In this document: positions 1 to 64,000 of the stretch, piece after piece
How positions within the stretch are numbered: position 1 is the first letter of the stretch
How the letters are laid out: every line of letters begins with the position of its first letter
Assembly: GCF_900187385.1 (NCBI RefSeq)
Contig: NZ_FYEY01000001.1
Coordinates: 7,006,001 to 7,070,000 of the forward strand
Reading direction: 5' to 3'
DNA: 64,000 nt
Source of the DNA: Streptomyces sp. 2114.4
GTDB taxonomy: Bacteria > Actinomycetota > Actinomycetes > Streptomycetales > Streptomycetaceae
Notes under the pieces: model-generated
The model's input: only the letters and a program-made list of their open reading frames with translations
Databases searched by the model: none
What the model was told of the DNA's origin: nothing
Position numbers and translations under genes: made by a program

Positions 1-1
1 C

Positions 2-577
2 GACTGGCACGAGTCCGCACGGGTGGGCGGGCTGACCCTCACCGCCACGCCCGCACAGCACTTCTGCGGCCGCGGTCTGCGCGGCCCGCAGCACACCCTG
101 TGGGCCTCCTGGGTGGTCGCGGGACCCGGCCACCGGATCTTCCACAGCGGCGACACCGGCTACTTCTCCGGCTTCGCGGAGATCGGCGCGGCATATGGCC
201 CGTTCGACGCGACGATGATCCAGATCGGCGCCTACAGCGACTTCTGGCCGGACATCCACATGGACCCCGAGCAGGGGGTGCAGTCCCACCTCGACCTGCA
301 GGGACAAGAGCCCGGTGGCGTGCTGCTGCCGATCCACTGGGGCACGTTCAACCTCGCACCGCACCCGTGGGCCGAGCCCGCCGAGTGGACCCTGACCGCC
401 GCCCGGAAGGCCGGGGTCACCAGCGCCCACCCCCGGCCCGGAGAGCCGTTCGAGCCCGCCGACCCTCCGGCCGTCTATCCGTGGTGGCGGGCGATTGCCG
501 TGCCCCCCGTCCATGGATGGCCCACCTGGCCGCCGGCGGTTTCCCCCACCGACGTGGATCTCGTCGCGGACCGCTGA
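2..577 (+). CDS. MBL-fold metallo-hydrolase, UlaG/NAPE-PLD-like (5' end missing)
   Basis: The 5' end lies outside the window; 191 codons are visible, in frame from base 2. The fragment keeps the C-terminal half of a metallo-beta-lactamase-fold hydrolase of the UlaG/NAPE-phospholipase D type: an AQHFCGRG segment, the HSGDTGY metal-binding motif near visible residue 50 and a late PIHWGTF histidine motif near residue 110. In this family these residues hold two metal ions that hydrolyse a phosphodiester or lactone. I see no membrane segment, so it is probably cytoplasmic. The substrate cannot be told from the fragment. It ends 223 bases before the conservon and is probably a separate transcription unit. 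Confidence 0.85.
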   Translation, partial: DWHESARVGGLTLTATPAQHFCGRGLRGPQHTLWASWVVAGPGHRIFHSGDTGYFSGFAEIGAAYGPFDATMIQIGAYSDFWPDIHMDPEQGVQSHLDLQGQEPGGVLLPIHWGTFNLAPHPWAEPAEWTLTAARKAGVTSAHPRPGEPFEPADPPAVYPWWRAIAVPPVHGWPTWPPAVSPTDVDLVADR

Positions 578-800
578 GGCGGCAGCGGGGTGCCGACCGT
601 GGGACCGGCCGGCCCGCCGAGTGCCTTCCCACTGACCGGCCATGAACGGAAGTTCGAATTTCCTCGTACTGGCGTACGCAAGGCGCCCACTCAAGGAGGT
701 GGCGAGGGGTAGCGAAACCCCGAAGTGGGCCCGGACCCCACCCGTGCAACAACTAGCGTGCGTGCTCCGCGAACTGCCACGGCCGATCCGGAGGGCGCCG

Positions 801-2939
801 ATGCCTACCGCATTCCCCCAGGGGAACCAGACGTTCCAGGAGGCTCACAGATCCCCAGGGCCCCAGGGTTCCCCGGGGGCAGTCCCCGTCCCCGCCTCCG
901 CCCGGCGGCGGGAGCGTGAGGGCGGACGACACGGTCGGGCCTCGTTCCCCGAATCCGCTGCCGACTCGGCGATACGGACCCGCCTGATCCGGCTCGCCGC
1001 CGTCCCCTGCCTCCTCGTCGCCGTCATCTGCACGGGCGCCGCTGCCTTCGTGGTGCAAACCGGCGGCGCCCGGCTCACCGGCCGCGAGTGGGTCGTGCTG
1101 TGCGGCGGTCTCGCGCTGGTCTGCGTCATCGTGCTCACCGCGAGTGCCGCCGCCAACGCCGAGGCCCGCGCCACCGTCACCCGCTACGCCCGGCTGCGCC
1201 AGGTCTGTGCCCGCAGCCAGTCCGACCTGTACGACCTGCTGGACCGCGTACGGCAGGGGGAGTGGATCCAGCGCCGCGAGCCCGAACAGGGCGTGGCGCC
1301 CACCGGTGACACGCTCGACCTGCTCGCCCACGAGGTGGCCGCCGCGGGCCGGGCCGCCGAGTCCGCCGTCATCGACGCGGTGGCCATCGCCCGCAGCAAC
1401 GCCAGCGGCAGCGAGCAGAAGGTCGAGGTGTTCGTGAACCTCGCCCGCCGCCTGCAGTCCCTGGTGCACCGGGAGATCGAGCTGCTGGACGAGCTGGAGA
1501 ACCAGGTCGAGGACCCGGACCTGCTCAAGGGCCTGTTCCACGTCGATCACCTGGCCACCCGGATCCGCCGGCACGCCGAGAACCTCGCGGTGCTCGGCGG
1601 CGCCATCTCGCGCCGCCAGTGGAGCCGCCCGGTGTCCATGACCGAGGTGCTGCGCTCCTCGATCGCCGAGGTCGAGCAGTACCCGAGGATCAAGCTGGTG
1701 CCGCCGATCGAGGGCACCCTGCACGGACACGCCGTCGCCGACGTCATCCACCTGCTCGCCGAACTCGTCGAGAACGCCTCGATCTACTCCGCCCCGCAGA
1801 CCCCGGTCCTGCTGCGCGCCCAGCTCGTCACCGCGGGTCTCGCGGTTGAGGTCGAGGACCGCGGCCTGGGCATGTCGGCGGACGAGCAGTCGCGGATGAA
1901 CGCCCTGCTGGCCGACCCCGAACACATCGATGTCGCCGAGCTGTTGAGCGACGGCCGGATCGGACTGTTCGTGGTCTCCTCGCTCGCGCGGCGGCACGGC
2001 ATCGTGGTGCGGCTGCAGAGCAATATCTACGGCGGTGTGCAGGCCGTGCTGATCGTGCCCCAGGAACTGCTCGGCGAGGAATCGGCCGAGGGGGACGCGG
2101 AGGGAACGGAGGGGCCGCGCGTCTCATCGCCGGACACCGACCCGGCGCGCGAGCACGACGGGGGCTACGCCGTCGGCTTCGTCGACGACCCCGACGACCC
2201 CGACGGGGCCCATGCGCGTCGCGAACGCCCCCGCGATCACACCTTCGTGGAGCCTGGCGAGTGCCATGACCCAGGACTGAGCCCCGGCGGCCGCACCGTG
2301 GCCATCCCCAGCCCCGCTCCCGCCCCCGATGCGCTCGACACGGCACCACGCGGCTACGGCGACGGAACGGCCCCGGCTTCGGCCCCGGTTCCGGCCCCAA
2401 GGCCCCTCCCCACGGACACCGATCCCGTCTCCGATCCCGTCTCCGATCCCGACGCCGGTGCCGCGCGTCGCCGGCTGGTCCGCGCAACGGGTTCCTACAC
2501 TCCCGACGTCCGCCTGCCCGCCGCGCGGCTGCCCGAGCCGCACACCTCCGACGCCGCTCCGGCCGACCGTCCCGCCGATCCCGGCCCGGTCGTGCTTCCG
2601 CCCGCCCCGCCTGCCGTGGACCACAGCGCCCGCCCGCGGCTGCCCCGGCGGCGCAAGCAGACGCACCTCGTTCCCGAGCTGCGCGGCGACCCGATCCTGC
2701 CCTCCGCGACCCCTCGTACGGGGCCCGAGCCCGAGCACGACCCCGGCCTGATGGCCGCCTTCCGGCGTGGCTTCAGCCTCGCCGACGACACCTATGCCGG
2801 CGGCACCGCCGGCGGTAACGGCACCACGGCCCACGGCGGCGACACCAGCAGCCCGGCCGGCAACGACCTGCTCTACGACCGTGACCGCGATGCCACGATG
2901 GCCCGCCCCCGAGGAGACGACCGCAACCATGGTGAGTGA
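801..2939 (+). CDS. cvnA: Conservon sensor histidine kinase-like protein CvnA
   Basis: First gene of a conservon, the actinobacterial cluster of a kinase-like membrane protein, a roadblock protein, a DUF742 protein and a small GTPase-like protein, compared to a eukaryotic G-protein module. The 712-residue product has two membrane helices (about residues 63-86 and 97-115), a helical linker, and an HATPase domain (about 310-423) with the N box in LAELVENAS and a G box in EDRGLGM. A disordered tail rich in Pro, Asp and Gly fills 430-712. I see no phospho-acceptor His box, as is usual for CvnA. I chose the ATG at 801 because GGAGG lies 6 bases upstream; the frame stays open to an ATG at 642, but that extension looks unconserved. 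The stop overlaps cvnB by 11 bases. Confidence 0.85.
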   Translation: MPTAFPQGNQTFQEAHRSPGPQGSPGAVPVPASARRREREGGRHGRASFPESAADSAIRTRLIRLAAVPCLLVAVICTGAAAFVVQTGGARLTGREWVVLCGGLALVCVIVLTASAAANAEARATVTRYARLRQVCARSQSDLYDLLDRVRQGEWIQRREPEQGVAPTGDTLDLLAHEVAAAGRAAESAVIDAVAIARSNASGSEQKVEVFVNLARRLQSLVHREIELLDELENQVEDPDLLKGLFHVDHLATRIRRHAENLAVLGGAISRRQWSRPVSMTEVLRSSIAEVEQYPRIKLVPPIEGTLHGHAVADVIHLLAELVENASIYSAPQTPVLLRAQLVTAGLAVEVEDRGLGMSADEQSRMNALLADPEHIDVAELLSDGRIGLFVVSSLARRHGIVVRLQSNIYGGVQAVLIVPQELLGEESAEGDAEGTEGPRVSSPDTDPAREHDGGYAVGFVDDPDDPDGAHARRERPRDHTFVEPGECHDPGLSPGGRTVAIPSPAPAPDALDTAPRGYGDGTAPASAPVPAPRPLPTDTDPVSDPVSDPDAGAARRRLVRATGSYTPDVRLPAARLPEPHTSDAAPADRPADPGPVVLPPAPPAVDHSARPRLPRRRKQTHLVPELRGDPILPSATPRTGPEPEHDPGLMAAFRRGFSLADDTYAGGTAGGNGTTAHGGDTSSPAGNDLLYDRDRDATMARPRGDDRNHGE

Positions 2940-3378
2940 TGTGCGTGCGCAGGCGCATTCGCAGCTGCAGTCAGGTCAGCACACCGACCTGTCCTGGCTG
3001 CTGACCGGGCTCGTACAGCGGGTACCGCACGCCCGGAGCGCGCTGCTGCTGTCCTCGGACGGCCTGGTGAAGGCCGCCCACGGCTTCGACCCGGACAGCG
3101 CCGACCACATGGCCGCCCTGTCCTCCGGCCTCTACTCCCTCGCCCGCAGCGCCGGTGTGCGCTTCGGGGAGGGCGACGAAGTGCTGCAGGTGGTCGTCGA
3201 GCTGGAGTCCACCTTCCTGTTCGTCTCCACCGCCGGATCGGGCGCGTGCCTGGCCGTGCTCGCCGGCCGCGAAGCCGATGTGGCGGTACTGGGCTACGAG
3301 ATGTCGATGCTGGTCAAGAGCGTCCGGCCCTATCTGTCCACCCCCGCACGCCACCAGACGCCCGCGGGCGGTCGTTGA
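2929..3378 (+). CDS. cvnB: Conservon roadblock/LC7 domain protein CvnB
   Basis: Product of 149 residues made almost entirely of one roadblock/LC7 domain: the LSWLLTGLVQRVPHARSALL start, a central LVKAAHG strand and the typical LFVSTAGSGACLAVL core. In bacteria such proteins act as partners or regulators of small GTPase-like proteins, here CvnD. No membrane segment or signal is present. Its ATG overlaps the end of cvnA by 11 bases and cvnC begins 2 bases after its stop, so the cluster is translationally coupled and the proteins are probably made in step. Confidence 0.9.
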   Translation: MVSDVRAQAHSQLQSGQHTDLSWLLTGLVQRVPHARSALLLSSDGLVKAAHGFDPDSADHMAALSSGLYSLARSAGVRFGEGDEVLQVVVELESTFLFVSTAGSGACLAVLAGREADVAVLGYEMSMLVKSVRPYLSTPARHQTPAGGR

Positions 3379-3380
3379 CC

Positions 3381-3779
3381 ATGACCGTGCGTCGCCGACG
3401 GCGGCAGGGCGGAGAGCCGTGGTATGACGACGCGGCGGGCCGGCTGGTCCGCCCGTACACCGTCAGCAACGGTCGGACCCGTCCGACGGCGCACTTCGAC
3501 CTGCTGACCATGGTGATGGCCACCGGCCGGCGGCCCGTTTCCTGCCAGGGCCCCGACTACGCCCAGGTGCTGGGGCTGTGCGGCGGGCCGGTCTCCGTCG
3601 CGGAGATCGCCGCCCACATACGGCTGCCCGCCGTGGTCACCAAAGTGCTCCTCGCCGACCTCGTCGACTGCGGGGCGCTCACCGCGCGGGCCCCCGCGGC
3701 CGTTTCGGCAGGGCCCGCGTCCCGTACCGACCGAGCCCTGCTGGAGGCGGTGCTGAATGGACTTCGCAAACGACTGTGA
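3381..3779 (+). CDS. cvnC: Conservon DUF742 protein CvnC
   Basis: A 132-residue DUF742 protein. It has the family signature near the N terminus (RLVRPYTVSNGRTRPTAHFD) and a winged-helix-like C-terminal half with SVAEIAAHIRLPAVVTKVLL, which resembles a DNA-binding helix-turn-helix. The biochemical role of DUF742 is not established; in conservons it accompanies CvnB and CvnD at the membrane kinase. The ATG at 3381 follows the cvnB stop by 2 bases, and the C terminus overlaps cvnD by 23 bases. Confidence 0.88.
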   Translation: MTVRRRRRQGGEPWYDDAAGRLVRPYTVSNGRTRPTAHFDLLTMVMATGRRPVSCQGPDYAQVLGLCGGPVSVAEIAAHIRLPAVVTKVLLADLVDCGALTARAPAAVSAGPASRTDRALLEAVLNGLRKRL

Positions 3780-4377
3780 CCCCCACACCCCGGGGGACCC
3801 CTCGACCGACCTCTTCCCCACCGCGCTCAAAATCCTGGTCGCGGGGGGCTTCGGGGTCGGCAAGACGACCTTTGTCGGTGCGGTGAGCGAGATCGAGCCG
3901 CTGAGCACGGAAGAGCTCCTGACCCAGATCGGCGTGGGTACGGACGATCTGGCGGGTGTCGAGAACAAGGACACCACCACCGTCGCCATGGACTTCGGCC
4001 GGATCACGCTCAGCCCCGCGCACGTCCTCTATCTCTTCGGGACGCCGGGGCAGCAGCGCTTCTGGTTCATGTGGGACGAGCTGTCCAACGGTGCGCTCGG
4101 CGCGGTCATCCTCGCCGACACCCGGCGCCTGGACCAGTGTTTCGCGGCCGTCGACTTCTTCGAGCGGCGCGGCATCCCCTTCATCATCGCCGTCAACGAG
4201 TTCGACGGCTCCTACCACTACGACCCGGACGAGGTCCGCACCGCCATGGACATCTCTCCCCGCATTCCCGTCGTGCTCTGCGACGCCCGCCGGTGCAGCT
4301 CGGCCACCCACGTCCTGGTCTCGCTCGTCCAGCATCTGCTCACCCCCGCCCTCGCCGCGACCCCGGAGCTGCCGTGA
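3757..4377 (+). CDS. cvnD: Conservon GTP-binding protein CvnD
   Basis: A 206-residue small GTPase-like protein. The P loop GGFGVGKTT lies at residues 30-38, the switch-II region reads GTPGQQRFW, and a CDAR segment sits where the G5 loop is expected. The usual NKxD specificity motif is replaced by NEFD, as often seen in this family, so the preference for guanine should not be taken for granted. CvnD is the G-protein-like member of the conservon and is thought to work with CvnA-C near the membrane. It overlaps cvnC by 23 bases and the GAF gene by 4 bases (GTGA). Confidence 0.9.
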   Translation: MDFANDCDPHTPGDPSTDLFPTALKILVAGGFGVGKTTFVGAVSEIEPLSTEELLTQIGVGTDDLAGVENKDTTTVAMDFGRITLSPAHVLYLFGTPGQQRFWFMWDELSNGALGAVILADTRRLDQCFAAVDFFERRGIPFIIAVNEFDGSYHYDPDEVRTAMDISPRIPVVLCDARRCSSATHVLVSLVQHLLTPALAATPELP

Positions 4378-4976
4378 ACCACCCCGCCTCCCGCGTCCCC
4401 TACCTCTCCTACGATCCGACGCGTCATCTCCTGCTCACCCCGCAGGACGACGAGGCCCCTGCGCGGGTCGCCCGGCTGCGTGCCCTGGGGATCGGGGAGT
4501 CCCCGCTGCCCGCCTTCGACGAGTTCGCCCGCAAGCTCGCCCGGACCACCCGGGCGCCGTACTCGATGGTCAACTTCATCGACGAGCGCCGGCAGTACTT
4601 CGCCGGCCTCTACACCCCCGCGCAGGACCGGGCCGTCGAGCTGGGGCCGGCCCCCGCCAGCGCCCAGCCGGGCCGGGTGATGGACCGTGACCACGGGTAC
4701 TGCCCGCATGTCATCGTCCGCCGGAAGGCCCTGGTGCTGGAGGACGTCTGCGACTATCCGCGGTTCGCCGGCAACCCCGTCGTGGACGAGATCGGCATCC
4801 GCTCCTACCTGGGTGCGCCGCTGATCGACCGTACGGGGACGGCGCTGGGCACCGTCTGCGTCGTGGACCTCGAACCGCGTCCCTGGGGCCGGGAGGGGCT
4901 GGAGACCATCAAGTCGATGGCCGCCGAACTCGTCGAGCAGATCCACCGTATGGAGAAGCAGCAGAGCGACGCTTGA
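4374..4976 (+). CDS. GAF domain protein, fifth gene of the conservon
   Basis: A 200-residue protein that is mostly one GAF domain (about residues 45-190): YSMVNFIDERRQYFAG, a central RDHGYCPHVI and the C-terminal SYLGAPLIDRTGTALGTVC. GAF domains bind small molecules or sense redox and light. The GTG start overlaps the cvnD stop (GTGA), so it belongs to the conservon operon. In several described conservons the fifth gene is a cytochrome P450; here a GAF sensor holds that place. The ligand is unknown. The CP pair at the core could in principle carry a cofactor, but that is only a guess. Confidence 0.85.
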   Translation: MNHPASRVPYLSYDPTRHLLLTPQDDEAPARVARLRALGIGESPLPAFDEFARKLARTTRAPYSMVNFIDERRQYFAGLYTPAQDRAVELGPAPASAQPGRVMDRDHGYCPHVIVRRKALVLEDVCDYPRFAGNPVVDEIGIRSYLGAPLIDRTGTALGTVCVVDLEPRPWGREGLETIKSMAAELVEQIHRMEKQQSDA

Positions 4977-5012
4977 GGAGGCGCACGGGGAGGCCTCGCC
5001 CAGTGCGCCTCC
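4977..5012. terminator. Intrinsic terminator after the conservon
   Basis: Perfect 10-base arms (4977-4986 and 5003-5012) begin right after the stop codon of the GAF gene. It closes the conservon operon. Confidence 0.75.
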
Positions 5013-5042
5013 CCGGTCCGGAATCCGGCCCCGGTGCCCGGC

Positions 5043-5082
5043 GCGTCCGGCTCCGGGAGAGACATCCCCTGGAGCCGGACGC
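5043..5082. terminator. Second hairpin between convergent genes
   Basis: Perfect 12-base arms at 5043-5054 and 5071-5082 around a 16-base loop. It lies between the convergent GAF and acyl-CoA dehydrogenase genes and could stop transcription from either side. Confidence 0.65.
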
Positions 5083-5147
5083 CCGGCCCGGGGCCGCGGC
5101 ATCGGCCGGCTGCCGGTGACCGCGTACCCCGTGACCCAGGCTGCCGC

Positions 5148-6473
5148 TCATCTCGGCCCGACGCACCGCGAGCGTCCGGACACCGGGCCGGTGCGCTGGC
5201 CCGGTACCGTGGCCGTGGTGTCCTCGGCCCGCCCGGCGGGCGCCGGTACGTCCGCGGGGGCGTCGGCTTCTTCGGGCCACTCCGAGGGCTCCAGCCGCAG
5301 CAGGTCCGCCAGCCGGCTGGACCACTCGCCCCGTGCCCGTCCCAGGGCCAGCTCGCCCAGGCGCAGCAACTGGATGTCGGAGGTGCCGGCCGGCGCGAAG
5401 ATGTGGTGGGCGTCGCGCAGGAAGCGTTCCACCGGCCGGTCGGTGAACAGCCCGCAGGCGGCGTGCATGTCCATCGCGTCGCGCGCCGACTCCAGTGCCG
5501 ACTCCACATTGACCAGTTTCGCGTTCATCAGCTCCGCATCGCACGGCAGACCCTGGTCCAGGAGGTGTACCGCGTGGTACGCGGACAGCCGGGACAGCAG
5601 CAGCCGTGACTGGATCCGGCCGAGCTTGAGCTTGATGTTGCCGAGGTCGGCCAGCGGTTTGCCGTAGCGCTGCCGCCCGGCGCAGAACGCCGTGGTCTCG
5701 TCCAGCACCGCCTGATGGATGCCCAGCGAGACGGCGGTCAGATTCGGCCGCCCGTACAGCACGCTGGAGGAGTAGGCGACCGACAGTCCGTCGCCCTCCC
5801 GGCCCAGCAGATTCGCCGCCGGAATACGGCAGTTGTCGAAGAACAGCTCGCCGAAGCTGAAGCCGTGCAGCCCCATCGCGGGCTGCTGCGGGCCGACCCG
5901 GAAGCCCGGGCGGTCGGACTCGACGAGGAACGCCGACAGGCCCTTGGAGCCCTCGCCGGTGCGGGCCACCACGCCGTGGAGGTCGCCGACGTGGCTGTTG
6001 CCGACGTAGATCTTCCGGCCGTTGAGGACGTAGTCGTCGCCGTCGCGGACGGCGGTGGTGGCCATGCCCAGCACATGGCCGCCGGACTGCGGTTCGGTGA
6101 CCGCGATGGTCGGCAGGCAGTCGCCGGAGGCTATGGCCGGCAGCCAGGTCTTCTTCTGCTCCTCGCTGCCGAAGTGGACGATCTTCGCGACGCCCAGCTG
6201 CGACGCCTGCACCATGGCGCCCATCGCGGCGCTCACCCGGGAGAGCTCTTCGATGATCAGGGTCTTCGCGACATGGCCGGCTCCCATTCCGCCGTAGGCG
6301 CGGTGCACGGTCGCGCCTATCCAGCCCTGCCGCGCGATCAGGCGCGAGAGATCATGACAAACGGAACGGTTCGCCTCCATTTCTGCCACCCGGGGGCGGA
6401 CCTCCCTCTCGGCGAACTCCCGCACCTGGTGCCGGAGTACCTCATGCCGCTGGTCCGTGAAGTAGCGATGCAA
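5148..6473 (-). CDS. Acyl-CoA dehydrogenase family protein lacking the usual catalytic Glu
   Basis: A 441-residue flavoprotein of the acyl-CoA/acyl-ACP dehydrogenase fold. It has the N-terminal helical domain, the FAD-contact segment AVTEPQSGG, the C-terminal RQRYGKPLADL helix and a final GTSDIQLLRLGELALG segment. In typical members this last segment begins with Glu-Gly-Thr, the Glu being the base; here the Glu is Ala (PAGTSD). The isovaleryl-type alternative Glu is also not obvious. It may use an unusual base, act on a carrier-protein substrate or have another role. I chose the TTG at 6473 because a strong AAGGAGG lies about 8 bases upstream; upstream codons look non-coding. It has its own promoter and no partner gene nearby. 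Confidence 0.82.
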   Translation of the reverse strand: MHRYFTDQRHEVLRHQVREFAEREVRPRVAEMEANRSVCHDLSRLIARQGWIGATVHRAYGGMGAGHVAKTLIIEELSRVSAAMGAMVQASQLGVAKIVHFGSEEQKKTWLPAIASGDCLPTIAVTEPQSGGHVLGMATTAVRDGDDYVLNGRKIYVGNSHVGDLHGVVARTGEGSKGLSAFLVESDRPGFRVGPQQPAMGLHGFSFGELFFDNCRIPAANLLGREGDGLSVAYSSSVLYGRPNLTAVSLGIHQAVLDETTAFCAGRQRYGKPLADLGNIKLKLGRIQSRLLLSRLSAYHAVHLLDQGLPCDAELMNAKLVNVESALESARDAMDMHAACGLFTDRPVERFLRDAHHIFAPAGTSDIQLLRLGELALGRARGEWSSRLADLLRLEPSEWPEEADAPADVPAPAGRAEDTTATVPGQRTGPVSGRSRCVGPR

Positions 6474-6602
6474 GACGAGCCCCTCCTTCGCGATCTCCCC
6501 CGTGCTGGTCGCATCACGCCTCGGACGACACCCGGTGGTGCCGTCGCAGCGAACGTGCCGGAAAGTGATCTTTCGCTTACCCCGTGCAATACCCGTTGGC
6601 AT

Positions 6603-6631
6603 ACCTACTGCGGGGCGCATAAAACATCAAC
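6603..6631 (-). promoter_or_regulatory. Candidate housekeeping promoter of the acyl-CoA dehydrogenase gene
   Basis: On the minus strand a -35 box TTGATG (6626-6631) and a -10 box TAGGTA (6603-6608) are separated by 17 bases, in a locally AT-rich stretch. The leader to the TTG start would be about 120 bases. Confidence 0.5.
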
Positions 6632-6700
6632 TGGGCGCATTTAGGTGGTGAGTTGAGGCGCGAAGTGGAGGCGCACCACCCCCTGTTCGAGGATGTGTGC

Positions 6701-6731
6701 GGCGCGGTTCCTCCGGCCCGGGAACCGCGCC
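6701..6731 (-). terminator. Terminator hairpin downstream of the propeller-amidohydrolase gene
   Basis: Perfect 11-base arms at 6701-6711 and 6721-6731 with a 9-base loop, about 43 bases past the stop of the upstream minus-strand gene. Confidence 0.7.
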
Positions 6732-6744
6732 ACCCCACGCCTCC

Positions 6745-6766
6745 CACCCCCGCCGTGACGGGGGTG
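6745..6766 (-). terminator. First hairpin just past the propeller-amidohydrolase stop
   Basis: Arms of 8 bases (6745-6752, 6759-6766) around a 6-base loop, 8 bases beyond the stop codon. With the next hairpin it forms a double terminator. Confidence 0.6.
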
Positions 6767-6773
6767 CGGGGCG

Positions 6774-9700
6774 TCAGTGCGAGACGTCGCAGCAGGACTC
6801 GCGACGCTGCTGCCGGCCCACCTCAAGCCAGTCGGTGCCGGCCGATCGCAGTGAACGTGCGGCGGGCGCCGGGAAGGAGTCGGTCAGCTCCCGCTGTGCG
6901 AACAGCCGTCCACCGCGCAGCACCGCCGAGGTCCGCACCAGCGAGTTGAAGTCCCGGAACGGATCGCCGTCCACCAGCGTCATATCGCCGAGCTTGCCGA
7001 CCTCCAGCGTCCCCAGATCCCGCTGTGCGCCGAACACCTGAGCGGGCAGCGCGGTCGCCGTGCGCAGCGTCCGGCTCACGCTGAGGCCGCCGCGGTGCAG
7101 CGCCCGCAAGCACAGATGCAGGCCCAGTCCCACCGGCACCAGGGGCTGGTCCGTGCCGAGCGCGACCAGCCCGCCGCCCGCCAGCACCCGCCGGTAGAGG
7201 CCGACCTCGCTGTCGATATCGGCCAGCTGTGCCGGAGTGGGGCGATGCCCGGCGTTCTCCCGTACGAGCGCGGTGTCCCAAGGCGGCATCAGCCGGGTGA
7301 CCCGCACGTCGTCGGCCAGCGCCGGATCGTCACCCAGCAGTGCGGCCGCGGAGAACGGCGTGGCGAGAAGGTGGAAGTCGGTGCCGGTGTAGACCTCCTC
7401 GACGTCCTGGTAGGCGTGCCCGGAGCCGCTGACGGCATGGCCGAACTCCAGTCTTTGCGTGGCCTGCAGATGTGTCGTCAGGTCCTGGCCGAGCTGGATT
7501 CCCGGGGTGAGCAGATGGCTCCCGGCCCGGACCCCGAGCCGCTGGTGCGCGAAGCGCGCGGCCTCTTCCATCACCCAGCCCGGCGCCCGTACATAGGTCT
7601 TGACGAAATCCCAGTCCAGGGCCGCGCCGCGCGCCAGTGAGCGGCGCAGCCCCGCCCGGGTGCGGTGCGCCCGCCCCATGCTGTACGCGACCCGGGCGCC
7701 GTCCAGCAGCTCGCCGCAGGTCAGCAGGCGCGGCCCGGCGAGTGCACCGGCCGCCACCGCCTCCCGGAGGCGGGCCTGTTCATAGGAGAAGCCCCCGCAG
7801 GAGACCGCGGTGGTGATGCCGTAGGCGAGCTGCAGCGCGGTCTGCCGCCCGCCGTAGGTCGTCTGCCAGGGGTGGGTGTGGGCGTCCCAGAGTCCGGGCA
7901 GCACGGTCTGCCCGGAGGCGTCCACCCGGCGGGCGGCGCCGGACCGGGCCGGGCGGTGCGCCTCCACCGCGGTGATCCGCCCGTTGCGCACCACCACATC
8001 GACGTCCTCCCGCACCTCGTCGCCGGTGCCGTCCCAGAACCGGCCCGCGTGCACCACGGTGTCCCGGGCGCGCGCGGGGCGGTGCCCGAGGGACAACGGG
8101 ACGGTCCGTGCGGTGCTGCCGGACACCCCGATCAGCCGCAGCTTCCCGGCCGAGAGATACAGGAGCGTGCCGGAGTCCCCGGACCATGACGGATGGTCGG
8201 CGCTCTCCTCCGTCAGCTGCCGCGGCGCACCGTCCGGCGTGCCGTCGGGCCGCACCGGCAGCACCCACAGCGCGGACTCGACGATCACGGCCAGCCAGTG
8301 CCCGTCGGGTGACCAGACCGGCCCCGAGTCATAGCGGTCGGCGATCGACACATGCTCGGCGACCGGGTGCAGCCGGTCCTTGCCGGTCTCGGTGTCGACG
8401 ATCCGGATGACGTTGTAGCCCTCGCGGAAGCGGCGGTTGAGGCGGGTGCGGTCGCAGTACGCCAGGTAGCGCCCGTCCGGTGACCAGCTGGGACGGCCGG
8501 GCAGCCCGCCGGCGCCCATCGGTGCGGCCAGTACCGTCTCCGCACCGTCGGGCAGCGTCCGTACGACCAGATTTCCGGACATGTCCAGAGCGGCCAGCCG
8601 CCCGCCGTCCGGCGACAGTGCGGGCTGCACCCGGCCGCCGGTGGCCAGGACCGTCTCCTCGCCGGAGGCGAGATCGTGGCGGCGCACCGCGAACAGCCCG
8701 TCCCGGTCGTCGGCGTAGAGCAGCGCCCGCCCGTCGCGGGACCAGCTCGGCGCCAGGACGTAGCGGGTGGCATCGGACCGGACGATCCTGCGTGCGGTGC
8801 CGCCGCCCGAAGTGGGCGCGATCCAGAGGCCGTTGAGCGCGGCGAAGGCGACCTTGCGGCCGTCGGGCGAGAGCGCGGGCAGGTGCACCCCGCGCACCGG
8901 ACCGGCGGCCGTCCGCTCGAAGCCGTAGTCCTTGACGCGATAGCGGGGGCGCTCCAGCGGCAGCCGCGCGGTGAACGGGATGGTCACGGCGCGCTGCGGG
9001 GCATCGGGCCGGACGATCCGGAACTGTCCGCCGACGGTCAGCAGCAGCTCGTCCCGTGAGACCCAGCGCGGCGGCACCGGCTCCACATCGCCGTCGACCG
9101 CGACCCGCCCACCATCCACCACCAGCGCGCAGGTGGGCCCCGGATAGTCCGTGGTCCGCAGATAGGCGAGCCGCCCCGTGGGGGACAGCGCCGGCGCCAG
9201 CACCTGTGCGGTCGCTGTCTCGCTGTGCTCGGTGCGCACCGCACCCCGCCCATCGGCCGGCACGGAGGCGACGGTGCGGGAGACCAGCGCCGCGCCCGCC
9301 ACCCGCCCCCGTACGAACACGAGCCGCGTGCCGTCCGGCGACCAGCAGGGGTCGAAGTCCTCCCAGGCGGCGTCCTGGTGCGGGCCCTCCTGACCGGGCA
9401 GTCCGGTCACCCGGGTCAGCTTTTTCGTCGTCACCTCCAGCACCCAGATCCGGTACGGGCTGCCGGCCACCGCGTCCCCGCCCCGCTCCGAGGCGAAGGC
9501 GATCCGGGTGCCGTCGGGTGACCAGGCGGCGCCTCGGTCGTCCCACGGGCCGTCGGTCAGCTGCCTCAGACCGGAGCCGTCGGCGGCGAGCGTCCACAGA
9601 TGGAAGGCGCCGCCCCGGTAGGCGCAGACGGCGATCCGGCGGCCGTCGGGGGAGTGCACCGGACGGGTGGGCTCCAGGTCGGGCGGGGTCAGCGCCACCG

Positions 9701-9986
9701 CCTCGCCGCCGGCCCGCGGCAGGGACCACAGGACGTTCTGGACCTCGGCGACCAGCCGGTCACCGGCCGGGGAGAGGGACGCGGCGCCATTGGTCGCGGC
9801 AGTGAAGGACAGGGCGGCGCCGCTCGCACCGGCGTCCTGCGCCCAGGCGCCGGCAGCCGTGGCACCGGCCAGACCCGCCGCCGCGGCGGCCGAGGCGGTG
9901 CCCTGCAGAAATCTGCGGCGGGACAGCGGCGCGGGGAGAAGGGGGGAGTTCTCGAAACGATCCTCGAAACGATCCGTGGTGTCCAA
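6774..9986 (-). CDS. Tat-exported beta-propeller/amidohydrolase fusion protein
   Basis: A 1070-residue exported enzyme. The N terminus carries a twin-arginine signal (SRRRFLQG then a long Ala-rich stretch). Residues about 50-620 hold many repeats of the TolB/PD40 propeller type (LSPDGRKVAFA, WSPDGRYLAYC). Residues about 640-1060 form a metal-dependent amidohydrolase: the first metal motif is DAHTHPW near residue 700 and a late Asp occurs in LGTDQPLVP near 945. Such propeller-amidohydrolase proteins probably cleave extracellular peptides or amides; the substrate is unknown. The TTG at 9986 follows AGGAGG by 4 bases and puts the Tat motif at the usual distance. It is single, with two terminators behind it, and divergent from an alpha/beta hydrolase. 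Confidence 0.85.
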   Translation of the reverse strand: MDTTDRFEDRFENSPLLPAPLSRRRFLQGTASAAAAAGLAGATAAGAWAQDAGASGAALSFTAATNGAASLSPAGDRLVAEVQNVLWSLPRAGGEAVALTPPDLEPTRPVHSPDGRRIAVCAYRGGAFHLWTLAADGSGLRQLTDGPWDDRGAAWSPDGTRIAFASERGGDAVAGSPYRIWVLEVTTKKLTRVTGLPGQEGPHQDAAWEDFDPCWSPDGTRLVFVRGRVAGAALVSRTVASVPADGRGAVRTEHSETATAQVLAPALSPTGRLAYLRTTDYPGPTCALVVDGGRVAVDGDVEPVPPRWVSRDELLLTVGGQFRIVRPDAPQRAVTIPFTARLPLERPRYRVKDYGFERTAAGPVRGVHLPALSPDGRKVAFAALNGLWIAPTSGGGTARRIVRSDATRYVLAPSWSRDGRALLYADDRDGLFAVRRHDLASGEETVLATGGRVQPALSPDGGRLAALDMSGNLVVRTLPDGAETVLAAPMGAGGLPGRPSWSPDGRYLAYCDRTRLNRRFREGYNVIRIVDTETGKDRLHPVAEHVSIADRYDSGPVWSPDGHWLAVIVESALWVLPVRPDGTPDGAPRQLTEESADHPSWSGDSGTLLYLSAGKLRLIGVSGSTARTVPLSLGHRPARARDTVVHAGRFWDGTGDEVREDVDVVVRNGRITAVEAHRPARSGAARRVDASGQTVLPGLWDAHTHPWQTTYGGRQTALQLAYGITTAVSCGGFSYEQARLREAVAAGALAGPRLLTCGELLDGARVAYSMGRAHRTRAGLRRSLARGAALDWDFVKTYVRAPGWVMEEAARFAHQRLGVRAGSHLLTPGIQLGQDLTTHLQATQRLEFGHAVSGSGHAYQDVEEVYTGTDFHLLATPFSAAALLGDDPALADDVRVTRLMPPWDTALVRENAGHRPTPAQLADIDSEVGLYRRVLAGGGLVALGTDQPLVPVGLGLHLCLRALHRGGLSVSRTLRTATALPAQVFGAQRDLGTLEVGKLGDMTLVDGDPFRDFNSLVRTSAVLRGGRLFAQRELTDSFPAPAARSLRSAGTDWLEVGRQQRRESCCDVSH

Positions 9987-10181
9987 CGTTCCTCCTGCGA
10001 AAGGGGGTTGCGGCACAGAGTCATCAAAGAACCGGCTGATCGTGTCACGCCGCCCGGGGACCGGGGCAACCACGCCACGCGCGCCCCGTGGCGCACCGCC
10101 GCCCCGCGCGCAAGAGTGGGCGCCGACGACTCGTCAGCCACCGCCCGTCAGCCACCGCCCCGGCAGTCAGGAGACGACGCC

Positions 10182-11105
10182 ATGCAGGCCATGCAGCAGG
10201 ACTTCCACCAGGCCCCGGACGGCGCCCGTATCGCCACCTACACCTGGCTCCCGCCGTCCGGTCACCCGCGCGCCCTGGTCCAGATCGCCCACGGCGCCGC
10301 GGAACACGGCCGGCGCTACGACCGCTTCGCACGCTTCCTGACCGGCCACGGCTATGCCGTCCTCGCCTCCGACCACCGGGGCCACGGCGCCACCGCCGCT
10401 TCCACCGGCGGCCGCGGGGTGGTCGGCGAGGACGCCTGGCGGGCGATGGTCAGCGACCTCAAGGGCATCGGCAACCATGCGGCCGCCGCCCATCCCGGCG
10501 TCCCCCTGGTGCTGCTCGGCCACAGCATGGGCGCGATGCTGGCCCGCGACTACGCCGAGGAGTACGGCGCCGACCTCGCCGGACTGATCCTCACCGGCGC
10601 CTTCCGCACCCTGCCCGGCCTGGACCTCGACGGCGCCGTCGACGAACTGGACCAGGAGATCGCCCGGCACGGCCGCCGCGCGCTCTCCTCCTTCATCCCG
10701 CGCACCTTCAGCTCCTTCAACGACGCCTTCCCCCACCGCACTGGCTTCGAATGGCTCTCCCGCGACGCCGCCGAGGTGGACGCCTACGTGGCCGACGAGG
10801 ACTGCGGCTTCCCGTTCTGCGCCGGTCTCGCCGCCGACTGGGTACGCGCCATCCGCAAGATCAACGACCCGGCACACCTCGCCCGCATCCCGCGCGGACT
10901 GCCCGTCCACCTCGCCGTCGGCGACCAGGACCCCTGCCACCAGCGGATGACGTTGATCCACGAACTCCTGGAGGACTTCCGCTATCTGGGCACCCGCGAT
11001 CTGACCTGGCGGGCCTATCCGGACGCCCGCCACGAGATCCTGAACGAGACCAACCGTGACGAGGTCCAGGACGACCTGCTGGCCTGGCTCGACAAGCACG
11101 TCTGA
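10182..11105 (+). CDS. Alpha/beta hydrolase, monoacylglycerol lipase-like
   Basis: A 307-residue alpha/beta hydrolase of the serine aminopeptidase S33 / monoacylglycerol lipase group. The nucleophile elbow GHSMG lies near residue 113, the oxyanion region is HGAAEHGRRYDRFA, the acid is likely in GDQDP and the His in DARHE near residue 285. No signal peptide is visible, so it should be cytoplasmic. The ATG at 10182 follows GGAG at a good distance; the open frame extends far upstream, but there it overlaps the divergent Tat protein. A perfect palindrome lies right after the stop codon. The substrate could be a lipid ester or a small ester. Confidence 0.88.
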   Translation: MQAMQQDFHQAPDGARIATYTWLPPSGHPRALVQIAHGAAEHGRRYDRFARFLTGHGYAVLASDHRGHGATAASTGGRGVVGEDAWRAMVSDLKGIGNHAAAAHPGVPLVLLGHSMGAMLARDYAEEYGADLAGLILTGAFRTLPGLDLDGAVDELDQEIARHGRRALSSFIPRTFSSFNDAFPHRTGFEWLSRDAAEVDAYVADEDCGFPFCAGLAADWVRAIRKINDPAHLARIPRGLPVHLAVGDQDPCHQRMTLIHELLEDFRYLGTRDLTWRAYPDARHEILNETNRDEVQDDLLAWLDKHV

Positions 11106-11106
11106 G

Positions 11107-11128
11107 CGCTGCCCGGGCCCGGGCAGCG
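11107..11128. terminator. Palindromic terminator between convergent genes
   Basis: A perfect 22-base palindrome starts 2 bases after the hydrolase stop. It lies between the convergent hydrolase and YiaA/B genes and could work in both directions. Confidence 0.6.
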
Positions 11129-11181
11129 GCCGGGAACCGGGGCCGCGGCCCGGACGTCAGACCGCGGCCCCGGTCGCCGGA

Positions 11182-11475
11182 TCAGACCTGCCCCGGCTTG
11201 AAGACGTCCTGTTCGATGAGGATTTTGTCGATCCGGGCCTTGTCCACCCGGTTCGTCACCTCCTCGACCTCCTGGCGGTCGCGGATGCACTTGGCCAGGG
11301 TGAACGCGGAGGACACCACGAAGACCAGGCCGATGGCGAGGAAGCCGCGCTCCCAGGGCCCCACCGGCAGTTTGATGATCCCGATCACCAGCGCCGCCAG
11401 CGACAGCCCGAAGGAGATCGCGGCCTGGACGAAGAAGGCCGTGGTCGTCGGCCGCTGAATCGATGGAGTAGTCAT
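11182..11475 (-). CDS. YiaA/YiaB family small inner-membrane protein
   Basis: A 97-residue protein with two membrane helices (about residues 11-33 and 40-60) and the YiaA/B signature: AFFVQAAISFG, WERGFLAIGL and SAFTLAKCIRDRQE. A charged helical C-terminal tail should be cytoplasmic. The family is found in stress and envelope contexts but its activity is not known. I used the ATG at 11475 because it gives the family N terminus; no good ribosome site precedes it, so it may be read from a leaderless or nearly leaderless message. Confidence 0.85.
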   Translation of the reverse strand: MTTPSIQRPTTTAFFVQAAISFGLSLAALVIGIIKLPVGPWERGFLAIGLVFVVSSAFTLAKCIRDRQEVEEVTNRVDKARIDKILIEQDVFKPGQV

Positions 11476-11639
11476 GCGCGTAGCGTGACGGCGCCGTGAC
11501 GGCGGTGCATGAGTACGAGTACTCATCTCTCCTGTCGGCCGTACCCGCCCCGACGCACCGGTATGGCAGCACCCACCCTCTGACATGCGGTATTGTTCTC
11601 GTGCGCGGTCAGCCGGGGATTCCCGGCCGGAACGGGCAC

Positions 11640-11713
<74 letters not shown>

Positions 11714-11740
11714 CTGGAGTTCTCTCCATTGTCGCAGGTC

Positions 11741-11774
11741 AGAGCCTTGTTTCACGAGAGTGAAGCAGGGCTCT
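11741..11774 (+). terminator. Terminator of the tRNA-Pro gene
   Basis: A 15-base stem (11741-11755 with 11760-11774, two G-U pairs) and a GAGA loop, 28 bases past the tRNA. A TTG-rich run follows. Confidence 0.8.
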
Positions 11775-11885
11775 TGATCGTTTTCCGGGTTCCTCGCGGA
11801 CTTCCCGCACCGGCAATGATCATGGTCGGCGGGCGGCTCGCCCGGGTGGATGCCCGGGGTAAACGGCCGGCCCGGCGTTCCCCGG

Positions 11886-13064
11886 TCATCGGTACCGCCT
11901 GCGCCCCACCACCGCCGCGAGGGTCAGCGGAACCGTCAGCAGCATGGCGATCAGGAAGAGCTGCCCGTACCTGTGGTCCGCCGCCGTGGTGGCCGTCAGG
12001 CTGCTGGCGAGGGCGCTGCCGCCGTAGAGGCTGACCCCGAACATCGCCACGCCGGTGGCCCTGGCCGCCGGGGCGACGGCGATCGCCCACGACTGCAACG
12101 TGGTGTGCATGAACGACCAACTGCCACCCAGCAGCAGTGCGGTGACCGCCAGTGCCGGGAGGGACCGGCTCGTCGCCGCGGCGGCGTAGGCCGCGGCAGC
12201 GGCAGCCCCGCCGACCAGGAGCAGCACTGCCGGGCTCCACCGTCCCACCAGTCTCTTGACCACCTGCGCGAAACCCATGGCCCCCGCGCCGTACAGCGCG
12301 GACACCGCCCCGGCCACGGCGGTCGGCACGCCCCGGGCCTCCAGCGCGGGCGCCAGGTACGTCAAGAAGCCCAGCAGTACGGCGCCTTCGGCCAGGGCGA
12401 GCGCCATCACGAACCACATCCACCGCGACCGCAGCACGATACGGAAGGGCGCCAGCAGGGATCCGGCGGGCTCCCGCTGGGGCTCGGCCAGGTGCCGCAG
12501 CGCGTGGGCGAGGTAGGCCGCGACCAGGCCCGGCAGCAGGAACACCGTGCGCCAGCCGGCGTAGTGCGCCAGCGCCCCGGCCACCACGGTGCCCAGCGCG
12601 GTCCCCAGGGAGAAGGCGGTCATCAGGTCGCTGAGCGGGCGCTGGCGGACCTCGGCGGGTACCACGTCGCCGACGTAGCTCAGTGAAGCCGGGACGCAGG
12701 CGGCGAAGCAGGCCCCGGCGAGGGCGCGGGCCACGATCAGGAACGTGAGGTCGGGGGCGAGGGCGGACAGCAGGGAGGAGACGGTGCCCGCCGTCAGCGA
12801 GAGCCGCATCACCCGCACCCGGCCCAGGCGGTCACTGGCCAGCCCCCACACCGGCTGCATCAGGCCGTAGCACAGGAAGTAGACACTGGCCGCGAGGACG
12901 ACGGAGGCCATGCCGGCGCCGAGTTGGGCGGCGATGAGCACCAGCATGGGCGTGATGCAGAAGCGGTCGAAGTTGCTGACGAATCCGGCCGAACGCAACA
13001 GCCGGAGTGAACGGGAGGATAGGGAGGCGGAGTTGGGGGGTGCGGTGGTGGGGACGGTGGTCAC
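11886..13064 (-). CDS. MFS drug/metabolite exporter
   Basis: A 392-residue major facilitator with about 12 helices. The loop-2 signature reads WGLASDRLGRVRVMRL (residues about 75-90), and the N terminus begins the first helix as AGFVSNFDRFCITPML. It resembles the drug:proton antiporter group that exports small hydrophobic compounds. The GTG at 13064 follows GGAG by about 11 bases. It is divergent from a MmyB-type regulator gene with only 165 bases between, a common regulator/exporter arrangement, so expression is probably controlled by that regulator. The substrate is unknown. Confidence 0.85.
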   Translation of the reverse strand: MTTVPTTAPPNSASLSSRSLRLLRSAGFVSNFDRFCITPMLVLIAAQLGAGMASVVLAASVYFLCYGLMQPVWGLASDRLGRVRVMRLSLTAGTVSSLLSALAPDLTFLIVARALAGACFAACVPASLSYVGDVVPAEVRQRPLSDLMTAFSLGTALGTVVAGALAHYAGWRTVFLLPGLVAAYLAHALRHLAEPQREPAGSLLAPFRIVLRSRWMWFVMALALAEGAVLLGFLTYLAPALEARGVPTAVAGAVSALYGAGAMGFAQVVKRLVGRWSPAVLLLVGGAAAAAAYAAAATSRSLPALAVTALLLGGSWSFMHTTLQSWAIAVAPAARATGVAMFGVSLYGGSALASSLTATTAADHRYGQLFLIAMLLTVPLTLAAVVGRRRYR

Positions 13065-13146
13065 GGGAAGCCGGCTCCTTTCTGTCCTGTGCCCGGGTGG
13101 TACCGGGTCCCCTCAAGATCACCACCCTGGCCGTCCGGATGGCCGC

Positions 13147-13160
13147 CGTAAGCGGTTACG
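13147..13160. promoter_or_regulatory. Candidate operator between the MmyB regulator and MFS genes
   Basis: An inverted repeat CGTAA-GCGG-TTACG in the 165-base divergent gap. It is the only clear dyad there and lies where either promoter could be blocked. Confidence 0.4.
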
Positions 13161-13229
13161 ATCGCTCACACCCTTGCCGTGCGCCGCTGTGTGAACACCG
13201 TGGCTCGGCGGAGAGGGGAAGGGGGCGTG

Positions 13230-14084
13230 ATGGGCGGCGGGGTGGAGCGGCCGGCCGGCGAGGGCGGTACGGCGCAAGCCCTGCGCCGGGAGCTGGGCGC
13301 GTTCCTGCGCTCGCGCCGGGAACGGCTTTCCCCGACTGAGCTGGACCTGCCGGTGGCGCCGCGACGCCGCACCCCGGGCCTGCGCCGCGGCGAGGTGGCC
13401 GACCTGGCCGGCATCAGCAGCTCCTGGTACGCGTGGCTGGAACAAGGGCGGGTGCGCACCTCCGAGCAGGTGTTGCGGTCGGTGGCGCGGGCCCTGCGGC
13501 TGGACGAGGCGGAGACCGCGCACGTCCTGTCGTTCACCGAGGACCCGGCACCGGCCGGGGAGCCGCCGGGCTGGGTCTCGCGCAACCTGTTGTCGCTGGT
13601 GGAGTCGGTCTCACCCAACCCGGCCGCGGTCATCGACCCGCACTGGGACCTGCTGGCTTGGAACGCCGGTTACGCGGCGCTGCTGACCGACCCCGCGCGG
13701 CTGCCGCCCAAGCGGCGCAATCTGCCGTGGCTGGTGTTCCGCTGGGCTCCCGCTCGTGTCCTGATCGTCAACTGGGAGGTCGAGGCGCGCTATCTGCTGG
13801 GACAGTTCCGCGCCAACGCGGCCCGCCACCCCGCGGACCGGCGGTACGCCGAGATCGTCGCCGAGATCACCCAGGACGTGGACGCGGCCCGTTGGTACGG
13901 CGAGCGGGAGACGGCGATCTACCGTCCCGCCGTGCGGCACTTCCGGCATCCCACGGCGGGCGAACTGCGCCTGCGCTACGTCAAGTTGGCAGCCGTCGAC
14001 GAGCCCGGTCATCACCTGCTGTGCTACCTGCCCGATGACCGGGACACCGAGGCGGCGGTGCGCAGGCTCACCGGGGGCGGGTGA
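13230..14084 (+). CDS. XRE-family regulator with MmyB ligand-binding domain
   Basis: A 284-residue regulator. The N-terminal helix-turn-helix (about residues 14-80) contains the MmyB-type signature RRTPGLRRGEVADLAGIS and WYAWLEQGR. The C-terminal PAS-like MmyB domain (about 110-275) starts NPAAVIDPHWDLLAWN. Structures of such C-terminal domains suggest that they bind fatty acid-like ligands. The start could be the ATG at 13230 or the adjacent GTG at 13227. It is divergent from the MFS exporter and probably represses or activates it in response to a small lipophilic compound. Confidence 0.9.
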   Translation: MGGGVERPAGEGGTAQALRRELGAFLRSRRERLSPTELDLPVAPRRRTPGLRRGEVADLAGISSSWYAWLEQGRVRTSEQVLRSVARALRLDEAETAHVLSFTEDPAPAGEPPGWVSRNLLSLVESVSPNPAAVIDPHWDLLAWNAGYAALLTDPARLPPKRRNLPWLVFRWAPARVLIVNWEVEARYLLGQFRANAARHPADRRYAEIVAEITQDVDAARWYGERETAIYRPAVRHFRHPTAGELRLRYVKLAAVDEPGHHLLCYLPDDRDTEAAVRRLTGGG

Positions 14085-14206
14085 ACGCTCCGTCGGGCCA
14101 GGGCGCGTAGCGGCGCCGGAGCGCGGGCGTGCTCGCCGCCGTCGCACCACATGCGGCCTTCCTGTTTGACGAGGCGTTCCACAAAGCCGCCGCTGCATGA
14201 CCGGGA

Positions 14207-14227
14207 CCCGGGCATTACCTGCCCGGG
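14207..14227. terminator. Hairpin between convergent regulator and MFS genes
   Basis: Arms CCCGGGC/GCCCGGG (14207-14213, 14221-14227) with a 7-base loop. It sits just beyond the stop of the minus-strand MFS gene. Confidence 0.6.
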
Positions 14228-14232
14228 CCGGC

Positions 14233-15462
14233 TCACGAGCGGGCGACGGAAGTGGCGCTCTTCTGTGGGCCGGGGGCGGTCGCCGGCACGTTTTCCGGCA
14301 TCTCGGGTTCGTGCAGCGTGCGCAGCAGCAGCCATCCCAGGGCGGGGAAGGCGATGAGCGGGGTCAGGGCGGTCTGCAGGGAGGTGGCATCCGCGGCGGC
14401 GCCGATGAGCGGGCCGGCGAGGCCGCCGATGCTGACGGTCAGGCCCAGGGTGACGCCGGCGGCGGTGCCGGCGTGCCGCGGGAGGTAGTCCTGGCCGAGG
14501 GTGACGTGCAGGGAGAAGGGTACGTACAGGCCGGCCGAGGTCAGGGCGGTGAACAGGTACAGGAGCGGGCCGGGGACCAGAACGACGCCGGCGACGGCGG
14601 GGACGGTCAGGGCGTAGGACCAGCGGACCACCGCGGTACGGCCGTAGCGGGTGGCGAGCCGGCCTCCGGCGACGGTACCGATGGCGCCGCCGAGGTAGAG
14701 CACGAACAGGGCCGCGGTGCCCGCGGATTCCCCTCCTCCGGTGCGCTGGCGTGCGTACAGGGAGAGGAAGGCGCTCAGGCCGACGAAGACGATCGAGCGG
14801 CACACGACGGCGCCGGACATCATGAGGAAGGCCGGCCAGTCATCCTTGCCCGCCGGACGGCCTCCGGCACCGGAGGTGGCCCTGGCCGGGGCGGGGAGGC
14901 CGACGGTCCGCAGCGCGGCCACGCACAGGGCGGTGCCGGCCAGGGCCGGGACGACCAGGAGCGGAGAGGCGCGCAGGCCGCCGGTGGCGATCACGGCGGA
15001 GACCATCAGCGGCGCGGCCGCGAAGCCGATGTTGCCGCCGAGGGAGAACAGGCCCATCGCGGTGTGGCTGCCGCGGCTCGCGATACGGGCGATACGGGCG
15101 GACTCGGGGTGGTAGGCCGCCACCCCGACACCGGAGACGGCAATGACGGTCAGGGTCAGTGCGTAGGACCCGCCGATGCCGCTGAGGGCGACGCCGACGC
15201 CCGCGGTCAGGGCACTCACGGGCAGCAGCCAGGGCATCGCCCGCCGGTCGGTCAGGGCGCCGAACAACGGCTGGGCCACCGAGGAGAGCAGCGAGGCGGC
15301 CAGGACGATGCCGGAGGCCGCGGCGTAGGTGTAGGCCCGCTCGGAGAGGAAGAACGGCACGAGCGCGGCCACCGCGCCCTGGTAGATGTCGACGCAGGCG
15401 TGGCTCAGGGACAGGAGCTTGAGGGAGGTGGTGGAGCGCGCTGGGGACTGGTTGGTGGACAC
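14233..15462 (-). CDS. MFS transporter, fosmidomycin-resistance (Fsr)-like
   Basis: A 409-residue transporter with about 12 helices and features of the Fsr group: LSLSHACVDIYQGAVAALVPFF in helix 1, QPLFGALTDRRAMPWLLP in loop 2 and AAYHPESARIARIASRG in the middle of the N-half, where E. coli Fsr has a very similar segment. Fsr-like proteins export small drugs such as fosmidomycin; the natural substrate here is unknown. The GTG at 15462 gives the family N terminus. It is divergent from an AraC regulator with only 54 bases between. Confidence 0.85.
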   Translation of the reverse strand: MSTNQSPARSTTSLKLLSLSHACVDIYQGAVAALVPFFLSERAYTYAAASGIVLAASLLSSVAQPLFGALTDRRAMPWLLPVSALTAGVGVALSGIGGSYALTLTVIAVSGVGVAAYHPESARIARIASRGSHTAMGLFSLGGNIGFAAAPLMVSAVIATGGLRASPLLVVPALAGTALCVAALRTVGLPAPARATSGAGGRPAGKDDWPAFLMMSGAVVCRSIVFVGLSAFLSLYARQRTGGGESAGTAALFVLYLGGAIGTVAGGRLATRYGRTAVVRWSYALTVPAVAGVVLVPGPLLYLFTALTSAGLYVPFSLHVTLGQDYLPRHAGTAAGVTLGLTVSIGGLAGPLIGAAADATSLQTALTPLIAFPALGWLLLRTLHEPEMPENVPATAPGPQKSATSVARS

Positions 15463-15516
15463 CCACCGATCGTCACCGCCGCGCCGGCTGTCCCGCTTCC
15501 GATAAAGTGCCAACAC

Positions 15517-16263
15517 ATGTCGAATATCCGCCACACACCTGCCGCGCCGGCCCACGCGCTGGCGCTGGCGGCCGGTGAACGCATCGACGCCCACCGCCAT
15601 GACAACCACCAGATCGTCTACGCGGGCTCCGGCGTCCTCGCCGTCACCACCGACGCCGGCACCTGGTTCGCCCCCGGCACCCGCGCCATCTGGGTCCCCG
15701 CCGGTACCGTCCACGCCCACCGTGCCTATGGCCACCTCGACCTGCACACCCTCGGCCTGCCGGTCGGCGACAACCCCCTGCGCCTGGACGCGCCCACCGT
15801 CCTGGCGGTCAGCCCCCTGCTGCGCGAGCTGATCCTCGCCTACACCCGAGACCCCGCCGGGAGCGGCCCGGAGCGCCGCCGCCTGCGCGCCGTTCTCCTC
15901 GATCAGCTCCGCGCCTCGCCCCAGCAGCCCGTACAACTGCCGTCCCCCGCCGATCCGCGACTGGCCGCCGTCTGTGCCCTCCTGCACGACGACCCCGCCG
16001 ATTCCCGCACCCTCGCCGAGCTCGGCGCCCACACGCACACCGGGGAGCGCACCCTCAGCCGCCTCTTCCGCTCCGAGCTCGGCATGACCTTCCCTCAGTG
16101 GCGCACCCAACTGCGGCTGTACCACGCCCTGAAGATGCTCGCCGACGGCACATCCGTCACCGCCGTCGCCCGCCGCTGCGGCTGGTCCTCCACCAGTGCC
16201 TTCATCGATGTCTTCCGCCGTGCCTACGGATACACCCCGGGCGCTCACCACCGCCGGGAGTAG
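15517..16263 (+). CDS. AraC-family regulator with cupin sensor domain
   Basis: A 248-residue regulator: an N-terminal cupin (about residues 10-95, with AHRHDNHQIVYAGSGVL) and a C-terminal AraC pair of helix-turn-helix motifs (about 145-245, with GERTLSRLFRSELGMTFPQW and VARRCGWSSTSAFIDVFRRA). This architecture resembles E. coli NimR, which controls an adjacent exporter. Here the 54-base gap to the divergent Fsr-like transporter makes it the likely controller of that exporter. The ATG at 15517 has no strong ribosome site. Confidence 0.9.
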   Translation: MSNIRHTPAAPAHALALAAGERIDAHRHDNHQIVYAGSGVLAVTTDAGTWFAPGTRAIWVPAGTVHAHRAYGHLDLHTLGLPVGDNPLRLDAPTVLAVSPLLRELILAYTRDPAGSGPERRRLRAVLLDQLRASPQQPVQLPSPADPRLAAVCALLHDDPADSRTLAELGAHTHTGERTLSRLFRSELGMTFPQWRTQLRLYHALKMLADGTSVTAVARRCGWSSTSAFIDVFRRAYGYTPGAHHRRE

Positions 16264-16452
16264 CCGCGCGGCGGTCCGGCCGGCCCAGGTCGGCGGCGAA
16301 CCTCAAATCCAGCTCAACTCCTGGTTAAGCCGGAGCGGTCCCTACTGTCCGTAAGTGGACTGGTGCGCCCCGTACCCCCCGTGCCAGGATGAGAACGGCG
16401 GTGACGGTGCCTTAACTGTTCGTTGGGGCCGATCGATGGGGGGACGGTGGGC

Positions 16453-16941
16453 ATGAGCGTGGGGGACGACGGCCGGTCCGACGAGGCGGGCAGCACGCTC
16501 GCGGAGCGGCTGAGCCATCTCTTCGCGAACATGCACCCGCCGGGGGCCCCGTATACCAACGCCTTTGTGGCCGAGGAGATCAGCGCCGGGGACGAGGAGT
16601 ACGGCGGCGTCAAGGTCACCGAGCAGTATCTGTCGATGCTGCGCAACGGCCGGCGGACGAACCCGAGCCCGGAACTGCTGCGCGCGCTGTCCAAGTTCTT
16701 TGCCGTACCGGTCGGTTATCTGCTGGGGGACCTCTCGCAGCCGCAGGCCGCGCGGGTGGAGGAAGAGGTCCGCTTCCTCGCCGCCATGCGCGACCAGCGG
16801 GTGCGCGCCATCGCGCTGCGCTCCGTGGGGCTGCCGCCGGAGGTGCAGGACAGCCTGACGACGATCATCTCCCAGTTCCGGCAGCAGATGAACCTGCCGG
16901 CCGATCCGCCGGAGCGGGGCGGTGACCGGCACGGTGAGTGA
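16453..16941 (+). CDS. XRE-family helix-turn-helix regulator (antitoxin-like)
   Basis: A 162-residue regulator. The Cro/CI-type domain (about residues 15-95) includes GGVKVTEQYLSMLRNGRRTNPSPELLRALSKFF split over its recognition and following helices, and a YLLGD cap. The C-terminal part (about 100-150) is helical and may bind the next protein. It is the first gene of a coupled set with an ImmA/IrrE-like peptidase and a membrane protein. In ImmA/ImmR and IrrE/DdrO pairs the peptidase cleaves the XRE repressor; the same is inferred here. Starts at 16447 (GTG) or 16453 (ATG) are both possible. Confidence 0.85.
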   Translation: MSVGDDGRSDEAGSTLAERLSHLFANMHPPGAPYTNAFVAEEISAGDEEYGGVKVTEQYLSMLRNGRRTNPSPELLRALSKFFAVPVGYLLGDLSQPQAARVEEEVRFLAAMRDQRVRAIALRSVGLPPEVQDSLTTIISQFRQQMNLPADPPERGGDRHGE

Positions 16942-17014
16942 GCCGACGCGGACCGCTGAGCGCGGCCGGATTTTCGCTTCCTGGCAGCGGGCCGGACACG
17001 AGGACGGGACGAGC

Positions 17015-17632
17015 ATGCGAGTGGGGCAGATACGCAGGCGGTGCAAGCGGCTCATCAAGGAGCTGGCGCTGCCCGCCACGACCGACCTGCGGGGGATGTG
17101 CGAGATCGTCGCCGCACGGGTGGCGCGGCCCGTCCACCTGGTGCCGATGAGCCTGGGCGGGGTGGTCTCGGGGATGACGGCCGTCACCGACGACGGCTAC
17201 TGGGTCTTCTACGAGCTGAAGACCTCCCCCTGGCACCAGGCCCACATCGTGCTGCACGAACTGGGCCATCTGCTCCTGGGGCACGGCCAGGACCCCGCGG
17301 TCACCGAGGACGCGCTGAAGCTGTGGACGCCCTCGGTCGATGTGGCCACCGCCATGCGGCGCATGGGGCTGACCATGGGCTTCGCGCGGCACCACGGCTA
17401 TGACAACCTCGCCGAGCGGGAGACCGAAGTGCTCGGCACGCTGCTGATGGAACGGGTGGCGCCGTCCGCGGGCGAGCGCGAACTGCCCCTGGAGGGGCAG
17501 GCGGCCGAGCTGGCGGCGGCGCTCGGGCCCGCGTTGCAGCACCTCAGACGGCGGGAGGAAGCGCCGTCCGGCGGCACGGGCGGCGACGGTGTCGGTGCGG
17601 GGGCGACGGGGGACGGGGGTCCGCGTGTTTGA
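17015..17632 (+). CDS. ImmA/IrrE-like metallopeptidase
   Basis: A 205-residue protein with an HEXXH zinc motif, HELGH at residues 81-85 in the segment IVLHELGHLLLGHG. The N-terminal part (RRRCKRLIKELALP) is the typical start of the Streptomyces proteins often labelled toxin components. I chose the ATG at 17015 behind GAGG; the frame opens earlier (16922 and 16934), overlapping the regulator gene, so a longer form cannot be excluded. By analogy with ImmA and IrrE it probably cuts the upstream XRE regulator in response to a signal. Its stop overlaps the next gene by 8 bases. Confidence 0.82.
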   Translation: MRVGQIRRRCKRLIKELALPATTDLRGMCEIVAARVARPVHLVPMSLGGVVSGMTAVTDDGYWVFYELKTSPWHQAHIVLHELGHLLLGHGQDPAVTEDALKLWTPSVDVATAMRRMGLTMGFARHHGYDNLAERETEVLGTLLMERVAPSAGERELPLEGQAAELAAALGPALQHLRRREEAPSGGTGGDGVGAGATGDGGPRV

Positions 17633-18845
17633 TGTCATCTATCTGTCGTTCGGCGTGGCGGCGTGGGCGATCGTCGGGTACAAGTCCCGGGCCTGGCTCC
17701 GCGACCGCAGCAATGCCGACCTGGGGCTGGCCTGCCTGATGACCGGGGGTGTGGCCACGGTCTTCCTCTTCTCCGCGCCGAGCCTCTACCGGGCCTTCGA
17801 CCGGCTGGCCGGCGTGGCCAACCTCGCCATGGTCTTCCTCTACTCCTCCGTCGTGGTGTTCGCCGCGGGCGCGCTGGTACTGATGCTGCGCTGGACGGCG
17901 GGCGAGGGCGCGGCCGCGCGGGCCCGTGCGCGGACCAGAGCGCGCGCCGCCGTCGGGGCCGTGGCCGCGTTGTGGGCAGTGGCGGTCACCGGGTTCGCGG
18001 TCGGCAGGCCGGACGCCGTCGAGCACCCCCGCGACTTCAGCACCGCCTACACCGACTCGCCCGGTGTCATGCTGTTCCTGGTGCTGTATCTGGCCATCTT
18101 CGGCATGAGCTCGGCGGCCCTGGGGACGCTGTGCCCGCGGCTCGCCGCCCGGCTCGGCACGACGTATCTGGCCCGCGGTCTGCGGTTGCTGGCCGCGGGC
18201 TGCTGGCTCGGCCTGGGCTACTGCGGCTGCAAGGTCATCGGCTTCGTCCTGTCCTGGACGGGCCACCCGGCGCTCTGGCTCTCCAACGGGGTGGCCCCGC
18301 TCAGCGCCTCGGTCGCGGCGCTCATGGTCCTCGCCGGATTCGCGCTGCCGGCGGCCGGCCCCCGGGTCGCCGCCTGGCGCCGGCTGCGTCGGCTCTCCCC
18401 GCTCTGGCGGGCCGTCACCGCCCGCTCCCCGGAGGTCACGATGGAGGCCTCGGCGTGGGCCGTACGCTGGCCGTTCGCGGATCTGGAGTGGCGGGCCAAC
18501 CGCCAGATGGCCGAGATCCGGGACGTACAGCGCGGTATCCGCCGCCATGTGGAGTCCGACGCCCTCGACATCGCCCGGGAACGCGCCCGCGCCGTCGCCC
18601 TGGACGACCGGCAGCTGGCGGCCGTCGCCGAGGCCGCCGCACTCCGCCGTGGTCTGGAGAACCGCGCGGTGGGTCATGTCCCCGTCCACGGGGCCGACAG
18701 CGTGGTGGTCTCCAGCGGCACGGAACCGGCCGAACTCACCGCGGAGTACGAGCACTTGGCGCTGGTCGCGGACGTCTACCACTCACCGTTGATCGAGACC
18801 GTGCTCACCGAGCTGCGCCAGCGGAGCGCGCTGGCGCGCAGCTGA
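17625..18845 (+). CDS. MAB_1171c-type integral membrane protein with DUF6545-like C terminus
   Basis: A 406-residue protein. About seven membrane helices fill residues 1-250, the first being VFDVIYLSFGVAAWAIVGY. A cytoplasmic domain follows, about residues 260-400, with WPFADLEWRANRQMAEIRD and IRRHVESDALDIARE, matching what is called the MAB_1171c putative transporter family (DUF6545). Transport has not been shown for the family. The GTG start overlaps the peptidase stop by 8 bases, so the two are coupled. The order regulator, peptidase, membrane protein, P450 is probably functional: the membrane protein may be the signal source or the final effector. Confidence 0.8.
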   Translation: MFDVIYLSFGVAAWAIVGYKSRAWLRDRSNADLGLACLMTGGVATVFLFSAPSLYRAFDRLAGVANLAMVFLYSSVVVFAAGALVLMLRWTAGEGAAARARARTRARAAVGAVAALWAVAVTGFAVGRPDAVEHPRDFSTAYTDSPGVMLFLVLYLAIFGMSSAALGTLCPRLAARLGTTYLARGLRLLAAGCWLGLGYCGCKVIGFVLSWTGHPALWLSNGVAPLSASVAALMVLAGFALPAAGPRVAAWRRLRRLSPLWRAVTARSPEVTMEASAWAVRWPFADLEWRANRQMAEIRDVQRGIRRHVESDALDIARERARAVALDDRQLAAVAEAAALRRGLENRAVGHVPVHGADSVVVSSGTEPAELTAEYEHLALVADVYHSPLIETVLTELRQRSALARS

Positions 18846-19042
18846 GGAAGCACCCACAGACGGGGTGGCCCGGTACGGGGGTCCGGGCCGCCCGAACCAC
18901 CCAGGCGGCACCGGTCCGGCGGATCGGTCCCGCTGCCTCAGAAGCCCTGTGAGATCAGGGACTTGGGAAGGCGGGCACACGGCCTGCCCGAGGGTGCAGG
19001 GGCGCTCGGGGAGACACCCCCTAAGGGCCTAAGGTCGGGATC

Positions 19043-20278
19043 ATGCCGAACACCGCCGATACCGGGCCCGACGCCCCCATTGACGTGACGCCGCTTCTCG
19101 ACGATCCGTACGTCACCTACGCCGCGCTGCGCGAAGCCGGGCCGGTGCACCGGATCACCGGCCCCGACGGGACGCCCGCCTGGCTGGTGACCCGTTACGA
19201 CGACGTCCGCCGCGCTCTCGCCGACCCCCGGCTCTCCCTGGACAAGCGCCATGCCGCGCCCGGCGGCTACCAAGGGTTCTCGCTCCCGCCCGCGCTGGAC
19301 GCCAACCTGGGGAACATGGACCCGCCGGACCACACCCGGATCCGCCGCCTGGTGGCCAAGGCCTTCACCCCGCGCCGCATCGAGGCGCTGCGCGCGCCCG
19401 TGCGGAAGACCGCCGAAGAACTGCTGGACGCGATGGCGGAGCGCGGCCGGGCGGATCTGATCGCCGACTACGCAGGCCCGCTGCCGATCACCGTCATCTG
19501 CGATCTGCTCGGTATTCCGCACCGTGACCGCCGCGACTTCCTGGCCTGGTCGGACGCGCTCATTACCCCGGATCCCAGCCGTCCGGAGCTGATGAAGGAG
19601 GCGATCGGGGCGATGCAGGTGTTCTACACCGGCCTGATCGCGGCCAAGCGTGCGGAGCCGGGCGACGATCTGCTCTCGGACCTGATCGCGGTACGCGACG
19701 ACCCGGCCGCCATCGAGGCGGCGGACGAGGGGAGCGAGCGGCTCAGCGAGGACGAACTGACCTCGCTCGCTTTTCTCATCCTCTTCGGCGGCTACGAGAA
19801 CACCGTCCACCTCATCGGCAATGCCGTGCTCACCCTGCTCGACCACCCCGACCAGCTCCGCCACTTGCAGCACAATCCGGCCGAAATCCCTGCCGCCGTG
19901 GAGGAGTTCCTTCGCTACGACGGGCCGGGGCCGCTGGCGCTCCGCCGCTTCCCCAAGGAGGACCTGGAGATCGGTGGTGTACGGATCGCGGCCGGGGAGA
20001 GCGTGCTGCTGTCGATAGCGTCCGCGAACCGCGACCCGGCGCGCTTTGCGGATCCGGACACTTTCGACCGCGGCCGGGACCTCTCGGGGCACCTCGCGCT
20101 GGGACACGGCATCCACTACTGCCTCGGCGCCCCACTGGCCCGTATGGAAACGGCCATCGCGCTGGAAGCGCTCCTCGACCGTTTTCCGGGGCTGCGTCTG
20201 GACGTCCCGCGTGGCCATTTGCGGCATCGTCGGTCCCTGCGGTCACGTGGCCTGATTTCGCTCCCCGTCACCTTCTGA
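19043..20278 (+). CDS. Cytochrome P450 (CYP107-like)
   Basis: A 411-residue class I P450. The haem-thiolate Cys is residue 360 in LGHGIHYCLGAPLAR, with Leu in place of the usual Phe. ExxR lies in AAVEEFLRY, and the I-helix reads GGYENT (249-254), where the common pattern is AGxET; the first Thr is Asn. It is soluble and needs a ferredoxin and reductase; a pair is encoded 43 kb away at the end of the window, but no link is shown. It lies 197 bases after the membrane-protein gene on the same strand and could be read with that cluster or alone. The substrate is unknown. Confidence 0.9.
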   Translation: MPNTADTGPDAPIDVTPLLDDPYVTYAALREAGPVHRITGPDGTPAWLVTRYDDVRRALADPRLSLDKRHAAPGGYQGFSLPPALDANLGNMDPPDHTRIRRLVAKAFTPRRIEALRAPVRKTAEELLDAMAERGRADLIADYAGPLPITVICDLLGIPHRDRRDFLAWSDALITPDPSRPELMKEAIGAMQVFYTGLIAAKRAEPGDDLLSDLIAVRDDPAAIEAADEGSERLSEDELTSLAFLILFGGYENTVHLIGNAVLTLLDHPDQLRHLQHNPAEIPAAVEEFLRYDGPGPLALRRFPKEDLEIGGVRIAAGESVLLSIASANRDPARFADPDTFDRGRDLSGHLALGHGIHYCLGAPLARMETAIALEALLDRFPGLRLDVPRGHLRHRRSLRSRGLISLPVTF

Positions 20279-20281
20279 GCG

Positions 20282-20316
20282 GCGAACGAACAAGTTTTTG
20301 AGGCGTAACCGTTCGC
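20282..20316 (+). repeat. Inverted repeat downstream of the P450
   Basis: GCGAACG (20282-20288) is repeated inverted as CGTTCGC (20310-20316), with a 21-base centre that contains TTTTTG. It lies between the P450 stop and the main terminator. Confidence 0.4.
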
Positions 20317-20339
20317 TCATGAGGTAGAAAGGTTCCTGA

Positions 20340-20379
20340 GACCCGCCCGGTGTGCATCCCCCGTCGCACCGGGCGGGTC
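20340..20379 (+). terminator. Terminator of the P450 gene
   Basis: Perfect 13-base arms (20340-20352, 20367-20379) around a 14-base loop, followed by CTTCTTT: a classic intrinsic terminator. Confidence 0.9.
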
Positions 20380-20487
20380 CTTCTTTGCAGCCATTGCAGT
20401 TGCGACACGCCGGGTGCCCGACACGCCGCGTGGTCCGTCTGGCTCAACTGTGCTGCGGCCCGCGGCCCCGCTTCTTAGCGTGACGGC

Positions 20488-21657
20488 ATGGCAATTGACG
20501 CGCGTGTGTCCAAGAAGGCAGCGGCAATGACCCTGATCGCCGCCGCCGCGGTGTCGCTCACGTCCATACCGGCTGCCGCGCACGACTCGACGTCCCGTCA
20601 GCCCTCCGCGGCAGGTGCCGGGGTGCAGCCCGTCGCCGCCCCCGGCACCCCGAGGCTGCCCGGCGGTCTGTCCGCCCTGTCCTGGATGGTGGCCGACGCG
20701 GACACCGGCAGCGTGCTGGCCGCGAAGAACGCGCACCGCAAGCTCCCTCCGGCCAGCACCCTCAAGACGCTCTTCGCGGTCACCGTCCTGCCGAAGTTCT
20801 CGGCCGGTGCCGTACGCCGGGTCAGCTCGGCGGACCTGGCGGGCATCGGGACCGGCAGCAGCGTCGTCGGCGTCAAGGAGGGCCGCAGCTACTCCGTCGC
20901 CGACCTGTGGCGCGGCGTCTTCCTGCGCTCCGGCAACGATGCGGTGCACGTGCTGGCCGCGATGAACGGCGGTTGGCGGACCACCGCCCAGGAGATGCAG
21001 GAGACCGCCGGCAAACTCGGAGCGCGCGACACCACCGTCAAGTCCCCGGACGGCTATGACGCGCCCGGTCAGGTGTCCTCGGCGTACGACCTGACCGTCT
21101 TCGCCCGCGCCGGACTCGCCAATGACGACTTCGCCCGCTACTGCGCCACCACCCGCGCCGCCTTCCCCGGCGCCGGCGGCACCACCATGATCGAGAACAC
21201 CAACCGGATACTGGTGGGCTCGCACGGACTGTCCCGCTACCCCGGCATCATCGGCGTCAAGAACGGCTACACCAGCAAGGCCGGCAACACCCTGATCGCC
21301 GCCGCCCGGCGGAACGGCCGCACCCTGCTGGTCACCGTGCTGAATCCGCAGTCGAACGAGACCAACGCCGTCTACAAGGAAGCCGGTTCGCTGCTGGACT
21401 GGGGCTTCGACACCGCCGGAAAGACCCAGCCGGTGGGCACCCTGCACGCCGTCCGCACCGCCTACGACGGCGACGCCCCGCTCCACCCGGTGGCCGCCGA
21501 GGTCACCACGGCCACAGCACGCGGCGGCCCGCCCAGGAACTCCACCCTCGTCCTGGGCGCGGGCGGCGCCGGTGTCGCGGCCCTCGGGCTGGGCGCGCTG
21601 CTCGGCCGGTGGCGCCAGGCCCGCAGGCGCCGCAGGCAGGGGGAAGGGGCGGCGTAG
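20488..21657 (+). CDS. D-alanyl-D-alanine carboxypeptidase (S11 penicillin-binding protein)
   Basis: A 389-residue exported peptidoglycan enzyme that removes the last D-Ala of stem peptides. A Sec signal peptide ends near Ala-Ala-Ala-His (residue 32). Motifs: STLK (S90-K93), SGN (148-150) and KNG (258-260) in place of the usual KTG, a change I know from other Streptomyces members. A hydrophobic helix (about 352-375) followed by an Arg-rich tail anchors it in the membrane, with the catalytic domain outside. The ATG at 20488 gives a normal signal peptide. It forms a single unit between two terminators. Confidence 0.92.
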   Translation: MAIDARVSKKAAAMTLIAAAAVSLTSIPAAAHDSTSRQPSAAGAGVQPVAAPGTPRLPGGLSALSWMVADADTGSVLAAKNAHRKLPPASTLKTLFAVTVLPKFSAGAVRRVSSADLAGIGTGSSVVGVKEGRSYSVADLWRGVFLRSGNDAVHVLAAMNGGWRTTAQEMQETAGKLGARDTTVKSPDGYDAPGQVSSAYDLTVFARAGLANDDFARYCATTRAAFPGAGGTTMIENTNRILVGSHGLSRYPGIIGVKNGYTSKAGNTLIAAARRNGRTLLVTVLNPQSNETNAVYKEAGSLLDWGFDTAGKTQPVGTLHAVRTAYDGDAPLHPVAAEVTTATARGGPPRNSTLVLGAGGAGVAALGLGALLGRWRQARRRRRQGEGAA

Positions 21658-21678
21658 GCCCAGGGGCCGGTCAGCCGC

Positions 21679-21702
21679 GGCTCCGCTCGTCCCGGCGGAG
21701 CC
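21679..21702. terminator. Hairpin between convergent D,D-carboxypeptidase and DUF309 genes
   Basis: Arms GGCTCCGC/GCGGAGCC (21679-21686, 21695-21702), 8-base loop. Confidence 0.6.
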
Positions 21703-21707
21703 CGGCG

Positions 21708-22484
21708 TCAGCCGCCCGCGCCGGGGCGGTCGCCGGTCTCGTCGCCGGTGGGGTGGTCCCCGGCGTCGTGTCCGGTGGCGCGCAGCCGGGGCGCCGTTCG
21801 TGCCGCCGGTACGGCCGCCCCGGTGCCGGTCAGACGTCCGGTCAGTTCCCCGGCCCACGCCGTCAGTCCTGCGATGTCGATCCCGTACGGGGCGGCGTCC
21901 GCATACGGCGCGATGGCCGCCGCACCCCGGTCGAGCAGAGCCGTGCCGCCCACGGCATTGCCCCGCGCCGCATGGGTGAGGCCCACCGCGAGCTGGGCGA
22001 GCCCCCGCCACAGCTCCCGCTCCGCCTCCGGAGCCGCCTTCCAGGCGTCCTCCAGCACCTCATGGGCGTGGAACGGCATCCCGTCGTCGAGCAGCCGCTG
22101 TGCCTCGGCCAGTGACTGCGCGGGCGTACGGGACACCCCCTCCGGCTGCCTTGCCACACCCGGGGAGCCGTACGGCAGCGGCCGGCCGAGGCCGTCGCGC
22201 GGGCGGGCGTTGCGGGCCCGGCCCTCCTCATCCCGATCCCGCCGGGGGGCCCGCCGGCCGGTGGCGGATGAGCCCGCCCCGCTCGGCGCCGCCCCCGCCG
22301 TCGTCCCGTCCGGCCCGGCCCCGCAGTGTTCGCATACCGCGCTGCGGGGCCGCTCCCGGATCCGGCCGCAGGCGTCGCACACCTGGTCCAGCCAGCAGGC
22401 CGGGTCGCCGCCCTCGTGCGGCGGCGGCGCGCCGGGCTCGCGGGAGGTGCCGGGTTCGTCGTGGGGTCGCTCCGCGTCGTTCAC
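21708..22484 (-). CDS. DUF309 domain protein with N-terminal zinc-ribbon-like segment
   Basis: A 258-residue protein. Residues about 31-60 hold two C-x2-C pairs (CDACG and CEHCG) that look like a zinc ribbon. Residues about 118-190 form a DUF309 domain with the signature FHAHEVLEDAWK and ELWRGLAQLAVGLTHAARGN. The C-terminal tail is low-complexity. DUF309 has no proven function; its His/Glu pattern suggests a metal site. The GTG at 22484 follows GAAGG closely. It precedes nothing on its strand and may share transcripts with the DUF427 gene 62 bases upstream. Confidence 0.8.
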   Translation of the reverse strand: MNDAERPHDEPGTSREPGAPPPHEGGDPACWLDQVCDACGRIRERPRSAVCEHCGAGPDGTTAGAAPSGAGSSATGRRAPRRDRDEEGRARNARPRDGLGRPLPYGSPGVARQPEGVSRTPAQSLAEAQRLLDDGMPFHAHEVLEDAWKAAPEAERELWRGLAQLAVGLTHAARGNAVGGTALLDRGAAAIAPYADAAPYGIDIAGLTAWAGELTGRLTGTGAAVPAARTAPRLRATGHDAGDHPTGDETGDRPGAGG

Positions 22485-22546
22485 CCTTCGATTGTGCGCC
22501 GTGCGGGGGTCCCGCGGCGCGGGCGGGGCCCGCTGCCGCACCCGGC

Positions 22547-22879
22547 TCAGTCCGTGTCGACCTCGTAGAAGCAGAAGTGATCCTTGATCTGCGCCACCGC
22601 GGCACGCGGTTCCGGGTAGGCCCATGCGATGTCCTCAGGGCCGTCGGGAAGCGACCAGTAGGAGGCGGTGCCCTTGAAAGGACAGACGGTGTGCGTCTCG
22701 GACGGGGTCAGCAGATCGGTGCGGACGTCCTCGGGCGGGAGGTAGTAGCGCACGGGGTAGCCGGTCTCCTGGAGGAGGAGCGGGCGGCGGCTGTCGGCCA
22801 GCAGCCGGCCGCCGACCGTGACGCGGACGTGGTCGGTGCCCTGCCTGACCTCGATGTGATGGCCCTTGGTGGTGGTCAT
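22547..22879 (-). CDS. DUF427 domain protein
   Basis: A 110-residue single-domain DUF427 protein. Visible signatures are GGRLLADSRRPLLLQETGYP, YYLPPEDVR and CPFKGTASYWSLPDG. The fold is a small beta barrel; the activity is not known. The ATG at 22879 follows GAGGG. A terminator lies between this gene and the upstream thioesterase, so it is probably not a core part of the carnitine operon. Confidence 0.9.
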   Translation of the reverse strand: MTTTKGHHIEVRQGTDHVRVTVGGRLLADSRRPLLLQETGYPVRYYLPPEDVRTDLLTPSETHTVCPFKGTASYWSLPDGPEDIAWAYPEPRAAVAQIKDHFCFYEVDTD

Positions 22880-22974
22880 GGTGGCTTCCCTCGGTGAGTG
22901 GTGAAGATCCTCGCTCCTTCCAGGATGGCACCGGAACGACGCGGCGGGCCCGGCCGGCGGAGGCACCCGGAGGA

Positions 22975-23011
22975 GGCACGGCCGGGGCCCCGGCGGCGCC
23001 CCGGCCGTGCC
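22975..23011 (-). terminator. Terminator of the carnitine operon
   Basis: Perfect 14-base arms (22975-22988, 22998-23011) with a 9-base loop, 8 bases beyond the thioesterase stop codon. Confidence 0.8.
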
Positions 23012-23019
23012 CGCGGTCG

Positions 23020-23502
23020 CTACCGGGGCGGCCGCACCGCGCGGATCCCGTTGCCCGCCCACGGCGGCGCCGGCGCCAGGAGCCCCGCGAAGTACTCCCG
23101 GCTCGCGTCGGGCAGGGGCGCCGCGCCCCCGGCGGCCCGGTCGACGTGCAGGGCGAACAGCTCCTCCGTGGCCACCGCGGAGCCGGACGGCGCACCGGTG
23201 AACATCTCGTGGAGGAGGCGCAGTTTTCGGTCGTCCACGCCCAATACGGTGGTGCGGACGGTGAGTTCGCTGCCGCGGGCGACCTCGTGGAGATAGCGGA
23301 CGTGCGCCTCGACCGTGTACAGGGAGCAGCCGGTGCGGCCCCGGTAGGCCGCGTCGAGGCCGGCCGCGTCCATCAGGGCGTCGGTGGCGAAGCCGAAGAC
23401 CAGGACGTAGTAGGCCTCGTTGAGGTGGCCGTTGTAGTCGATCCAGTCGTCCCGGACGGTCTGGTGGAAGAGCGGGAGGCCGCCCGCCGTGTCGCCGGTC
23501 AC
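23020..23502 (-). CDS. Hotdog-fold thioesterase, probable betainyl-CoA thioesterase
   Basis: A 160-residue hotdog thioesterase of the 4-hydroxybenzoyl-CoA type: the catalytic segment DWIDYNGHLNEAYYV lies at residues about 18-32, followed by SLYTVEAHVRYLHEV. The GTG start overlaps the stop of the dehydrogenase gene (GTGA). In pseudomonads and other bacteria a thioesterase beside or fused to L-carnitine dehydrogenase hydrolyses betainyl-CoA to glycine betaine, the last step of the route seen here. That assignment rests on neighbours; the protein itself shows only the family. Confidence 0.82.
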   Translation of the reverse strand: MTGDTAGGLPLFHQTVRDDWIDYNGHLNEAYYVLVFGFATDALMDAAGLDAAYRGRTGCSLYTVEAHVRYLHEVARGSELTVRTTVLGVDDRKLRLLHEMFTGAPSGSAVATEELFALHVDRAAGGAAPLPDASREYFAGLLAPAPPWAGNGIRAVRPPR

Positions 23503-24470
23503 CGGCGGGTGCTCCCCAGCCGGCCCGTGGCACGCAGGACGTCGATGACGCCCTGGTCGCGTTCGGCGACCAGGTCCGCGTACGTACGGCCGCCCGCCGC
23601 CTCTGCGCACCCGTCGACCATGGCGTCGCGCAGCTCGCGGTCCAGCTCGGGAGCCGCCAGCCGGGTCCACGGCGACTTCAGGGACGGGCCGAAGTGGTCG
23701 AGCATATGAGCCATCCCGCCCTCACCGCCGGCCAGCGCGAAGGTCAGACAGGGGCCCATGAACGCCCAGCGCAGCCCCGGGCCCTCGGTGATCGAGGCGT
23801 CGATGTCCTCGACCGAGGCCTCGCCGTTCGCGACCATGTGCAGCGCCTCGCGCCAGAGGGCTTCCTGGAGGCGGTTGGCGATGAAGCCGGGCAGCTCGCG
23901 GTCCATGGTGATCACGGACTTGCCCGCCAGGTCGTAGAAGCGCGACGCCCAGGCGACGGCCGCCCGGTCGGTCCGCTCGCCGCCGACGACCTCGACCAGC
24001 GGGATGAGGTACGGCGGGTTGAAGGGGTGGCCGACGACCAGGCGGCCGGCGTCCTCGGCCGCCGTCTGCATATCGGTCATCGGGTAGCCGGAGGTGGAGG
24101 AGGCGATGACCACGCCGGGGCGGGTCGCGGCGGCGAGCTCGGCGAGCAGGGAGCGCTTCAACTCCAGGTTCTCGGGGGCGCTCTCCTGGACGAAGTCGGC
24201 GTCGGCGACCGCCTCGGCGAGGGTGGGGGCGAGCGTCAGCCGGTCCGGCGAGGCCCCGTCGGCCAGGCCTATCTGTTCCAGCGCGGGCCAGGCGGCGGCG
24301 ACCAGGCGGCGGAGCCTTTCCCCGGCGTCGTCGGCCGGGTCCCAGGCGGTGACGTCGTAGCCGCGGGCGAGGAAGTGGGCGGCCCAGCCGCCGCCGATCA
24401 CTCCGGCGCCGATACAGGCGATACGGCGTACGTCCTCGGGGGCACAGGGGGCAGAGGTGGTTTCGGGCAT
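23499..24470 (-). CDS. L-carnitine dehydrogenase (3-hydroxyacyl-CoA dehydrogenase family)
   Basis: A 323-residue NAD-dependent dehydrogenase. The nucleotide-binding GAGVIG is at 21-26, and a catalytic His region VGHPFNPPYLIPLVE follows near residue 150. The segments ELPGFIANRLQEALWREALH and GPGLRWAFMG are ones I know from L-carnitine 3-dehydrogenases, not from fatty-acid enzymes. The enzyme oxidises L-carnitine to 3-dehydrocarnitine. Its length matches the family. The ATG at 24470 follows AGGAG by 10 bases. It lies between the BKACE and thioesterase genes; the three carry out carnitine to glycine betaine. Confidence 0.85.
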   Translation of the reverse strand: MPETTSAPCAPEDVRRIACIGAGVIGGGWAAHFLARGYDVTAWDPADDAGERLRRLVAAAWPALEQIGLADGASPDRLTLAPTLAEAVADADFVQESAPENLELKRSLLAELAAATRPGVVIASSTSGYPMTDMQTAAEDAGRLVVGHPFNPPYLIPLVEVVGGERTDRAAVAWASRFYDLAGKSVITMDRELPGFIANRLQEALWREALHMVANGEASVEDIDASITEGPGLRWAFMGPCLTFALAGGEGGMAHMLDHFGPSLKSPWTRLAAPELDRELRDAMVDGCAEAAGGRTYADLVAERDQGVIDVLRATGRLGSTRR

Positions 24471-24517
24471 GGGGGAGCGGCTCCTGGGGAGTGGAGGGAC
24501 GGGCGGGTGGCGAGGCC

Positions 24518-25405
24518 TCAGCCGCGCGGCTTCAGGCCCAGGAGGGCACGTGCCCGGTCGGGGCCGGCGACCGAGGCCCCCAGCAACTCGGTGATGCGGA
24601 CGGCGCGTTCGACTAGCTGGCCGTTGGTGGCCTTGACGCCCTTGCTGAGGTAGAGGTTGTCCTCCAGGCCGACCCGCACATGGCCGCCGAGGAGGATCGA
24701 CTGGGCGACCCACGGCAGCTGCATGCGGCCGAGCGCGAAGCTCGCCCACTGAGCGCCCTCGGGCAGCAGGTGCACCATCGACTGCAGGACGCCCGGGTCG
24801 GCCGGCGCGCCCCACGGGATGCCCATGCACAGCTGGAAGACCGTCGGGTCGTCCAGCAGCCCCTCGGCCAGCAGCTGCTTGGCGAACCACAGCTGACCGG
24901 TGTCGAAGATCTCCAACTCGGGCCGCACCCCGAGTTCCTGGATGCGCCGGGCGCCCGTCCGCAGCATGTCGGGGGTGGAGACGTAGAGGTTGGAGCCGTC
25001 CCCGAAGTTGAGGGAGCCGCAGTCCAGGGTGCAGATGTCGGGCAGCAGTTCCTCGACGTGCGGCAGCCGCTCCAGGCCGCTCACCAGGTCCGTACCGGGC
25101 AGTTGCCGGAGCGGCCGGTCGGGGTCGATCACCAGGTCGCCGCCCATCCCCGCGGTGAGGTTGATGACGACGTCGGTGCCGGTCTCCTTGATCCGCTCGA
25201 CCACCTCGGCGTACAGCCGCGGGTCGCGCGACGGGGCGCCGGTCTCGGGGTCGCGTACGTGGATGTGCACCACAGCGGCGCCCGCGGCGGCCGCCTCGAC
25301 GGCCGACGCGGCGATCTGCTCGGGCGTCACGGGGACGTGCGGGGAGCGGTGGACGGTGTCGCCGGCGCCGGTGAGCGCGCAGGTGATGATGACCTCGTTG
25401 TTCAC
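24518..25405 (-). CDS. BKACE-family 3-keto acid cleavage enzyme (dehydrocarnitine cleavage)
   Basis: A 295-residue beta-keto acid cleavage enzyme. The family binds zinc through the His pair of [11 protein letters not shown] (residues about 46-50) and a later acid, and swaps the acyl part of a beta-keto acid onto acetyl-CoA. The CALTGAGDT start (residues 9-17) is the form I associate with dehydrocarnitine-specific members. Expected reaction: 3-dehydrocarnitine plus acetyl-CoA to betainyl-CoA plus acetoacetate. The GTG at 25405 follows GAAGGG. It is the first enzyme gene of the operon, 96 bases after the regulator. Confidence 0.87.
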
Positions 25406-25421
25406 GGGTTCCCTTCGGTGG

Positions 25422-25441
25422 GTGTCGTGCCTCGTGTCGTG
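25422..25441. promoter_or_regulatory. Direct repeat upstream of the BKACE gene, candidate operator
   Basis: GTGTCGTG occurs twice (25422-25429, 25434-25441) with CCTC between, a 12-base period, 17-36 bases upstream of the BKACE start. This could be a site for the upstream double-domain regulator. Confidence 0.35.
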
Positions 25442-25501
25442 TCTCGGGGCCCGGTCCGGTGAGCGCGGGGGAGTGGCGGTTGCGGCGGGGGAGTGGCGCC
25501 C

Positions 25502-26371
25502 TCAGTCGGCGGGGGCGGCGGTGAGTTCGCTGTCGACGAAGGCGAGCAGCGCGGCGTGCATCGTGTCGGGGCCGGTGCTGTCCGGCGCGGTGGCGAGCAC
25601 CTGGGTGGCCAGGCCGTCGATCAGGGCGGTCAGCCGCAGCGCGGCGAACTCCGGATCGACGGTGCGGAAGACGCCCTGGCCGACGCCGCGGCGCACGACA
25701 TCGGCGACGGTGGTGCGCCACTGCCGGTAGTAGTGCTCGTGCAGCCGCCCCACGGCCGTGGAGCGGGCGGCCTGGGCCCACAGATCCAGCCAGACCAGCC
25801 ACTGCCGGCGCTGCTGCTCGGTGCGCGGTGTCTGCAGCGCGATCAGATGCAGCAGCTCGCCGCGGGCGTCGGGGGCCGCGGCCAGGCCCGCGGCGCGGCG
25901 TTCGGTGTCCTCGTCCATGCACCAGCGCACGGCCGCTTCCAGGAGTTCGTCGCGGCCGGGGAAGTGGTAGTGCACCGCGGCCGGGCTGGTACCGCAGGCG
26001 GCCGCGATATCGGCGACCCGGACGCCGTGGAAGCCGTGCTCGGCGATCAGCCGGACGGTTTCCCGCACGATCTGCAACGGCCGGCCGCCCTCGGGGACGG
26101 CCGCCGGCGCGCGGTCCGGCGGTGCCGAGGGCCGCTCGGGGGCGCCGAGCAGCCAGCCCGTGCCGACCTCGCCGATGTCGGCGATACGGACGATCTCGGC
26201 CAGGGTGAAACGCCGGGTGCCCCCCAGTGACCTGGACAGTTTCGACGGGTCCAGCACGATCCGGCGGGCGAATTCGCGGTGGCTGCAGCCGAGCCGGCCG
26301 ATCACCTCACGGACGCGGTCCGTGATCTCTCCGGCGTCGTCGGTGACCCGGGTTCCGGGGGTGTCCTCCAT
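25502..26371 (-). CDS. Double regulator: N-terminal XRE-like HTH fused to TetR-type repressor
   Basis: A 289-residue protein with two DNA-binding domains. Residues about 10-72 look like a Cro/CI helix-turn-helix (LGCSHREFARRIVLDPSKLS, then FTLAEIVRIADIG and GWLLG). Residues about 95-150 are a TetR helix-turn-helix (GFHGVRVADIAAACGTSPAA and VHYHFPGRDELL), followed by a TetR ligand-binding domain to the end. TetR proteins are usually about 200 residues, so the extra domain is real. The ATG at 26371 gives the whole XRE domain. It lies upstream of the carnitine genes on the same strand and probably controls them; the ligand may be carnitine or an intermediate. Confidence 0.82.
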   Translation of the reverse strand: MEDTPGTRVTDDAGEITDRVREVIGRLGCSHREFARRIVLDPSKLSRSLGGTRRFTLAEIVRIADIGEVGTGWLLGAPERPSAPPDRAPAAVPEGGRPLQIVRETVRLIAEHGFHGVRVADIAAACGTSPAAVHYHFPGRDELLEAAVRWCMDEDTERRAAGLAAAPDARGELLHLIALQTPRTEQQRRQWLVWLDLWAQAARSTAVGRLHEHYYRQWRTTVADVVRRGVGQGVFRTVDPEFAALRLTALIDGLATQVLATAPDSTGPDTMHAALLAFVDSELTAAPAD

Positions 26372-26576
26372 GGTCGGGGACCGTAACAGCGTGTTGAGAA
26401 CATCGCAACGGATCGGGGAGGCGAAGTTCCATGGATGCCGCTGCTGCTGGGCTTCCAGGGAGGGTGTTGCGGGATTGCTGATGCAGGAGTCAGTGCGAGG
26501 GCCGGTGCTGCAGGAGCAAGGCCGGGTGAAACGGTCAGACCCTCCGCAATCCGGGTGAATGTGGCAAAGTAACGAC

Positions 26577-28640
26577 ATGGCTGACCGGGGAGCGAAGCGG
26601 CCCACCGTGTCGGTGCCGGACGACTGGCCCGCCCACCCGGACCTGACCCTGGCCCTCAACGGCATGGGCGGCTTCGACTGGGACCTCGACAGCGGGCTGA
26701 TGCACATGGACGCGCCCGCCCTCGAGGTGTTCGACATGCTGCCGGAGGAGTACGACGACCGTCCGGCCACGCTCGGCTGCCGCCTCCCGGCCCATGAGGC
26801 GGCCCGCCTGGACGCCTCGGTCGCCCGGGCGCTCAAGGACGGCAGCGACTCCTGCGGCGCCTACTTCCGGGTCCGGCTGCGCGACGGCGAGCTGCGCTGG
26901 CTCCACAGCCAGGGCAGCATCCGCCGGGACAGCACCGGCAGGCCCCGCCGCATCATCGGCGTGGTCCGCGACGCCAGCCACGAGTACACCCATGCGGCGG
27001 AGCGGCTTGCCGTCGACGAGGAGCGCCGTCGGCACACCAGCGTCGTCGAGCGCACCACCGCCGCCCTGGCACACGCCAGAACGGTCGGCGAAGTGATCGC
27101 CGTGCTCGCCGACGAGCAGGGGCTGAGCCGGCTGGGTGCCGAGAACGTGATCCTCGGGCTGGTGGAGGCGGGACGCATCCGGCTGGTCTCCGAGGGCAAG
27201 GCGGGCAGCTTTGTGCCCGATCTCGAATACACCCGGGTGGGCGACGAATTCCCGATGAGCGAAGTGGTCCGCACCCTCACTCCGCGCTATGTGGGCAGCC
27301 GCGCGGAATTCCGGCGCAACTACCCGCGGCTGTGGCCGGCCATCGAACCGCTCAACGTCCACTCGGCGGCCTACCTGCCGCTGATCGCACAGGGCCGCCC
27401 GATCGGTGTGATCGGCCTCTTCTTCGAGCGGGAGAGCGACTTCCACGACCAGGAGCGCAACGTCCTGGTGGCGCTCGGCAGCAGCATCGCGCAGAGCCTG
27501 GCCCGCGCCATGCTCTACGACCAGGAGCACGAGCTCGCCGCCGGCCTCCAGCAGGCCATGCTGCCGCGCCGGATCCCCGGCGTCGCCGGTGCGCAGATCG
27601 CCGTCCGCTACCGCTCCGCCCGGATGGGCCGGGACATCGGCGGCGACTGGTACGACGTGATTCCGCTGCCCGACGGCCGGGTCGCCGCCGTCATCGGCGA
27701 CGTCCAGGGCCACGACACCCAGGCCGCCGCGCTCATGGGCCAGCTGCGGATCGTGCTGCGCGCCTACGCCTCCGAAGGGCACGCCCCGGCCACCGTCATG
27801 GCCCGCGCCTCCGCCTTCCTCAACGAGCTCGACACCGACCGCTTCGCGACCTGCACCTACGTCGACGCCGATCTGAGCACCGGCGCGGCCCGGATCGTCC
27901 GGGCCGGCCATATCGACCCGCTGCTGCGCCACGCCGAAGGGATCTGCCGCAGGCTGCCGGTGGCCGGCGGGCTGCCGCTCGGTATCGCCTCCGCATTCCG
28001 GCGGCTCGACTACCCGGTCACCACCGTCCTGCTCGCCCCCGGCGACACCCTGCTGCTGTGCACCGACGGCATCGTCGAACAGCCCGGCACCGACCTAGAC
28101 GACGGGATGCGCCATCTGGCCCGCGAGGTCCGCCAGGGCCCCCAGGACGTGCAGCAACTCGCCGACCGGCTGTGCGAGTCGGCGGACGAGCGGACCGGCG
28201 AGGACGATATGGCGCTGCTTCTGCTGCGCCGCCTCGGTGCCCCCGAACACGACATCGTCGGACGGTTCCGCCAGCACATCGCGCCCGCCGACCCCGAAGG
28301 CCTGTCCGCCGCCCGGCACATGATCCGGGCCGCGGTACGGGCCTGGGGCGCGGCGGAACGCGCCGAGGAGATCGAGCTGGTCGCCGACGAGCTGATCACC
28401 AACGCCCTGCTGCACACCGACGGCGAGGCCGTGGTCAACATCCGTATGCCGCACAGCGTCGGGCGGCTGCTGCGGCTGGAGGTCGAGGACCACTCCAGCA
28501 GTCTGCCGCGGCGCCGTGAGCCGGGGGAGGCCGGTGTCTCCGGCCGCGGGCTGCTGCTCGTCGACCGCCTGGCCGATGTCTGGGGTGTGGAACCGCGCGG
28601 CAGCGGAAAGTGCGTATGGTGCGAGTTCAACTGCTCCTGA
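26577..28640 (+). CDS. PAS-GAF-SpoIIE phosphatase with C-terminal HATPase domain
   Basis: A 687-residue regulator. PAS (about residues 18-140, FDWDLDSGLMHMDAPALEVF), GAF (about 155-320), PP2C/SpoIIE phosphatase (about 325-545, with GGDWYDVIPLPDG, IGDVQGHDTQAA and the late EDDMALLLLRR) and an HATPase fold at the end (about 555-685, VADELITNALLHTDGE). Such proteins act in partner-switching control of anti-sigma systems: the phosphatase activates an anti-sigma antagonist and the ATPase part can act as its kinase. Start sites at 26559 and 26577 are both possible; neither has a strong ribosome site. A paralogue lies at 38266-40410. Only 93 bases separate it from the glutamine synthetase gene. Confidence 0.88.
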   Translation: MADRGAKRPTVSVPDDWPAHPDLTLALNGMGGFDWDLDSGLMHMDAPALEVFDMLPEEYDDRPATLGCRLPAHEAARLDASVARALKDGSDSCGAYFRVRLRDGELRWLHSQGSIRRDSTGRPRRIIGVVRDASHEYTHAAERLAVDEERRRHTSVVERTTAALAHARTVGEVIAVLADEQGLSRLGAENVILGLVEAGRIRLVSEGKAGSFVPDLEYTRVGDEFPMSEVVRTLTPRYVGSRAEFRRNYPRLWPAIEPLNVHSAAYLPLIAQGRPIGVIGLFFERESDFHDQERNVLVALGSSIAQSLARAMLYDQEHELAAGLQQAMLPRRIPGVAGAQIAVRYRSARMGRDIGGDWYDVIPLPDGRVAAVIGDVQGHDTQAAALMGQLRIVLRAYASEGHAPATVMARASAFLNELDTDRFATCTYVDADLSTGAARIVRAGHIDPLLRHAEGICRRLPVAGGLPLGIASAFRRLDYPVTTVLLAPGDTLLLCTDGIVEQPGTDLDDGMRHLAREVRQGPQDVQQLADRLCESADERTGEDDMALLLLRRLGAPEHDIVGRFRQHIAPADPEGLSAARHMIRAAVRAWGAAERAEEIELVADELITNALLHTDGEAVVNIRMPHSVGRLLRLEVEDHSSSLPRRREPGEAGVSGRGLLLVDRLADVWGVEPRGSGKCVWCEFNCS

Positions 28641-28733
28641 CCGGGAAGGCGTCGCACCGCACCGGGAAGGGCACGAAGGGCACACAGCGTGAACGGGCGC
28701 CGAGGCATCGGCACGGTCAGTGAGGACGGCTCT

Positions 28734-30131
28734 ATGGGATCGCGGGCTGCACAACAGCGCCAGGAAGCCCGCCAGTTGGCGGCACGTCTCTCCGCGGAAG
28801 GCGTCCGGAACGTGGCGCTGACCTGGGTGGACAACGCGGGTATCGTCCGCGTCAAGACCGTGCCGGCCGAACGGCTCGCGGCCGCGGCGGAGCGCGGAGT
28901 CGGGATGTCGCCCGTCTTCGACGTGTTCACCTCCGACGACGCCATCACCGCCTCCGACCACCTCGGCGGACCCGACGGCGACCTGCGGCTCTTCCCCGAC
29001 CTGGACCGGGTCACCACGCTCGCCGCACAGCCCGGCTGGGCCTGGGCGCCGGCCGACCGCTACGACCAGCTCGGCCGGTCGCACCCCGCCTGCCAGCGGC
29101 AGTTCGCCCGGCGGATGACGGAGCGGGCGGCGACCGCCGGCCTGGAGCTGCGGATGGGCTTCGAAACCGAGTGGGTGGTCGCCCGCGCCCCCGCCGGCCA
29201 CCAGGCCGCCCCCGGCGCGGACGAACCGCTCGACTACCCCTGCGCGGGCCCCGCGTACGGCATGACCCGGGTCGTCGAGCTCTCCGACTACCTCCGCGAT
29301 GTCACCGAGGCGCTGAGCGTCCAGGGCATCGACGTCCTCCAGCTCCACCCCGAGTACGCCCCCGGCCAGTTCGAGGTCACCACCGCCCCCGGCGATCCGG
29401 TCCGCGCCGCCGACGATGTGGTGCTGGTCCGCGAGACCATCCGCGCCGTCTCCGTCCGGCACGGACTGCGCGCCTCCTTCGCCCCGTCGGTCGTCGCCGG
29501 AGCGGTCGGCAACGGCTGCCACCTCCACCTCGGCCTGTACCGCGACGGCACCAGCCTGCACCGCAGCACCGACGCCCCGTGGGGCCTGGCGCCGGACGCT
29601 GCGGCCTTCCTCGGCGGCGTCCTCGGCGCCCTGCCCGCCCTCCTCGCCATCGGCTGCCCCTCACCCGCCAGCTATCTGCGGCTGCAGCCCTCCCAATGGG
29701 CCGGCGTCTACCAGTGCTGGGGCGTGGAGAACCGGGAGGCGGCGCTGCGCCTGATCACCGGCGCCCCCGAGGACCCGAACGGCGGCCACGCCGAGATCAA
29801 GACATTCGACGCCGCCGCCAACCCGTACCTCGCGGTCGGCGCGGTCATCGCCGCCGGACTGCACGGCATCGAGTCCGCCGACCGGCTGCCGGAACCGCAG
29901 ACCGGCGACCCGGGCGCGCTCGGCGTCCGCGAGCGCGCCCGGCGGGGCATCGTCCGGCTGCCCGCCACGCTCACCGAGGCGGCCGACCGGCTGGAGAAGT
30001 CGGCCCCGCTGTACGAGGCCATGGGCGAGGTGCTGCACGGCGCGGTGCTCGCCGTCCGGCGCGCGGAGGAGGCCCACTTCGCCGGGAGCGAGGACGACGA
30101 GATCGCCGCCGCCACTCGCTGGCGCTGGTGA
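28734..30131 (+). CDS. Glutamine synthetase-like gamma-glutamyl ligase
   Basis: A 465-residue glutamine synthetase-fold ligase of the type used for gamma-glutamylation of amines. The metal-binding Glu pair is in GFETEW (about residue 142), the ATP/metal motif reads GNGCHLHLGL, and the glutamate-binding region SYLRLQPSQWAGVYQCWG and ENREAALR are intact. The adenylylation Tyr segment of true GlnA is not evident, so it is probably a specialised ligase. The ATG at 28734 follows GAGG by 8 bases; a GTG at 28689 is also in frame. Its stop overlaps the amidohydrolase start by 4 bases. Confidence 0.88.
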   Translation: MGSRAAQQRQEARQLAARLSAEGVRNVALTWVDNAGIVRVKTVPAERLAAAAERGVGMSPVFDVFTSDDAITASDHLGGPDGDLRLFPDLDRVTTLAAQPGWAWAPADRYDQLGRSHPACQRQFARRMTERAATAGLELRMGFETEWVVARAPAGHQAAPGADEPLDYPCAGPAYGMTRVVELSDYLRDVTEALSVQGIDVLQLHPEYAPGQFEVTTAPGDPVRAADDVVLVRETIRAVSVRHGLRASFAPSVVAGAVGNGCHLHLGLYRDGTSLHRSTDAPWGLAPDAAAFLGGVLGALPALLAIGCPSPASYLRLQPSQWAGVYQCWGVENREAALRLITGAPEDPNGGHAEIKTFDAAANPYLAVGAVIAAGLHGIESADRLPEPQTGDPGALGVRERARRGIVRLPATLTEAADRLEKSAPLYEAMGEVLHGAVLAVRRAEEAHFAGSEDDEIAAATRWRW

Positions 30132-31273
30132 GGCCCGCCGACCCCGCGGGCAGCGTCCCGGACCCCGGCGACGGCCTGCCGCCGCTGGTGGACCACCACT
30201 GCCACGGAGTGCTCCGGCACGCCCCGGACCCCAAGGCGTTCGCCGCTTATCTCACCGAGTCGGACCGGCCGCCCGCCGCGGGCACCAGCTTCTTCGACAC
30301 CCAGGCCGGCTTCGCGGTACGCCGCTGGTGCCCGCCGCTGCTCGGCCTGCCGGCGCACTGCCCGTCCGACCGCTACCTGGCCCGCCGCGCCGAACTGGGC
30401 CCGGACGAGACCCGCCGCCGTCTGCTGCGGGCCACCGGCATCGGCACCTACCTCCTCGACACCGGGCTGCCCGGCGACCTGACGGGTCCGGCCGAGACCG
30501 CCGGGGACGGTGGCGGCGCCGGCTTCGAGGTCGTACGGCTGGAGACGCTGGCCGAGCGGACCGCGGCCGGCGCCCGCGACGCCGAGGAGTTCACCGACAC
30601 GCTCGCCCGCGCGGTCCGGGACGCCGCCCGCACCGCCGTCGCCTTCAAAACCGTCGCCGCCTACCGTCACGGTCTCGCCCTGGACCCCGCGCCACCCGCC
30701 CCGGGCGCGGTGCACACCGCCGCCCGCTCCTGGCTGGCCGCGGGCGCGCCCCGGCTCACCGACCCGGTCCTGCTGCGCCATCTCGTCCAGCTGGCCGTCG
30801 CCACCGGCCGCCCCCTCCAGCTCCACACCGGCTTCGGCGACCCCGACCTCCGGCTCGACCACGCCGACCCGGCACTGCTGACCGACCTGGCGCGGGCCAC
30901 CGCCGACACCGGCACGGACCTCGTGCTGCTGCACTGCTACCCGTACCACCGCCAAGCCGCCTACCTGGCAGCCGTGTTCCCGCACGTCTACGCCGACATC
31001 GGGCTGACGCTCACTCATACCGGCCCGCGCGCCGCGGCCGTGCTCGCCGAATTCCTGGAGCTCACGCCCTTCGGCAAACTGCTCTTCTCCACCGACGCCT
31101 ACGGCCTGCCGGAGCTGTACGTCGTCGGCAGCGCACTGTTCCGGACCGCGCTGGCGACCGTCCTCGGCGACTGGACGGCTTCCGGGGCGTGGTCCGAGGA
31201 GGACGCCCGCCGGGTCGGCGCGATGATCGCCGCGGACAACGCCCGCAGGGTGTACGGGCTTCCGGAGGGCTGA
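30128..31273 (+). CDS. FluG-type amidohydrolase
   Basis: A 381-residue amidohydrolase (Amidohydro_2 type). The first metal motif is VDHHCHGVL near residue 20, the middle His region reads LQLHTGFGDPDLRLD, a HCYPYHRQAAY His follows, and the late Asp is in LLFSTDAYGLPELYVVGS. These are the segments seen in the N-terminal half of fungal FluG, whose C-terminal half is glutamine synthetase-like. Here the two halves are separate genes with a GTGA overlap. A likely role is hydrolysis of, or sharing of, the gamma-glutamyl product with the ligase; this is inferred. Confidence 0.82.
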   Translation: MRPADPAGSVPDPGDGLPPLVDHHCHGVLRHAPDPKAFAAYLTESDRPPAAGTSFFDTQAGFAVRRWCPPLLGLPAHCPSDRYLARRAELGPDETRRRLLRATGIGTYLLDTGLPGDLTGPAETAGDGGGAGFEVVRLETLAERTAAGARDAEEFTDTLARAVRDAARTAVAFKTVAAYRHGLALDPAPPAPGAVHTAARSWLAAGAPRLTDPVLLRHLVQLAVATGRPLQLHTGFGDPDLRLDHADPALLTDLARATADTGTDLVLLHCYPYHRQAAYLAAVFPHVYADIGLTLTHTGPRAAAVLAEFLELTPFGKLLFSTDAYGLPELYVVGSALFRTALATVLGDWTASGAWSEEDARRVGAMIAADNARRVYGLPEG

Positions 31274-31297
31274 CAGGGCTGACAGGGCTGACAGGGG
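31271..31297 (+). repeat. Three 9-base tandem repeats at the stop of the amidohydrolase gene
   Basis: TGACAGGGC twice, then TGACAGGGG, starting at the stop codon itself. Each copy adds a further TGA in the same frame. Probably slippage with no function. Confidence 0.7.
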
Positions 31298-31443
31298 GCG
31301 GACACGAGCCTATGACGGCCGTACGCACCGATCACGCCGAACACGGAGCGTCCCGAACACCGGGCGGGTAAGGGGCGATCCGCCCGAGCGCCGCTTCCGC
31401 CCTGCCGCCCACCACGCCCCCACCACGTGCTTTACTGCGCCGC

Positions 31444-32715
31444 GTGGCCCCTACAACGACCCCAGAGAAAAGCGAAATACCCCTGCGCTCCCGGATATTC
31501 GCCGATCTGACCCCGCTGCGCGTCTCCCCGGATTACCGCCGCCTGTGGTGCGGCAACACCATCTCCTGGATGGGCCAGCAGATGACCGCGCTCGCGGTCT
31601 CCCTGCAGGTCTACACCCTCACCCACTCCACCTTCGCGGTCGGCCTGGTGGGACTGTGCTCACTGGTCCCCCTGGTCGTCTTCGGGCTGTACGGCGGCGC
31701 CATCGCCGATACCGTCGACCGCCGCAAACTGGGTCTCTACAGCGCCGCGGGCGCCACCGCGATGTCCCTCACCCTGGCCGGCGCCGCCCTGGCCGGATAC
31801 CACCGGGTCTGGCTGCTCTACACCGTCGTCGCCTTCCAGGCCGTCTGCTTCGCGATGAACTCACCGGCCCGCTCGTCGATGATCCCGCGGCTGCTGCCCA
31901 CCGAACAGCTGCCGGCCGCCAACGCCCTCAACTCCCTGACCAGCAACCTCGGCATGATGGGCGGGCCGATGCTGGGCGGGGTCATCGTCGGTCTGTGGGG
32001 TTACCAGGCCGCCTATCTGATCGATGTGGCGGCCTTCAGCGGCTCGCTGTACGCGATGTGGCGGCTGCCGTCCATGCGGCCCGAGGGGGAGGGGCCACGG
32101 CGCCGGGCCTCCGTACTGGACGGCCTGCGCTTCCTCGCCACCCGGCCGAATCTGCGGATGACGTTCCTCTCGGACCTGGCCGCGATGGTGCTCGCCCAGC
32201 CGCGCGCCCTGTTTCCCGCGGTCGCGGTGCTCTGGTTCGCCGGGGACGCCAAGACCGTCGGCCTCCTGGTGGCCGCGCCCGCGGTGGGCGCCGTACTGGG
32301 CGGGCTGTTCTCCGGCTGGCTCGGCGGGATCCGCCGGCACGGCCTGGCCATCCTGATCGCGGTGGCCGCCTGGGGCGCTGCCATCGCCTCCTTCGGCCTC
32401 TCCCGGCAGCTGTGGCTCGGCCTGTTCTTCCTCGCCGTGGCCGGTTGCGCGGACACCATCTCGATGGTCTTCCGCAGCACCATGCTGCAGGCCGCGACGC
32501 CGGACGCGATGCGCGGCCGGCTCCAGGGCGTCTTCATCGTCGTGGTCGCCGGCGGGCCGCGGCTGGGCGACTTCCTCGCCGGATCCATGGCCGATCTGAC
32601 CTCCCCGGCCACCACGGTGATCGGCGGCGGCCTGGCCTGTGTCCTGGTGGTGACCGGCCTGGGCCTCGGCCGCCGCGCCTTCGCCCGCTACGACGCACGG
32701 GATCCGCAGCCATAG
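31444..32715 (+). CDS. MFS transporter, EntS-like
   Basis: A 423-residue exporter with about 11-12 helices, of the group that includes the enterobactin exporter EntS: RRLWCGNTISWMGQQMTALA starts helix 1, GLYGGAIADTVDRRKLGLYS is loop 2, and GRLQGVFIVVVAGGPRLGDF lies in the C-half. Substrate unknown; no siderophore genes are near. The GTG at 31444 lacks a ribosome site and lies 12 bases after TTTACT, so the message could be leaderless. A palindrome with CTTTG after it follows the stop. Confidence 0.85.
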   Translation: MAPTTTPEKSEIPLRSRIFADLTPLRVSPDYRRLWCGNTISWMGQQMTALAVSLQVYTLTHSTFAVGLVGLCSLVPLVVFGLYGGAIADTVDRRKLGLYSAAGATAMSLTLAGAALAGYHRVWLLYTVVAFQAVCFAMNSPARSSMIPRLLPTEQLPAANALNSLTSNLGMMGGPMLGGVIVGLWGYQAAYLIDVAAFSGSLYAMWRLPSMRPEGEGPRRRASVLDGLRFLATRPNLRMTFLSDLAAMVLAQPRALFPAVAVLWFAGDAKTVGLLVAAPAVGAVLGGLFSGWLGGIRRHGLAILIAVAAWGAAIASFGLSRQLWLGLFFLAVAGCADTISMVFRSTMLQAATPDAMRGRLQGVFIVVVAGGPRLGDFLAGSMADLTSPATTVIGGGLACVLVVTGLGLGRRAFARYDARDPQP

Positions 32716-32741
32716 CCTGCCTTTTCCTCTCCGGTGGCCGA

Positions 32742-32755
32742 GCGCCCCGGGGCGC
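32742..32755 (+). terminator. Palindromic terminator after the EntS-like gene
   Basis: A perfect 14-base GC palindrome followed by CTTTG, 27 bases beyond the stop. Confidence 0.5.
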
Positions 32756-32967
32756 CTTTGAACGCTCCGGTTGGCCGACGTGACGTTCCTGTGAGGTTCA
32801 CCGGCATGGTGCGGCGACGGGCCGGCACCGTGTCGGCGGGATGTCGGCCGGCCGGCGGGACTGTCGGTGATCCGTGGGCGACGTGTCGGTGGCCGCTGGA
32901 ACCGTGAGTGCCGAGTGGCCCGGCAAGCAGCCGCAGCCCTCTTCACCGGTAAGGGAGTCCCGTCACC

Positions 32968-33915
32968 ATGTCCTCCGCATCCCCCACCCCGCCATGGAGT
33001 GTCCAACGGCTGCCGCGTGCCGATGGCCGCGTCTTCCTGGTCACCGGCGGCAACGCCGGCATCGGGTACTTCGTCGCGGAGCAGTTGTCGGCAACCGGCG
33101 CGACCGTCGTCCTCGGCAGCCGGAATCCGGCCAAGGCCGAGGCCGCCACGGCTTCGATACGTGCGCGGGTCGCGGGTGCGCGGGTGCGGGCCGTACGGCT
33201 GGACCTCGCCGGCCTCTCGTCGCTGCGTACAGTCGTGGAAGCACTGGGCGTGGACCGCCTCGACGCGGTGGTCCACAACGCCGGTGTCGCGCTTGACGAC
33301 CCGCCGCGCAAGGAGACCGGGGACGGTCACGAGCTGATGTTCGGCACGAACCACCTCGGGCACTTCGCGCTGACCCGGTGGCTGATGCCGCTGCTGTCAG
33401 CCGCGCCGGCCGCCCGCGTCGTGACCATGGGCAGCTTCGCGGCGAAGTCCGAACGGCTCGACCTGGACGACCTGCAGTCCCGGCAGGACTACCGGCCCAA
33501 GCGCACCTACGGACGCTCCAAGCTGGCTCAGATGTACTTCGGCGTCGAACTCGACCGCCGCCTGCGCGCCGCCGGCAGCACGGTGGCGAGCGTGGTGGTC
33601 CACCCCGGCGGCGCGCTGGACTCCCTCACCCCCTCACGGCCACCGGTCCATGTGCGAACCACCGGCGCACGGCTGAGCGCGGCACCTGCGGCTCTCCTCG
33701 TCCAGGGCAAGCACGCCGGTGCGTGGCCCGCGGTCCGGGCGGTGCTCGACCCGGCCGTGCGCGGGGGCCAGCTGTGGGGACCGCGCGTCTTCGGCCTGCG
33801 CGGCGAGCCCCGACGGGAACCGGTGTGGAACCACCTCGCCGACCCCTCCCCGGCGGCGCGGTTGTGGGACGCGAGCCGTGATCTGACCGGGGTCGACCCC
33901 GAGGGGATGCACTGA
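32968..33915 (+). CDS. Short-chain dehydrogenase/reductase
   Basis: A 315-residue Rossmann-fold SDR of the retinol dehydrogenase / WW-oxidoreductase-like group. The cofactor motif TGGNAGIG is near residue 26, NAG in VVHNAGVAL near 97, and the catalytic Tyr-Lys pair in YGRSK near 178. The Ser partner is in MGSFAAKSE. The ATG at 32968 follows GGGAG at a good distance. The 252 bases before it hold no gene. It is convergent with the PadR operon. Substrate not known. Confidence 0.88.
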   Translation: MSSASPTPPWSVQRLPRADGRVFLVTGGNAGIGYFVAEQLSATGATVVLGSRNPAKAEAATASIRARVAGARVRAVRLDLAGLSSLRTVVEALGVDRLDAVVHNAGVALDDPPRKETGDGHELMFGTNHLGHFALTRWLMPLLSAAPAARVVTMGSFAAKSERLDLDDLQSRQDYRPKRTYGRSKLAQMYFGVELDRRLRAAGSTVASVVVHPGGALDSLTPSRPPVHVRTTGARLSAAPAALLVQGKHAGAWPAVRAVLDPAVRGGQLWGPRVFGLRGEPRREPVWNHLADPSPAARLWDASRDLTGVDPEGMH

Positions 33916-33940
33916 GCCACTGGCCGAATCGACGGTGGTG

Positions 33941-34267
33941 TCACTTCTCGGCCGTTCCGGGCTTTCCGCCGAGGGAATCCTGAGGGATATCCGCGTGGGT
34001 GCGCGAGTCCTTGACCAGGTCGTCGCAGAAGGCAGCGACATCGCCGCCGAGGAGTTCAAGGACTCCCTTGCCGGCCGCCACGCCCTCCTCGAAGAAGTCG
34101 ACAATTCCTGAGAGCAGGCGCCCGTCAGGCAAGTCGACCGGTCCGACCTTGAAGAGGTACTTCTGGATCTCCTTGTAAACGATCTGGTAGTCCGGCGGCA
34201 GCGCCTGGACCCGCGCCAGGTGCGCCCGCCACTGCTGCTTGCCCTGGATGATGTCTTGGATGCCCAT
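33941..34267 (-). CDS. DUF1048 protein (second copy)
   Basis: A 108-residue helical DUF1048 protein: KQQWRAHLARVQALPPDYQI, VYKEIQKYLF, GILEFF-like helix at residues 52-60 and a central LGGDVAAFCDDLVKD. The family is almost always found with PadR regulators and has no known activity. It starts 1 base before the end of the previous gene's stop region and is related in sequence to the gene before it, so the pair comes from a duplication. No membrane segment is visible. Confidence 0.88.
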   Translation of the reverse strand: MGIQDIIQGKQQWRAHLARVQALPPDYQIVYKEIQKYLFKVGPVDLPDGRLLSGIVDFFEEGVAAGKGVLELLGGDVAAFCDDLVKDSRTHADIPQDSLGGKPGTAEK

Positions 34268-34268
34268 G

Positions 34269-34625
34269 TCAGCCCCCTAGCCGGCCCAGTTTCCTTGCGA
34301 CGTTCCTGTTCAACTGCTCGCGCCACCGGTCGCGATGGCTCCGGGCCCCTTCTCCGCCGGTCAGCGCCACGCAGAAGCCATTGATGTCGTCGCCGAGCAC
34401 CTCGTGAACGCTCTGCCCCTCCGCCGCTGTTTCTTCGAGCAGCCCCAGGACGCCGTCAAGAATCGGCATCAGGTTGCGACCCGTGAAGTCCGAGTGGGGG
34501 GAGAGGTGAACCTTGATCTGTTCCCACGCCGCCCGATAGTCGGCCGGCAGTGCCTCGGCCCGGGCTTCGAACGCCTTGCAGTCCCTCGTGAGGTCGCTGC
34601 CCGTAATGGTCTCCCAGAAGTTCAT
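34269..34625 (-). CDS. DUF1048 protein (first copy)
   Basis: A 118-residue DUF1048 protein: MNFWETITGSDLTRDCKAFE, a LPADYRAAWEQIKVHL helix and HEVLGDDINGFCVALTG. The ATG overlaps the PadR stop by 4 bases (ATGA), so the two are coupled. The motif DDxxxFC is shared with the second copy. A forked C-terminal tail rich in Arg is present only here. It may bind the PadR protein or its ligand; that is inferred only from gene order. Confidence 0.88.
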   Translation of the reverse strand: MNFWETITGSDLTRDCKAFEARAEALPADYRAAWEQIKVHLSPHSDFTGRNLMPILDGVLGLLEETAAEGQSVHEVLGDDINGFCVALTGGEGARSHRDRWREQLNRNVARKLGRLGG

Positions 34626-34948
34626 CGCCCGCCCTCCTTGAGCATGTCGATTCGTGAGGAGAGGTACTCCCATTTCGCCCAGAACTTCGCGAGTTCTTGG
34701 CGCCCTGCGTCGTTGAGCGCGAAGAACTTGCGCGGTGGACCCAATCCGGACGGTCGTTTCGTCACCTGGACGAGCCCGTTCCTCTCCAGTCGCACCAAGA
34801 TGGTGTAGATCGTCCCCTCGACGACGTCGGTGAAGCCGAGTTCGTTCAGCCGACGCGTGATGGCGTACCCGTAGGTCTCCTCGCTGCCGATGATGTGCAG
34901 CACGCAGCCCTCAAGCGTGCCCTTCAGCATCTCCGTCAGATCGTCCAT
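34622..34948 (-). CDS. PadR-family transcriptional regulator
   Basis: A 108-residue winged-helix repressor: LKGTLEGCVLHIIGSEETYG, GYAITRRLNELGF, VEGTIYTILVRLERNGLV and GPPRKFFALNDAGR, the standard PadR core with a short C-terminal dimer helix. The ATG at 34948 is the family start. It heads the three-gene operon with two DUF1048 genes. PadR members usually repress their own operon and release DNA when they bind a ligand; a dyad sits 34 bases upstream of its start. Confidence 0.93.
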   Translation of the reverse strand: MDDLTEMLKGTLEGCVLHIIGSEETYGYAITRRLNELGFTDVVEGTIYTILVRLERNGLVQVTKRPSGLGPPRKFFALNDAGRQELAKFWAKWEYLSSRIDMLKEGGR

Positions 34949-34973
34949 CGCCGGTCCTCTTCGGTTCTCCTGG

Positions 34974-35007
34974 GTACTGCGTAGCACCGAGTACTGCTAC
35001 AAAGTAC
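34974..35007 (-). promoter_or_regulatory. Candidate PadR operator
   Basis: TAGCA (34982-34986) and TGCTA (34995-34999) form a dyad, and GTACTGC occurs as a direct repeat at 34974 and 34991, with another GTAC at 35004. The region lies directly upstream of padR and is locally AT-rich. Confidence 0.5.
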
Positions 35008-35062
35008 CACGGAGTAGCGGGTCAAGCGCCCGGCAAGCGGCGGCAGGCGGCCGTGCCCGCCG

Positions 35063-35959
35063 TCAGTAACGGGTGAGGGCCGTCGGCCCGTGCGCCGTGC
35101 CGAGGGCGATGTGCGGGTGTGCGGACGGCCGGATCCAGGACAGGATTCGTGCCATGGACCCGGCCGGTACGGAGACACAGCCGGCCGTGGCGCCCTTCCC
35201 GTTGACATGGAGGAAGATCCCGGCGCCGCGGCCGTGCACCGGACGGTGGTAGTTGAAGCCGATCACCAGGGCCCGGGCGTACTGCGTGGGATAGTCCGCC
35301 AGCCGTTCGGACTCACCCGCCGCGCAGTCCGGCGGCAGCGGCGCCACCCAGCGGTTGTAGGAGGCGGAGGCGTTGTCCTCGCACCACCAGGAGTCCGCGC
35401 CGGCCCGGCGGTACGGCGCGCCGGTGCCGGGCGGCGGCGGGGCGGTCCCGAAGGCGAACGGCAGGTCGTACAGCCCGGTCGGGGTGGTCGAGGTGCCCTG
35501 CACCCGGGTACTGCCCTCGGTCAGCCCGCCGGCCCCGAAGCGGGCCGGCGCCCAACCCTCCTGCCGCCAGCGGCCGTTGCGCCGCTGCCACCACCGCACG
35601 GTCCCGGTGGTGGAGCGAGTCGTGGGCGCACGGGCGGTGATCAGTTGCTCGCCGCCGCCGGTGTCGGCCATGAGGACGGGCAGGGGGATGTGGTGGACGG
35701 GAAGGGGCGCATGGTGGACGGGAGCGGTGGCGGACGCGTCGGCCGCCGGGGCGGCCGCGGCGAGCGCGAGCAGCGCCAGGGCGAGCCCGGACAGCGACGC
35801 GGCGGCCCGGCCCCGGGACCGGACCGCGACCCGCACCCTCCCTACGGTCCGGACCCTCCGCTCCGTCCGGACCCTCCGCGCCGCCCGCACCATGCGCCCG
35901 GCCGCGGCCGGGCTCCCGCCCGTCACCAGGCGCGTCATCCTCGTACGCATCATGGGCAT
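35063..35959 (-). CDS. L,D-transpeptidase-like secreted protein
   Basis: A 298-residue exported protein. An Arg-rich N terminus precedes a hydrophobic helix (about residues 55-75) that acts as a long signal or anchor. The catalytic YkuD-like region near the end has H251 and C261 in FLHVNGKGATAGCVSV. The usual SHGC is replaced by TAGC, a form I know in actinobacterial members. L,D-transpeptidases make 3-3 crosslinks in peptidoglycan; whether this variant does is not known. The ATG at 35959 and one at 35953 are both possible starts. The gene stands alone. Confidence 0.8.
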   Translation of the reverse strand: MPMMRTRMTRLVTGGSPAAAGRMVRAARRVRTERRVRTVGRVRVAVRSRGRAAASLSGLALALLALAAAAPAADASATAPVHHAPLPVHHIPLPVLMADTGGGEQLITARAPTTRSTTGTVRWWQRRNGRWRQEGWAPARFGAGGLTEGSTRVQGTSTTPTGLYDLPFAFGTAPPPPGTGAPYRRAGADSWWCEDNASASYNRWVAPLPPDCAAGESERLADYPTQYARALVIGFNYHRPVHGRGAGIFLHVNGKGATAGCVSVPAGSMARILSWIRPSAHPHIALGTAHGPTALTRY

Positions 35960-36136
35960 GACCGCAATCTAGAGCGCGAAAGGCCCGCCCGGCGCCGCCC
36001 GATCAGGTCATATACGCCGCCCCCGGGCCGTGCGCAACCCGTCCGAGGCAATCCGCCGTGCGCGGGGGCCATGGACGGGCGAAACTCGGGTACGGGGGCT
36101 CATGTGCCACTAGCCATCTCAGTCTGGAGGCCCACC

Positions 36137-36367
36137 GTGCAGCGGCAACCGCATACGCGCAGTGAGCGCACGCTCGACCGCGATCCGCAGCCCACGCCCC
36201 CGGATCCGGGAGGCCCGCCGCCCGTCCCGGACCCGCTTCCCGGCCCACCGAGCCCGCCTGGGCAACCGGATCCCATTCCGCCGGAGCCGTCGCCGATACC
36301 CCGTCCGCCCGGACCCGATCCCGATCCGGTCCCGGAGCCGTCCCCGCAGCCGTCGCCGCTCTCCTAG
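36137..36367 (+). CDS. Small proline-rich protein
   Basis: A 76-residue protein, about 40 percent Pro, with Asp, Gly and Ser: repeats of the type PDPxPGPP and EPSP. No membrane or signal segment. A GGAGG 6 bases before the GTG at 36137 strongly marks the start. I do not recognise a function; such proteins are disordered and may act as wall-associated or spacer proteins. It is 73 bases before the SSADH gene with a GGGGTACCCC palindrome between. Confidence 0.6.
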   Translation: MQRQPHTRSERTLDRDPQPTPPDPGGPPPVPDPLPGPPSPPGQPDPIPPEPSPIPRPPGPDPDPVPEPSPQPSPLS

Positions 36368-36440
36368 GAGAGCCGCCCGGGCCTGTCGCCCCCTTCACCG
36401 GGGGTACCCCGCTCCCGCACCCACCAAGGAGGTGCTGATC

Positions 36441-37838
36441 ATGGCCATCGCCACGGTCAACCCGGCCACCGGCGAGACCCTGAAGACCTTCGACGCCCTC
36501 AACGAGGGTGAGATCGAAGATCATCTGGTTCGGGCGGACCAGGCCTTCCAGGAGCACCGCACCACCAGCTTCGGCTACCGCAGGGAGCGGATGCTCGCGG
36601 CCGCCGACCTGCTCGATGCCGACCAGGACGGCATCGCCCGCACCATGACCACCGAGATGGGCAAACCGCTGGCCCAGGCGCGTGCGGAGGCGGCGAAGTG
36701 CGCCAAGACCATGCGCTGGTACGCCCACCACGCCGAGGCGCTGCTCGCCGACGAGCACCCCGATCCGGCCGATGTGAGCGACTCCGGCGCGATCCGTGCC
36801 GTGGTGCGCTACCGCCCCCTCGGCCCCGTCCTCGCGGTGATGCCCTGGAACTTCCCGCTCTGGCAGGTCGTACGGTTCGCCGCGCCCGCCCTGATGGCGG
36901 GCAACACCGGGCTGCTCAAGCACGCCTCGAACGTGCCGCAGACCGCGCTCTACCTGGAGGAGCTTTTCCGGCGCGCCGGTTTCCCCGAGGGGTGTTTCCA
37001 GACCCTGCTGGTCGGGTCCGGCGCGGTCGAGGACATCCTGCGTGACCCGCGGGTGGTCGCCGCCACGCTGACCGGCAGCGAACCGGCCGGCCGCGCGGTG
37101 GCGTCCATCGCCGGTGACGAGGTCAAGAAGACCGTCCTCGAACTCGGCGGCAGCGACCCCTTCCTCGTCCTGCCCTCCGCCGACCTCGACAAGGCGGTCC
37201 GCGTCGCGGTCACCGCCCGTGTCCAGAACAACGGACAGTCGTGTATCGCGGCCAAACGGTTCCTGGTGCACCAGGACATCTACGACGCCTTCGCCGAGCG
37301 GTTCACCGCCCGCATGGCCGCGCTGACCGTCGGCGACCCGATGGACGAGCACACCGACATCGGACCGCTCTCCAGCGAACAGGGCCGCTCCGACCTGGAG
37401 GAGCTTGTCGACGACGCGGTCCACCAGGGCGCCACCGCACTGTGCGGCGGCCGGCGGCCACCCGAGCACAGCGCCGGCTGGTTCTACGAGCCGACCGTGC
37501 TGTCCGGCATCACCGAGGGGATGCGCATCCACCACGAGGAGGCGTTCGGCCCGGTCGCCACGCTCTACCGCGTCGCCGACCTCGACGAGGCGGTGCGCCT
37601 CGCCAACGACACCCCGTTCGGCCTCAGTTCCAACGCCTGGACCCGGGACCCCGAGGAACAGCAGCGCCTCGCCCGCGACATCGAGGCCGGCGGTGTCTTC
37701 TTCAACGGGATGACCGCCTCCCACCCGGGCCTTCCCTTCGGCGGGGCCAAGCGTTCCGGCTACGGGCGGGAGCTGTCCGGGCACGGCATCCGGGAGTTCT
37801 GCAATATGACGACGCTGTGGTATGGGCCGGAGGAGTGA
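36441..37838 (+). CDS. gabD: NADP-dependent succinate-semialdehyde dehydrogenase
   Basis: A 465-residue aldehyde dehydrogenase. The catalytic Cys is residue 268 in NNGQSCIAAKRF, the general base is Glu234 in LELGGSDPF, and the cofactor segment is MPWNFPLWQ. The C terminus reads GGAKRSGYGRELSGHGIREF as in NADP-dependent succinate-semialdehyde dehydrogenases (YneI/Sad-like, SSADH). It would turn succinic semialdehyde from GABA into succinate. AAGGAGG lies at a good distance before the ATG at 36441. A GABA-type permease gene occurs 10 kb away (47960-49411), but no link is shown. Confidence 0.88.
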   Translation: MAIATVNPATGETLKTFDALNEGEIEDHLVRADQAFQEHRTTSFGYRRERMLAAADLLDADQDGIARTMTTEMGKPLAQARAEAAKCAKTMRWYAHHAEALLADEHPDPADVSDSGAIRAVVRYRPLGPVLAVMPWNFPLWQVVRFAAPALMAGNTGLLKHASNVPQTALYLEELFRRAGFPEGCFQTLLVGSGAVEDILRDPRVVAATLTGSEPAGRAVASIAGDEVKKTVLELGGSDPFLVLPSADLDKAVRVAVTARVQNNGQSCIAAKRFLVHQDIYDAFAERFTARMAALTVGDPMDEHTDIGPLSSEQGRSDLEELVDDAVHQGATALCGGRRPPEHSAGWFYEPTVLSGITEGMRIHHEEAFGPVATLYRVADLDEAVRLANDTPFGLSSNAWTRDPEEQQRLARDIEAGGVFFNGMTASHPGLPFGGAKRSGYGRELSGHGIREFCNMTTLWYGPEE

Positions 37839-38265
37839 CCCGGCGGCTGAGGAATGAGCCGGAGCCGGCGGAATGACCCGGTACCGGAGGAGCGAGCCGG
37901 CACCGCGGGAATGAGTCGGAAACCTGGCCCGGCACCTGAGAGCTGAGCCGGTGCCGGGACCTGAGGCAGGAACCCGGGTCGGCGCCGCAAACCCCGAGCC
38001 GCAAACCCCGAGCCGCGAACCTGAGCCGGTGACAGAAGACCGAGCCGGGTGGCGGAAACGGTCGCCCCGGGAGGGCGCATGTGCCGGAGCGGTTTGCGTC
38101 ATGGACGTGAAGGTGTACGTTCCGGTCAGGTCGAGTCGGCCAACGGCCAGGTTGGTCGGCTCGGCCACTGCCGGGCCTCATGTGGAGGCTCATTCCCCGG
38201 ATCCAGCAGATGAGTTGACGGGCCGTCATCCTGCCGGGTTCACCGCTCCGGGGCGGGCCCGGTGT
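37839..38265. other. 427-base gap with degenerate GC-rich repeats
   Basis: No gene is visible between the SSADH and SpoIIE genes, which converge here. The first 200 bases contain many loose copies of GAGCCGG/GAATGAG, and 14-base units (GCCGCAAACCCCGA, twice, then a variant) at about 37984-38025. Weak inverted repeats such as GTACCGG/CCGGTACC are present. The rest holds nothing I can identify. Confidence 0.7.
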
Positions 38266-40410
38266 TCACCACACCGCCTCCTGGCCGTCCGGTACCGCGA
38301 ACTCACACCACAGTGCCTTGCCCGCGCCGCGCGGTTCGGCGCCCCATTCGTCCGCCAGCGCCTCGACCAGCATCAGCCCGCGTCCGGAGGTGGCGGTCTC
38401 GCCGGGGCTGCGCCGCCGCGGCCACCGGCTGGAACGGTCCTCGACCTCCAGCCGGATCCGGCGCGGGGTGCCCGGCAGGAGCTCCATGGAGACCAGGGCG
38501 CCGCTCTCGGTGTGGGTCAGTGCGTTGGCGATCAGCTCGGAGGCGGCGACCTCGATGTTGTGCATGACGGCGCCCGCCCGCCACTGGTCCAGCGTCCGGC
38601 GCAGCGCGGAGCGGACCTCCGCGGTGCCCGACGGGTCGGCCTGATGGACGTGCAGCCGCAGCCGCGGGGTGGTGACGGCACCGGAACCGGGCAGCCGGTG
38701 CAGGAGCAGGAGGGCCATGTCGTCCTCGGAGCCGGGGTCGGCCCACAGATGGTCCGAGAGCCGGTCGGCAAGCGCCTCCAGGTCCGTGGGCCCGGTGCGG
38801 ACCGCCGCGGACAGCGCGTCGATACCGCGGGAGATGTCCTGGCCGGGCTGTTCGACCAGGCCGTCGGTGCACAGCAGCAGCGTCGACCCGGGCTCCAGGA
38901 ACAGCTGGGTCTCCGGGAAGTGGTCGTGCCCGAAGACCGTGGCCAGGCCGAGCGGCAGCCCACCGCGGACCTCGGGCCAGTCGATGTGCCGGGAGCTGTT
39001 GCTGATCAGCGGGCCGAGGTGGCCGGCCCGCGCGAGGTGCAGCGCTCCCGATTCCATATCGGCCTGGATGTACGTGCAGGTCGCGAACCGCTCGGTGTCC
39101 AGCTCCGCGAGGAACCGGGACGCCCGTACCAGCACGGTCTCCGGTGAGTGCCCCTCGCTGGCGTAAGCCCGCAGGGCGATCCGCAGCTGGCCCATCACGG
39201 CGGCCGCATGGGTGTCGTGGCCCTGTACGTCGCCCACCACCAGTCCGGTCCGCCCCTGGGGCAGTGCGATCACGTCGTACCAGTCGCCGCCGATGTCCCG
39301 CCCGACGCTCGCCGGGTGGTAGCGGACGGTGACCGCGCCGCCTTCGATGGGCGGGAGCCGGCGCGGCAGCATCGTCGCCTGCAGCCCCGTCGCGAACTCC
39401 CGCTCCTGGTCGAAGAGGGTCGCCCGCTGCACCGACTGCGCGACGACACCGGCCAGCGCCAGTGCCAGGTTCCTGGCCTCCGGCGATTGCACCGCCGGCT
39501 CGGCGTTGAACAGCCCCAGTGCCCCGATGACGGCGTTCTGCGCGACCAGCGGCAAAAACGCCGCGCTGCCCGCGGGGAGCACCCCGGTGTACGGGCGCAG
39601 TCGCGGGAAGCGGGCGATCAGCTCGCCGCGGGTGCTGAGGAAGATGGGGCGCCGCGAGCGCGCCGCGTCCGCCAGCGGCAGGGTGTCGTCGAGCCGCGAG
39701 GTCATCATGTTGTCGGGCACCTCGCCCTCCAGCCCGGCGGTGGCGATGACCTCGAACCGGTCGTTCGTGACCAGGCCGAGGACCAGCCCGTCCGCGCCGA
39801 ACCGCCGGGCGCCGCCGGGGCCGGTGAGCACCCGGGTCACGTCCTTGACCGACAGCGCACGGGCCAGCGCTGCGGTGGTCTGCTGCACCATCACCGTCTG
39901 CCGCTGCCGCTCCTGCTGGAGCGAGCGCAGCAGCGCGGAGTCCGCCAGTTCGCTGGTCGCCTCCCGGACGATGCCGATGACCCGGTACGGCACCCCGTCC
40001 GCGGTGTGCAGAATCCGGCCCTGGGAGTGCGTCCAGCGCTGGGTGCCGTCGCGGCACTGGACCCGGAAGTAGGCGCCGTAGGACGAGTGGCCGTCCAGCA
40101 GGGCCTGGGAAAGCGCCTCGTCCAGCCGCCGGCCCTCCGCCGGCGGCACCCGCGTGACCAGGGACGCCGGCGCGCCGTCGTATTCGTCCGGGCGCAGATC
40201 GAAGACGTCCATGGCACCGGGGTCCAGATCCATGAAGCCGCGGTCCAGGTTCCAGTCGAAGGTGCCCATCCGGTTGAGCGAGAGCCGTTCGCGCAGTCCG
40301 ATCGGCTCATGGCGCGACACCGCGGGCGCGTCCTCCTCGACGAGGCGCCAGTCCCGGTTGGACCGGGGGTCGTAGCCCTCGTCGAACGGGTGCGGGGGGA
40401 CGTCGGTCAT
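38266..40410 (-). CDS. PAS-GAF-SpoIIE phosphatase with C-terminal HATPase domain (paralogue)
   Basis: A 714-residue paralogue of the 26577-28640 protein with the same four domains in order: PAS (FDWNLDRGFMDLDPGAMDVF, about residues 50-160), GAF (about 185-340), SpoIIE/PP2C (about 350-570, with GGDWYDVIALPQG, VGDVQGHDTHAA and SEDDMALLLLHR) and HATPase (about 580-710, ASELIANALTHTESG). Both paralogues have GHD where many family members have GHG. The ATG at 40410 is the best start; the frame stays open upstream through a region of short repeats and has no strong ribosome site. It probably acts in a partner-switching cascade, but no anti-sigma or antagonist gene is near. Confidence 0.87.
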   Translation of the reverse strand: MTDVPPHPFDEGYDPRSNRDWRLVEEDAPAVSRHEPIGLRERLSLNRMGTFDWNLDRGFMDLDPGAMDVFDLRPDEYDGAPASLVTRVPPAEGRRLDEALSQALLDGHSSYGAYFRVQCRDGTQRWTHSQGRILHTADGVPYRVIGIVREATSELADSALLRSLQQERQRQTVMVQQTTAALARALSVKDVTRVLTGPGGARRFGADGLVLGLVTNDRFEVIATAGLEGEVPDNMMTSRLDDTLPLADAARSRRPIFLSTRGELIARFPRLRPYTGVLPAGSAAFLPLVAQNAVIGALGLFNAEPAVQSPEARNLALALAGVVAQSVQRATLFDQEREFATGLQATMLPRRLPPIEGGAVTVRYHPASVGRDIGGDWYDVIALPQGRTGLVVGDVQGHDTHAAAVMGQLRIALRAYASEGHSPETVLVRASRFLAELDTERFATCTYIQADMESGALHLARAGHLGPLISNSSRHIDWPEVRGGLPLGLATVFGHDHFPETQLFLEPGSTLLLCTDGLVEQPGQDISRGIDALSAAVRTGPTDLEALADRLSDHLWADPGSEDDMALLLLHRLPGSGAVTTPRLRLHVHQADPSGTAEVRSALRRTLDQWRAGAVMHNIEVAASELIANALTHTESGALVSMELLPGTPRRIRLEVEDRSSRWPRRRSPGETATSGRGLMLVEALADEWGAEPRGAGKALWCEFAVPDGQEAVW

Positions 40411-40800
40411 GGCGTGCCACGTCTGGGGGCCGGGCGGCGCGGGACCTCCACACACATGCGTCGCAGGACCTCCGGGTGCGTGCGTCGCAGAACCTCCGCA
40501 CGCGCGCGTCCGCGGCATCGGCGCATCGCGGCAGCAGCCGGCGACGCCGGGCCGAGCCTGCCTCGTGCCCACGGTCGCGGGCCGTTGACCGGGGCCGATA
40601 TCCACCGGAACGCGGCCATGCGCTCACCCTAGGCGCGGGCCGGAAGCCCCGCATGTCCGGTGCTCCGGATGCCGTCCAGGGGGACGGAAGAGGGGGACGC
40701 GCCCGGTGGGCACCCGGCCGGCGTCCGGTCCCGCACAGCCGCCGTCCGGTCCCGTCCGGTGAGCCGTCCCGGGCAGGCCCCCCGGGACGGCCCCCGGCTC
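40411..40800. other. 390-base gap upstream of the SpoIIE paralogue, with 24-base repeats
   Basis: No convincing gene. Bases 40451-40505 hold two tandem copies of a 24-base unit (TGCGTCGCAGGACCTCCGGG and four more bases, then a variant) and a partial third. If the downstream frame is extended, they would encode an 8-residue repeat GGxATH. The rest carries the terminator of the phosphoesterase gene and short repeats of GTCCGGTCCCG at 40724-40760. Confidence 0.6.
40763..40791 (-). terminator. Terminator of the phosphoesterase gene
   Basis: Perfect 11-base arms (40763-40773, 40781-40791) with a 7-base loop, 10 bases beyond the stop codon. Confidence 0.8.
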
Positions 40801-42021
40801 TCAGGCGGGTGCCGGCACCGACGCGACCGGCCGGGTCTGCCGGGCGCGGTGCCGCAGAGTGGCCTTCCGCGTGGCCACGTCGACCGTGTACGCATCGATG
40901 GTCAGCCGCGCGCCGGACACCTTCAGGACCATGAACCCGTGGTCGGAGAAGTTCTGCCAGGCCGCCGGGTTGTGGAAGTGCGCCGTGCCGTCCTCCGTCT
41001 TGGCCGACGCACCGCACACCACCTGCCGGGTGCCGCCCGTACGGGCCGTGGGCTCCAGGATCTGCAGCGTGTGGTCGTGGCCGGACAGGATCAGATCGGC
41101 CCGTCCGCACACCACCTTCTCGTACATGTCCTTCAGGTGGACACCGCTGGTGTAGTTCCCGATCTCGAAACCGTCATAGGAACCGGCGCTGCCGTGCTTG
41201 CCGTTGTTGAGGTACGGGTGGTGTCCGATCACCACCTTCCAGCGGGCCCGCGAGGCCCGCAGCGCACCGTCCAGCCAGCTTCGCTGCTCGCGCATGTACG
41301 GTCCGTCCCACCGGTAGTGGGGGTCGAGCTGGGCGACGTACGACGACCACGGGATGGTGTCGATCGCGAAGAACTCCACCAGCGGCTCGGCGGCCGGCAG
41401 CGGCACGCTGTAGTAGCGGCTCGGCATGTACCAGCGCCGTGAGGTGGCGGCATAGGCGACCTCGCGGTCACCGCGCGAGGGGTCACCGCCGCTGCCGGGG
41501 ATCAGCCCCGAGCAGTCGTGGTTGCCCAGCACCATCAGCCAGGGCACATCGATGCCGCTGTTCGGCTTCTCGAACTTGTCCTGGAATTCGGAATCATCAT
41601 CGGACTCCGGGCCGTTCTCATAAATATTGTCGCCGAGACCCACCGCGAGGCCGATGCCCTCGGCCTTGCAGACATCCCGCGCGGCGGACGCCACCGCATA
41701 CTGCGCCTCGTCCCCCGTCCCCGCGTCACCGGTGACCAGAATCGCGAACTCGCCGTCACCGTTGGGGTGTTCGGGGAACGGGAAGGCCCCGGGGGGCCGA
41801 CGGCGGGGCGCGGCGGACGCGGGCGACTGGCCCGGCGACGGCAATACCGCGAGCGCCGCACCGGCCATCGCACCGCCCAGCAGGGTCCGCCGGTTCACCC
41901 ACTGCGGAACGCGCCCCGTCGTACGCACCGGCGTCCCCCCGGCCGTCGCCGCCGAGCCGGTCCGCAGCCACTCCCGCTCGGTCATGTCCGCCTGCGGCGG
42001 GATCATTTCGTCTTCACACAT
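40801..42021 (-). CDS. Exported metallophosphoesterase, purple acid phosphatase-like
   Basis: A 406-residue exported phosphoesterase. The N terminus carries a twin-arginine signal (NRRTLLGGAMAGAALAV). The metal motifs follow in order: GDAGTG, LGDNIYENG, LGNHDCSG, GHHPYLNNG and SGHDHTLQIL, matching the five blocks of calcineurin-like and purple acid phosphatases. It should release phosphate from organic esters outside the cell. The ATG at 42021 gives a usual distance to the Tat motif. No PHO box was recognised. The gene is single. Confidence 0.9.
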   Translation of the reverse strand: MCEDEMIPPQADMTEREWLRTGSAATAGGTPVRTTGRVPQWVNRRTLLGGAMAGAALAVLPSPGQSPASAAPRRRPPGAFPFPEHPNGDGEFAILVTGDAGTGDEAQYAVASAARDVCKAEGIGLAVGLGDNIYENGPESDDDSEFQDKFEKPNSGIDVPWLMVLGNHDCSGLIPGSGGDPSRGDREVAYAATSRRWYMPSRYYSVPLPAAEPLVEFFAIDTIPWSSYVAQLDPHYRWDGPYMREQRSWLDGALRASRARWKVVIGHHPYLNNGKHGSAGSYDGFEIGNYTSGVHLKDMYEKVVCGRADLILSGHDHTLQILEPTARTGGTRQVVCGASAKTEDGTAHFHNPAAWQNFSDHGFMVLKVSGARLTIDAYTVDVATRKATLRHRARQTRPVASVPAPA

Positions 42022-42244
42022 GCCTGGTTTTCTTTCACGACCGGCAGAGGTGATGGTGACGAAATGATGAAGCCGGGGTGGACGTATGGCGATCACGAGT
42101 TCTGCGGCTACGCACCGGTAACAAAGCGTATTCCAGGGGCCATCAGGCGGTGAGCGGATCGCCGGACCAGACGGTGAGAGCGTGCACCGGCCGCCGTGAG
42201 GGGGAGGCCCGGACCTCTCCCGGCAGTGCGGGTTCAGTGCACCC

Positions 42245-42751
42245 TCACGGGTTCGCCAGGCGCCGGAGCGTCCGGCCCAGGTGGCGCGCGTACCGGCGCT
42301 GGAACACGGGTACCAGCGGGCCGGCGAGCCGGGTGACCGCCCGGGCGGGCCGGCTGAAGGCGGTCACGGTGAACCACACCGATCCGTCCGGACGCAGCTC
42401 GGCGACGAACGCCTCCTCGCCGCACTCGGGATGCCCCTTCCTCGCCCCGTACCCGAAGCCGATCCGGTCCTCCTCGGTGACCGTCCACACCACGCTGCAC
42501 GGCGCCCGCAGCCGGAACGGGCCGATACCCAGCGACACCTCGACGCCCACCCCCGGCGCGGCCCGCGGGGCATCGCACCGGATGCGGGCACCGGCCGCGC
42601 GATGCATCCGGAAGCTGGTGATCGCCTCGCCCGCCGCGCCGAGCACCGCCGGCCCGCGGCCGATCCGCAGCTCCTCGTGGAGGTGGTGGTAGCCGGGCGG
42701 CAGAGGAGTGCGCAGAGTGCCGCCCTGCTCGGGGTAGTTCAGGTCGGTCAT
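42245..42751 (-). CDS. DUF1990 family protein
   Basis: A 168-residue DUF1990 protein: MTDLNYPEQGGTLRTPLPPG, the central GIGPFRLRAPCSVVW and the late GFGYGARKGHPECGEEAFVA and SRPARAVTRLAGPLVPVFQR. The fold is a small alpha/beta barrel; the function is not known, and the family is found widely in actinobacteria and plants. No membrane part. Tandem 21-base repeats lie 90-130 bases upstream of its ATG. Confidence 0.9.
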   Translation of the reverse strand: MTDLNYPEQGGTLRTPLPPGYHHLHEELRIGRGPAVLGAAGEAITSFRMHRAAGARIRCDAPRAAPGVGVEVSLGIGPFRLRAPCSVVWTVTEEDRIGFGYGARKGHPECGEEAFVAELRPDGSVWFTVTAFSRPARAVTRLAGPLVPVFQRRYARHLGRTLRRLANP

Positions 42752-42840
42752 GGGACGGGCTCCTCGGGGGCGGACGACGGGCGGACGGACGAGTGACGGG
42801 CGGGCGGGGGAGGCGACGGTGATGCGGAGAACCGTAAGCG

Positions 42841-42882
42841 AGACGGTGCTGCGAGGACCGTAGACGGTGCTGCGAGGACCGT
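42841..42882. repeat. Two exact 21-base tandem repeats upstream of the DUF1990 gene
   Basis: AGACGGTGCTGCGAGGACCG plus T, twice without a gap (42841-42861, 42862-42882). They lie 90-131 bases upstream of the DUF1990 start and could be paired regulator sites. Loose copies of CCCCTGACTCCCGTC follow at about 42975-43045. Confidence 0.75.
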
Positions 42883-43045
42883 AAGTGATCGGCCACGCTC
42901 ACGGCCGCCGGTCCGGTCCGCTCGGGGCGCTCTCGCTCGACGGGCCGAGCCCCTGGGGGCAGACCCGGCCGGGCACCCCTGACTCCCGTCTGCTCCTGGT
43001 TCCCGTCCGCCCCCTGACTCCCGTCCGGCACCCCCTGACGCCCGT

Positions 43046-43818
<773 letters not shown>

Positions 43819-43819
<1 letters not shown>

Positions 43820-45477
43820 CAGGCCCCGCTCCCCGCCGCGGCCGCCGGGCGGCTGCGTTCCAGGATCGCGGTCAGGTCGGCGCCGGCCGGCAGGGTGCCG
43901 AAGGCATTGCCCCACTCCCCGTCGAGCCGCGAGGCGCAGAAGGCGTCGGCCACCGACGGGTGGCTGTACCGCACCAGCAGCGACCCCTGCAGTACCAGTG
44001 CCATCCGCTCCGCCAGCGAGCGCGCCAGCAGCTGTGCCTGCTCCGGATCGGCGAGCCGGCCGAGCATCTTGCGGACCCCGGCCACCGCCGCGTCCAGCCG
44101 GCGGTCGGCGCCCGCCGCGGTCTCCACCTCCGCGAAGAACGCGTCCAGCGCGGCCGGCTCCTTGCCCAGCGCCCGCAGTACATCGAGCGCGGCGACGTTC
44201 CCCGAGCCCTCCCAGATCGACAGCAGCGGCGCCTCCCGGTAGAGCCGTGGCATGCCGGAGTCCTCGACGTAGCCGTTGCCGCCCAGGCACTCCAGCGCCT
44301 CCGCCGCATGGGTGCTGCCCCGCTTGCACACCCAGTACTTGCCGGCCGCCAGTGCCAGCCGGCGCAGCGCGGTCTCGCCGGCGTCCCCGGCCTGCGACCG
44401 GTCCACCGCCGTTGCCAGCCGCATCCCCAGCACCGTCGCCGCCTCCGACTCGACCGCCAGGTCGGCGAGCACCGAGCGCATCAGCGGCTGCCGGTCCAGC
44501 TCCCGCCCGAAGGCCTGCCGGTGCGCGGTGTGGTGCAGCGCCTGCCGCAGCCCCGCCCGCATCCCGGCGGCCGACCCCAGCACGCAGTCCAGCCGGGTCA
44601 TGTTCACCATCTCGACGATGGTCCGCACCCCGCGTCCCGGTTCACCGACCGGCCAGGCCACCGCCTCGTCGTACTCGATCTCGGAGGACGCGTTGGAGCG
44701 GTTGCCCAGTTTGTCCTTGAGCCGCATCAGCCGCATGCCGTTGAGCGTGCCGTCCGGCAGCACCCTCGGGACCAGGAAGCAGCTGAGGCCTTCCTCGGTC
44801 TGTGCCAGTGCCAGAAAGACGTCGCTCATCGGCGCGGAGGTGAACCATTTGTGGCCGGTGAGACGGTAGGTGCCGTCGGCGGCCGGTACGGCGCGGGTGG
44901 TGTTGGCCCGTACGTCGGAGCCGCCCTGCTTCTCCGTCATCGACATGCCCGCGATCAGACCCGACTTGGTCAGCGGCGCCCGCAGCCCGAAGTCGTAGCT
45001 GCGGGCGGCGAGCAGCGGCTCGTACTGCGCGGCGAGATCCGGGGCGGCGCGCAGCGCGGGGACGGCGGCGTACGTCATCGAGACCGGGCAGCCGTGCCCC
45101 GCCTCGGCCTGCGACCAGACGTAGAACTTCGCGGCGCGCACCAGATGCGCCCCGGGGCGGTCGTCGGCCCAGGGCGCGGCGTGCAGGCCGTGCTCCACCG
45201 CGACGGTCATCAGCTGATGCCAGGCAGGGTGGAAGGCGACCTCGTCGATGCGGTGCCCGAAGCGGTCGTGGGTGTGCAGCCGGGGCGGCTGCTCCTCCGC
45301 CCAGCGGGCCTGTTCCTGCACCTTTGGGGAACCGGCCAGCGCGCCGAGCTCGGCCACTTCCCGGGTGCCCCACTCGGCGCCGTCCCGGACCAGCGCCTCC
45401 CTCAGGGCCGGTTCGTCCGCCGCGCTGAACCCGGTCAGTGGCGGAGCCTGATTCACGACTTCATGAGTGACGGTCAT
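43819..45477 (-). CDS. Acyl-CoA dehydrogenase, AidB-like
   Basis: A 552-residue flavoprotein of the AidB subgroup, longer than common acyl-CoA dehydrogenases. FAD-contact segment GMSMTEKQGGSDVRANTTR near residue 180, KDKLGNRSNASSEI near 265 and LYREAPLLSIWEGSGNVA near 420 with the catalytic Glu in WEGSG. E. coli AidB lessens alkylation damage, but most bacterial relatives are thought to be catabolic. Here the coupled hydratase and divergent PaaX regulator point to acyl-CoA breakdown. The ATG at 45477 lies 6 bases from the inverted repeat. Confidence 0.87.
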
Positions 45478-45482
45478 ACGTC

Positions 45483-45524
45483 GACATTACAGAATCAGGA
45501 CAGTCGAGGGAAGCTTGTAATGTC
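45483..45524. promoter_or_regulatory. Candidate PaaX operator between divergent genes
   Basis: GACATTACA (45483-45491) is repeated inverted as TGTAATGTC (45516-45524), perfect 9-base arms with centres 33 bases apart, in the 129-base gap between the AidB-like and PaaX genes. The AT content of the arms stands out. Confidence 0.65.
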
Positions 45525-45606
45525 ACGCGGATTGTCATTGCGCTGTCATGTGCGGTCACGCGGAAGGGTGCCCTGTTGACCGGCGTCGCTACAATCTCCT
45601 GCACAT

Positions 45607-46398
45607 ATGAACGACGACGCCACCGGAACCCCTCACGGCACCGGTACCTCTGACGCCACCGAGGCCGCCGCCCTCGCGCTGCGGCCGCTCACCGCACGTT
45701 CGATCGTGCTGAGCACTCTCCTCGGTCACCACCCGCCACGGCTGCCCGCGCGCGCCCTGGTGCGGGTGGGCGAGCTGTTCGGCATCGCCGAGGGCACCGT
45801 CCGGGTCGCGCTCTCCCGCATGGTGGCCGCCGACGACCTGCGCCAGGACGACGGCTCCTACGCCCTCACCACCCGCCTCCTGGCGCGCCAGGCCCGGCAG
45901 GACGAGAGCCGTTCACCGAGGACCCGGCCCTGGAACGGGGACTGGGAGATCGCCGTGGTCGCCACGGCGGAGGGCCGGCCGCCGGCCGAACGTACCGCCC
46001 TGCGCCAGGCCATGGCGGCGCTGCGGCTGGCCGAACTCCGCGAGGGCAGCTGGCTGCGCCCCGCCAACCTCGACCGGCCCCGCCCCGCCGTCGTCACCGA
46101 GCAGTGCACCTGGCTCACCGGCGTCCCGGACGGCGACCCGGCCGCGCTCGCCGCCCGGCTGTGGGACCTGACCGGATGGGCGCACCGCGCCCGCGCCCTG
46201 GCCCGTGCCCTGGACCGCGCCGACGCCCCCGCCGACCGTTTCACCATCGCCGCGGCCGCGCTCCGCCATCTCCTCTCCGACCCGCTGCTCCCCGCCGAGC
46301 TCCTGCCCGGGGACTGGCCCGGCGACCGGCTCCGCCGCCGGTACGCCGCGTTCGAGACCGACCTGCGCGATCTGCTGCGGCAGTACCTGGCCGGCTAG
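45607..46398 (+). CDS. PaaX-family transcriptional regulator
   Basis: A 263-residue regulator with the PaaX architecture: an N-terminal winged helix (RSIVLSTLLGHHPPRLPARA and GIAEGTVRVALSRMVAADDL), a middle domain (WNGDWEIAVVATAEGRPPAE) and a C-terminal PaaX domain with HLLSDPLLPAELLPGDWPGD. PaaX senses phenylacetyl-CoA in E. coli; relatives sense other acyl-CoAs. It is divergent from the dehydrogenase/hydratase pair, with a good inverted repeat between, and probably represses them until their CoA substrate appears. Confidence 0.9.
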   Translation: MNDDATGTPHGTGTSDATEAAALALRPLTARSIVLSTLLGHHPPRLPARALVRVGELFGIAEGTVRVALSRMVAADDLRQDDGSYALTTRLLARQARQDESRSPRTRPWNGDWEIAVVATAEGRPPAERTALRQAMAALRLAELREGSWLRPANLDRPRPAVVTEQCTWLTGVPDGDPAALAARLWDLTGWAHRARALARALDRADAPADRFTIAAAALRHLLSDPLLPAELLPGDWPGDRLRRRYAAFETDLRDLLRQYLAG

Positions 46399-46725
46399 GG
46401 AGTGTCCTGTGGAGCAGCCCGTCCCGGCTCGGCGGCGATCGCCTCGTATCACGCCGCTCCGCTGTCCGCTTCGCGCGCAGTTGTGTGCAAAGTGTGTAGC
46501 GCGGCCGGCCCGGACGAGGTGCCGTCGTGACCCCCGCGAGCTGCGATTGCGAGCGAATCGGAGTCAGTACTTTTACCAATGTTTACCTGCCGGACACCAT
46601 AGTTGGGCCTACTGAGGCCCGACTTGTCAGACAACCGTCGGACAGGTGCTCACCCCCCACGTGCATCCCCTGTGTGGCCCCGCATGAATCCCCCTCAACC
46701 CTCTGCGCGTACCCCTGGAGAGACC
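46399..46725. other. 327-base gap upstream of the solute-binding protein
   Basis: No gene. Bases 46560-46605 are AT-rich for this genome and probably contain the promoter. An 8-base hairpin lies at 46602-46623 (GTTGGGCC/GGCCCGAC, one G-U pair), directly followed by the small dyad TTGTC-A-GACAA at 46624-46634. Confidence 0.6.
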
Positions 46726-47877
46726 GTGACCGTGTTCCCGCCGAGGACAGCCGTCCTCACCGGCGTCCTCGCCATCCCCGCCGCACTCGCCCTCAGCGCA
46801 TGCGGCGGGGCCTCCGACGCGAACACCGCCGACGGAAAGAACGCAGCCACCGCGACCACGGCCGAGGCCCTGGGCGGCGTCGACGCCCTGGCCGAGGCGG
46901 CCAAGAAAGAAGGCACCCTGCATGCGATCGCCTTGCCCCGCGACTGGGCCAACTACGGCGCCCTGATTGACGGCTTCACCAAGAAGTACGGCATCAAGGT
47001 CGAGGTCGAGAACCCGCAGGGCGCCAGCCAGGACGAGATCAAAGCGGTCACCTCGCGCAAGGACCAGGGCAACGCGCCCGACGTCCTCGACCTCGGCAGC
47101 TCCTTCGCGCAGAGCGCCGCCCAGGACGGGCTGCTCGCGCCGTACATGGTCACCGGTTTCGCCGACATCCCCGATGTCCAAAGAGACTCGATCGGCCGCT
47201 GGGCGAACGACTACGGCGGCTATGTCTCCTTCGGCTGCGATGCCAAGCGGGTGCAGACCTGCCCGACCAGCTTCAAGGATCTGCTCCAGCCCCAGTACAA
47301 GGGGAAGGTCGCGCTCAACGGCGACCCCACCACGGCGGGTTCGGCCTTCGGCGCCGTGTACGCGGCGGCCCTCGCCCGCGGCGGCTCCTTCGAGGACATC
47401 CAGCCCGGCATAGACTTCTTCACCAAGCTGAAGAAGGACGGCATTCTCACGCCCGTGAAATCCACCGCGGCCACCATCGCGAAGGGCCGGACGCCGATCA
47501 GCATCGACTGGGACTACCTGAACGCCGGGTACACCGACGCGCTCAAGTCCAAGGGCATCGACTGGAAAGTCACGGTCCCCACGGACGGCAAGTTCTCCCA
47601 GTACTACTCGCAAGCCATCAACAAGGATGCGCCGCACCCCGCGGCCGCGCGCCTGTGGCAGGAGTACCTCTACAGCCCCGAGGGCCAGAACCTCAGGCTC
47701 AAGGGCTTCGCCCGACCGGCCCTGATGGACGCCATGAAGAAGGACGGCAAGCTCGACAAGACCGCGGCGGCAAAGCTGCCGAAGGTCTCCGGCACGCCGA
47801 ACTTCCCGACCGAGACCCAGCAGAGCAACGCCAAGCTCGCCATCACCCAGAGCTGGGGCGGGTCCGCCTCCCAGTGA
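46726..47877 (+). CDS. ABC transporter solute-binding lipoprotein (orphan)
   Basis: A 383-residue lipoprotein. The lipobox LSAC is near residue 27, after a Sec signal. The mature part is a type-2 periplasmic binding fold of the putrescine/thiamine/2-aminoethylphosphonate group: TKKYGIKVEVENPQGASQDE, APDVLDLGSSFAQSA and YYSQAINKDAPHPAAARLWQ. The GTG at 46726 follows GGAG. No permease or ATPase gene lies beside it, so it may work with a transporter encoded elsewhere. Confidence 0.88.
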   Translation: MTVFPPRTAVLTGVLAIPAALALSACGGASDANTADGKNAATATTAEALGGVDALAEAAKKEGTLHAIALPRDWANYGALIDGFTKKYGIKVEVENPQGASQDEIKAVTSRKDQGNAPDVLDLGSSFAQSAAQDGLLAPYMVTGFADIPDVQRDSIGRWANDYGGYVSFGCDAKRVQTCPTSFKDLLQPQYKGKVALNGDPTTAGSAFGAVYAAALARGGSFEDIQPGIDFFTKLKKDGILTPVKSTAATIAKGRTPISIDWDYLNAGYTDALKSKGIDWKVTVPTDGKFSQYYSQAINKDAPHPAAARLWQEYLYSPEGQNLRLKGFARPALMDAMKKDGKLDKTAAAKLPKVSGTPNFPTETQQSNAKLAITQSWGGSASQ

Positions 47878-47903
47878 CCGGGGGCCGCACCCGGACCGCC
47901 GTG

Positions 47904-47930
47904 GTGCCCGCCGCTTCTCAGCGGCGGCAC
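47904..47930. terminator. Hairpin between convergent binding-protein and permease genes
   Basis: Arms of about 11 bases with one bulge around a TCTC loop, 27 bases past the binding-protein stop. Confidence 0.6.
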
Positions 47931-47959
47931 CGCGCGGCCCGCTTCCCCGGGGCCTGTCT

Positions 47960-49411
47960 TCACCGCCGGGCCGCGGGACGATGGTCCTTTGACCGCGGCA
48001 CACCGTCCGGGCCCTTCCTGCGGCGCAGCTCGTACCCGGCCAGCACCACGGCCACCGTCAGCAGACTCAGCCAGAACTGCGCGCGGCTGTCCGGCAGGAA
48101 CGCCATCGCCCCGATCACCAGCGCCATCAGCGCAATGGTCACCCAGCTCAGCCAGGGGAACAGCCACATCTTCAGCGTCAGCCGCTCCGGCTCCGTGCGC
48201 TCCAGCTTCCGCCGCAACCGCACCTGCGCGACCGCGATCGTCAGGTAGACGAACAGGGCGATGGCGCCATAAGAGTTGATCAGGAACTCGAAGACGACAT
48301 CGGGTGAGATCCAGGCCGCGAGCACCGACAGATAGCCGACCGAGGTCCCGGCCAGCAGCGCCCGCCGGGGTACCCCGCTGTCGCTGACCTTGGTGAAGCC
48401 GCCCGGCGCATCCCCGTTCCGGGTGAGCGCGAACAGCATCCGGGAGGACGTGTAGAGCGCGGAGTTCAGGCAGGACAGCACGGCGATCAGCACCAGCGCG
48501 TTCATCACCGTGCCTGCCGCGGGCACCGCCAGCCGGTCCAGCACCGCCGCGTACGGACTCACTTCGATCGCCTTCGACGTCCAGGGCACCACCGTGACGA
48601 CCAGGAAGACCGACAGCACGTAGAAGGCCACCACCCGTAGCACGATCGACCGGATCGCCCCCGCCACCGCCCGCTCCGGTTCGACCGACTCGGCGGCCGC
48701 GATGGTGACGATCTCGGCGCCGGTGAAGAATCCGATGCAGGGCACGACGGCGGCGAGCACCGCTCCGACGCCCTCGGGGGCGAACCCGCCGTGCGCGGTC
48801 AGATTGCCCAGCCCGCCGGGGGCGCCGGGCCACAGCCCCAGCACGAACAGGGCGCCGAGCACGAGGAACACCACGATCGCCAGGACCTTCACCGACGAGA
48901 ACCAGTACTCGAACTCGCCGTAGGAGCGCGCCGAGACCAGATTGGTCGCGGTCAGCAGCGTCATCAGCACCAGACTGACCGCCCACAAGGGGGCGTCCGG
49001 AAGCCACAGCTGGACGATCCGGCCGCCGGCCACCGCCTCGACGGCGACCACGATCACAAAGAAGTACCAGTACAGCCAGCCGACCGTGAAACCCGCACGC
49101 GGCCCCAGCGCCTCGCGGACATGGGCGTAGAAGGACCCCAGCGCCGGGCGGGCGACGGTCATCTCGGCCAGCATCCGCATGATCAGTACGGTGAGCACGC
49201 CGGCCGCGAGGAAGGACAGCACGGCGGCCGGGCCGGTGGATCGCACGACCACCCCGCTGCCGACGAACAGCCCGGCCCCGATGACCCCGCCCAGCGCGAT
49301 CAGCCGCATATGGCGGCGCTGGAGCCCCTGCTGCAGACCGCCCGGCCCCGTCGTCGTCCCGGTCTTGGCCGTCTTCGTCGTGCCGTGGTCCCGTACCGTT
49401 CCCGTGCTCAT
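47960..49411 (-). CDS. Amino-acid permease, GABA permease-like
   Basis: A 483-residue APC-superfamily permease with 12 helices. The helix-1 signature HMRLIALGGVIGAGLFVGSG, EMTVARPALGSFYAHVREA and the GAEIVTIAAAESVEPERAV helix-6 loop are standard for the AAT family (GabP, AroP, CycA). C-terminal WLSWVTIALMALVIG fits GabP best. It imports an amino acid with protons. The ATG at 49411 is the family start. Three 17-base tandem repeats lie 47-97 bases upstream of it. Confidence 0.88.
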   Translation of the reverse strand: MSTGTVRDHGTTKTAKTGTTTGPGGLQQGLQRRHMRLIALGGVIGAGLFVGSGVVVRSTGPAAVLSFLAAGVLTVLIMRMLAEMTVARPALGSFYAHVREALGPRAGFTVGWLYWYFFVIVVAVEAVAGGRIVQLWLPDAPLWAVSLVLMTLLTATNLVSARSYGEFEYWFSSVKVLAIVVFLVLGALFVLGLWPGAPGGLGNLTAHGGFAPEGVGAVLAAVVPCIGFFTGAEIVTIAAAESVEPERAVAGAIRSIVLRVVAFYVLSVFLVVTVVPWTSKAIEVSPYAAVLDRLAVPAAGTVMNALVLIAVLSCLNSALYTSSRMLFALTRNGDAPGGFTKVSDSGVPRRALLAGTSVGYLSVLAAWISPDVVFEFLINSYGAIALFVYLTIAVAQVRLRRKLERTEPERLTLKMWLFPWLSWVTIALMALVIGAMAFLPDSRAQFWLSLLTVAVVLAGYELRRRKGPDGVPRSKDHRPAARR

Positions 49412-49457
49412 GGAAACCGACGCTAATCGGCCAACCGTGCAGGGCTGTTGCCGCGGT

Positions 49458-49508
49458 GTTTCAGGGCCCGGGACGTTTCAGGATCCGGAACGCTTCAGGA
49501 CCTGGGAC
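49458..49508 (-). repeat. Three 17-base tandem repeats upstream of the permease gene
   Basis: Units at 49458-49474, 49475-49491 and 49492-49508 read GTTTCAGGGCCCGGGAC, GTTTCAGGATCCGGAAC and GCTTCAGGACCTGGGAC. Each has a small centre dyad. They lie 47-97 bases before the permease ATG. Confidence 0.75.
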
Positions 49509-49548
49509 GCCTCGGCACCCCGATGCCGCGGAGGGCCGTGCTCCGCTC

Positions 49549-50772
49549 TCACCGGGGCAGGACGCATACCGGGACCGGAGCCGGGAACGGCTCGCCCGTG
49601 CGTCGGAGCGCCCCGGTCCGGGCATCCACCGAGAACACCGTCACCGACCCCGACTTCTGGTTCGCCGCGAACAGCCACCGCTGATCCGGCGAAAAGGCGA
49701 TCTGCCGGGGGAAGTCCCCGCCCACCGGCACGGTGTCCAGCAGCCGCAGCCGTGCCCCGGCCGCCTCCACGGCATAGCGGGTGAGGCTGTTGTGACCGCG
49801 ATTGGCGAGGAAGGCGAAGCCGCCGTCGCGGGTGACCAGGAGCTGCGCCGGGTAGCTGGTGCCGGTCCCGGTCCCCGTGGCCTGCGGCGCACCGGGGGTC
49901 AGCCGTCCGGTTCTCCGGTCGTAGCGGCAGACCACGACCGTGTTGTCGACCTCGTTCGCCAGATAGGCGAAGGCACCCGACGGGTGGAACGTCAGATGCC
50001 GGGGGCCGGCACCGGGCCGCAGCGACGCATACGACACCTGGGTGAGCTCACCGGCCGACTCGTCCAGCCGGTAGGTGTAGACGGTGTCGTTGCCGAGATC
50101 GACGGCCAGTACGTGCCGGCCGTCCGGGGCGGTGATGATCTGGTGGGCATGCGGCCCGTCCTGACCGGGACCGGGCGGCGGGCCGGTGTGGGTGACCAGA
50201 TCCGTGCGCGCGCCGAGGGATCCGGTGGCGCGGTCGACCGGATGCACGGCGACGCTGCCGGAGAGGTAGTTGGCGCTGAGCAGCCAGCGGCCGCTCGGGT
50301 GCACCGACAGATGACAGGGGCCGGCGCCGCCGGTGGACCGGGTGCCCAGCACCGTGGGCGGTCCGTCCGGCCTCAACGCCATCGCGGTCACCTCGCCCCG
50401 CTCCTGCTCGTCGACCGCGTAGAGGGTGCGGCCGGACGGTGCCAGGGCGAGGTAGGAGGGGTCGGCGACACCGTCCACGAGACCGGTGCGGGTGATCCGG
50501 CCGGTCACGGTGTCGTACGTACCGAGTCCGACCCCGGCCCCGCCGCCCGGGGCCGAGGTGTACGTCCCCAGGAAGAGCGGCCGGATGCGGCGCCGGCGGT
50601 GCCCGGCTGCGTGGCGGGTGGCGTGTCCGGGCGCCGGATCCTGTGCCGTCAGCAGGCCCGCCCCGCCTGCCCCGCCCGCCGCGGCCAGCCCCGCCGCGAT
50701 GCCGAGGAACCGCCTGCGGTTGACGCGGCTGCTCCCTGTCCCGGTCTGCGTTCCCGTACGCGCTGCGCTCAT
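49549..50772 (-). CDS. Lactonase-family beta-propeller protein, Tat-exported
   Basis: A 407-residue exported seven-bladed propeller of the 6-phosphogluconolactonase (Pgl, YbhE) family. The Tat signal is VNRRRFLGIAAGLAAAGG. Blades carry signatures such as PSYLALAPSGRTLYAVDE, GPCHLSVHPSGRWLLSANY and PRHLTFHPSGAFAYLANE. The family hydrolyses a sugar lactone inside the cell; here the export signal suggests another, extracellular lactone. The ATG at 50772 gives the full signal. Confidence 0.88.
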   Translation of the reverse strand: MSAARTGTQTGTGSSRVNRRRFLGIAAGLAAAGGAGGAGLLTAQDPAPGHATRHAAGHRRRRIRPLFLGTYTSAPGGGAGVGLGTYDTVTGRITRTGLVDGVADPSYLALAPSGRTLYAVDEQERGEVTAMALRPDGPPTVLGTRSTGGAGPCHLSVHPSGRWLLSANYLSGSVAVHPVDRATGSLGARTDLVTHTGPPPGPGQDGPHAHQIITAPDGRHVLAVDLGNDTVYTYRLDESAGELTQVSYASLRPGAGPRHLTFHPSGAFAYLANEVDNTVVVCRYDRRTGRLTPGAPQATGTGTGTSYPAQLLVTRDGGFAFLANRGHNSLTRYAVEAAGARLRLLDTVPVGGDFPRQIAFSPDQRWLFAANQKSGSVTVFSVDARTGALRRTGEPFPAPVPVCVLPR

Positions 50773-51031
50773 GCCACACCTCGGCGGTCGGTGGTCCGTG
50801 ATCGGGGTCGTGGGAGCAGGGTGGCCCGCCCTCGCCCGCCGCGGCAAGTGACCCGCCCGAGGGGCGTGAGGTGACCCTGACGACCCCCTACATCCCCATG
50901 ATGACCATGACCCCCTCCCGTAGCACTCCAGTCGTACGGCACAACCCATACGCGGACTGATTCGCCGCACCCCCCACTGCTCGTAGTTTGTTGATCAAGG
51001 CGCAGAGATCATCGAAAGGCCACGGGTATCT

Positions 51032-52120
51032 ATGTACGGCAAGGCGTTCGCCCCGGAATATCAGGGCGAGTTGGGTACGGCACTGGGCGTGAACTCCTCG
51101 TACGAGGAGGTGCTGGCGACGGCGAGCCGCGCGCATGCCGAGGCCGGTACGGCGCTGGAGCGGTCCCGGGCCGCGCTCGCGGTCGCCGAGGCGAACCGTC
51201 GGCTCGGCCGGGTGACGCAGGCGGGCGACGCCTGGCGGGAGAGCTACCGCAGTGCCCGTGGTGCCGGTGACCGGGGCGCCATGGCCTGGGCGCTGTGGAG
51301 CGGCGGCACCCTGGCCCGGCAGTGCGGCTCCCTGCCGCTCGCCCGCCGGCTGCTCACCCATGCCGTGGCGCTGGCCGACGGCAGCGGCGACCGCCTCGCC
51401 CACGGCTACTCGCTCGCCGGCCTCGCCGAGACCGGCCGCATACAGGGCGACTACGAAGCGGTCGCCGAGCTCCACGAGCAGTTGCTGGAACAGGGCCGGG
51501 CGCACGGCGAGGCCCGGCACATGGTCTGGGCGATGTCCGGCATAGCCCAGATGCACCGCAACACCGGCGGCTACGACAAGGCCCTGGAGCTGTTCGAGGA
51601 ATCCGCCCGTATCGCCGCCGAGGCCGATGACTTCCGTGGGCGCGCCTGGTCGCTGCGGGGCGTCGCCGATGTCCTGTCCGTCCAGGGGCAGACGGAGCGG
51701 GCGCTGACGCTGCTGTCCGAGGCGGAGGCCATCTGCCGCACCATGGACCTGGCCAGTGCCCTCGCGTACAACCACAAGATGCGTGGCAACGTGTTCTACC
51801 GGGCGGGCCGTTACGAGTCGGCGCGCGAGACGTACACCCTCTCGCTGCGGGAGTTCCGCGAGATGCAGGAGCCCCGTGGGGAGGCGCTCTCCCGGCTCGG
51901 CCTGGCGAAGTCCCGCGCCCGCCTCGGTCGCGACCGGGAGGAGACCCTGGCCGAACTCGACGCCCTGGAAGCGGACTTCACCCGCATCGGACTGCGCCAC
52001 GCCCGCGACATGGTCATCGCCTTCCGTGCAGAGCTGACCGCGCAATCGGCGCCAGAAACTCCCGCTCCTCGGTGCGATGCCACCACGCCCGGGTCTCCCG
52101 CAATTCCCGCCACGTCGTGA
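51032..52120 (+). CDS. TPR-repeat protein
   Basis: A 362-residue all-helical protein with about seven tetratricopeptide repeats (about residues 40-320), for example AIAQMHRNTGGYDKALELFE and AEAICRTMDLASALAYNHKM. No DNA-binding or enzyme domain and no signal. It resembles the C-terminal TPR parts of Streptomyces regulators and probably acts as a scaffold. The ATG at 51032 follows GAAAGG. Its last 107 bases overlap the end of the convergent membrane-protein gene. Confidence 0.82.
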   Translation: MYGKAFAPEYQGELGTALGVNSSYEEVLATASRAHAEAGTALERSRAALAVAEANRRLGRVTQAGDAWRESYRSARGAGDRGAMAWALWSGGTLARQCGSLPLARRLLTHAVALADGSGDRLAHGYSLAGLAETGRIQGDYEAVAELHEQLLEQGRAHGEARHMVWAMSGIAQMHRNTGGYDKALELFEESARIAAEADDFRGRAWSLRGVADVLSVQGQTERALTLLSEAEAICRTMDLASALAYNHKMRGNVFYRAGRYESARETYTLSLREFREMQEPRGEALSRLGLAKSRARLGRDREETLAELDALEADFTRIGLRHARDMVIAFRAELTAQSAPETPAPRCDATTPGSPAIPATS

Positions 52121-53438
52121 AGCGGTAACGGAAGACCCGGGCCCTGACCCGGGCCGGCGGCAGATCCGGGAACGGATTGCGGTGCAGCAGCCGCAGCGTG
52201 TCCCGGTCGTTCTCCAGCAGCCGGGCGACGAACGGGACGAACCACGACCGCGCATAGGCCGGTGACAGCGCGGCGAACCACATCAGCCAGTCCAGCCGGA
52301 GGTGATACGGCGCGAATTGGCGCGGCAGCCGTCCTACCGCACCCGGCTTGCCACGGAATTCATAAGGGAGCCAGATCGTCTCCGGCCCGGTCACCGCATC
52401 CGCGGTCCCCTCCACGACGATTTCCCGGCGCACCCGCGTAATACTGCCGAAGGCCCCGTACGAATTGACCAGATGCAGCGACTCGTAGGACGTGTTCATC
52501 ATCTGCTGCCGGGCCAGCAGATTGCGGGCCGGCCGATAGCTGAGGACGAGGACCCCGGCCGTGGCGAGGAGGACCAGGACCTCGAACCACAGCGGGGGCG
52601 CGGGCAGCGGCGTGGACGGTGGCCCCCACAGCGGGGCCGCGGCCGAGACGGCGAGCGCGATGGTCACCCAGTTCAGCCAGGCGAAGTTGCCCGAGAGTAC
52701 CAGCCACAGCTGGGTGACGACCATCGCGACCGCGGCCCACCCGGCGATCGGCTGGGGAGTGAACAGCAGGACCGGCACGGCAAGTTGGGCGACATGGTTG
52801 GCCGCCACCTCGACCCGGTGCAGGGGCGCCGGCAGATGGTGGAAGAACCAGCTCAACGGGCCGGGCATCGGCTGCGTTTCGTGGTGGTAGTACAGGCAGG
52901 TCAGATCCCGCCAGCAGTGGTCGCCGCGCATCTTGATCAGCCCGGCCCCGAACTCCACCCGGAACAGCACCCAGCGCAGCAGCCACATCACGGGCACCGG
53001 GGGAGCGATCTCGCCGTTCCCGAGGAACACCGCGAGCGAACCGGCCTCCAGCAGCAGCGACTCCCAGCCGAAGCTGTACCAGGTCTGCCCGACGTTCACG
53101 ATGGACAGATACATCGCCCACAGCACGGCCCACAGCACCATCGACGCCCACAGCGGAACGGCATCCGCCGCCCCCGCCGCCACGGCCGCGGCCAGCAGCG
53201 CCCCGCTCCACGACCAGAGGGCGAAGAAACGGTCCGAATAGTGCCGGTGAAAGACCGAGGGCGCCGCGCGGAACGGCACCTGCGCCACGAAGGCGGGCAC
53301 CGGCAGCATGCCGCGCGCGCCGATGAGCGCCCGGAACTGCCGGGCCGCCGCCACGAAAGCGACCACGTAGAGGACGGCCAGCATGCGCTGGAAGAGCAGC
53401 CGCCCGAGCCAGTATCCGGAATCCGAGAACCATGCCAC
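52014..53438 (-). CDS. Lipase maturation factor (LMF1-like) membrane protein
   Basis: A 474-residue membrane protein of the lipase maturation factor family: YWLGRLLFQRMLAVLYVVAF in the first helix, QTWYSFGWESLLLEAGSLAV, LFRVEFGAGLIKMRGDHCWR and CLYYHHETQPMPGPLSWFFH, which are the family's conserved blocks. About eight membrane helices. In animals LMF1 helps fold lipases in the ER; the bacterial role is not known. The GTG at 53438 is a guess, since the frame opens 75 bases earlier and no good ribosome site is seen. It overlaps the convergent TPR gene by 107 bases. Confidence 0.87.
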   Translation of the reverse strand: MAWFSDSGYWLGRLLFQRMLAVLYVVAFVAAARQFRALIGARGMLPVPAFVAQVPFRAAPSVFHRHYSDRFFALWSWSGALLAAAVAAGAADAVPLWASMVLWAVLWAMYLSIVNVGQTWYSFGWESLLLEAGSLAVFLGNGEIAPPVPVMWLLRWVLFRVEFGAGLIKMRGDHCWRDLTCLYYHHETQPMPGPLSWFFHHLPAPLHRVEVAANHVAQLAVPVLLFTPQPIAGWAAVAMVVTQLWLVLSGNFAWLNWVTIALAVSAAAPLWGPPSTPLPAPPLWFEVLVLLATAGVLVLSYRPARNLLARQQMMNTSYESLHLVNSYGAFGSITRVRREIVVEGTADAVTGPETIWLPYEFRGKPGAVGRLPRQFAPYHLRLDWLMWFAALSPAYARSWFVPFVARLLENDRDTLRLLHRNPFPDLPPARVRARVFRYRFTTWRELRETRAWWHRTEEREFLAPIARSALHGRR

Positions 53439-53828
53439 CCGCCCATGGGTAGCACTGCCGCCGGGTGCCCCGCAGCAGGGCGCGCGGCGACGGGAGCCGG
53501 ATCCGCCGCTCACTCTTCAGCGTAGGGAACGGGGCGAATGCAGCAACCGGAGGGCCATTGGAGTGAGTGATGTGCGTCACATATTGCGCCCGTTTTCCCC
53601 TCATTCAGCGGCCTCGTATCCGCATCTTCCGATGACGTGCCTGCGCCGCCGGGAAACGTCGAGCGCGCGGAGTGCGGCGTCGTTACTCTGAGGGGCGACG
53701 GACGACCTTTCTGGGAGACGCCAACACCATTGGCCCGTCGCGGGAACGCCACAAACCTTGGCCGACCTCCCGGTTTGTGAAAAAGGCGCCACCGCGTCGG
53801 ACCAATACCTCAGAAGAAGGAGTGCGTG
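53439..53828. other. 390-base gap upstream of the small peptide gene
   Basis: No gene that I trust. It contains the divergent start region of the LMF-like gene and, at 53750-53779, the perfect inverted repeat described next. Confidence 0.6.
53750..53779. promoter_or_regulatory. Perfect 8-base inverted repeat upstream of the peptide gene
   Basis: CACAAACC (53750-53757) and GGTTTGTG (53772-53779) with a 14-base centre, followed by GAAAAAGG. Its end is 50 bases before the peptide start. It could be an operator; it is not a normal terminator because no T-run follows. Confidence 0.5.
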
Positions 53829-53999
53829 GTGGCATTGCACAAGGCTCAACACAAGCAGCCCCGTTTGAAGCAGGGCGAGCGGCCCGGCCGGATCAAGGAA
53901 GTCCGCAATCTGGACGTCTGGGACCGCTGCGCCCCCGTGCGCCTCGCCGGCTGCGATGACGATCCCGCCGAACCGAATATCTTCCGCGGTATCGACTGA
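53829..53999 (+). CDS. Orphan 56-residue peptide with a C-x8-C pair
   Basis: A small gene with a strong ribosome site, AAGGAG at 53817-53822, 6 bases before the GTG at 53829. The product starts basic (MALHKAQHKQPRLKQG), then has the core NLDVWDRCAPVRLAG and an acidic end with CDDDPAEPN and IFRGID. The two Cys are 9 residues apart (C-x8-C). It has no signal peptide. A basic N terminus and Cys-bearing acidic C terminus recall a ribosomal-peptide precursor, but no modifying enzyme lies near. I do not recognise a family. It could equally be a small cytoplasmic regulator. Confidence 0.6.
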   Translation: MALHKAQHKQPRLKQGERPGRIKEVRNLDVWDRCAPVRLAGCDDDPAEPNIFRGID

Positions 54000-54255
54000 A
54001 TCACCGATCGCTCGGGCGTCGGCCCTGACCCGTGGGCCTCCTCCTCCGGGGTCGGGGCCGGCGCCCGAGCAGACACAGCGGCCGGTGAGCCCGTCGGCAT
54101 CGCACGGCGGCGCCACCGCGGGGGGGCGGGCAAGACCGGGCACCCCAGGGGCTCGCACTGACCCGAACGGCCCAACCGGGGGTGGAACTTTTCCCGCCCG
54201 TCCGTCTCTGTCCGCCCGCCCACCGCCCGTCCGTGGCCGGCCGGTGCGGCCGCGG

Positions 54256-56085
54256 TCAGTCGGCGTAGAGCTGCCGCTGCGGCACGATCTGCTGAGGCTG
54301 ACTCGGGCTGGACCACAGCAGCTTCATATAGGCCTCCCCGGTCTGCTCCGTGTGGTCGAGCCGGATGCTGTGCCGGTGACCGGCCCGCAGGGTGACGGTC
54401 CCCTTGTCGGCCTTCGGGCCGTGCGGCGTGGTGTTGTCGATCACGAGCTTGCCGTCGATCCACAGCCGCACGGTGTCGTCGGAGACGGCGGTGAAGGTGT
54501 ACGTCTCGTCGAAGCGCGGCTGAATGCTGCCGGTCCAGCGGGTGCTGAAGTGATCGGCGGGGATCGCCGGGTCTGGGGAGCCGTCGAAGCGGTAGGCCTT
54601 GTTCACCGTCGGGTCGACGGTGGTCACCGCGGGCGGGCCGGTGAAGGAGCCGTTCGCCCAGCTCCGCGCCGTCAGTCCCGTTCCGGTGCCGGCCGGTGCG
54701 TCGGCCGGTGGTGTGATCGTGAGCCGGATGACGGTGGCGAGCGGACCGGTGGCGGTGCCGGACGGCGTCAGGTCGAAACCGTCTCCGGCCCGGGCGACCT
54801 TCACCTGCTGAGAACTGCCCAGCACCCGGGCCGCGGTGATCTCGAACCGCCCCTTGGCGGTGAGGTGCAGCGGCGCGCCGGCGGCCGGCCAGGAGGTGAC
54901 CGCGGCGTACAGCGTGCCGCCCCGCCGGGAGACCGTGCCCCAGGACGGGTCCGCCACCAGTCCGGTGTATCCGGCCCCGTGGACCGCGTCGCCCTGGCCG
55001 TACGCGCCCAGCCACCGGCCGGTCTCGCGCAGCCGGTCGACGGACGGCTGCGGGATGCGCCCGGTTTTGTCGGGGCCCACGTTGAGCAGATAGTTGCCGC
55101 CGCGGCTCGCCACCTCCAGCAGATTGCGCACCACCGTCGCCGCCGGCTTCCAGTGGGTGTCGTACCTGGCGTAGCCCCAGTGGTCGTTGAGCGTCATACA
55201 GCTCTCCCACAGCTGCCCGTCGACGGGCTCGGCGGGAATCTCCTGCTCCGGCGTGCCGAAGTCCCCGTCGACCACCTCGCGTTTGCCGACGCGGTTGTTG
55301 ACGATCAGGTGGGGGTTCAGCCCGTGCAGATACGCCTGGAGGTCGGCGCCGTCCTGACGCGACCAGCGGTTGGTGGGGTTGTCCGCGTCCCATTCGCCGT
55401 CGAACCACAACAGCGCCGGGTCGTAGCTGTCGATCAGCTCCTTGAGCTGGCCGTACATCCGCTTCTTGTAGCGCGGGAAGGTCGCCGGGCCGGCGAAGTC
55501 CGGGTCGTGCCAGTCCCAGATCGAGTAGTAGAAGCCGAGTTTGATCCCGGCGGCGTCGGCGGCCTTCTTCAGCTCGGCGAGGATGTCGCGGTGCGGGTCG
55601 AAGGCCGAGTGGTCGCGCAAATTCCAGGTGTTCTGCCGCGTCGGCCACATCGCATAGCCGTCGTGGTGCTTGGCCGTGATGACGATATAGCGCTGGCCGG
55701 CGTCCTTGGCCGCCCGGACGATCGCCCCGGCGTCGAAGGCGGACGGGTTGAAGGTTGCGGCCTGCTTCTCGTACACGTCGTCCGGGATCTCGCACTCGCG
55801 CTTGATCCACTCCGCGTTGCGGCACACCGTGCCGTCGGGCCGGGTGTACTCGCCCTCCAGGTTGGAGTACGCGCCGAAGTGGATGAACATCCCGAAGCGG
55901 TCCTGACGCCACCACGAGGTGCGCGACGAGGTGAAGGGATCGTCGGTCGCGTGGTTGGCTCCGGGGCCTGCGGCGGGCCGCGGCGGGGGCTGTGCGGCGG
56001 CCACGGGGCTGCCTGCGGCCAGCAGCAGGGCGCCCAGCACCCCCATGGGCCCCAGCAGCCGGAACGGTCTGGTGCGGCTGAGCAT
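54256..56085 (-). CDS. Secreted alpha-L-fucosidase (GH29) with PA14-like domain
   Basis: A 609-residue secreted glycosidase. Signal peptide at residues 1-34 ending near Ala-Gln. The GH29 catalytic domain covers about 40-390, with the nucleophile Asp229 in LLWFDGEWD, the PTRQNTWNLRD and HHDGYAMW substrate motifs. Residues about 480-600 form a PA14-like carbohydrate-binding domain (TARSWANGSFTG, TYTFTAVSDDTVRLWIDGKL). It releases L-fucose from glycans outside the cell. The ATG at 56085 follows GAGGAG by 6 bases. The gene is single. Confidence 0.9.
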   Translation of the reverse strand: MLSRTRPFRLLGPMGVLGALLLAAGSPVAAAQPPPRPAAGPGANHATDDPFTSSRTSWWRQDRFGMFIHFGAYSNLEGEYTRPDGTVCRNAEWIKRECEIPDDVYEKQAATFNPSAFDAGAIVRAAKDAGQRYIVITAKHHDGYAMWPTRQNTWNLRDHSAFDPHRDILAELKKAADAAGIKLGFYYSIWDWHDPDFAGPATFPRYKKRMYGQLKELIDSYDPALLWFDGEWDADNPTNRWSRQDGADLQAYLHGLNPHLIVNNRVGKREVVDGDFGTPEQEIPAEPVDGQLWESCMTLNDHWGYARYDTHWKPAATVVRNLLEVASRGGNYLLNVGPDKTGRIPQPSVDRLRETGRWLGAYGQGDAVHGAGYTGLVADPSWGTVSRRGGTLYAAVTSWPAAGAPLHLTAKGRFEITAARVLGSSQQVKVARAGDGFDLTPSGTATGPLATVIRLTITPPADAPAGTGTGLTARSWANGSFTGPPAVTTVDPTVNKAYRFDGSPDPAIPADHFSTRWTGSIQPRFDETYTFTAVSDDTVRLWIDGKLVIDNTTPHGPKADKGTVTLRAGHRHSIRLDHTEQTGEAYMKLLWSSPSQPQQIVPQRQLYAD

Positions 56086-56395
56086 CGCTCGCTCCTCGGG
56101 TCAGTTGGTCACGTACGTGCCTCCTGTGCCACCCCGCATGGTGCAGGGGCCGCACGCGGACCGGAAGACCCCGGACGCGCCAAACATCGGAGCATCTGCC
56201 GGAAATCGGAGGGGAGTTGGGGGAGACGGAGGCCTCAGGGGCGCAAGACCTCGGATCTCAGTGGGGCGTCGGGGAGAGCGGCCGGAAGGGACGTCGCCGC
56301 GGGCCCGGGGGAGTGCCGGCCGGCAGCGGGCGCTCTGGATAACCACCGGACTTGTCGGTTCAATGGGCCTTCCGGTCGCATTCACTGGAGGCACC
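56086..56395. other. 310-base divergent gap, fucosidase and acyl-CoA ligase
   Basis: It holds the start regions of two divergent genes. I found no gene and no convincing dyad in it. Confidence 0.6.
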
Positions 56396-57958
56396 ATGGA
56401 AGCCGTCGTCCCGTCCGCCGCCGGCGCCCCGGCCATTCGCTGCGCGGGCCATGAACGCGACTATCCGTCCTTCCTCGACCGCGCGGCGCGGATCGCCACC
56501 GGGCTGCGGGCGGCGGGAGTCGAGCCCGGCGACCGGATCGCCGTCGTGATGCGCAACGAGCCCGCCCATCTGGAGATCACCACCGGGGCCGCCCTGCTGG
56601 GCGCCTCGGCGGTACCCGTCAACTGGCACTTCCGCCAGGACGACCTGCGGCATGTGCTCACCGACAGCGGCAGCAAGGTCGTCTTTGCGCACAGCGACCT
56701 GCTGGCGGCGGTGACCGCCGTGCTCCCCGACGGCGTACGGATCGTCGAGGCCGCCGTTCCCGCCGGGGTCGCGGCCGCTTGCGGGATCGCCGTACCGCCC
56801 GCCACGGGAGAGCACCCGCTGCTCGACCGGTGGCTGGAAGGCTTTGCCCCGCTGGACCAGGCCGCCGGGGAGCGCCCGCCCACCGTGATCTACAGCTCCG
56901 GAACCACCGGGCTTCCCAAGGGAGTTCTGCGCGAACCCGTCGCTCCCCAGCAGCTGGAGGAAGGGGTGCGGTTATTCCTGGAGCGCTTCGCCGTCGCCCC
57001 CGGCGGACGCACGCTCATCCCCGCGCCGCTCTACCACGCCTCTCCCAGCCAGCACGCCGTCCTCGCCCTCGCGGCCGGCCTGGACATCACCCTCATGCCG
57101 CGCTTCGACGCGGAGGAATTCCTGCGGCTGATCGCACATCACCGCATCGAGCAGGTGCAGGTCGTGCCGACGATGTTCGTACGGTTGCTGCGGCTGCCGA
57201 AGGACGTACGCGAGCGCTACGACCTGTCCTCGCTCACCTCCGTCGTACACGCCGCGGCGCCCTGTCCGCCGCACATCAAGTACGCCATGATCGACTGGCT
57301 GGGACCGGTACTGCGGGAGTACTACGGCGGCAGCGAGACCGGCGCCGTGACCTGGTGCGACAGCGCCGAGTGGCTGGCCCACCCCGGCACCGTCGGACGC
57401 GCCACCGGAACCTGCGAGGTGGCGGTCATCGGCCCCGGCGGCGAGCCGCTGCCGGCCGGAGCCACCGGTGACATCTACCTGAAGCCCGGCGACGGCTGGC
57501 CCCCGTTCACCTACCTCGGCGACCCCGCCCGGCGCGCCGCCATGGAAGCACCTGGCCTGCCCGGATACGTCACCATCGGCGACATCGGCCATCTCGACGC
57601 GGACGGCTATCTCTTCCTCAGCGACCGCCGGAACGACATGGTCATCTCCGGTGGCGTCAACATCTACCCCGCGGAGATCGAAGGCTGCCTGCTCGCCCTC
57701 GACGGGGTCCGTGACGTGGCGGTCTTCGGTATCCCCGATGAGGAGTTCGGCGAAGTCCTCGCCGCCCATCTGCAGACCGAACCCGGCGTGCTGCTCAGCG
57801 CCGAGGAGGTACGCGCCCATGTCGCCGGGCGGCTTGCCGGGTACAAGGTCCCCCGGGCCGTGGTCTTCGAGGAGCTGCTGCCGCGGGACGAGTCGGGAAA
57901 GCTCTTCAAGAGGCAGCTGCGGGACCCGTACTGGGCGGAGCACCACCGCGCCATCTGA
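56396..57958 (+). CDS. Acyl-CoA ligase, AMP-binding family
   Basis: A 520-residue ANL-superfamily ligase that activates a carboxylic acid with ATP and joins it to CoA. Motifs: P loop YSSGTTGLPKG near residue 165, EYYGGSETGAV near 310, the hinge segment YVTIGDIGHLDADGYLFLSD near 390 and the catalytic Lys in ESGKLFKRQL near 505. It resembles medium/long-chain and aromatic acid ligases. GGAGG precedes the ATG at 56396 by 5-7 bases. No partner gene is adjacent; the acid is unknown. Confidence 0.9.
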   Translation: MEAVVPSAAGAPAIRCAGHERDYPSFLDRAARIATGLRAAGVEPGDRIAVVMRNEPAHLEITTGAALLGASAVPVNWHFRQDDLRHVLTDSGSKVVFAHSDLLAAVTAVLPDGVRIVEAAVPAGVAAACGIAVPPATGEHPLLDRWLEGFAPLDQAAGERPPTVIYSSGTTGLPKGVLREPVAPQQLEEGVRLFLERFAVAPGGRTLIPAPLYHASPSQHAVLALAAGLDITLMPRFDAEEFLRLIAHHRIEQVQVVPTMFVRLLRLPKDVRERYDLSSLTSVVHAAAPCPPHIKYAMIDWLGPVLREYYGGSETGAVTWCDSAEWLAHPGTVGRATGTCEVAVIGPGGEPLPAGATGDIYLKPGDGWPPFTYLGDPARRAAMEAPGLPGYVTIGDIGHLDADGYLFLSDRRNDMVISGGVNIYPAEIEGCLLALDGVRDVAVFGIPDEEFGEVLAAHLQTEPGVLLSAEEVRAHVAGRLAGYKVPRAVVFEELLPRDESGKLFKRQLRDPYWAEHHRAI

Positions 57959-57960
57959 GC

Positions 57961-57982
57961 CTCGGGCCCGCCCGCCCCCGAG
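57961..57982. terminator. Hairpin between convergent ligase and VOC genes
   Basis: CTCGGG/CCCGAG arms (57961-57966, 57977-57982), directly between the two stop codons. Weak. Confidence 0.45.
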
Positions 57983-58417
57983 TCATGACGAGACGCAGAG
58001 TTCGTTGTTCTCCGGGTCGGCGAGTGTGGTCCAGGCAAAGGGCCCCTGCTTGCCGTGGTGCAGGAGCGTGGCCCCCTTGGCGATCAGCCGCTCGACCACG
58101 GTGTGCGGATCGTCGGGGCCCGTACGCACGTCCAGGTGGACGCGGTTCTTGGCCACCTTGGGCTCCGTCACGAGCTGGAAGAGGATGCGCGGCGCCCGCT
58201 CCAGGCCCTCCGGATGGCGGATCGCGGCGCCGGCCTTCCATACGAGGGTGCCGTGGTGGGTAGTGGTGTCGTCCTCACTCGCCCGGCCCTCGGCGATCAT
58301 CCGGCGGATGAACGTCTCGTCGCTCGGCTCCACCTCCCAGCCGAGGGCGTCGGCCCACCAGTCGGCGAGCGAGTGCGGGGCGGCCGAGTCAACGGTTACC
58401 TGGAAGGTGTATGCCAT
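57983..58417 (-). CDS. VOC (glyoxalase-like) family protein
   Basis: A 144-residue protein with two beta-alpha-beta-beta-beta modules: FQVTVDSAAPHSLADWWADA at the start, a HLDVRTGPDDPHTVVERLIA middle and the usual LADPENNELCV end. VOC proteins bind metals or small ligands and include glyoxalases and drug-binding proteins; the specific role is unknown. Single gene, convergent with the acyl-CoA ligase. Confidence 0.88.
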   Translation of the reverse strand: MAYTFQVTVDSAAPHSLADWWADALGWEVEPSDETFIRRMIAEGRASEDDTTTHHGTLVWKAGAAIRHPEGLERAPRILFQLVTEPKVAKNRVHLDVRTGPDDPHTVVERLIAKGATLLHHGKQGPFAWTTLADPENNELCVSS

Positions 58418-58532
58418 GGCCGGACTCTACCGACGGCGGTCACGGCGCGTCGGCATGCACTGTCGGCAAGGTGCTCAGCTCCGTACGGCCGGTGGGCCGG
58501 TGTGGCAGTGGTGGCGGGACCGAGCCGCGTGC

Positions 58533-58566
58533 GACGGGCGCCGGGGCTGATGCCCCGGCGCCCGTC
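58533..58566 (-). terminator. Very stable terminator of the small membrane-protein gene
   Basis: A 15-base perfect stem (58533-58547 with 58552-58566), 16 with the next pair, and a TGAT loop, 14 bases beyond the stop. Confidence 0.85.
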
Positions 58567-58580
58567 GGTGTGTGGAGAAC

Positions 58581-58784
58581 TCAGTTCGTTTTCCCCTGGC
58601 GCCAGCGGGACCAGGTCACGACCGTCAGGCAGGCGGTCGTCCACATCACGACGCTGGCGGTGGCCACGGACTCGACGTACTGCTCGTAACCGTCCGTACG
58701 CAACTGGACTGCGAGAAAGCCCAGCACCGTCCCGAGCGCCGCGAGTGCGGCGGCCAAGGAGGCGAAGGGTGGTGGCTGCTTCAT
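58581..58784 (-). CDS. Small two-helix membrane protein
   Basis: A 67-residue protein with two hydrophobic segments (about residues 8-27 and 40-58: FASLAAALAALGTVLGFLAV and ATASVVMWTTACLTVVTW). I do not recognise a family. GGAG lies 5 bases before the ATG at 58784; an in-frame GTG at 58802 is possible but less well placed. A strong terminator follows, which supports a real transcript. It may be a small envelope protein. Confidence 0.62.
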   Translation of the reverse strand: MKQPPPFASLAAALAALGTVLGFLAVQLRTDGYEQYVESVATASVVMWTTACLTVVTWSRWRQGKTN

Positions 58785-59024
58785 TTCATCTCCTCTCTTC
58801 ACTGTGATCCGGCACGGTGTCCGTCGAGTCTAAGGCGATCTCGTCACCCGGTGATCAGACATGAGCAACGGCGAGACTGTGCACAGGTCCTGGTTCACTC
58901 CGCGCCAACCGGCGTCCCCCGCCCGGTTCCTGCAGTCTTACTCCCGAGGTAATCGACCCGTACCGCGAGGACTGGGAACGTGGACACCGACGCACCAGCC
59001 ACCCCACGCCGGAAAGGCAGTCCC

Positions 59025-59378
59025 ATGACGGCATACGCCATCGCCCACTTCCGCCCCGCCGCCCCGCATCCGGAGATCTTCGACTACATCGAGAAGATCC
59101 AGGCGACCCTGGACCCCTTCGGCGGTCGCTTCCTCGTCCACGGCTCCGAAGTGGAGGTCACGGAAGGTGACTGGCCGGGAACCGTGGTCGTCATCGCCTT
59201 CCCCGACCTGGCACGGGCCCGCGGTTGGTACGACTCGCCCGCCTATGCGGAGATCCTGCCGCTGCGTACCCGGCACATCGACGGTGATGTGGTGCTGGTG
59301 CCGGGGGTGCCCGACGGTTACGACCCGGCCGTGACGGCGGCGAGGCTGCGGGCGGCGGCGGGGCCGGCCGAGGGGTGA
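59025..59378 (+). CDS. DUF1330 family protein
   Basis: A 117-residue ferredoxin-like fold protein: MTAYAIAHFRPAAPHPEIFD, a central FLVHGSEVEVTEGDWPG, and VVVIAFPDLARARGWYDSPA, the three DUF1330 blocks. The activity is not known; relatives share the dimeric alpha/beta barrel fold. The ATG at 59025 gives the family start and follows GAAAGG; an in-frame GTG at 58980 is also open. It is a single gene. Confidence 0.9.
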   Translation: MTAYAIAHFRPAAPHPEIFDYIEKIQATLDPFGGRFLVHGSEVEVTEGDWPGTVVVIAFPDLARARGWYDSPAYAEILPLRTRHIDGDVVLVPGVPDGYDPAVTAARLRAAAGPAEG

Positions 59379-59608
59379 GGACGGGCTGCGTTCCCGTATC
59401 GGCGTCGGGATGACGGCGGCGACCGGTCCGCAACGGCGCCTCCGGGACGAGAGCGGGGCGATGCCGGGGACCGTTCCGCAGTGGTGGCCGGCCGGCGTCC
59501 GGACCGGCCCGCAACAGGGGCCGGGCGACCCGGGCGCCCTCCCCGGAGCGGTTCCGGAAGCCGCGTCGGCGGGCTCCGCACGAAGGCGCGGATTCTTCTT
59601 CCCCAACC

Positions 59609-59638
59609 GTGACCAGCCTCTCGCACCCCCGCTAGAGT
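59609..59638 (+). promoter_or_regulatory. Candidate promoter of the Mrr-TerD gene
   Basis: -35 GTGACC (59609-59614), 18-base spacer and -10 TAGAGT (59633-59638). The start point would fall inside the inverted repeat. Confidence 0.5.
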
Positions 59639-59662
59639 TTCACCCAACAACGCAGGTGAAAC
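59637..59662 (+). promoter_or_regulatory. Candidate operator overlapping the start point of the Mrr-TerD gene
   Basis: GTTTCACC (59637-59644) and GGTGAAAC (59655-59662), perfect 8-base arms, 10-base centre. It overlaps the -10 box, the usual place for a repressor site. Confidence 0.6.
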
Positions 59663-59716
59663 CGCTTCCACAGGGTTCCGGGGGCAGTTCACCCCGGGGG
59701 GAGGACACACAGCGAT

Positions 59717-61795
59717 ATGAGCCGCCGTTCCCATGGATTAATGGCCGTCTGGGCCGAGGCGCAGCGTCAGCAGCAGCGCCAGCAGGAAGCCCAGCGCCGC
59801 GCGCGAGCACAGCAGCAGCGCGACCAGGAACGGCAGGCACGGGACGCCGAACGCGCCATGGCGCGGATGCACCGTGAGCGGCAGGCGGCCTACCGGCAGC
59901 AACGCGAGGCCGACGCCCGCCGGCGGACCGAGGAACTTGACGCCCGCGTCACCGCCCTGACCGGCCTGCTCGCCGACGGCTGCCGCGCCCCCGCCTTCTC
60001 CGCCGCCGCGCTGCTGCGCCCCGAGCGGATCGAGGAGTTCGCGCCCGGCGCCCTCGCCACGCCGGTACCGATGCCCGACCCGGCCCGCTATCACGCGCCG
60101 ACGGGCGGCTGGCACCTCGGCGCCCGCCGGGACCGTGCCCAGGAGGAGGCCCGCGCCCGCTACGAGCAGGACTGGTACACGGCGCAGGCAGCGGAGAGCC
60201 GCCGGCAGGCCCAACTCGCCGCCTACCGGCAGCAGTACGACCAGTGGGCCGCGGGCGCCCTGGCTGAGATCCGGCAGCACAACTCCGGCATCGAGGAGTT
60301 GCTGTCGGGCCTGCGCGCCGGCGACGCGGACGCGGCCGTCGAGTACTTCTCCGCCGCGCTGTACTCCTCCACGGCCTGGCCGGAGGGCTTTCCCCGGCAG
60401 ATCGCGGCGGCCTACGACCCGACGGCCCGTCAGCTCGTCCTGGACTGGGAGCTCCCGGGCTACGACATCGTCCCGGAGACCAAGTCCGTCCGCTATATGC
60501 CCACCGCTGACCAGGAGAAGGAGACCGCCAGGCCGGCCACGCAGCGACGCGCGCTCTACCGCGAAGTGCTGGCCCAGAGCGTGCTGCTGGTGCTGCGCGA
60601 CCTCTTCGCCGCCGATGGTTACGGCACGCTGGACTCGGTGGCGCTGAACGGATTCGTGGACGATGTGGACCCGGTGACCGGCCGCCCGGCCCAGGTGTAT
60701 CTCGCGACCGTGATGGCTCCCCGCAGTTCCTTCGACACCTTCCGCCTTGAGCAGGTCAGCGCGGTGGAATGCCTGACCGACGGGCTGCGCGGGCAGCTCG
60801 CCGCCCGCCCCGACCAGCGGACCGCGGTCCGCCCGGTGCGCCTGCCGGCAGACGTGGGCGGCGGGGTCGTCTCGCACGGCGCGGAGGGCGAACCGGATCT
60901 CTACGAGATGGATCCGATCGCGTTCGAGAACCTGATCGCCGAGCTGTTCCGCGCCATGGGCATGCAGGCCGTGACCACCCAGCGTTCCGGCGACGGCGGG
61001 GTCGACGTGGATGCGCTGGACCCCGATCCGATCCGCGGCGGCAAGATCATCGTGCAGGTCAAGCGCTACCGCAACACCGTCCCGCCGACCGCCGTCCGCG
61101 ACCTGTACGGCACCGTCCAGTCCGAAGGCGCCAACAAGGGCGTGCTGGTGACCACCTCCCGGTTCGGTCCCGGCGCCCACACCTTCGCCAACGGCAAACC
61201 CCTCAGCCTCATCGCCGGCCCCGAACTCGTCGATCTGCTCGGCCGTTACGGGCTGCGCGGACGGCTCGGCGGGGACGCCCCGTCCGGCCCGTCCGCCACC
61301 GAGGAGGCGGCGGACCACAACATCCTCGGTATGAACTGGTCCGGGGAGGTCGCCCTCGATGTCTGTGCCCTGGTGTGCAAGGGCGCCGACGTGCTCAGCG
61401 ACGATCACTTCGTCTTCTACAACAACCCCCGCAGTCCCGACGGTTCGGTCCGGATGCTGCCCGGCTTCGCCCCCGACCGGGCCGCGATGCAGGTGCGGTT
61501 CGAGGCGCTCCCCCCGGCCGCCGACCGGCTGGTCCTGGTCGCGGCGATCGACCCCCAGGTCAACCCCGACGCCGATCTCTCCGGCTTCACCGACGCCCGG
61601 ATACGTCTGCTCGACGCCTCGGGGGAGGAGCTGGGCACCCTGGAGGTCTCGGACGGACGGCAGGGCGAGACCGCGCTGGTCCTCGGATCGTTCCGCCAAC
61701 GGGAGGGCGGCGACTGGGACTTCGTGATCGGCGGCAAGGGCTTTCCCGGCGGCCTGGAAGCGCTGGTGCAGGAGTACGGCATCGAGGTCGCCTGA
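59717..61795 (+). CDS. Coiled-coil / Mrr nuclease / TerD fusion protein
   Basis: A 692-residue three-part protein. Residues about 8-80 are a long charged coiled coil of Gln, Arg, Glu and Ala. A middle region (about 85-380) has no family I recognise. Residues about 395-520 are an Mrr-type restriction-endonuclease domain: FENLIAELFRAMGM, GVDVDA near 428 and IIVQVKRY with the QxK motif near 447, a PD-(D/E)xK variant. Residues about 530-690 are a TerD domain with LDVCALVCKGADVLSDDHFV, FYNNPRSPDGSVRML. TerD domains bind calcium and belong to tellurite and stress systems. The ATG at 59717 has GGAGG about 12 bases upstream, rather far. It probably recognises and cuts DNA, with the TerD part as a sensor or membrane anchor. 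Confidence 0.88.
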   Translation: MSRRSHGLMAVWAEAQRQQQRQQEAQRRARAQQQRDQERQARDAERAMARMHRERQAAYRQQREADARRRTEELDARVTALTGLLADGCRAPAFSAAALLRPERIEEFAPGALATPVPMPDPARYHAPTGGWHLGARRDRAQEEARARYEQDWYTAQAAESRRQAQLAAYRQQYDQWAAGALAEIRQHNSGIEELLSGLRAGDADAAVEYFSAALYSSTAWPEGFPRQIAAAYDPTARQLVLDWELPGYDIVPETKSVRYMPTADQEKETARPATQRRALYREVLAQSVLLVLRDLFAADGYGTLDSVALNGFVDDVDPVTGRPAQVYLATVMAPRSSFDTFRLEQVSAVECLTDGLRGQLAARPDQRTAVRPVRLPADVGGGVVSHGAEGEPDLYEMDPIAFENLIAELFRAMGMQAVTTQRSGDGGVDVDALDPDPIRGGKIIVQVKRYRNTVPPTAVRDLYGTVQSEGANKGVLVTTSRFGPGAHTFANGKPLSLIAGPELVDLLGRYGLRGRLGGDAPSGPSATEEAADHNILGMNWSGEVALDVCALVCKGADVLSDDHFVFYNNPRSPDGSVRMLPGFAPDRAAMQVRFEALPPAADRLVLVAAIDPQVNPDADLSGFTDARIRLLDASGEELGTLEVSDGRQGETALVLGSFRQREGGDWDFVIGGKGFPGGLEALVQEYGIEVA

Positions 61796-61933
61796 AGGCG
61801 GCTTTCCGGGCCGGGGCGTGGCCCTGGGCGGGTCGGCCGGCACCGATGGACGCCATGGAGACAGGGGAGGTCGTGGACGGATGGAGGCCATGAAAACGTG
61901 GTGGCCAGGGAGGGAGGGGTGAGGCTCCCCAAC

Positions 61934-62998
61934 ATGTCCCATGGCGCTCGTCTGACCGCCCACAGCGACGTTTCCACCTCCCTGGCCCTTGTGAGTGATC
62001 GCGGACTGCGCGAGCTCGTGGACGCGGCCGCGCCGCTCGGCTCCGGCATCGGTGGAAAATCGGCGCTGCTGGAGGTTTCCGGAACCCCGGTCTTCGTGAA
62101 GCAGGTGTCCCTGACCGATCGGGAGAGACAGCCGGAACACGTCCGGTCCACGGCAAACGTGTTCGGAGTGCCGCCCTTCCTCCAGTACGGCCTCGGCAGC
62201 CCGGGATTCGGGGCCTGGCGGGAACTGGCCGTGCACACCATGACGACGAACTGGGTACTGGCGGGGGAGTACGAGGGCTTCCCCCTGATGTATCACTGGC
62301 GGGTGCTGCCGGAGCCGGCGAGGCCGCTTCCCGGGGAACTGGCGGACGTGGAAAAGGCCGTCGCCTACTGGGGCGGCGGACCGGAGGTGCGCAGCCGTAT
62401 CGAAGGGCTCCAGGGGTCGTCGGCGACGGTCGCGCTGTTCCTGGAGTACATCCCGCAGAACCTGCACGACTGGATGGGCATGCAGTTCCAAGCCGGTGAC
62501 GAGGCGGCCGGCCGGGCATGCGCCATGGTCGAGAGGGAGCTGGAAGCCGGCACCTCGTTCATGAACGCACGCGGACTCCTGCACTTCGACGCACACTTCG
62601 AGAACATCCTGACCGACGGCCGGCGCCTCTTCTTCACGGACTACGGCCTCGCGGTCTCCTCCCGGTTCGAGCTGTCGCCGGACGAGGCCGGCTTCTTCGA
62701 ACGGCATCGGACCTATGACCGTTGCTACACCGTCACGTACCTGGTGCGCTGGCTGGTCACCGCTCTGTACGGGTACAGCAGGGACGAGCGCGACGCGTGG
62801 GTGCGCGTCTGCGCCGGCGGCGAGCCGCCCTCGGGAATCCCGGTCCCGGCCGCGGAGTTCATCGCCCGGCATGCGCCGCTCGCCGCGGTGATGGCGGAGT
62901 TCTTCCGCAAGGTGCACAAGGAGAGCAGACAGACCCCGTACCCGCTGGAGCAGATCCGCCGGGTGGCCGGCGGGAGGTACGGCGCGCCCCTCGGCTGA
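61934..62998 (+). CDS. Protein kinase-fold protein
   Basis: A 354-residue protein of the kinase fold. The ATP Lys is probably in TPVFVKQVSL near residue 53, the catalytic loop reads HFDAHFENILTD near 218, and the metal motif is DYG in FTDYGLAV. The glycine-rich loop is weak, as in aminoglycoside and choline kinase types. The start may be ATG 61934, or GTG 61919 or 61898; 61934 is my choice. It lies 138 bases after the Mrr-TerD gene on the same strand and may be transcribed with it. The substrate could be a protein or a small molecule. Confidence 0.78.
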   Translation: MSHGARLTAHSDVSTSLALVSDRGLRELVDAAAPLGSGIGGKSALLEVSGTPVFVKQVSLTDRERQPEHVRSTANVFGVPPFLQYGLGSPGFGAWRELAVHTMTTNWVLAGEYEGFPLMYHWRVLPEPARPLPGELADVEKAVAYWGGGPEVRSRIEGLQGSSATVALFLEYIPQNLHDWMGMQFQAGDEAAGRACAMVERELEAGTSFMNARGLLHFDAHFENILTDGRRLFFTDYGLAVSSRFELSPDEAGFFERHRTYDRCYTVTYLVRWLVTALYGYSRDERDAWVRVCAGGEPPSGIPVPAAEFIARHAPLAAVMAEFFRKVHKESRQTPYPLEQIRRVAGGRYGAPLG

Positions 62999-63130
62999 CG
63001 GCCGTTGTGGCTGATTCCGCGGAGGCCTCTCTCTGCCCGCTCCCTGCCGGAATGCGCCCGCCACCGGGCACTCCTGGGGTGTCCCGGTCGTTTGTTCCCA
63101 CGTCACCTCACAGCAATGGAGCCCACTGAC

Positions 63131-63325
63131 GTGAAGATCACCCTCGACGCCGACAAGTGCTGTGCCGCCGGCCAGTGCGTGCTGATCGCCCCCGAGGTCT
63201 TCGACCAGCGCGACGAGGACGGCGTGGTGGTGCTGCTCGACGCCGAACCGCCCGCCGGACAGCACGACGCGGTTCGCGAAGCGGCCGCCATCTGCCCGGC
63301 CGCCGTGATCGAGGTGGACGCGTGA
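63131..63325 (+). CDS. Ferredoxin, [3Fe-4S] type
   Basis: A 64-residue ferredoxin of the kind that feeds P450s: C-x5-C near the start (KCCAAGQCV) and a later CP in AAICPAAV. The pattern C-x5-C...CP matches [3Fe-4S] proteins. The GTG at 63131 follows GGAG and gives the usual start (KITLDADKC); an ATG at 63116 is also in frame. Its stop overlaps the reductase start (GTGA). It passes electrons from the reductase to an oxygenase. Confidence 0.9.
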   Translation: MKITLDADKCCAAGQCVLIAPEVFDQRDEDGVVVLLDAEPPAGQHDAVREAAAICPAAVIEVDA

Positions 63326-64000
63326 CCGGGCTGCCGATCGCCGTCGTCGGCGCCTCGGCGGCCGGCCTCGCCGCGGCCGAGGCGCTGCGCCGCTTCGGCT
63401 GGCGCGGCCCGCTCACCCTCATCGGTGACGAGCCCCATCTTCCTTACGACCGGCCACCGTTGTCCAAACAGCTGCTGCACGGCGCCTGGACGCCGGAGAA
63501 GCTGCTGCTGCGCACCGCGGACCAGCTGGCTCCGCTCGACCTCGACCTGCGACTCGGCACCCGCGCCACCGGGCTCGACGTGGCCGGCCGCACCCTCACG
63601 CTCGACGGTGGTGTGGGGGCTTCCCCGCTCGCGGAAGGCCGGGAGCGGGGGACGCTGCGCTGCGCCGGCGTGATCATTGCGACCGGTGTCGCGGCCCGTT
63701 CCCTGCCCGGCGCCGACCGCATCGCCGGAGTGCACACCCTGCGCACCCTCGACGACGCGCTGGCCCTGCGGGGCCGGCTGGCCCATGGGGGTCCCCCCGG
63801 CAGTGAGGGCGTAGCCGCCGGGGGAGGGGGAGGTGGCCGACGGGTGGTGATCGTCGGAAACGGTGTACTGGGCTGTGAAGCTGCCGCGGTGGCACGGGAG
63901 TTGGGCCACGAGGTCACCCTCGTCGGCATCGAGGCGACACCGATGGCCGCCGCCGTCGGCACCGAGGTCGGCGAACTGCTCGCCGAGGAGCACCGCGCCC
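63322..64000 (+). CDS. Ferredoxin reductase, FAD-dependent (3' end missing)
   Basis: The gene runs off the window; 226 codons are visible. The FAD motif AVVGASAAGLAAAEAL is near residue 7, YDRPPLSKQLL near 43 and the NAD motif VVIVGNGVLGCEAAAVA near 177. It matches the oxygenase-coupled NADH-dependent ferredoxin reductases. Two insertions of about 13 and 15 residues, GASPLAEGRERG near 100 and GPPGSEGVAAGGGG near 158, are made by palindromic DNA segments that family members lack. GTG at 63322 overlaps the ferredoxin stop. Confidence 0.9.
   Translation, partial: MTGLPIAVVGASAAGLAAAEALRRFGWRGPLTLIGDEPHLPYDRPPLSKQLLHGAWTPEKLLLRTADQLAPLDLDLRLGTRATGLDVAGRTLTLDGGVGASPLAEGRERGTLRCAGVIIATGVAARSLPGADRIAGVHTLRTLDDALALRGRLAHGGPPGSEGVAAGGGGGGRRVVIVGNGVLGCEAAAVARELGHEVTLVGIEATPMAAAVGTEVGELLAEEHRA
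63613..63652. repeat. Palindromic element inside the ferredoxin reductase gene, copy 1
   Basis: CCCCGCTC/GAGCGGGG arms (63623-63630, 63643-63650) in a GGGGGC...GCGGGGG frame. It adds about 13 in-frame codons. Confidence 0.65.
63786..63832. repeat. Palindromic element inside the ferredoxin reductase gene, copy 2
   Basis: CCCCCGGC/GCCGGGGG arms (63794-63801, 63817-63824) in the context GGGGGTCCCCCCGG...CCGGGGGAGG, a form I know as an interspersed repeat in Streptomyces. It adds about 15 in-frame codons. Confidence 0.7.

What the first reader, a model, noticed from the sequence alone, without database searches (positions are those of the whole stretch)
59609..62998. Three-domain coiled-coil/Mrr/TerD protein with its own operator and a kinase-fold neighbour
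Seen: one 692-residue protein joins a charged coiled coil, an Mrr-type nuclease domain with intact GVDVDA and QVK motifs, and a C-terminal TerD domain; a perfect inverted repeat overlaps its -10 box and a kinase-fold gene follows on the same strand. Known: Ter proteins have been tied by genome comparison to metal/stress sensing, to DNA processing and to phosphatase-kinase partners. Inferred: a self-contained stress- or phage-responsive nuclease in which TerD senses a signal (calcium or membrane) and the kinase-like protein modifies it. The middle 300 residues match nothing I know.
Basis: partly seen in the sequence, partly recalled or inferred. Interest (0 to 1): 0.72.

Follow-up and report, generated by a model that had tools for sequence, protein, structure and literature searches.

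The report
Single-gene nuclease fused to TerD
A DNA-cutting enzyme related to known anti-foreign-DNA nucleases has, in one family of soil bacteria, gained an extra stress-system domain (TerD) at its tail; the kinase-like gene beside it looks like a chance neighbour, and the fusion offers a way to ask what TerD domains do.

Summary
The protein is real: 692 aa, long coiled coil, an uncharacterised alpha/beta domain (198-382), an Mrr-type nuclease and a TerD domain, both over Pfam cut-off. E404, D430, Q447 and K449 are invariant in 81 of 81 close proteins and 16 of 16 rows of a divergent set. Coil, middle and Mrr match a catalogued 'type IV' nuclease profile; of 22 loci examined from outside Streptomycetaceae, 18 have a frame that ends 12-37 residues after Mrr. 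TerD is thus an add-on of one family, found in 42 of 121 Streptomyces genomes. The kinase-like gene is beside it in 0 of 80 related loci and occurs independently (15 genomes with both, 15.6 expected). The inverted repeat is not kept in relatives. The acidic loop of canonical TerD is missing in 81 of 81. Most likely it is a patchily carried single-gene restriction or defence nuclease whose TerD part regulates or docks it without the usual calcium site. Cleavage and any TerD role are untested; a defence-island signal was not clear. New variant of a known kind.

The parts
59633..59638 (+). -10-like box TAGAGT; a similar hexamer lies 40-100 bases before the start in most relatives
   Evidence: pattern only; a listed -10-like hexamer in 73 of 81 upstream regions
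59637..59662 (.). perfect inverted repeat GTTTCACC-N10-GGTGAAAC; not conserved in relatives, so probably not a maintained operator
59717..61795 (+). TerD-fused Mrr-type nuclease, 692 aa
59738..60316 (+). two long predicted helices (residues 8-82 and 135-200) with a connecting stretch: coiled-coil arm
   Evidence: pLDDT mostly above 90
60308..60862 (+). uncharacterised alpha/beta domain (residues 198-382)
   Evidence: predicted alone: pLDDT 92.7, pTM 0.87; no Pfam family over cut-off; no clear solved relative found
60902..61240 (+). Mrr_cat nuclease domain (396-508); E404, D430, Q447, K449 invariant
61337..61777 (+). TerD domain (541-687), without the acidic GDN...GDDE loop
61898..62998 (+). 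kinase-like ORF, 366 aa: most likely a chance neighbour, not part of the system

Best explanation
A solitary accessory nuclease of Streptomycetaceae that cuts foreign (or damaged) DNA. Shown by sequence or model: a long coiled-coil arm; an alpha/beta domain without a clear relative among solved structures; an Mrr-type nuclease with its catalytic residues kept; a C-terminal TerD domain without the usual calcium loop. Inferred: the arm makes it a dimer or oligomer; the alpha/beta domain reads the DNA target, as the N-terminal halves of Mrr and MspJI do; the nuclease cleaves; and TerD restrains, docks or triggers the enzyme by binding another protein (for example the cell's free TerD proteins) or the nucleoside-like ligand that the Ter system has been proposed to make.
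For: Catalytic residues 81 of 81 and 16 of 16. PADLOC mREase_IV profile over residues 18-525. Nuclease domain like AF1548 (Z 13.1) and the modification-dependent AspBHI (Z 11.7, 123 residues, rmsd 2.9) and MspJI (Z 11.2, 122, 2.9). Patchy: 42 of 121 Streptomyces genomes. Many different neighbourhoods and no fixed neighbour in 80 loci. Three plasmid records with over 80% of the query, one with an AIPR-family and a PIN-domain gene within about 2.5 kb; TerD-less relatives on proteobacterial plasmids. TerD kept in fusions down to 42% identity in several genera.
Against: No clear defence-island signal: neighbours are mostly ordinary genes (control). Nothing here shows cleavage, a modified-base reader or a TerD ligand. 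The Ter cluster is 4.7 Mb away and its PRTase is nearly universal, so co-occurrence says nothing specific. TerD is not indispensable: in 6 of 121 genomes a 36-38% relative matches only up to the Mrr part, with frames of 508-598 aa in comparable cases, and L196 has no TerD in its frame (its match has a stop inside).
Confidence: 0.55

Rival explanations
1. Signal-gated suicide nuclease: TerD binds a nucleoside-like molecule made by the cell's Ter pathway during phage or metal stress and switches the Mrr nuclease on against any DNA.
For: TerD has been proposed to recognise specialised nucleotide derivatives (passage of PMC7159879) and to sense the signal of Ter PRTases and HAD enzymes (passage of PMC7824862). 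PRTase_2 is in 119 of 121 Streptomyces genomes; this genome's cluster holds a PRTase_2/TRSP/StiP/PELOTA protein, a C-C bond lyase, TerC and TerD genes. The nuclease also resembles cyclic-oligonucleotide-gated Can2, Cdn1 and Card1 domains, at a common-fold level (Z 7-8.4).
Against: The signal is itself a hypothesis. No physical linkage between fusion and Ter cluster. TerD-less relatives persist.
Confidence: 0.2
2. Housekeeping DNA-repair or chromosome-maintenance nuclease, with TerD linking it to metal or oxidative stress.
For: TerD families are tied to stress (recalled, and PMC7824862 passage). A RecQ-like helicase gene is next on the same strand in 11 of 80 loci (named from L031 alone).
Against: About a third of Streptomyces genomes have the gene; the RecQ-like neighbour is missing next door in 69 of 80 loci.
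Confidence: 0.12
3. One reading: a two-gene module of a calcium- or membrane-sensing TerD nuclease and a kinase that modifies it, under its own operator.
For: The two genes lie 102 bp apart on one strand in the window.
Against: 0 of 80 related loci; independent distribution, 15 seen and 15.6 expected; loop absent; repeat not conserved.
Confidence: 0.03

Closest known systems
PADLOC mREase_IV profile PDLC03663 (relatives are annotated 'restriction endonuclease' in public records)
   Same: coil, middle domain and Mrr nuclease, matched over residues 18-525 of the protein and 22-535 of 544 profile positions
   Different: the profile ends without TerD; 18 of 22 loci examined from outside Streptomycetaceae have frames ending 12-37 residues after Mrr
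E. coli Mrr and S. coelicolor ScoA3Mrr (SCO4213)
   Same: Mrr_cat nuclease; type IV restriction (passages of PMC3874153)
   Different: E. coli Mrr has an N-terminal winged helix (same passages); whether SCO4213 is TerD-fused could not be checked, its sequence was not reached here
MspJI / AspBHI modification-dependent enzymes
   Same: nuclease domain fold, Z 11-12 over about 122 residues
   Different: their N-terminal half is SRA-like (PMC3874153 passages); the middle domain here gave no clear match to a solved structure
TerD proteins (3ibz, 2kxt) and TerD parts of vWA-domain proteins
   Same: TerD fold, Z 19.1 over 159 residues to 3ibz; FVFYNN...DGSV core
   Different: acidic loop missing; fused to a nuclease
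Ter-dependent systems (survey of Anantharaman et al. 2012: not held, known here only through later papers)
   Different: here one polypeptide, outside the genome's Ter cluster

Membership tests
Mrr_cat nuclease (PF04471) | score over curated cut-off | tested here: met
   113.9 bits against 21
Mrr_cat nuclease (PF04471) | catalytic E..D..QxK residues | tested here: met
   E404, D430, Q447, K449 in 81 of 81 and 16 of 16; assignment of the residues as catalytic is from the family motif (recalled; motif also in PMC3874153 passages)
Mrr_cat nuclease (PF04471) | cleaves DNA | not testable with these tools
   needs purified protein
Type IV (modification-dependent) restriction enzyme | match to a type IV profile | tested here: met
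   PDLC03663 E 1.1e-66; the profile's name is annotation, not proof of function
Type IV (modification-dependent) restriction enzyme | no cognate methyltransferase kept beside it | tested here: met
   no neighbour cluster is in more than 16 of 80 loci (own ORF caller and clustering); methyltransferases were not searched for by family
Type IV (modification-dependent) restriction enzyme | a domain that reads modified bases | tested here: inconclusive
   middle domain: best Z 7.3, no Foldseek E under 0.001
Type IV (modification-dependent) restriction enzyme | restricts modified DNA | not testable with these tools
   bench assay
MspJI family | SRA-like N-terminal domain | tested here: inconclusive
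   searches list no clear match of any kind for the middle domain
TerD (PF02342) | score over cut-off and TerD fold | tested here: met
   85.1 bits against 25.3; Z 19.1, 159 residues, rmsd 3.7 to 3ibz
TerD (PF02342), calcium-binding members | acidic GDN...GDDE loop (its calcium role recalled; calcium binding of 2kxt by its title) | tested here: not met
   0 of 81; present in L001, L002, L003 of the same genome
Ter operon system | gene lies with terC, PRTase or other ter genes | tested here: not met
   Ter cluster at 2.33-2.34 Mb, fusion at 7.07 Mb of the same contig
   0 of 80 loci; together in 1 of 15 genomes with both
Defence-island gene | known defence genes enriched nearby | tested here: inconclusive
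   129 of 258 neighbour ORFs scanned; at most 12 of 129 match a PADLOC model at 1e-8; control 1 of 44 window ORFs

The most novel reading that the evidence does not exclude
The TerD domain is a sensor for the nucleoside-like product of the Ter pathway, and this fusion is a ligand-gated anti-phage nuclease: a Ter-signal counterpart of CBASS and type III CRISPR accessory nucleases. TerD may even have been captured twice (one group's TerD falls outside the others; single origin not rejected).
Probability: 0.15. Interest if true: 0.82.

Novelty: new variant of a known kind. Interest (0 to 1): 0.45.

Why it matters
What TerD domains bind or do is, to my knowledge, still open. A TerD domain joined to an enzyme with an easily measured activity gives a direct read-out: remove TerD, or the cell's Ter pathway, and measure DNA cutting or phage plating. 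The middle domain, confidently modelled but without a clear solved relative in the lists obtained, is a candidate DNA- or signal-reading domain shared with plasmid-borne nucleases of proteobacteria.

Tried and rejected
Kinase partnership: rejected. Operator: rejected as a conserved feature. Calcium sensing by the canonical loop: rejected. Cysteines C550 and C554 of the TerD part, 81 of 81 in the first set, looked like a redox or metal site, but in the divergent set C550 is kept in 8 of 16 rows and C554 in 10 of 16 (one row has no TerD), so they are not a family-wide feature. Two separate TerD captures: in the TerD tree the L187 group stands apart from the other fusions, while the nuclease tree puts it beside L150/L189; a single clade is not rejected (p-AU 0.217, and 0.11 without two long rows). 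Defence island: no clear signal. Fold of the middle domain: best rows (sex-pheromone-precursor lipoproteins, Z 7.3) are at the level that the tool calls common; no SRA entry is in the listed rows. Phage copies: 7 of 50,697 phage records matched, none over 80% of the query. Viral contigs was not scanned. Literature: ten full-text searches gave no title or opened passage that describes this fusion; I opened only passages of a few papers. The 2012 Ter survey and the S. coelicolor restriction paper are not held (look-ups by DOIs recalled from memory), so they may describe it.

Corrections and limits: one search printed wrong-strand frames for several loci, redone; one search aligned wrong-strand TerD segments, redone. 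Neighbour ORFs come from my own GC3-based caller and single-linkage clusters and may be wrong in places; the fusion itself was called in 77 of 80 loci there. In one search one locus (L082) was dropped, one ORF per cluster was kept, and a random half (129 of 258) was scanned. In one search four genomes count as fusions from two pieces lying in one open frame; TerD-less cases are judged there from match ends and frame lengths, not read one by one. The hairpin control is a plain letter shuffle and tests any stem in the zone, not the motif.
Full report
Setting. Its protein is 92% identical to that of Streptomyces inhibens and 89% to S. lydicus (best segments), so the organism is a Streptomyces near these.

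The observation. Mrr_cat scores 113.9 bits (cut-off 21) and TerD 85.1 bits (cut-off 25.3). The kinase-like ORF has only a weak Pkinase hit, 15.3 bits against 31.7.

What the protein is. PADLOC's profile PDLC03663 covers residues 18-525 (E 1.1e-66), so coil, 'unknown' middle and nuclease belong together as a catalogued type. A scan of genome contigs gave 129 relatives, of which the best 80 were kept; by record title all 80 are Streptomyces, Streptacidiphilus or Actinacidiphila (that tool finds close relatives and may leave out the window's own genome). None of the 80 has an internal stop; lengths are 678-724, and 1005 in L056, whose frame runs on. E404, D430, Q447 and K449 are invariant in the 81 proteins including the window's and in 16 of 16 rows of a divergent set made of 12 further fetched members, L093, L046, L150 and the window's protein.

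Where the TerD came from. I examined 27 loci for middle + Mrr. Two gave no hit and three are Streptomycetaceae plasmids. Of the other 22 (20 distinct genes, since L015/L105 and L012/L106 are each one gene fetched twice), 18 have frames that end 12-37 residues after the Mrr match, with no room for TerD; one of these (L168) is a 93-residue frame only. Of the other four, L158, L162 and L163 end before or within Mrr, and L166 has a tail of about 119 residues that I did not identify. These loci come from another family of the order, other classes of the phylum and proteobacterial plasmids. Of the three Streptomycetaceae plasmids, L150 (Kitasatospora) and L151 (Streptomyces) carry TerD and L152 (Streptomyces) does not. 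In a phylum sample 16 of 396 genomes match the middle-domain profile at 1e-5, four of them in the window's genus. In 121 Streptomyces genomes the fusion is in 42 (38 as one match, 4 as two pieces in one frame); 6 genomes have a 36-38% relative whose match stops before TerD (one of them, G070, also has the fusion), and G013 has only a TerD remnant. In 61 genomes of the family 36 have a match, in 10 of 17 genera, partial and TerD-less matches included. Full-length matches go down to 42% identity (G537). The fusion is therefore an old add-on of this family.

Structure. The full model (pLDDT 87.2, pTM 0.52) shows helices 8-82 and 135-200, the alpha/beta domain, the nuclease and TerD; with this pTM the arrangement of the domains is not settled. 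The middle domain alone is confident (pLDDT 92.7, pTM 0.87) but has no clear solved relative in the lists: no Foldseek E under 0.001, best Z 7.3 over 99-104 residues at rmsd 3.5-3.8. The nuclease matches AF1548 (Z 13.1), AspBHI (11.7) and MspJI (11.2); TerD matches 3ibz at Z 19.1 over 159 residues, rmsd 3.7.

The TerD domain. Aligned with eight TerD domains of the same genome, the fusion lacks the GDN...GDDE loop that L001, L002 and L003 have in full; a GDN motif is in 0 of 81 and a GxGDDE-like motif in 0 of 81. That this loop binds calcium is recalled; calcium binding of a canonical TerD is in the title of 2kxt. L008, another TerD of this genome, has the same short form. In the divergent set, by eye, no row shows the canonical loop, but L193 and L194 have a longer loop with a few acidic residues, and L196 has no TerD at all. 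Calcium sensing through the usual site is thus unlikely in the window's group and open in those two.

The neighbour and the repeat. tblastn of the kinase-like protein at E 1e-5 over the loci in hand hits only L013, the window's own stretch, and none of the 80 relatives (L026, L061, L062 and L080 have short downstream flanks). In the two 121-genome draws (same size, same listed handles, so apparently the same draw) the fusion is in 42, the kinase-like gene in 45, both in 15, with 15.6 expected if independent. Of the 15, the window's genome alone has them together; 7 have them on one contig at least 0.47 Mb apart and 7 on different contigs. No other neighbour is fixed: the commonest clusters are in 16 of 80 loci; a RecQ-like helicase is next on the same strand in 11 (named from L031). 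The repeat is perfect in the window only: none of the 80 relatives has TTTCACC in the 200 bases upstream and 6 have GGTGAAA. A -10-like hexamer is found in 73 of 81 upstream regions, and many relatives have a hairpin-forming CTGGTT...CCAG element 13 bases beyond it. A stem of 6 or more is found there in 49 of 62 regions, against a mean of 25 and a maximum of 34 in 20 letter shuffles. The window has a weak 5-pair form.

Defence setting. For: patchy occurrence, many different sites, plasmid copies (3 records with over 80% of the query), one with AIPR-family and PIN-domain genes within about 2.5 kb, and a proteobacterial relative between a DEAD/DEAH helicase and an NYN-domain gene. Against: of 129 neighbour ORFs scanned at most 12 match a PADLOC model at 1e-8 (three of nine examined account for 25 of the 34 matched models, several of them broad helicase or AAA models); the control was 1 of 44 ORFs of the window. 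The Pfam families shown for the neighbours (25 of 141) are mostly ordinary. The defence-island question stays open.

How it may work. Papers seen in passages propose that TerD recognises specialised nucleotide derivatives (PMC7159879) and senses the signal made by Ter PRTases and HAD enzymes (PMC7824862). PRTase_2 is in 119 of 121 Streptomyces genomes, and the window's genome holds a PRTase_2/TRSP/StiP/PELOTA protein, a C-C bond lyase, TerC and TerD genes in one stretch. A signal-gated nuclease is possible, but a nearly universal pathway is no specific evidence. The safer statement is a type IV-like nuclease with a regulatory or docking TerD domain that lacks the usual calcium loop. S. coelicolor SCO4213 (ScoA3Mrr) is listed as acting on m6A DNA (PMC3874153 passages) and lies in a small island (PMC1934918 passages); whether it is an orthologue could not be tested.

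Verdict. The fusion is a lineage-specific variant of a catalogued nuclease type, worth a bench test because it ties TerD to a measurable activity.

Noticed in passing
upstream regions of L030-L096; window 59639-59690: A hairpin-forming CTGGTT...CCAG element stands 13 bases after the -10-like box in many relatives, with changes on both sides in L077 and L093; stems of 6 or more in 49 of 62 regions against at most 34 in 20 shuffles. The window has only a weak form. Possibly a 5' UTR element or operator.
   Followed up: partly
L169:2525-3466 (genome G013): A TerD remnant of the fusion, 72% identical, with no nuclease part found in the 5 kb fetched: a decayed copy or a TerD-only derivative.
   Followed up: partly
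L187, L188, L193, L194, L195: Fusions whose TerD scores higher against free TerD proteins of the window's genome than against the window's fusion TerD, while the nuclease part groups with L150/L189: possible second TerD capture, single origin not rejected.
   Followed up: partly
L031, L047, L053, L057, L058, L063, L067, L073, L084, L087, L089: A gene cluster identified in L031 as RecQ-like helicase follows the fusion on the same strand in 11 of 80 loci; many of these share further neighbours.
   Followed up: partly
window 61898-62998: The kinase-like protein is an accessory family of its own: 45 of 121 Streptomyces genomes; 5 of 47 matches have a stop inside and 3 are partial.
   Followed up: partly
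L149:1930-7839 (Xanthomonas hortorum plasmid): A TerD-less relative sits between a DEAD/DEAH helicase gene and an NYN-domain gene, with a MobA/MobL gene nearby: possible multi-gene set.
   Followed up: no
L148:10319-11966 (Methylobacterium oryzae plasmid): A ThiF-family and a multiubiquitin-domain gene lie about 3 kb from a TerD-less relative.
   Followed up: no
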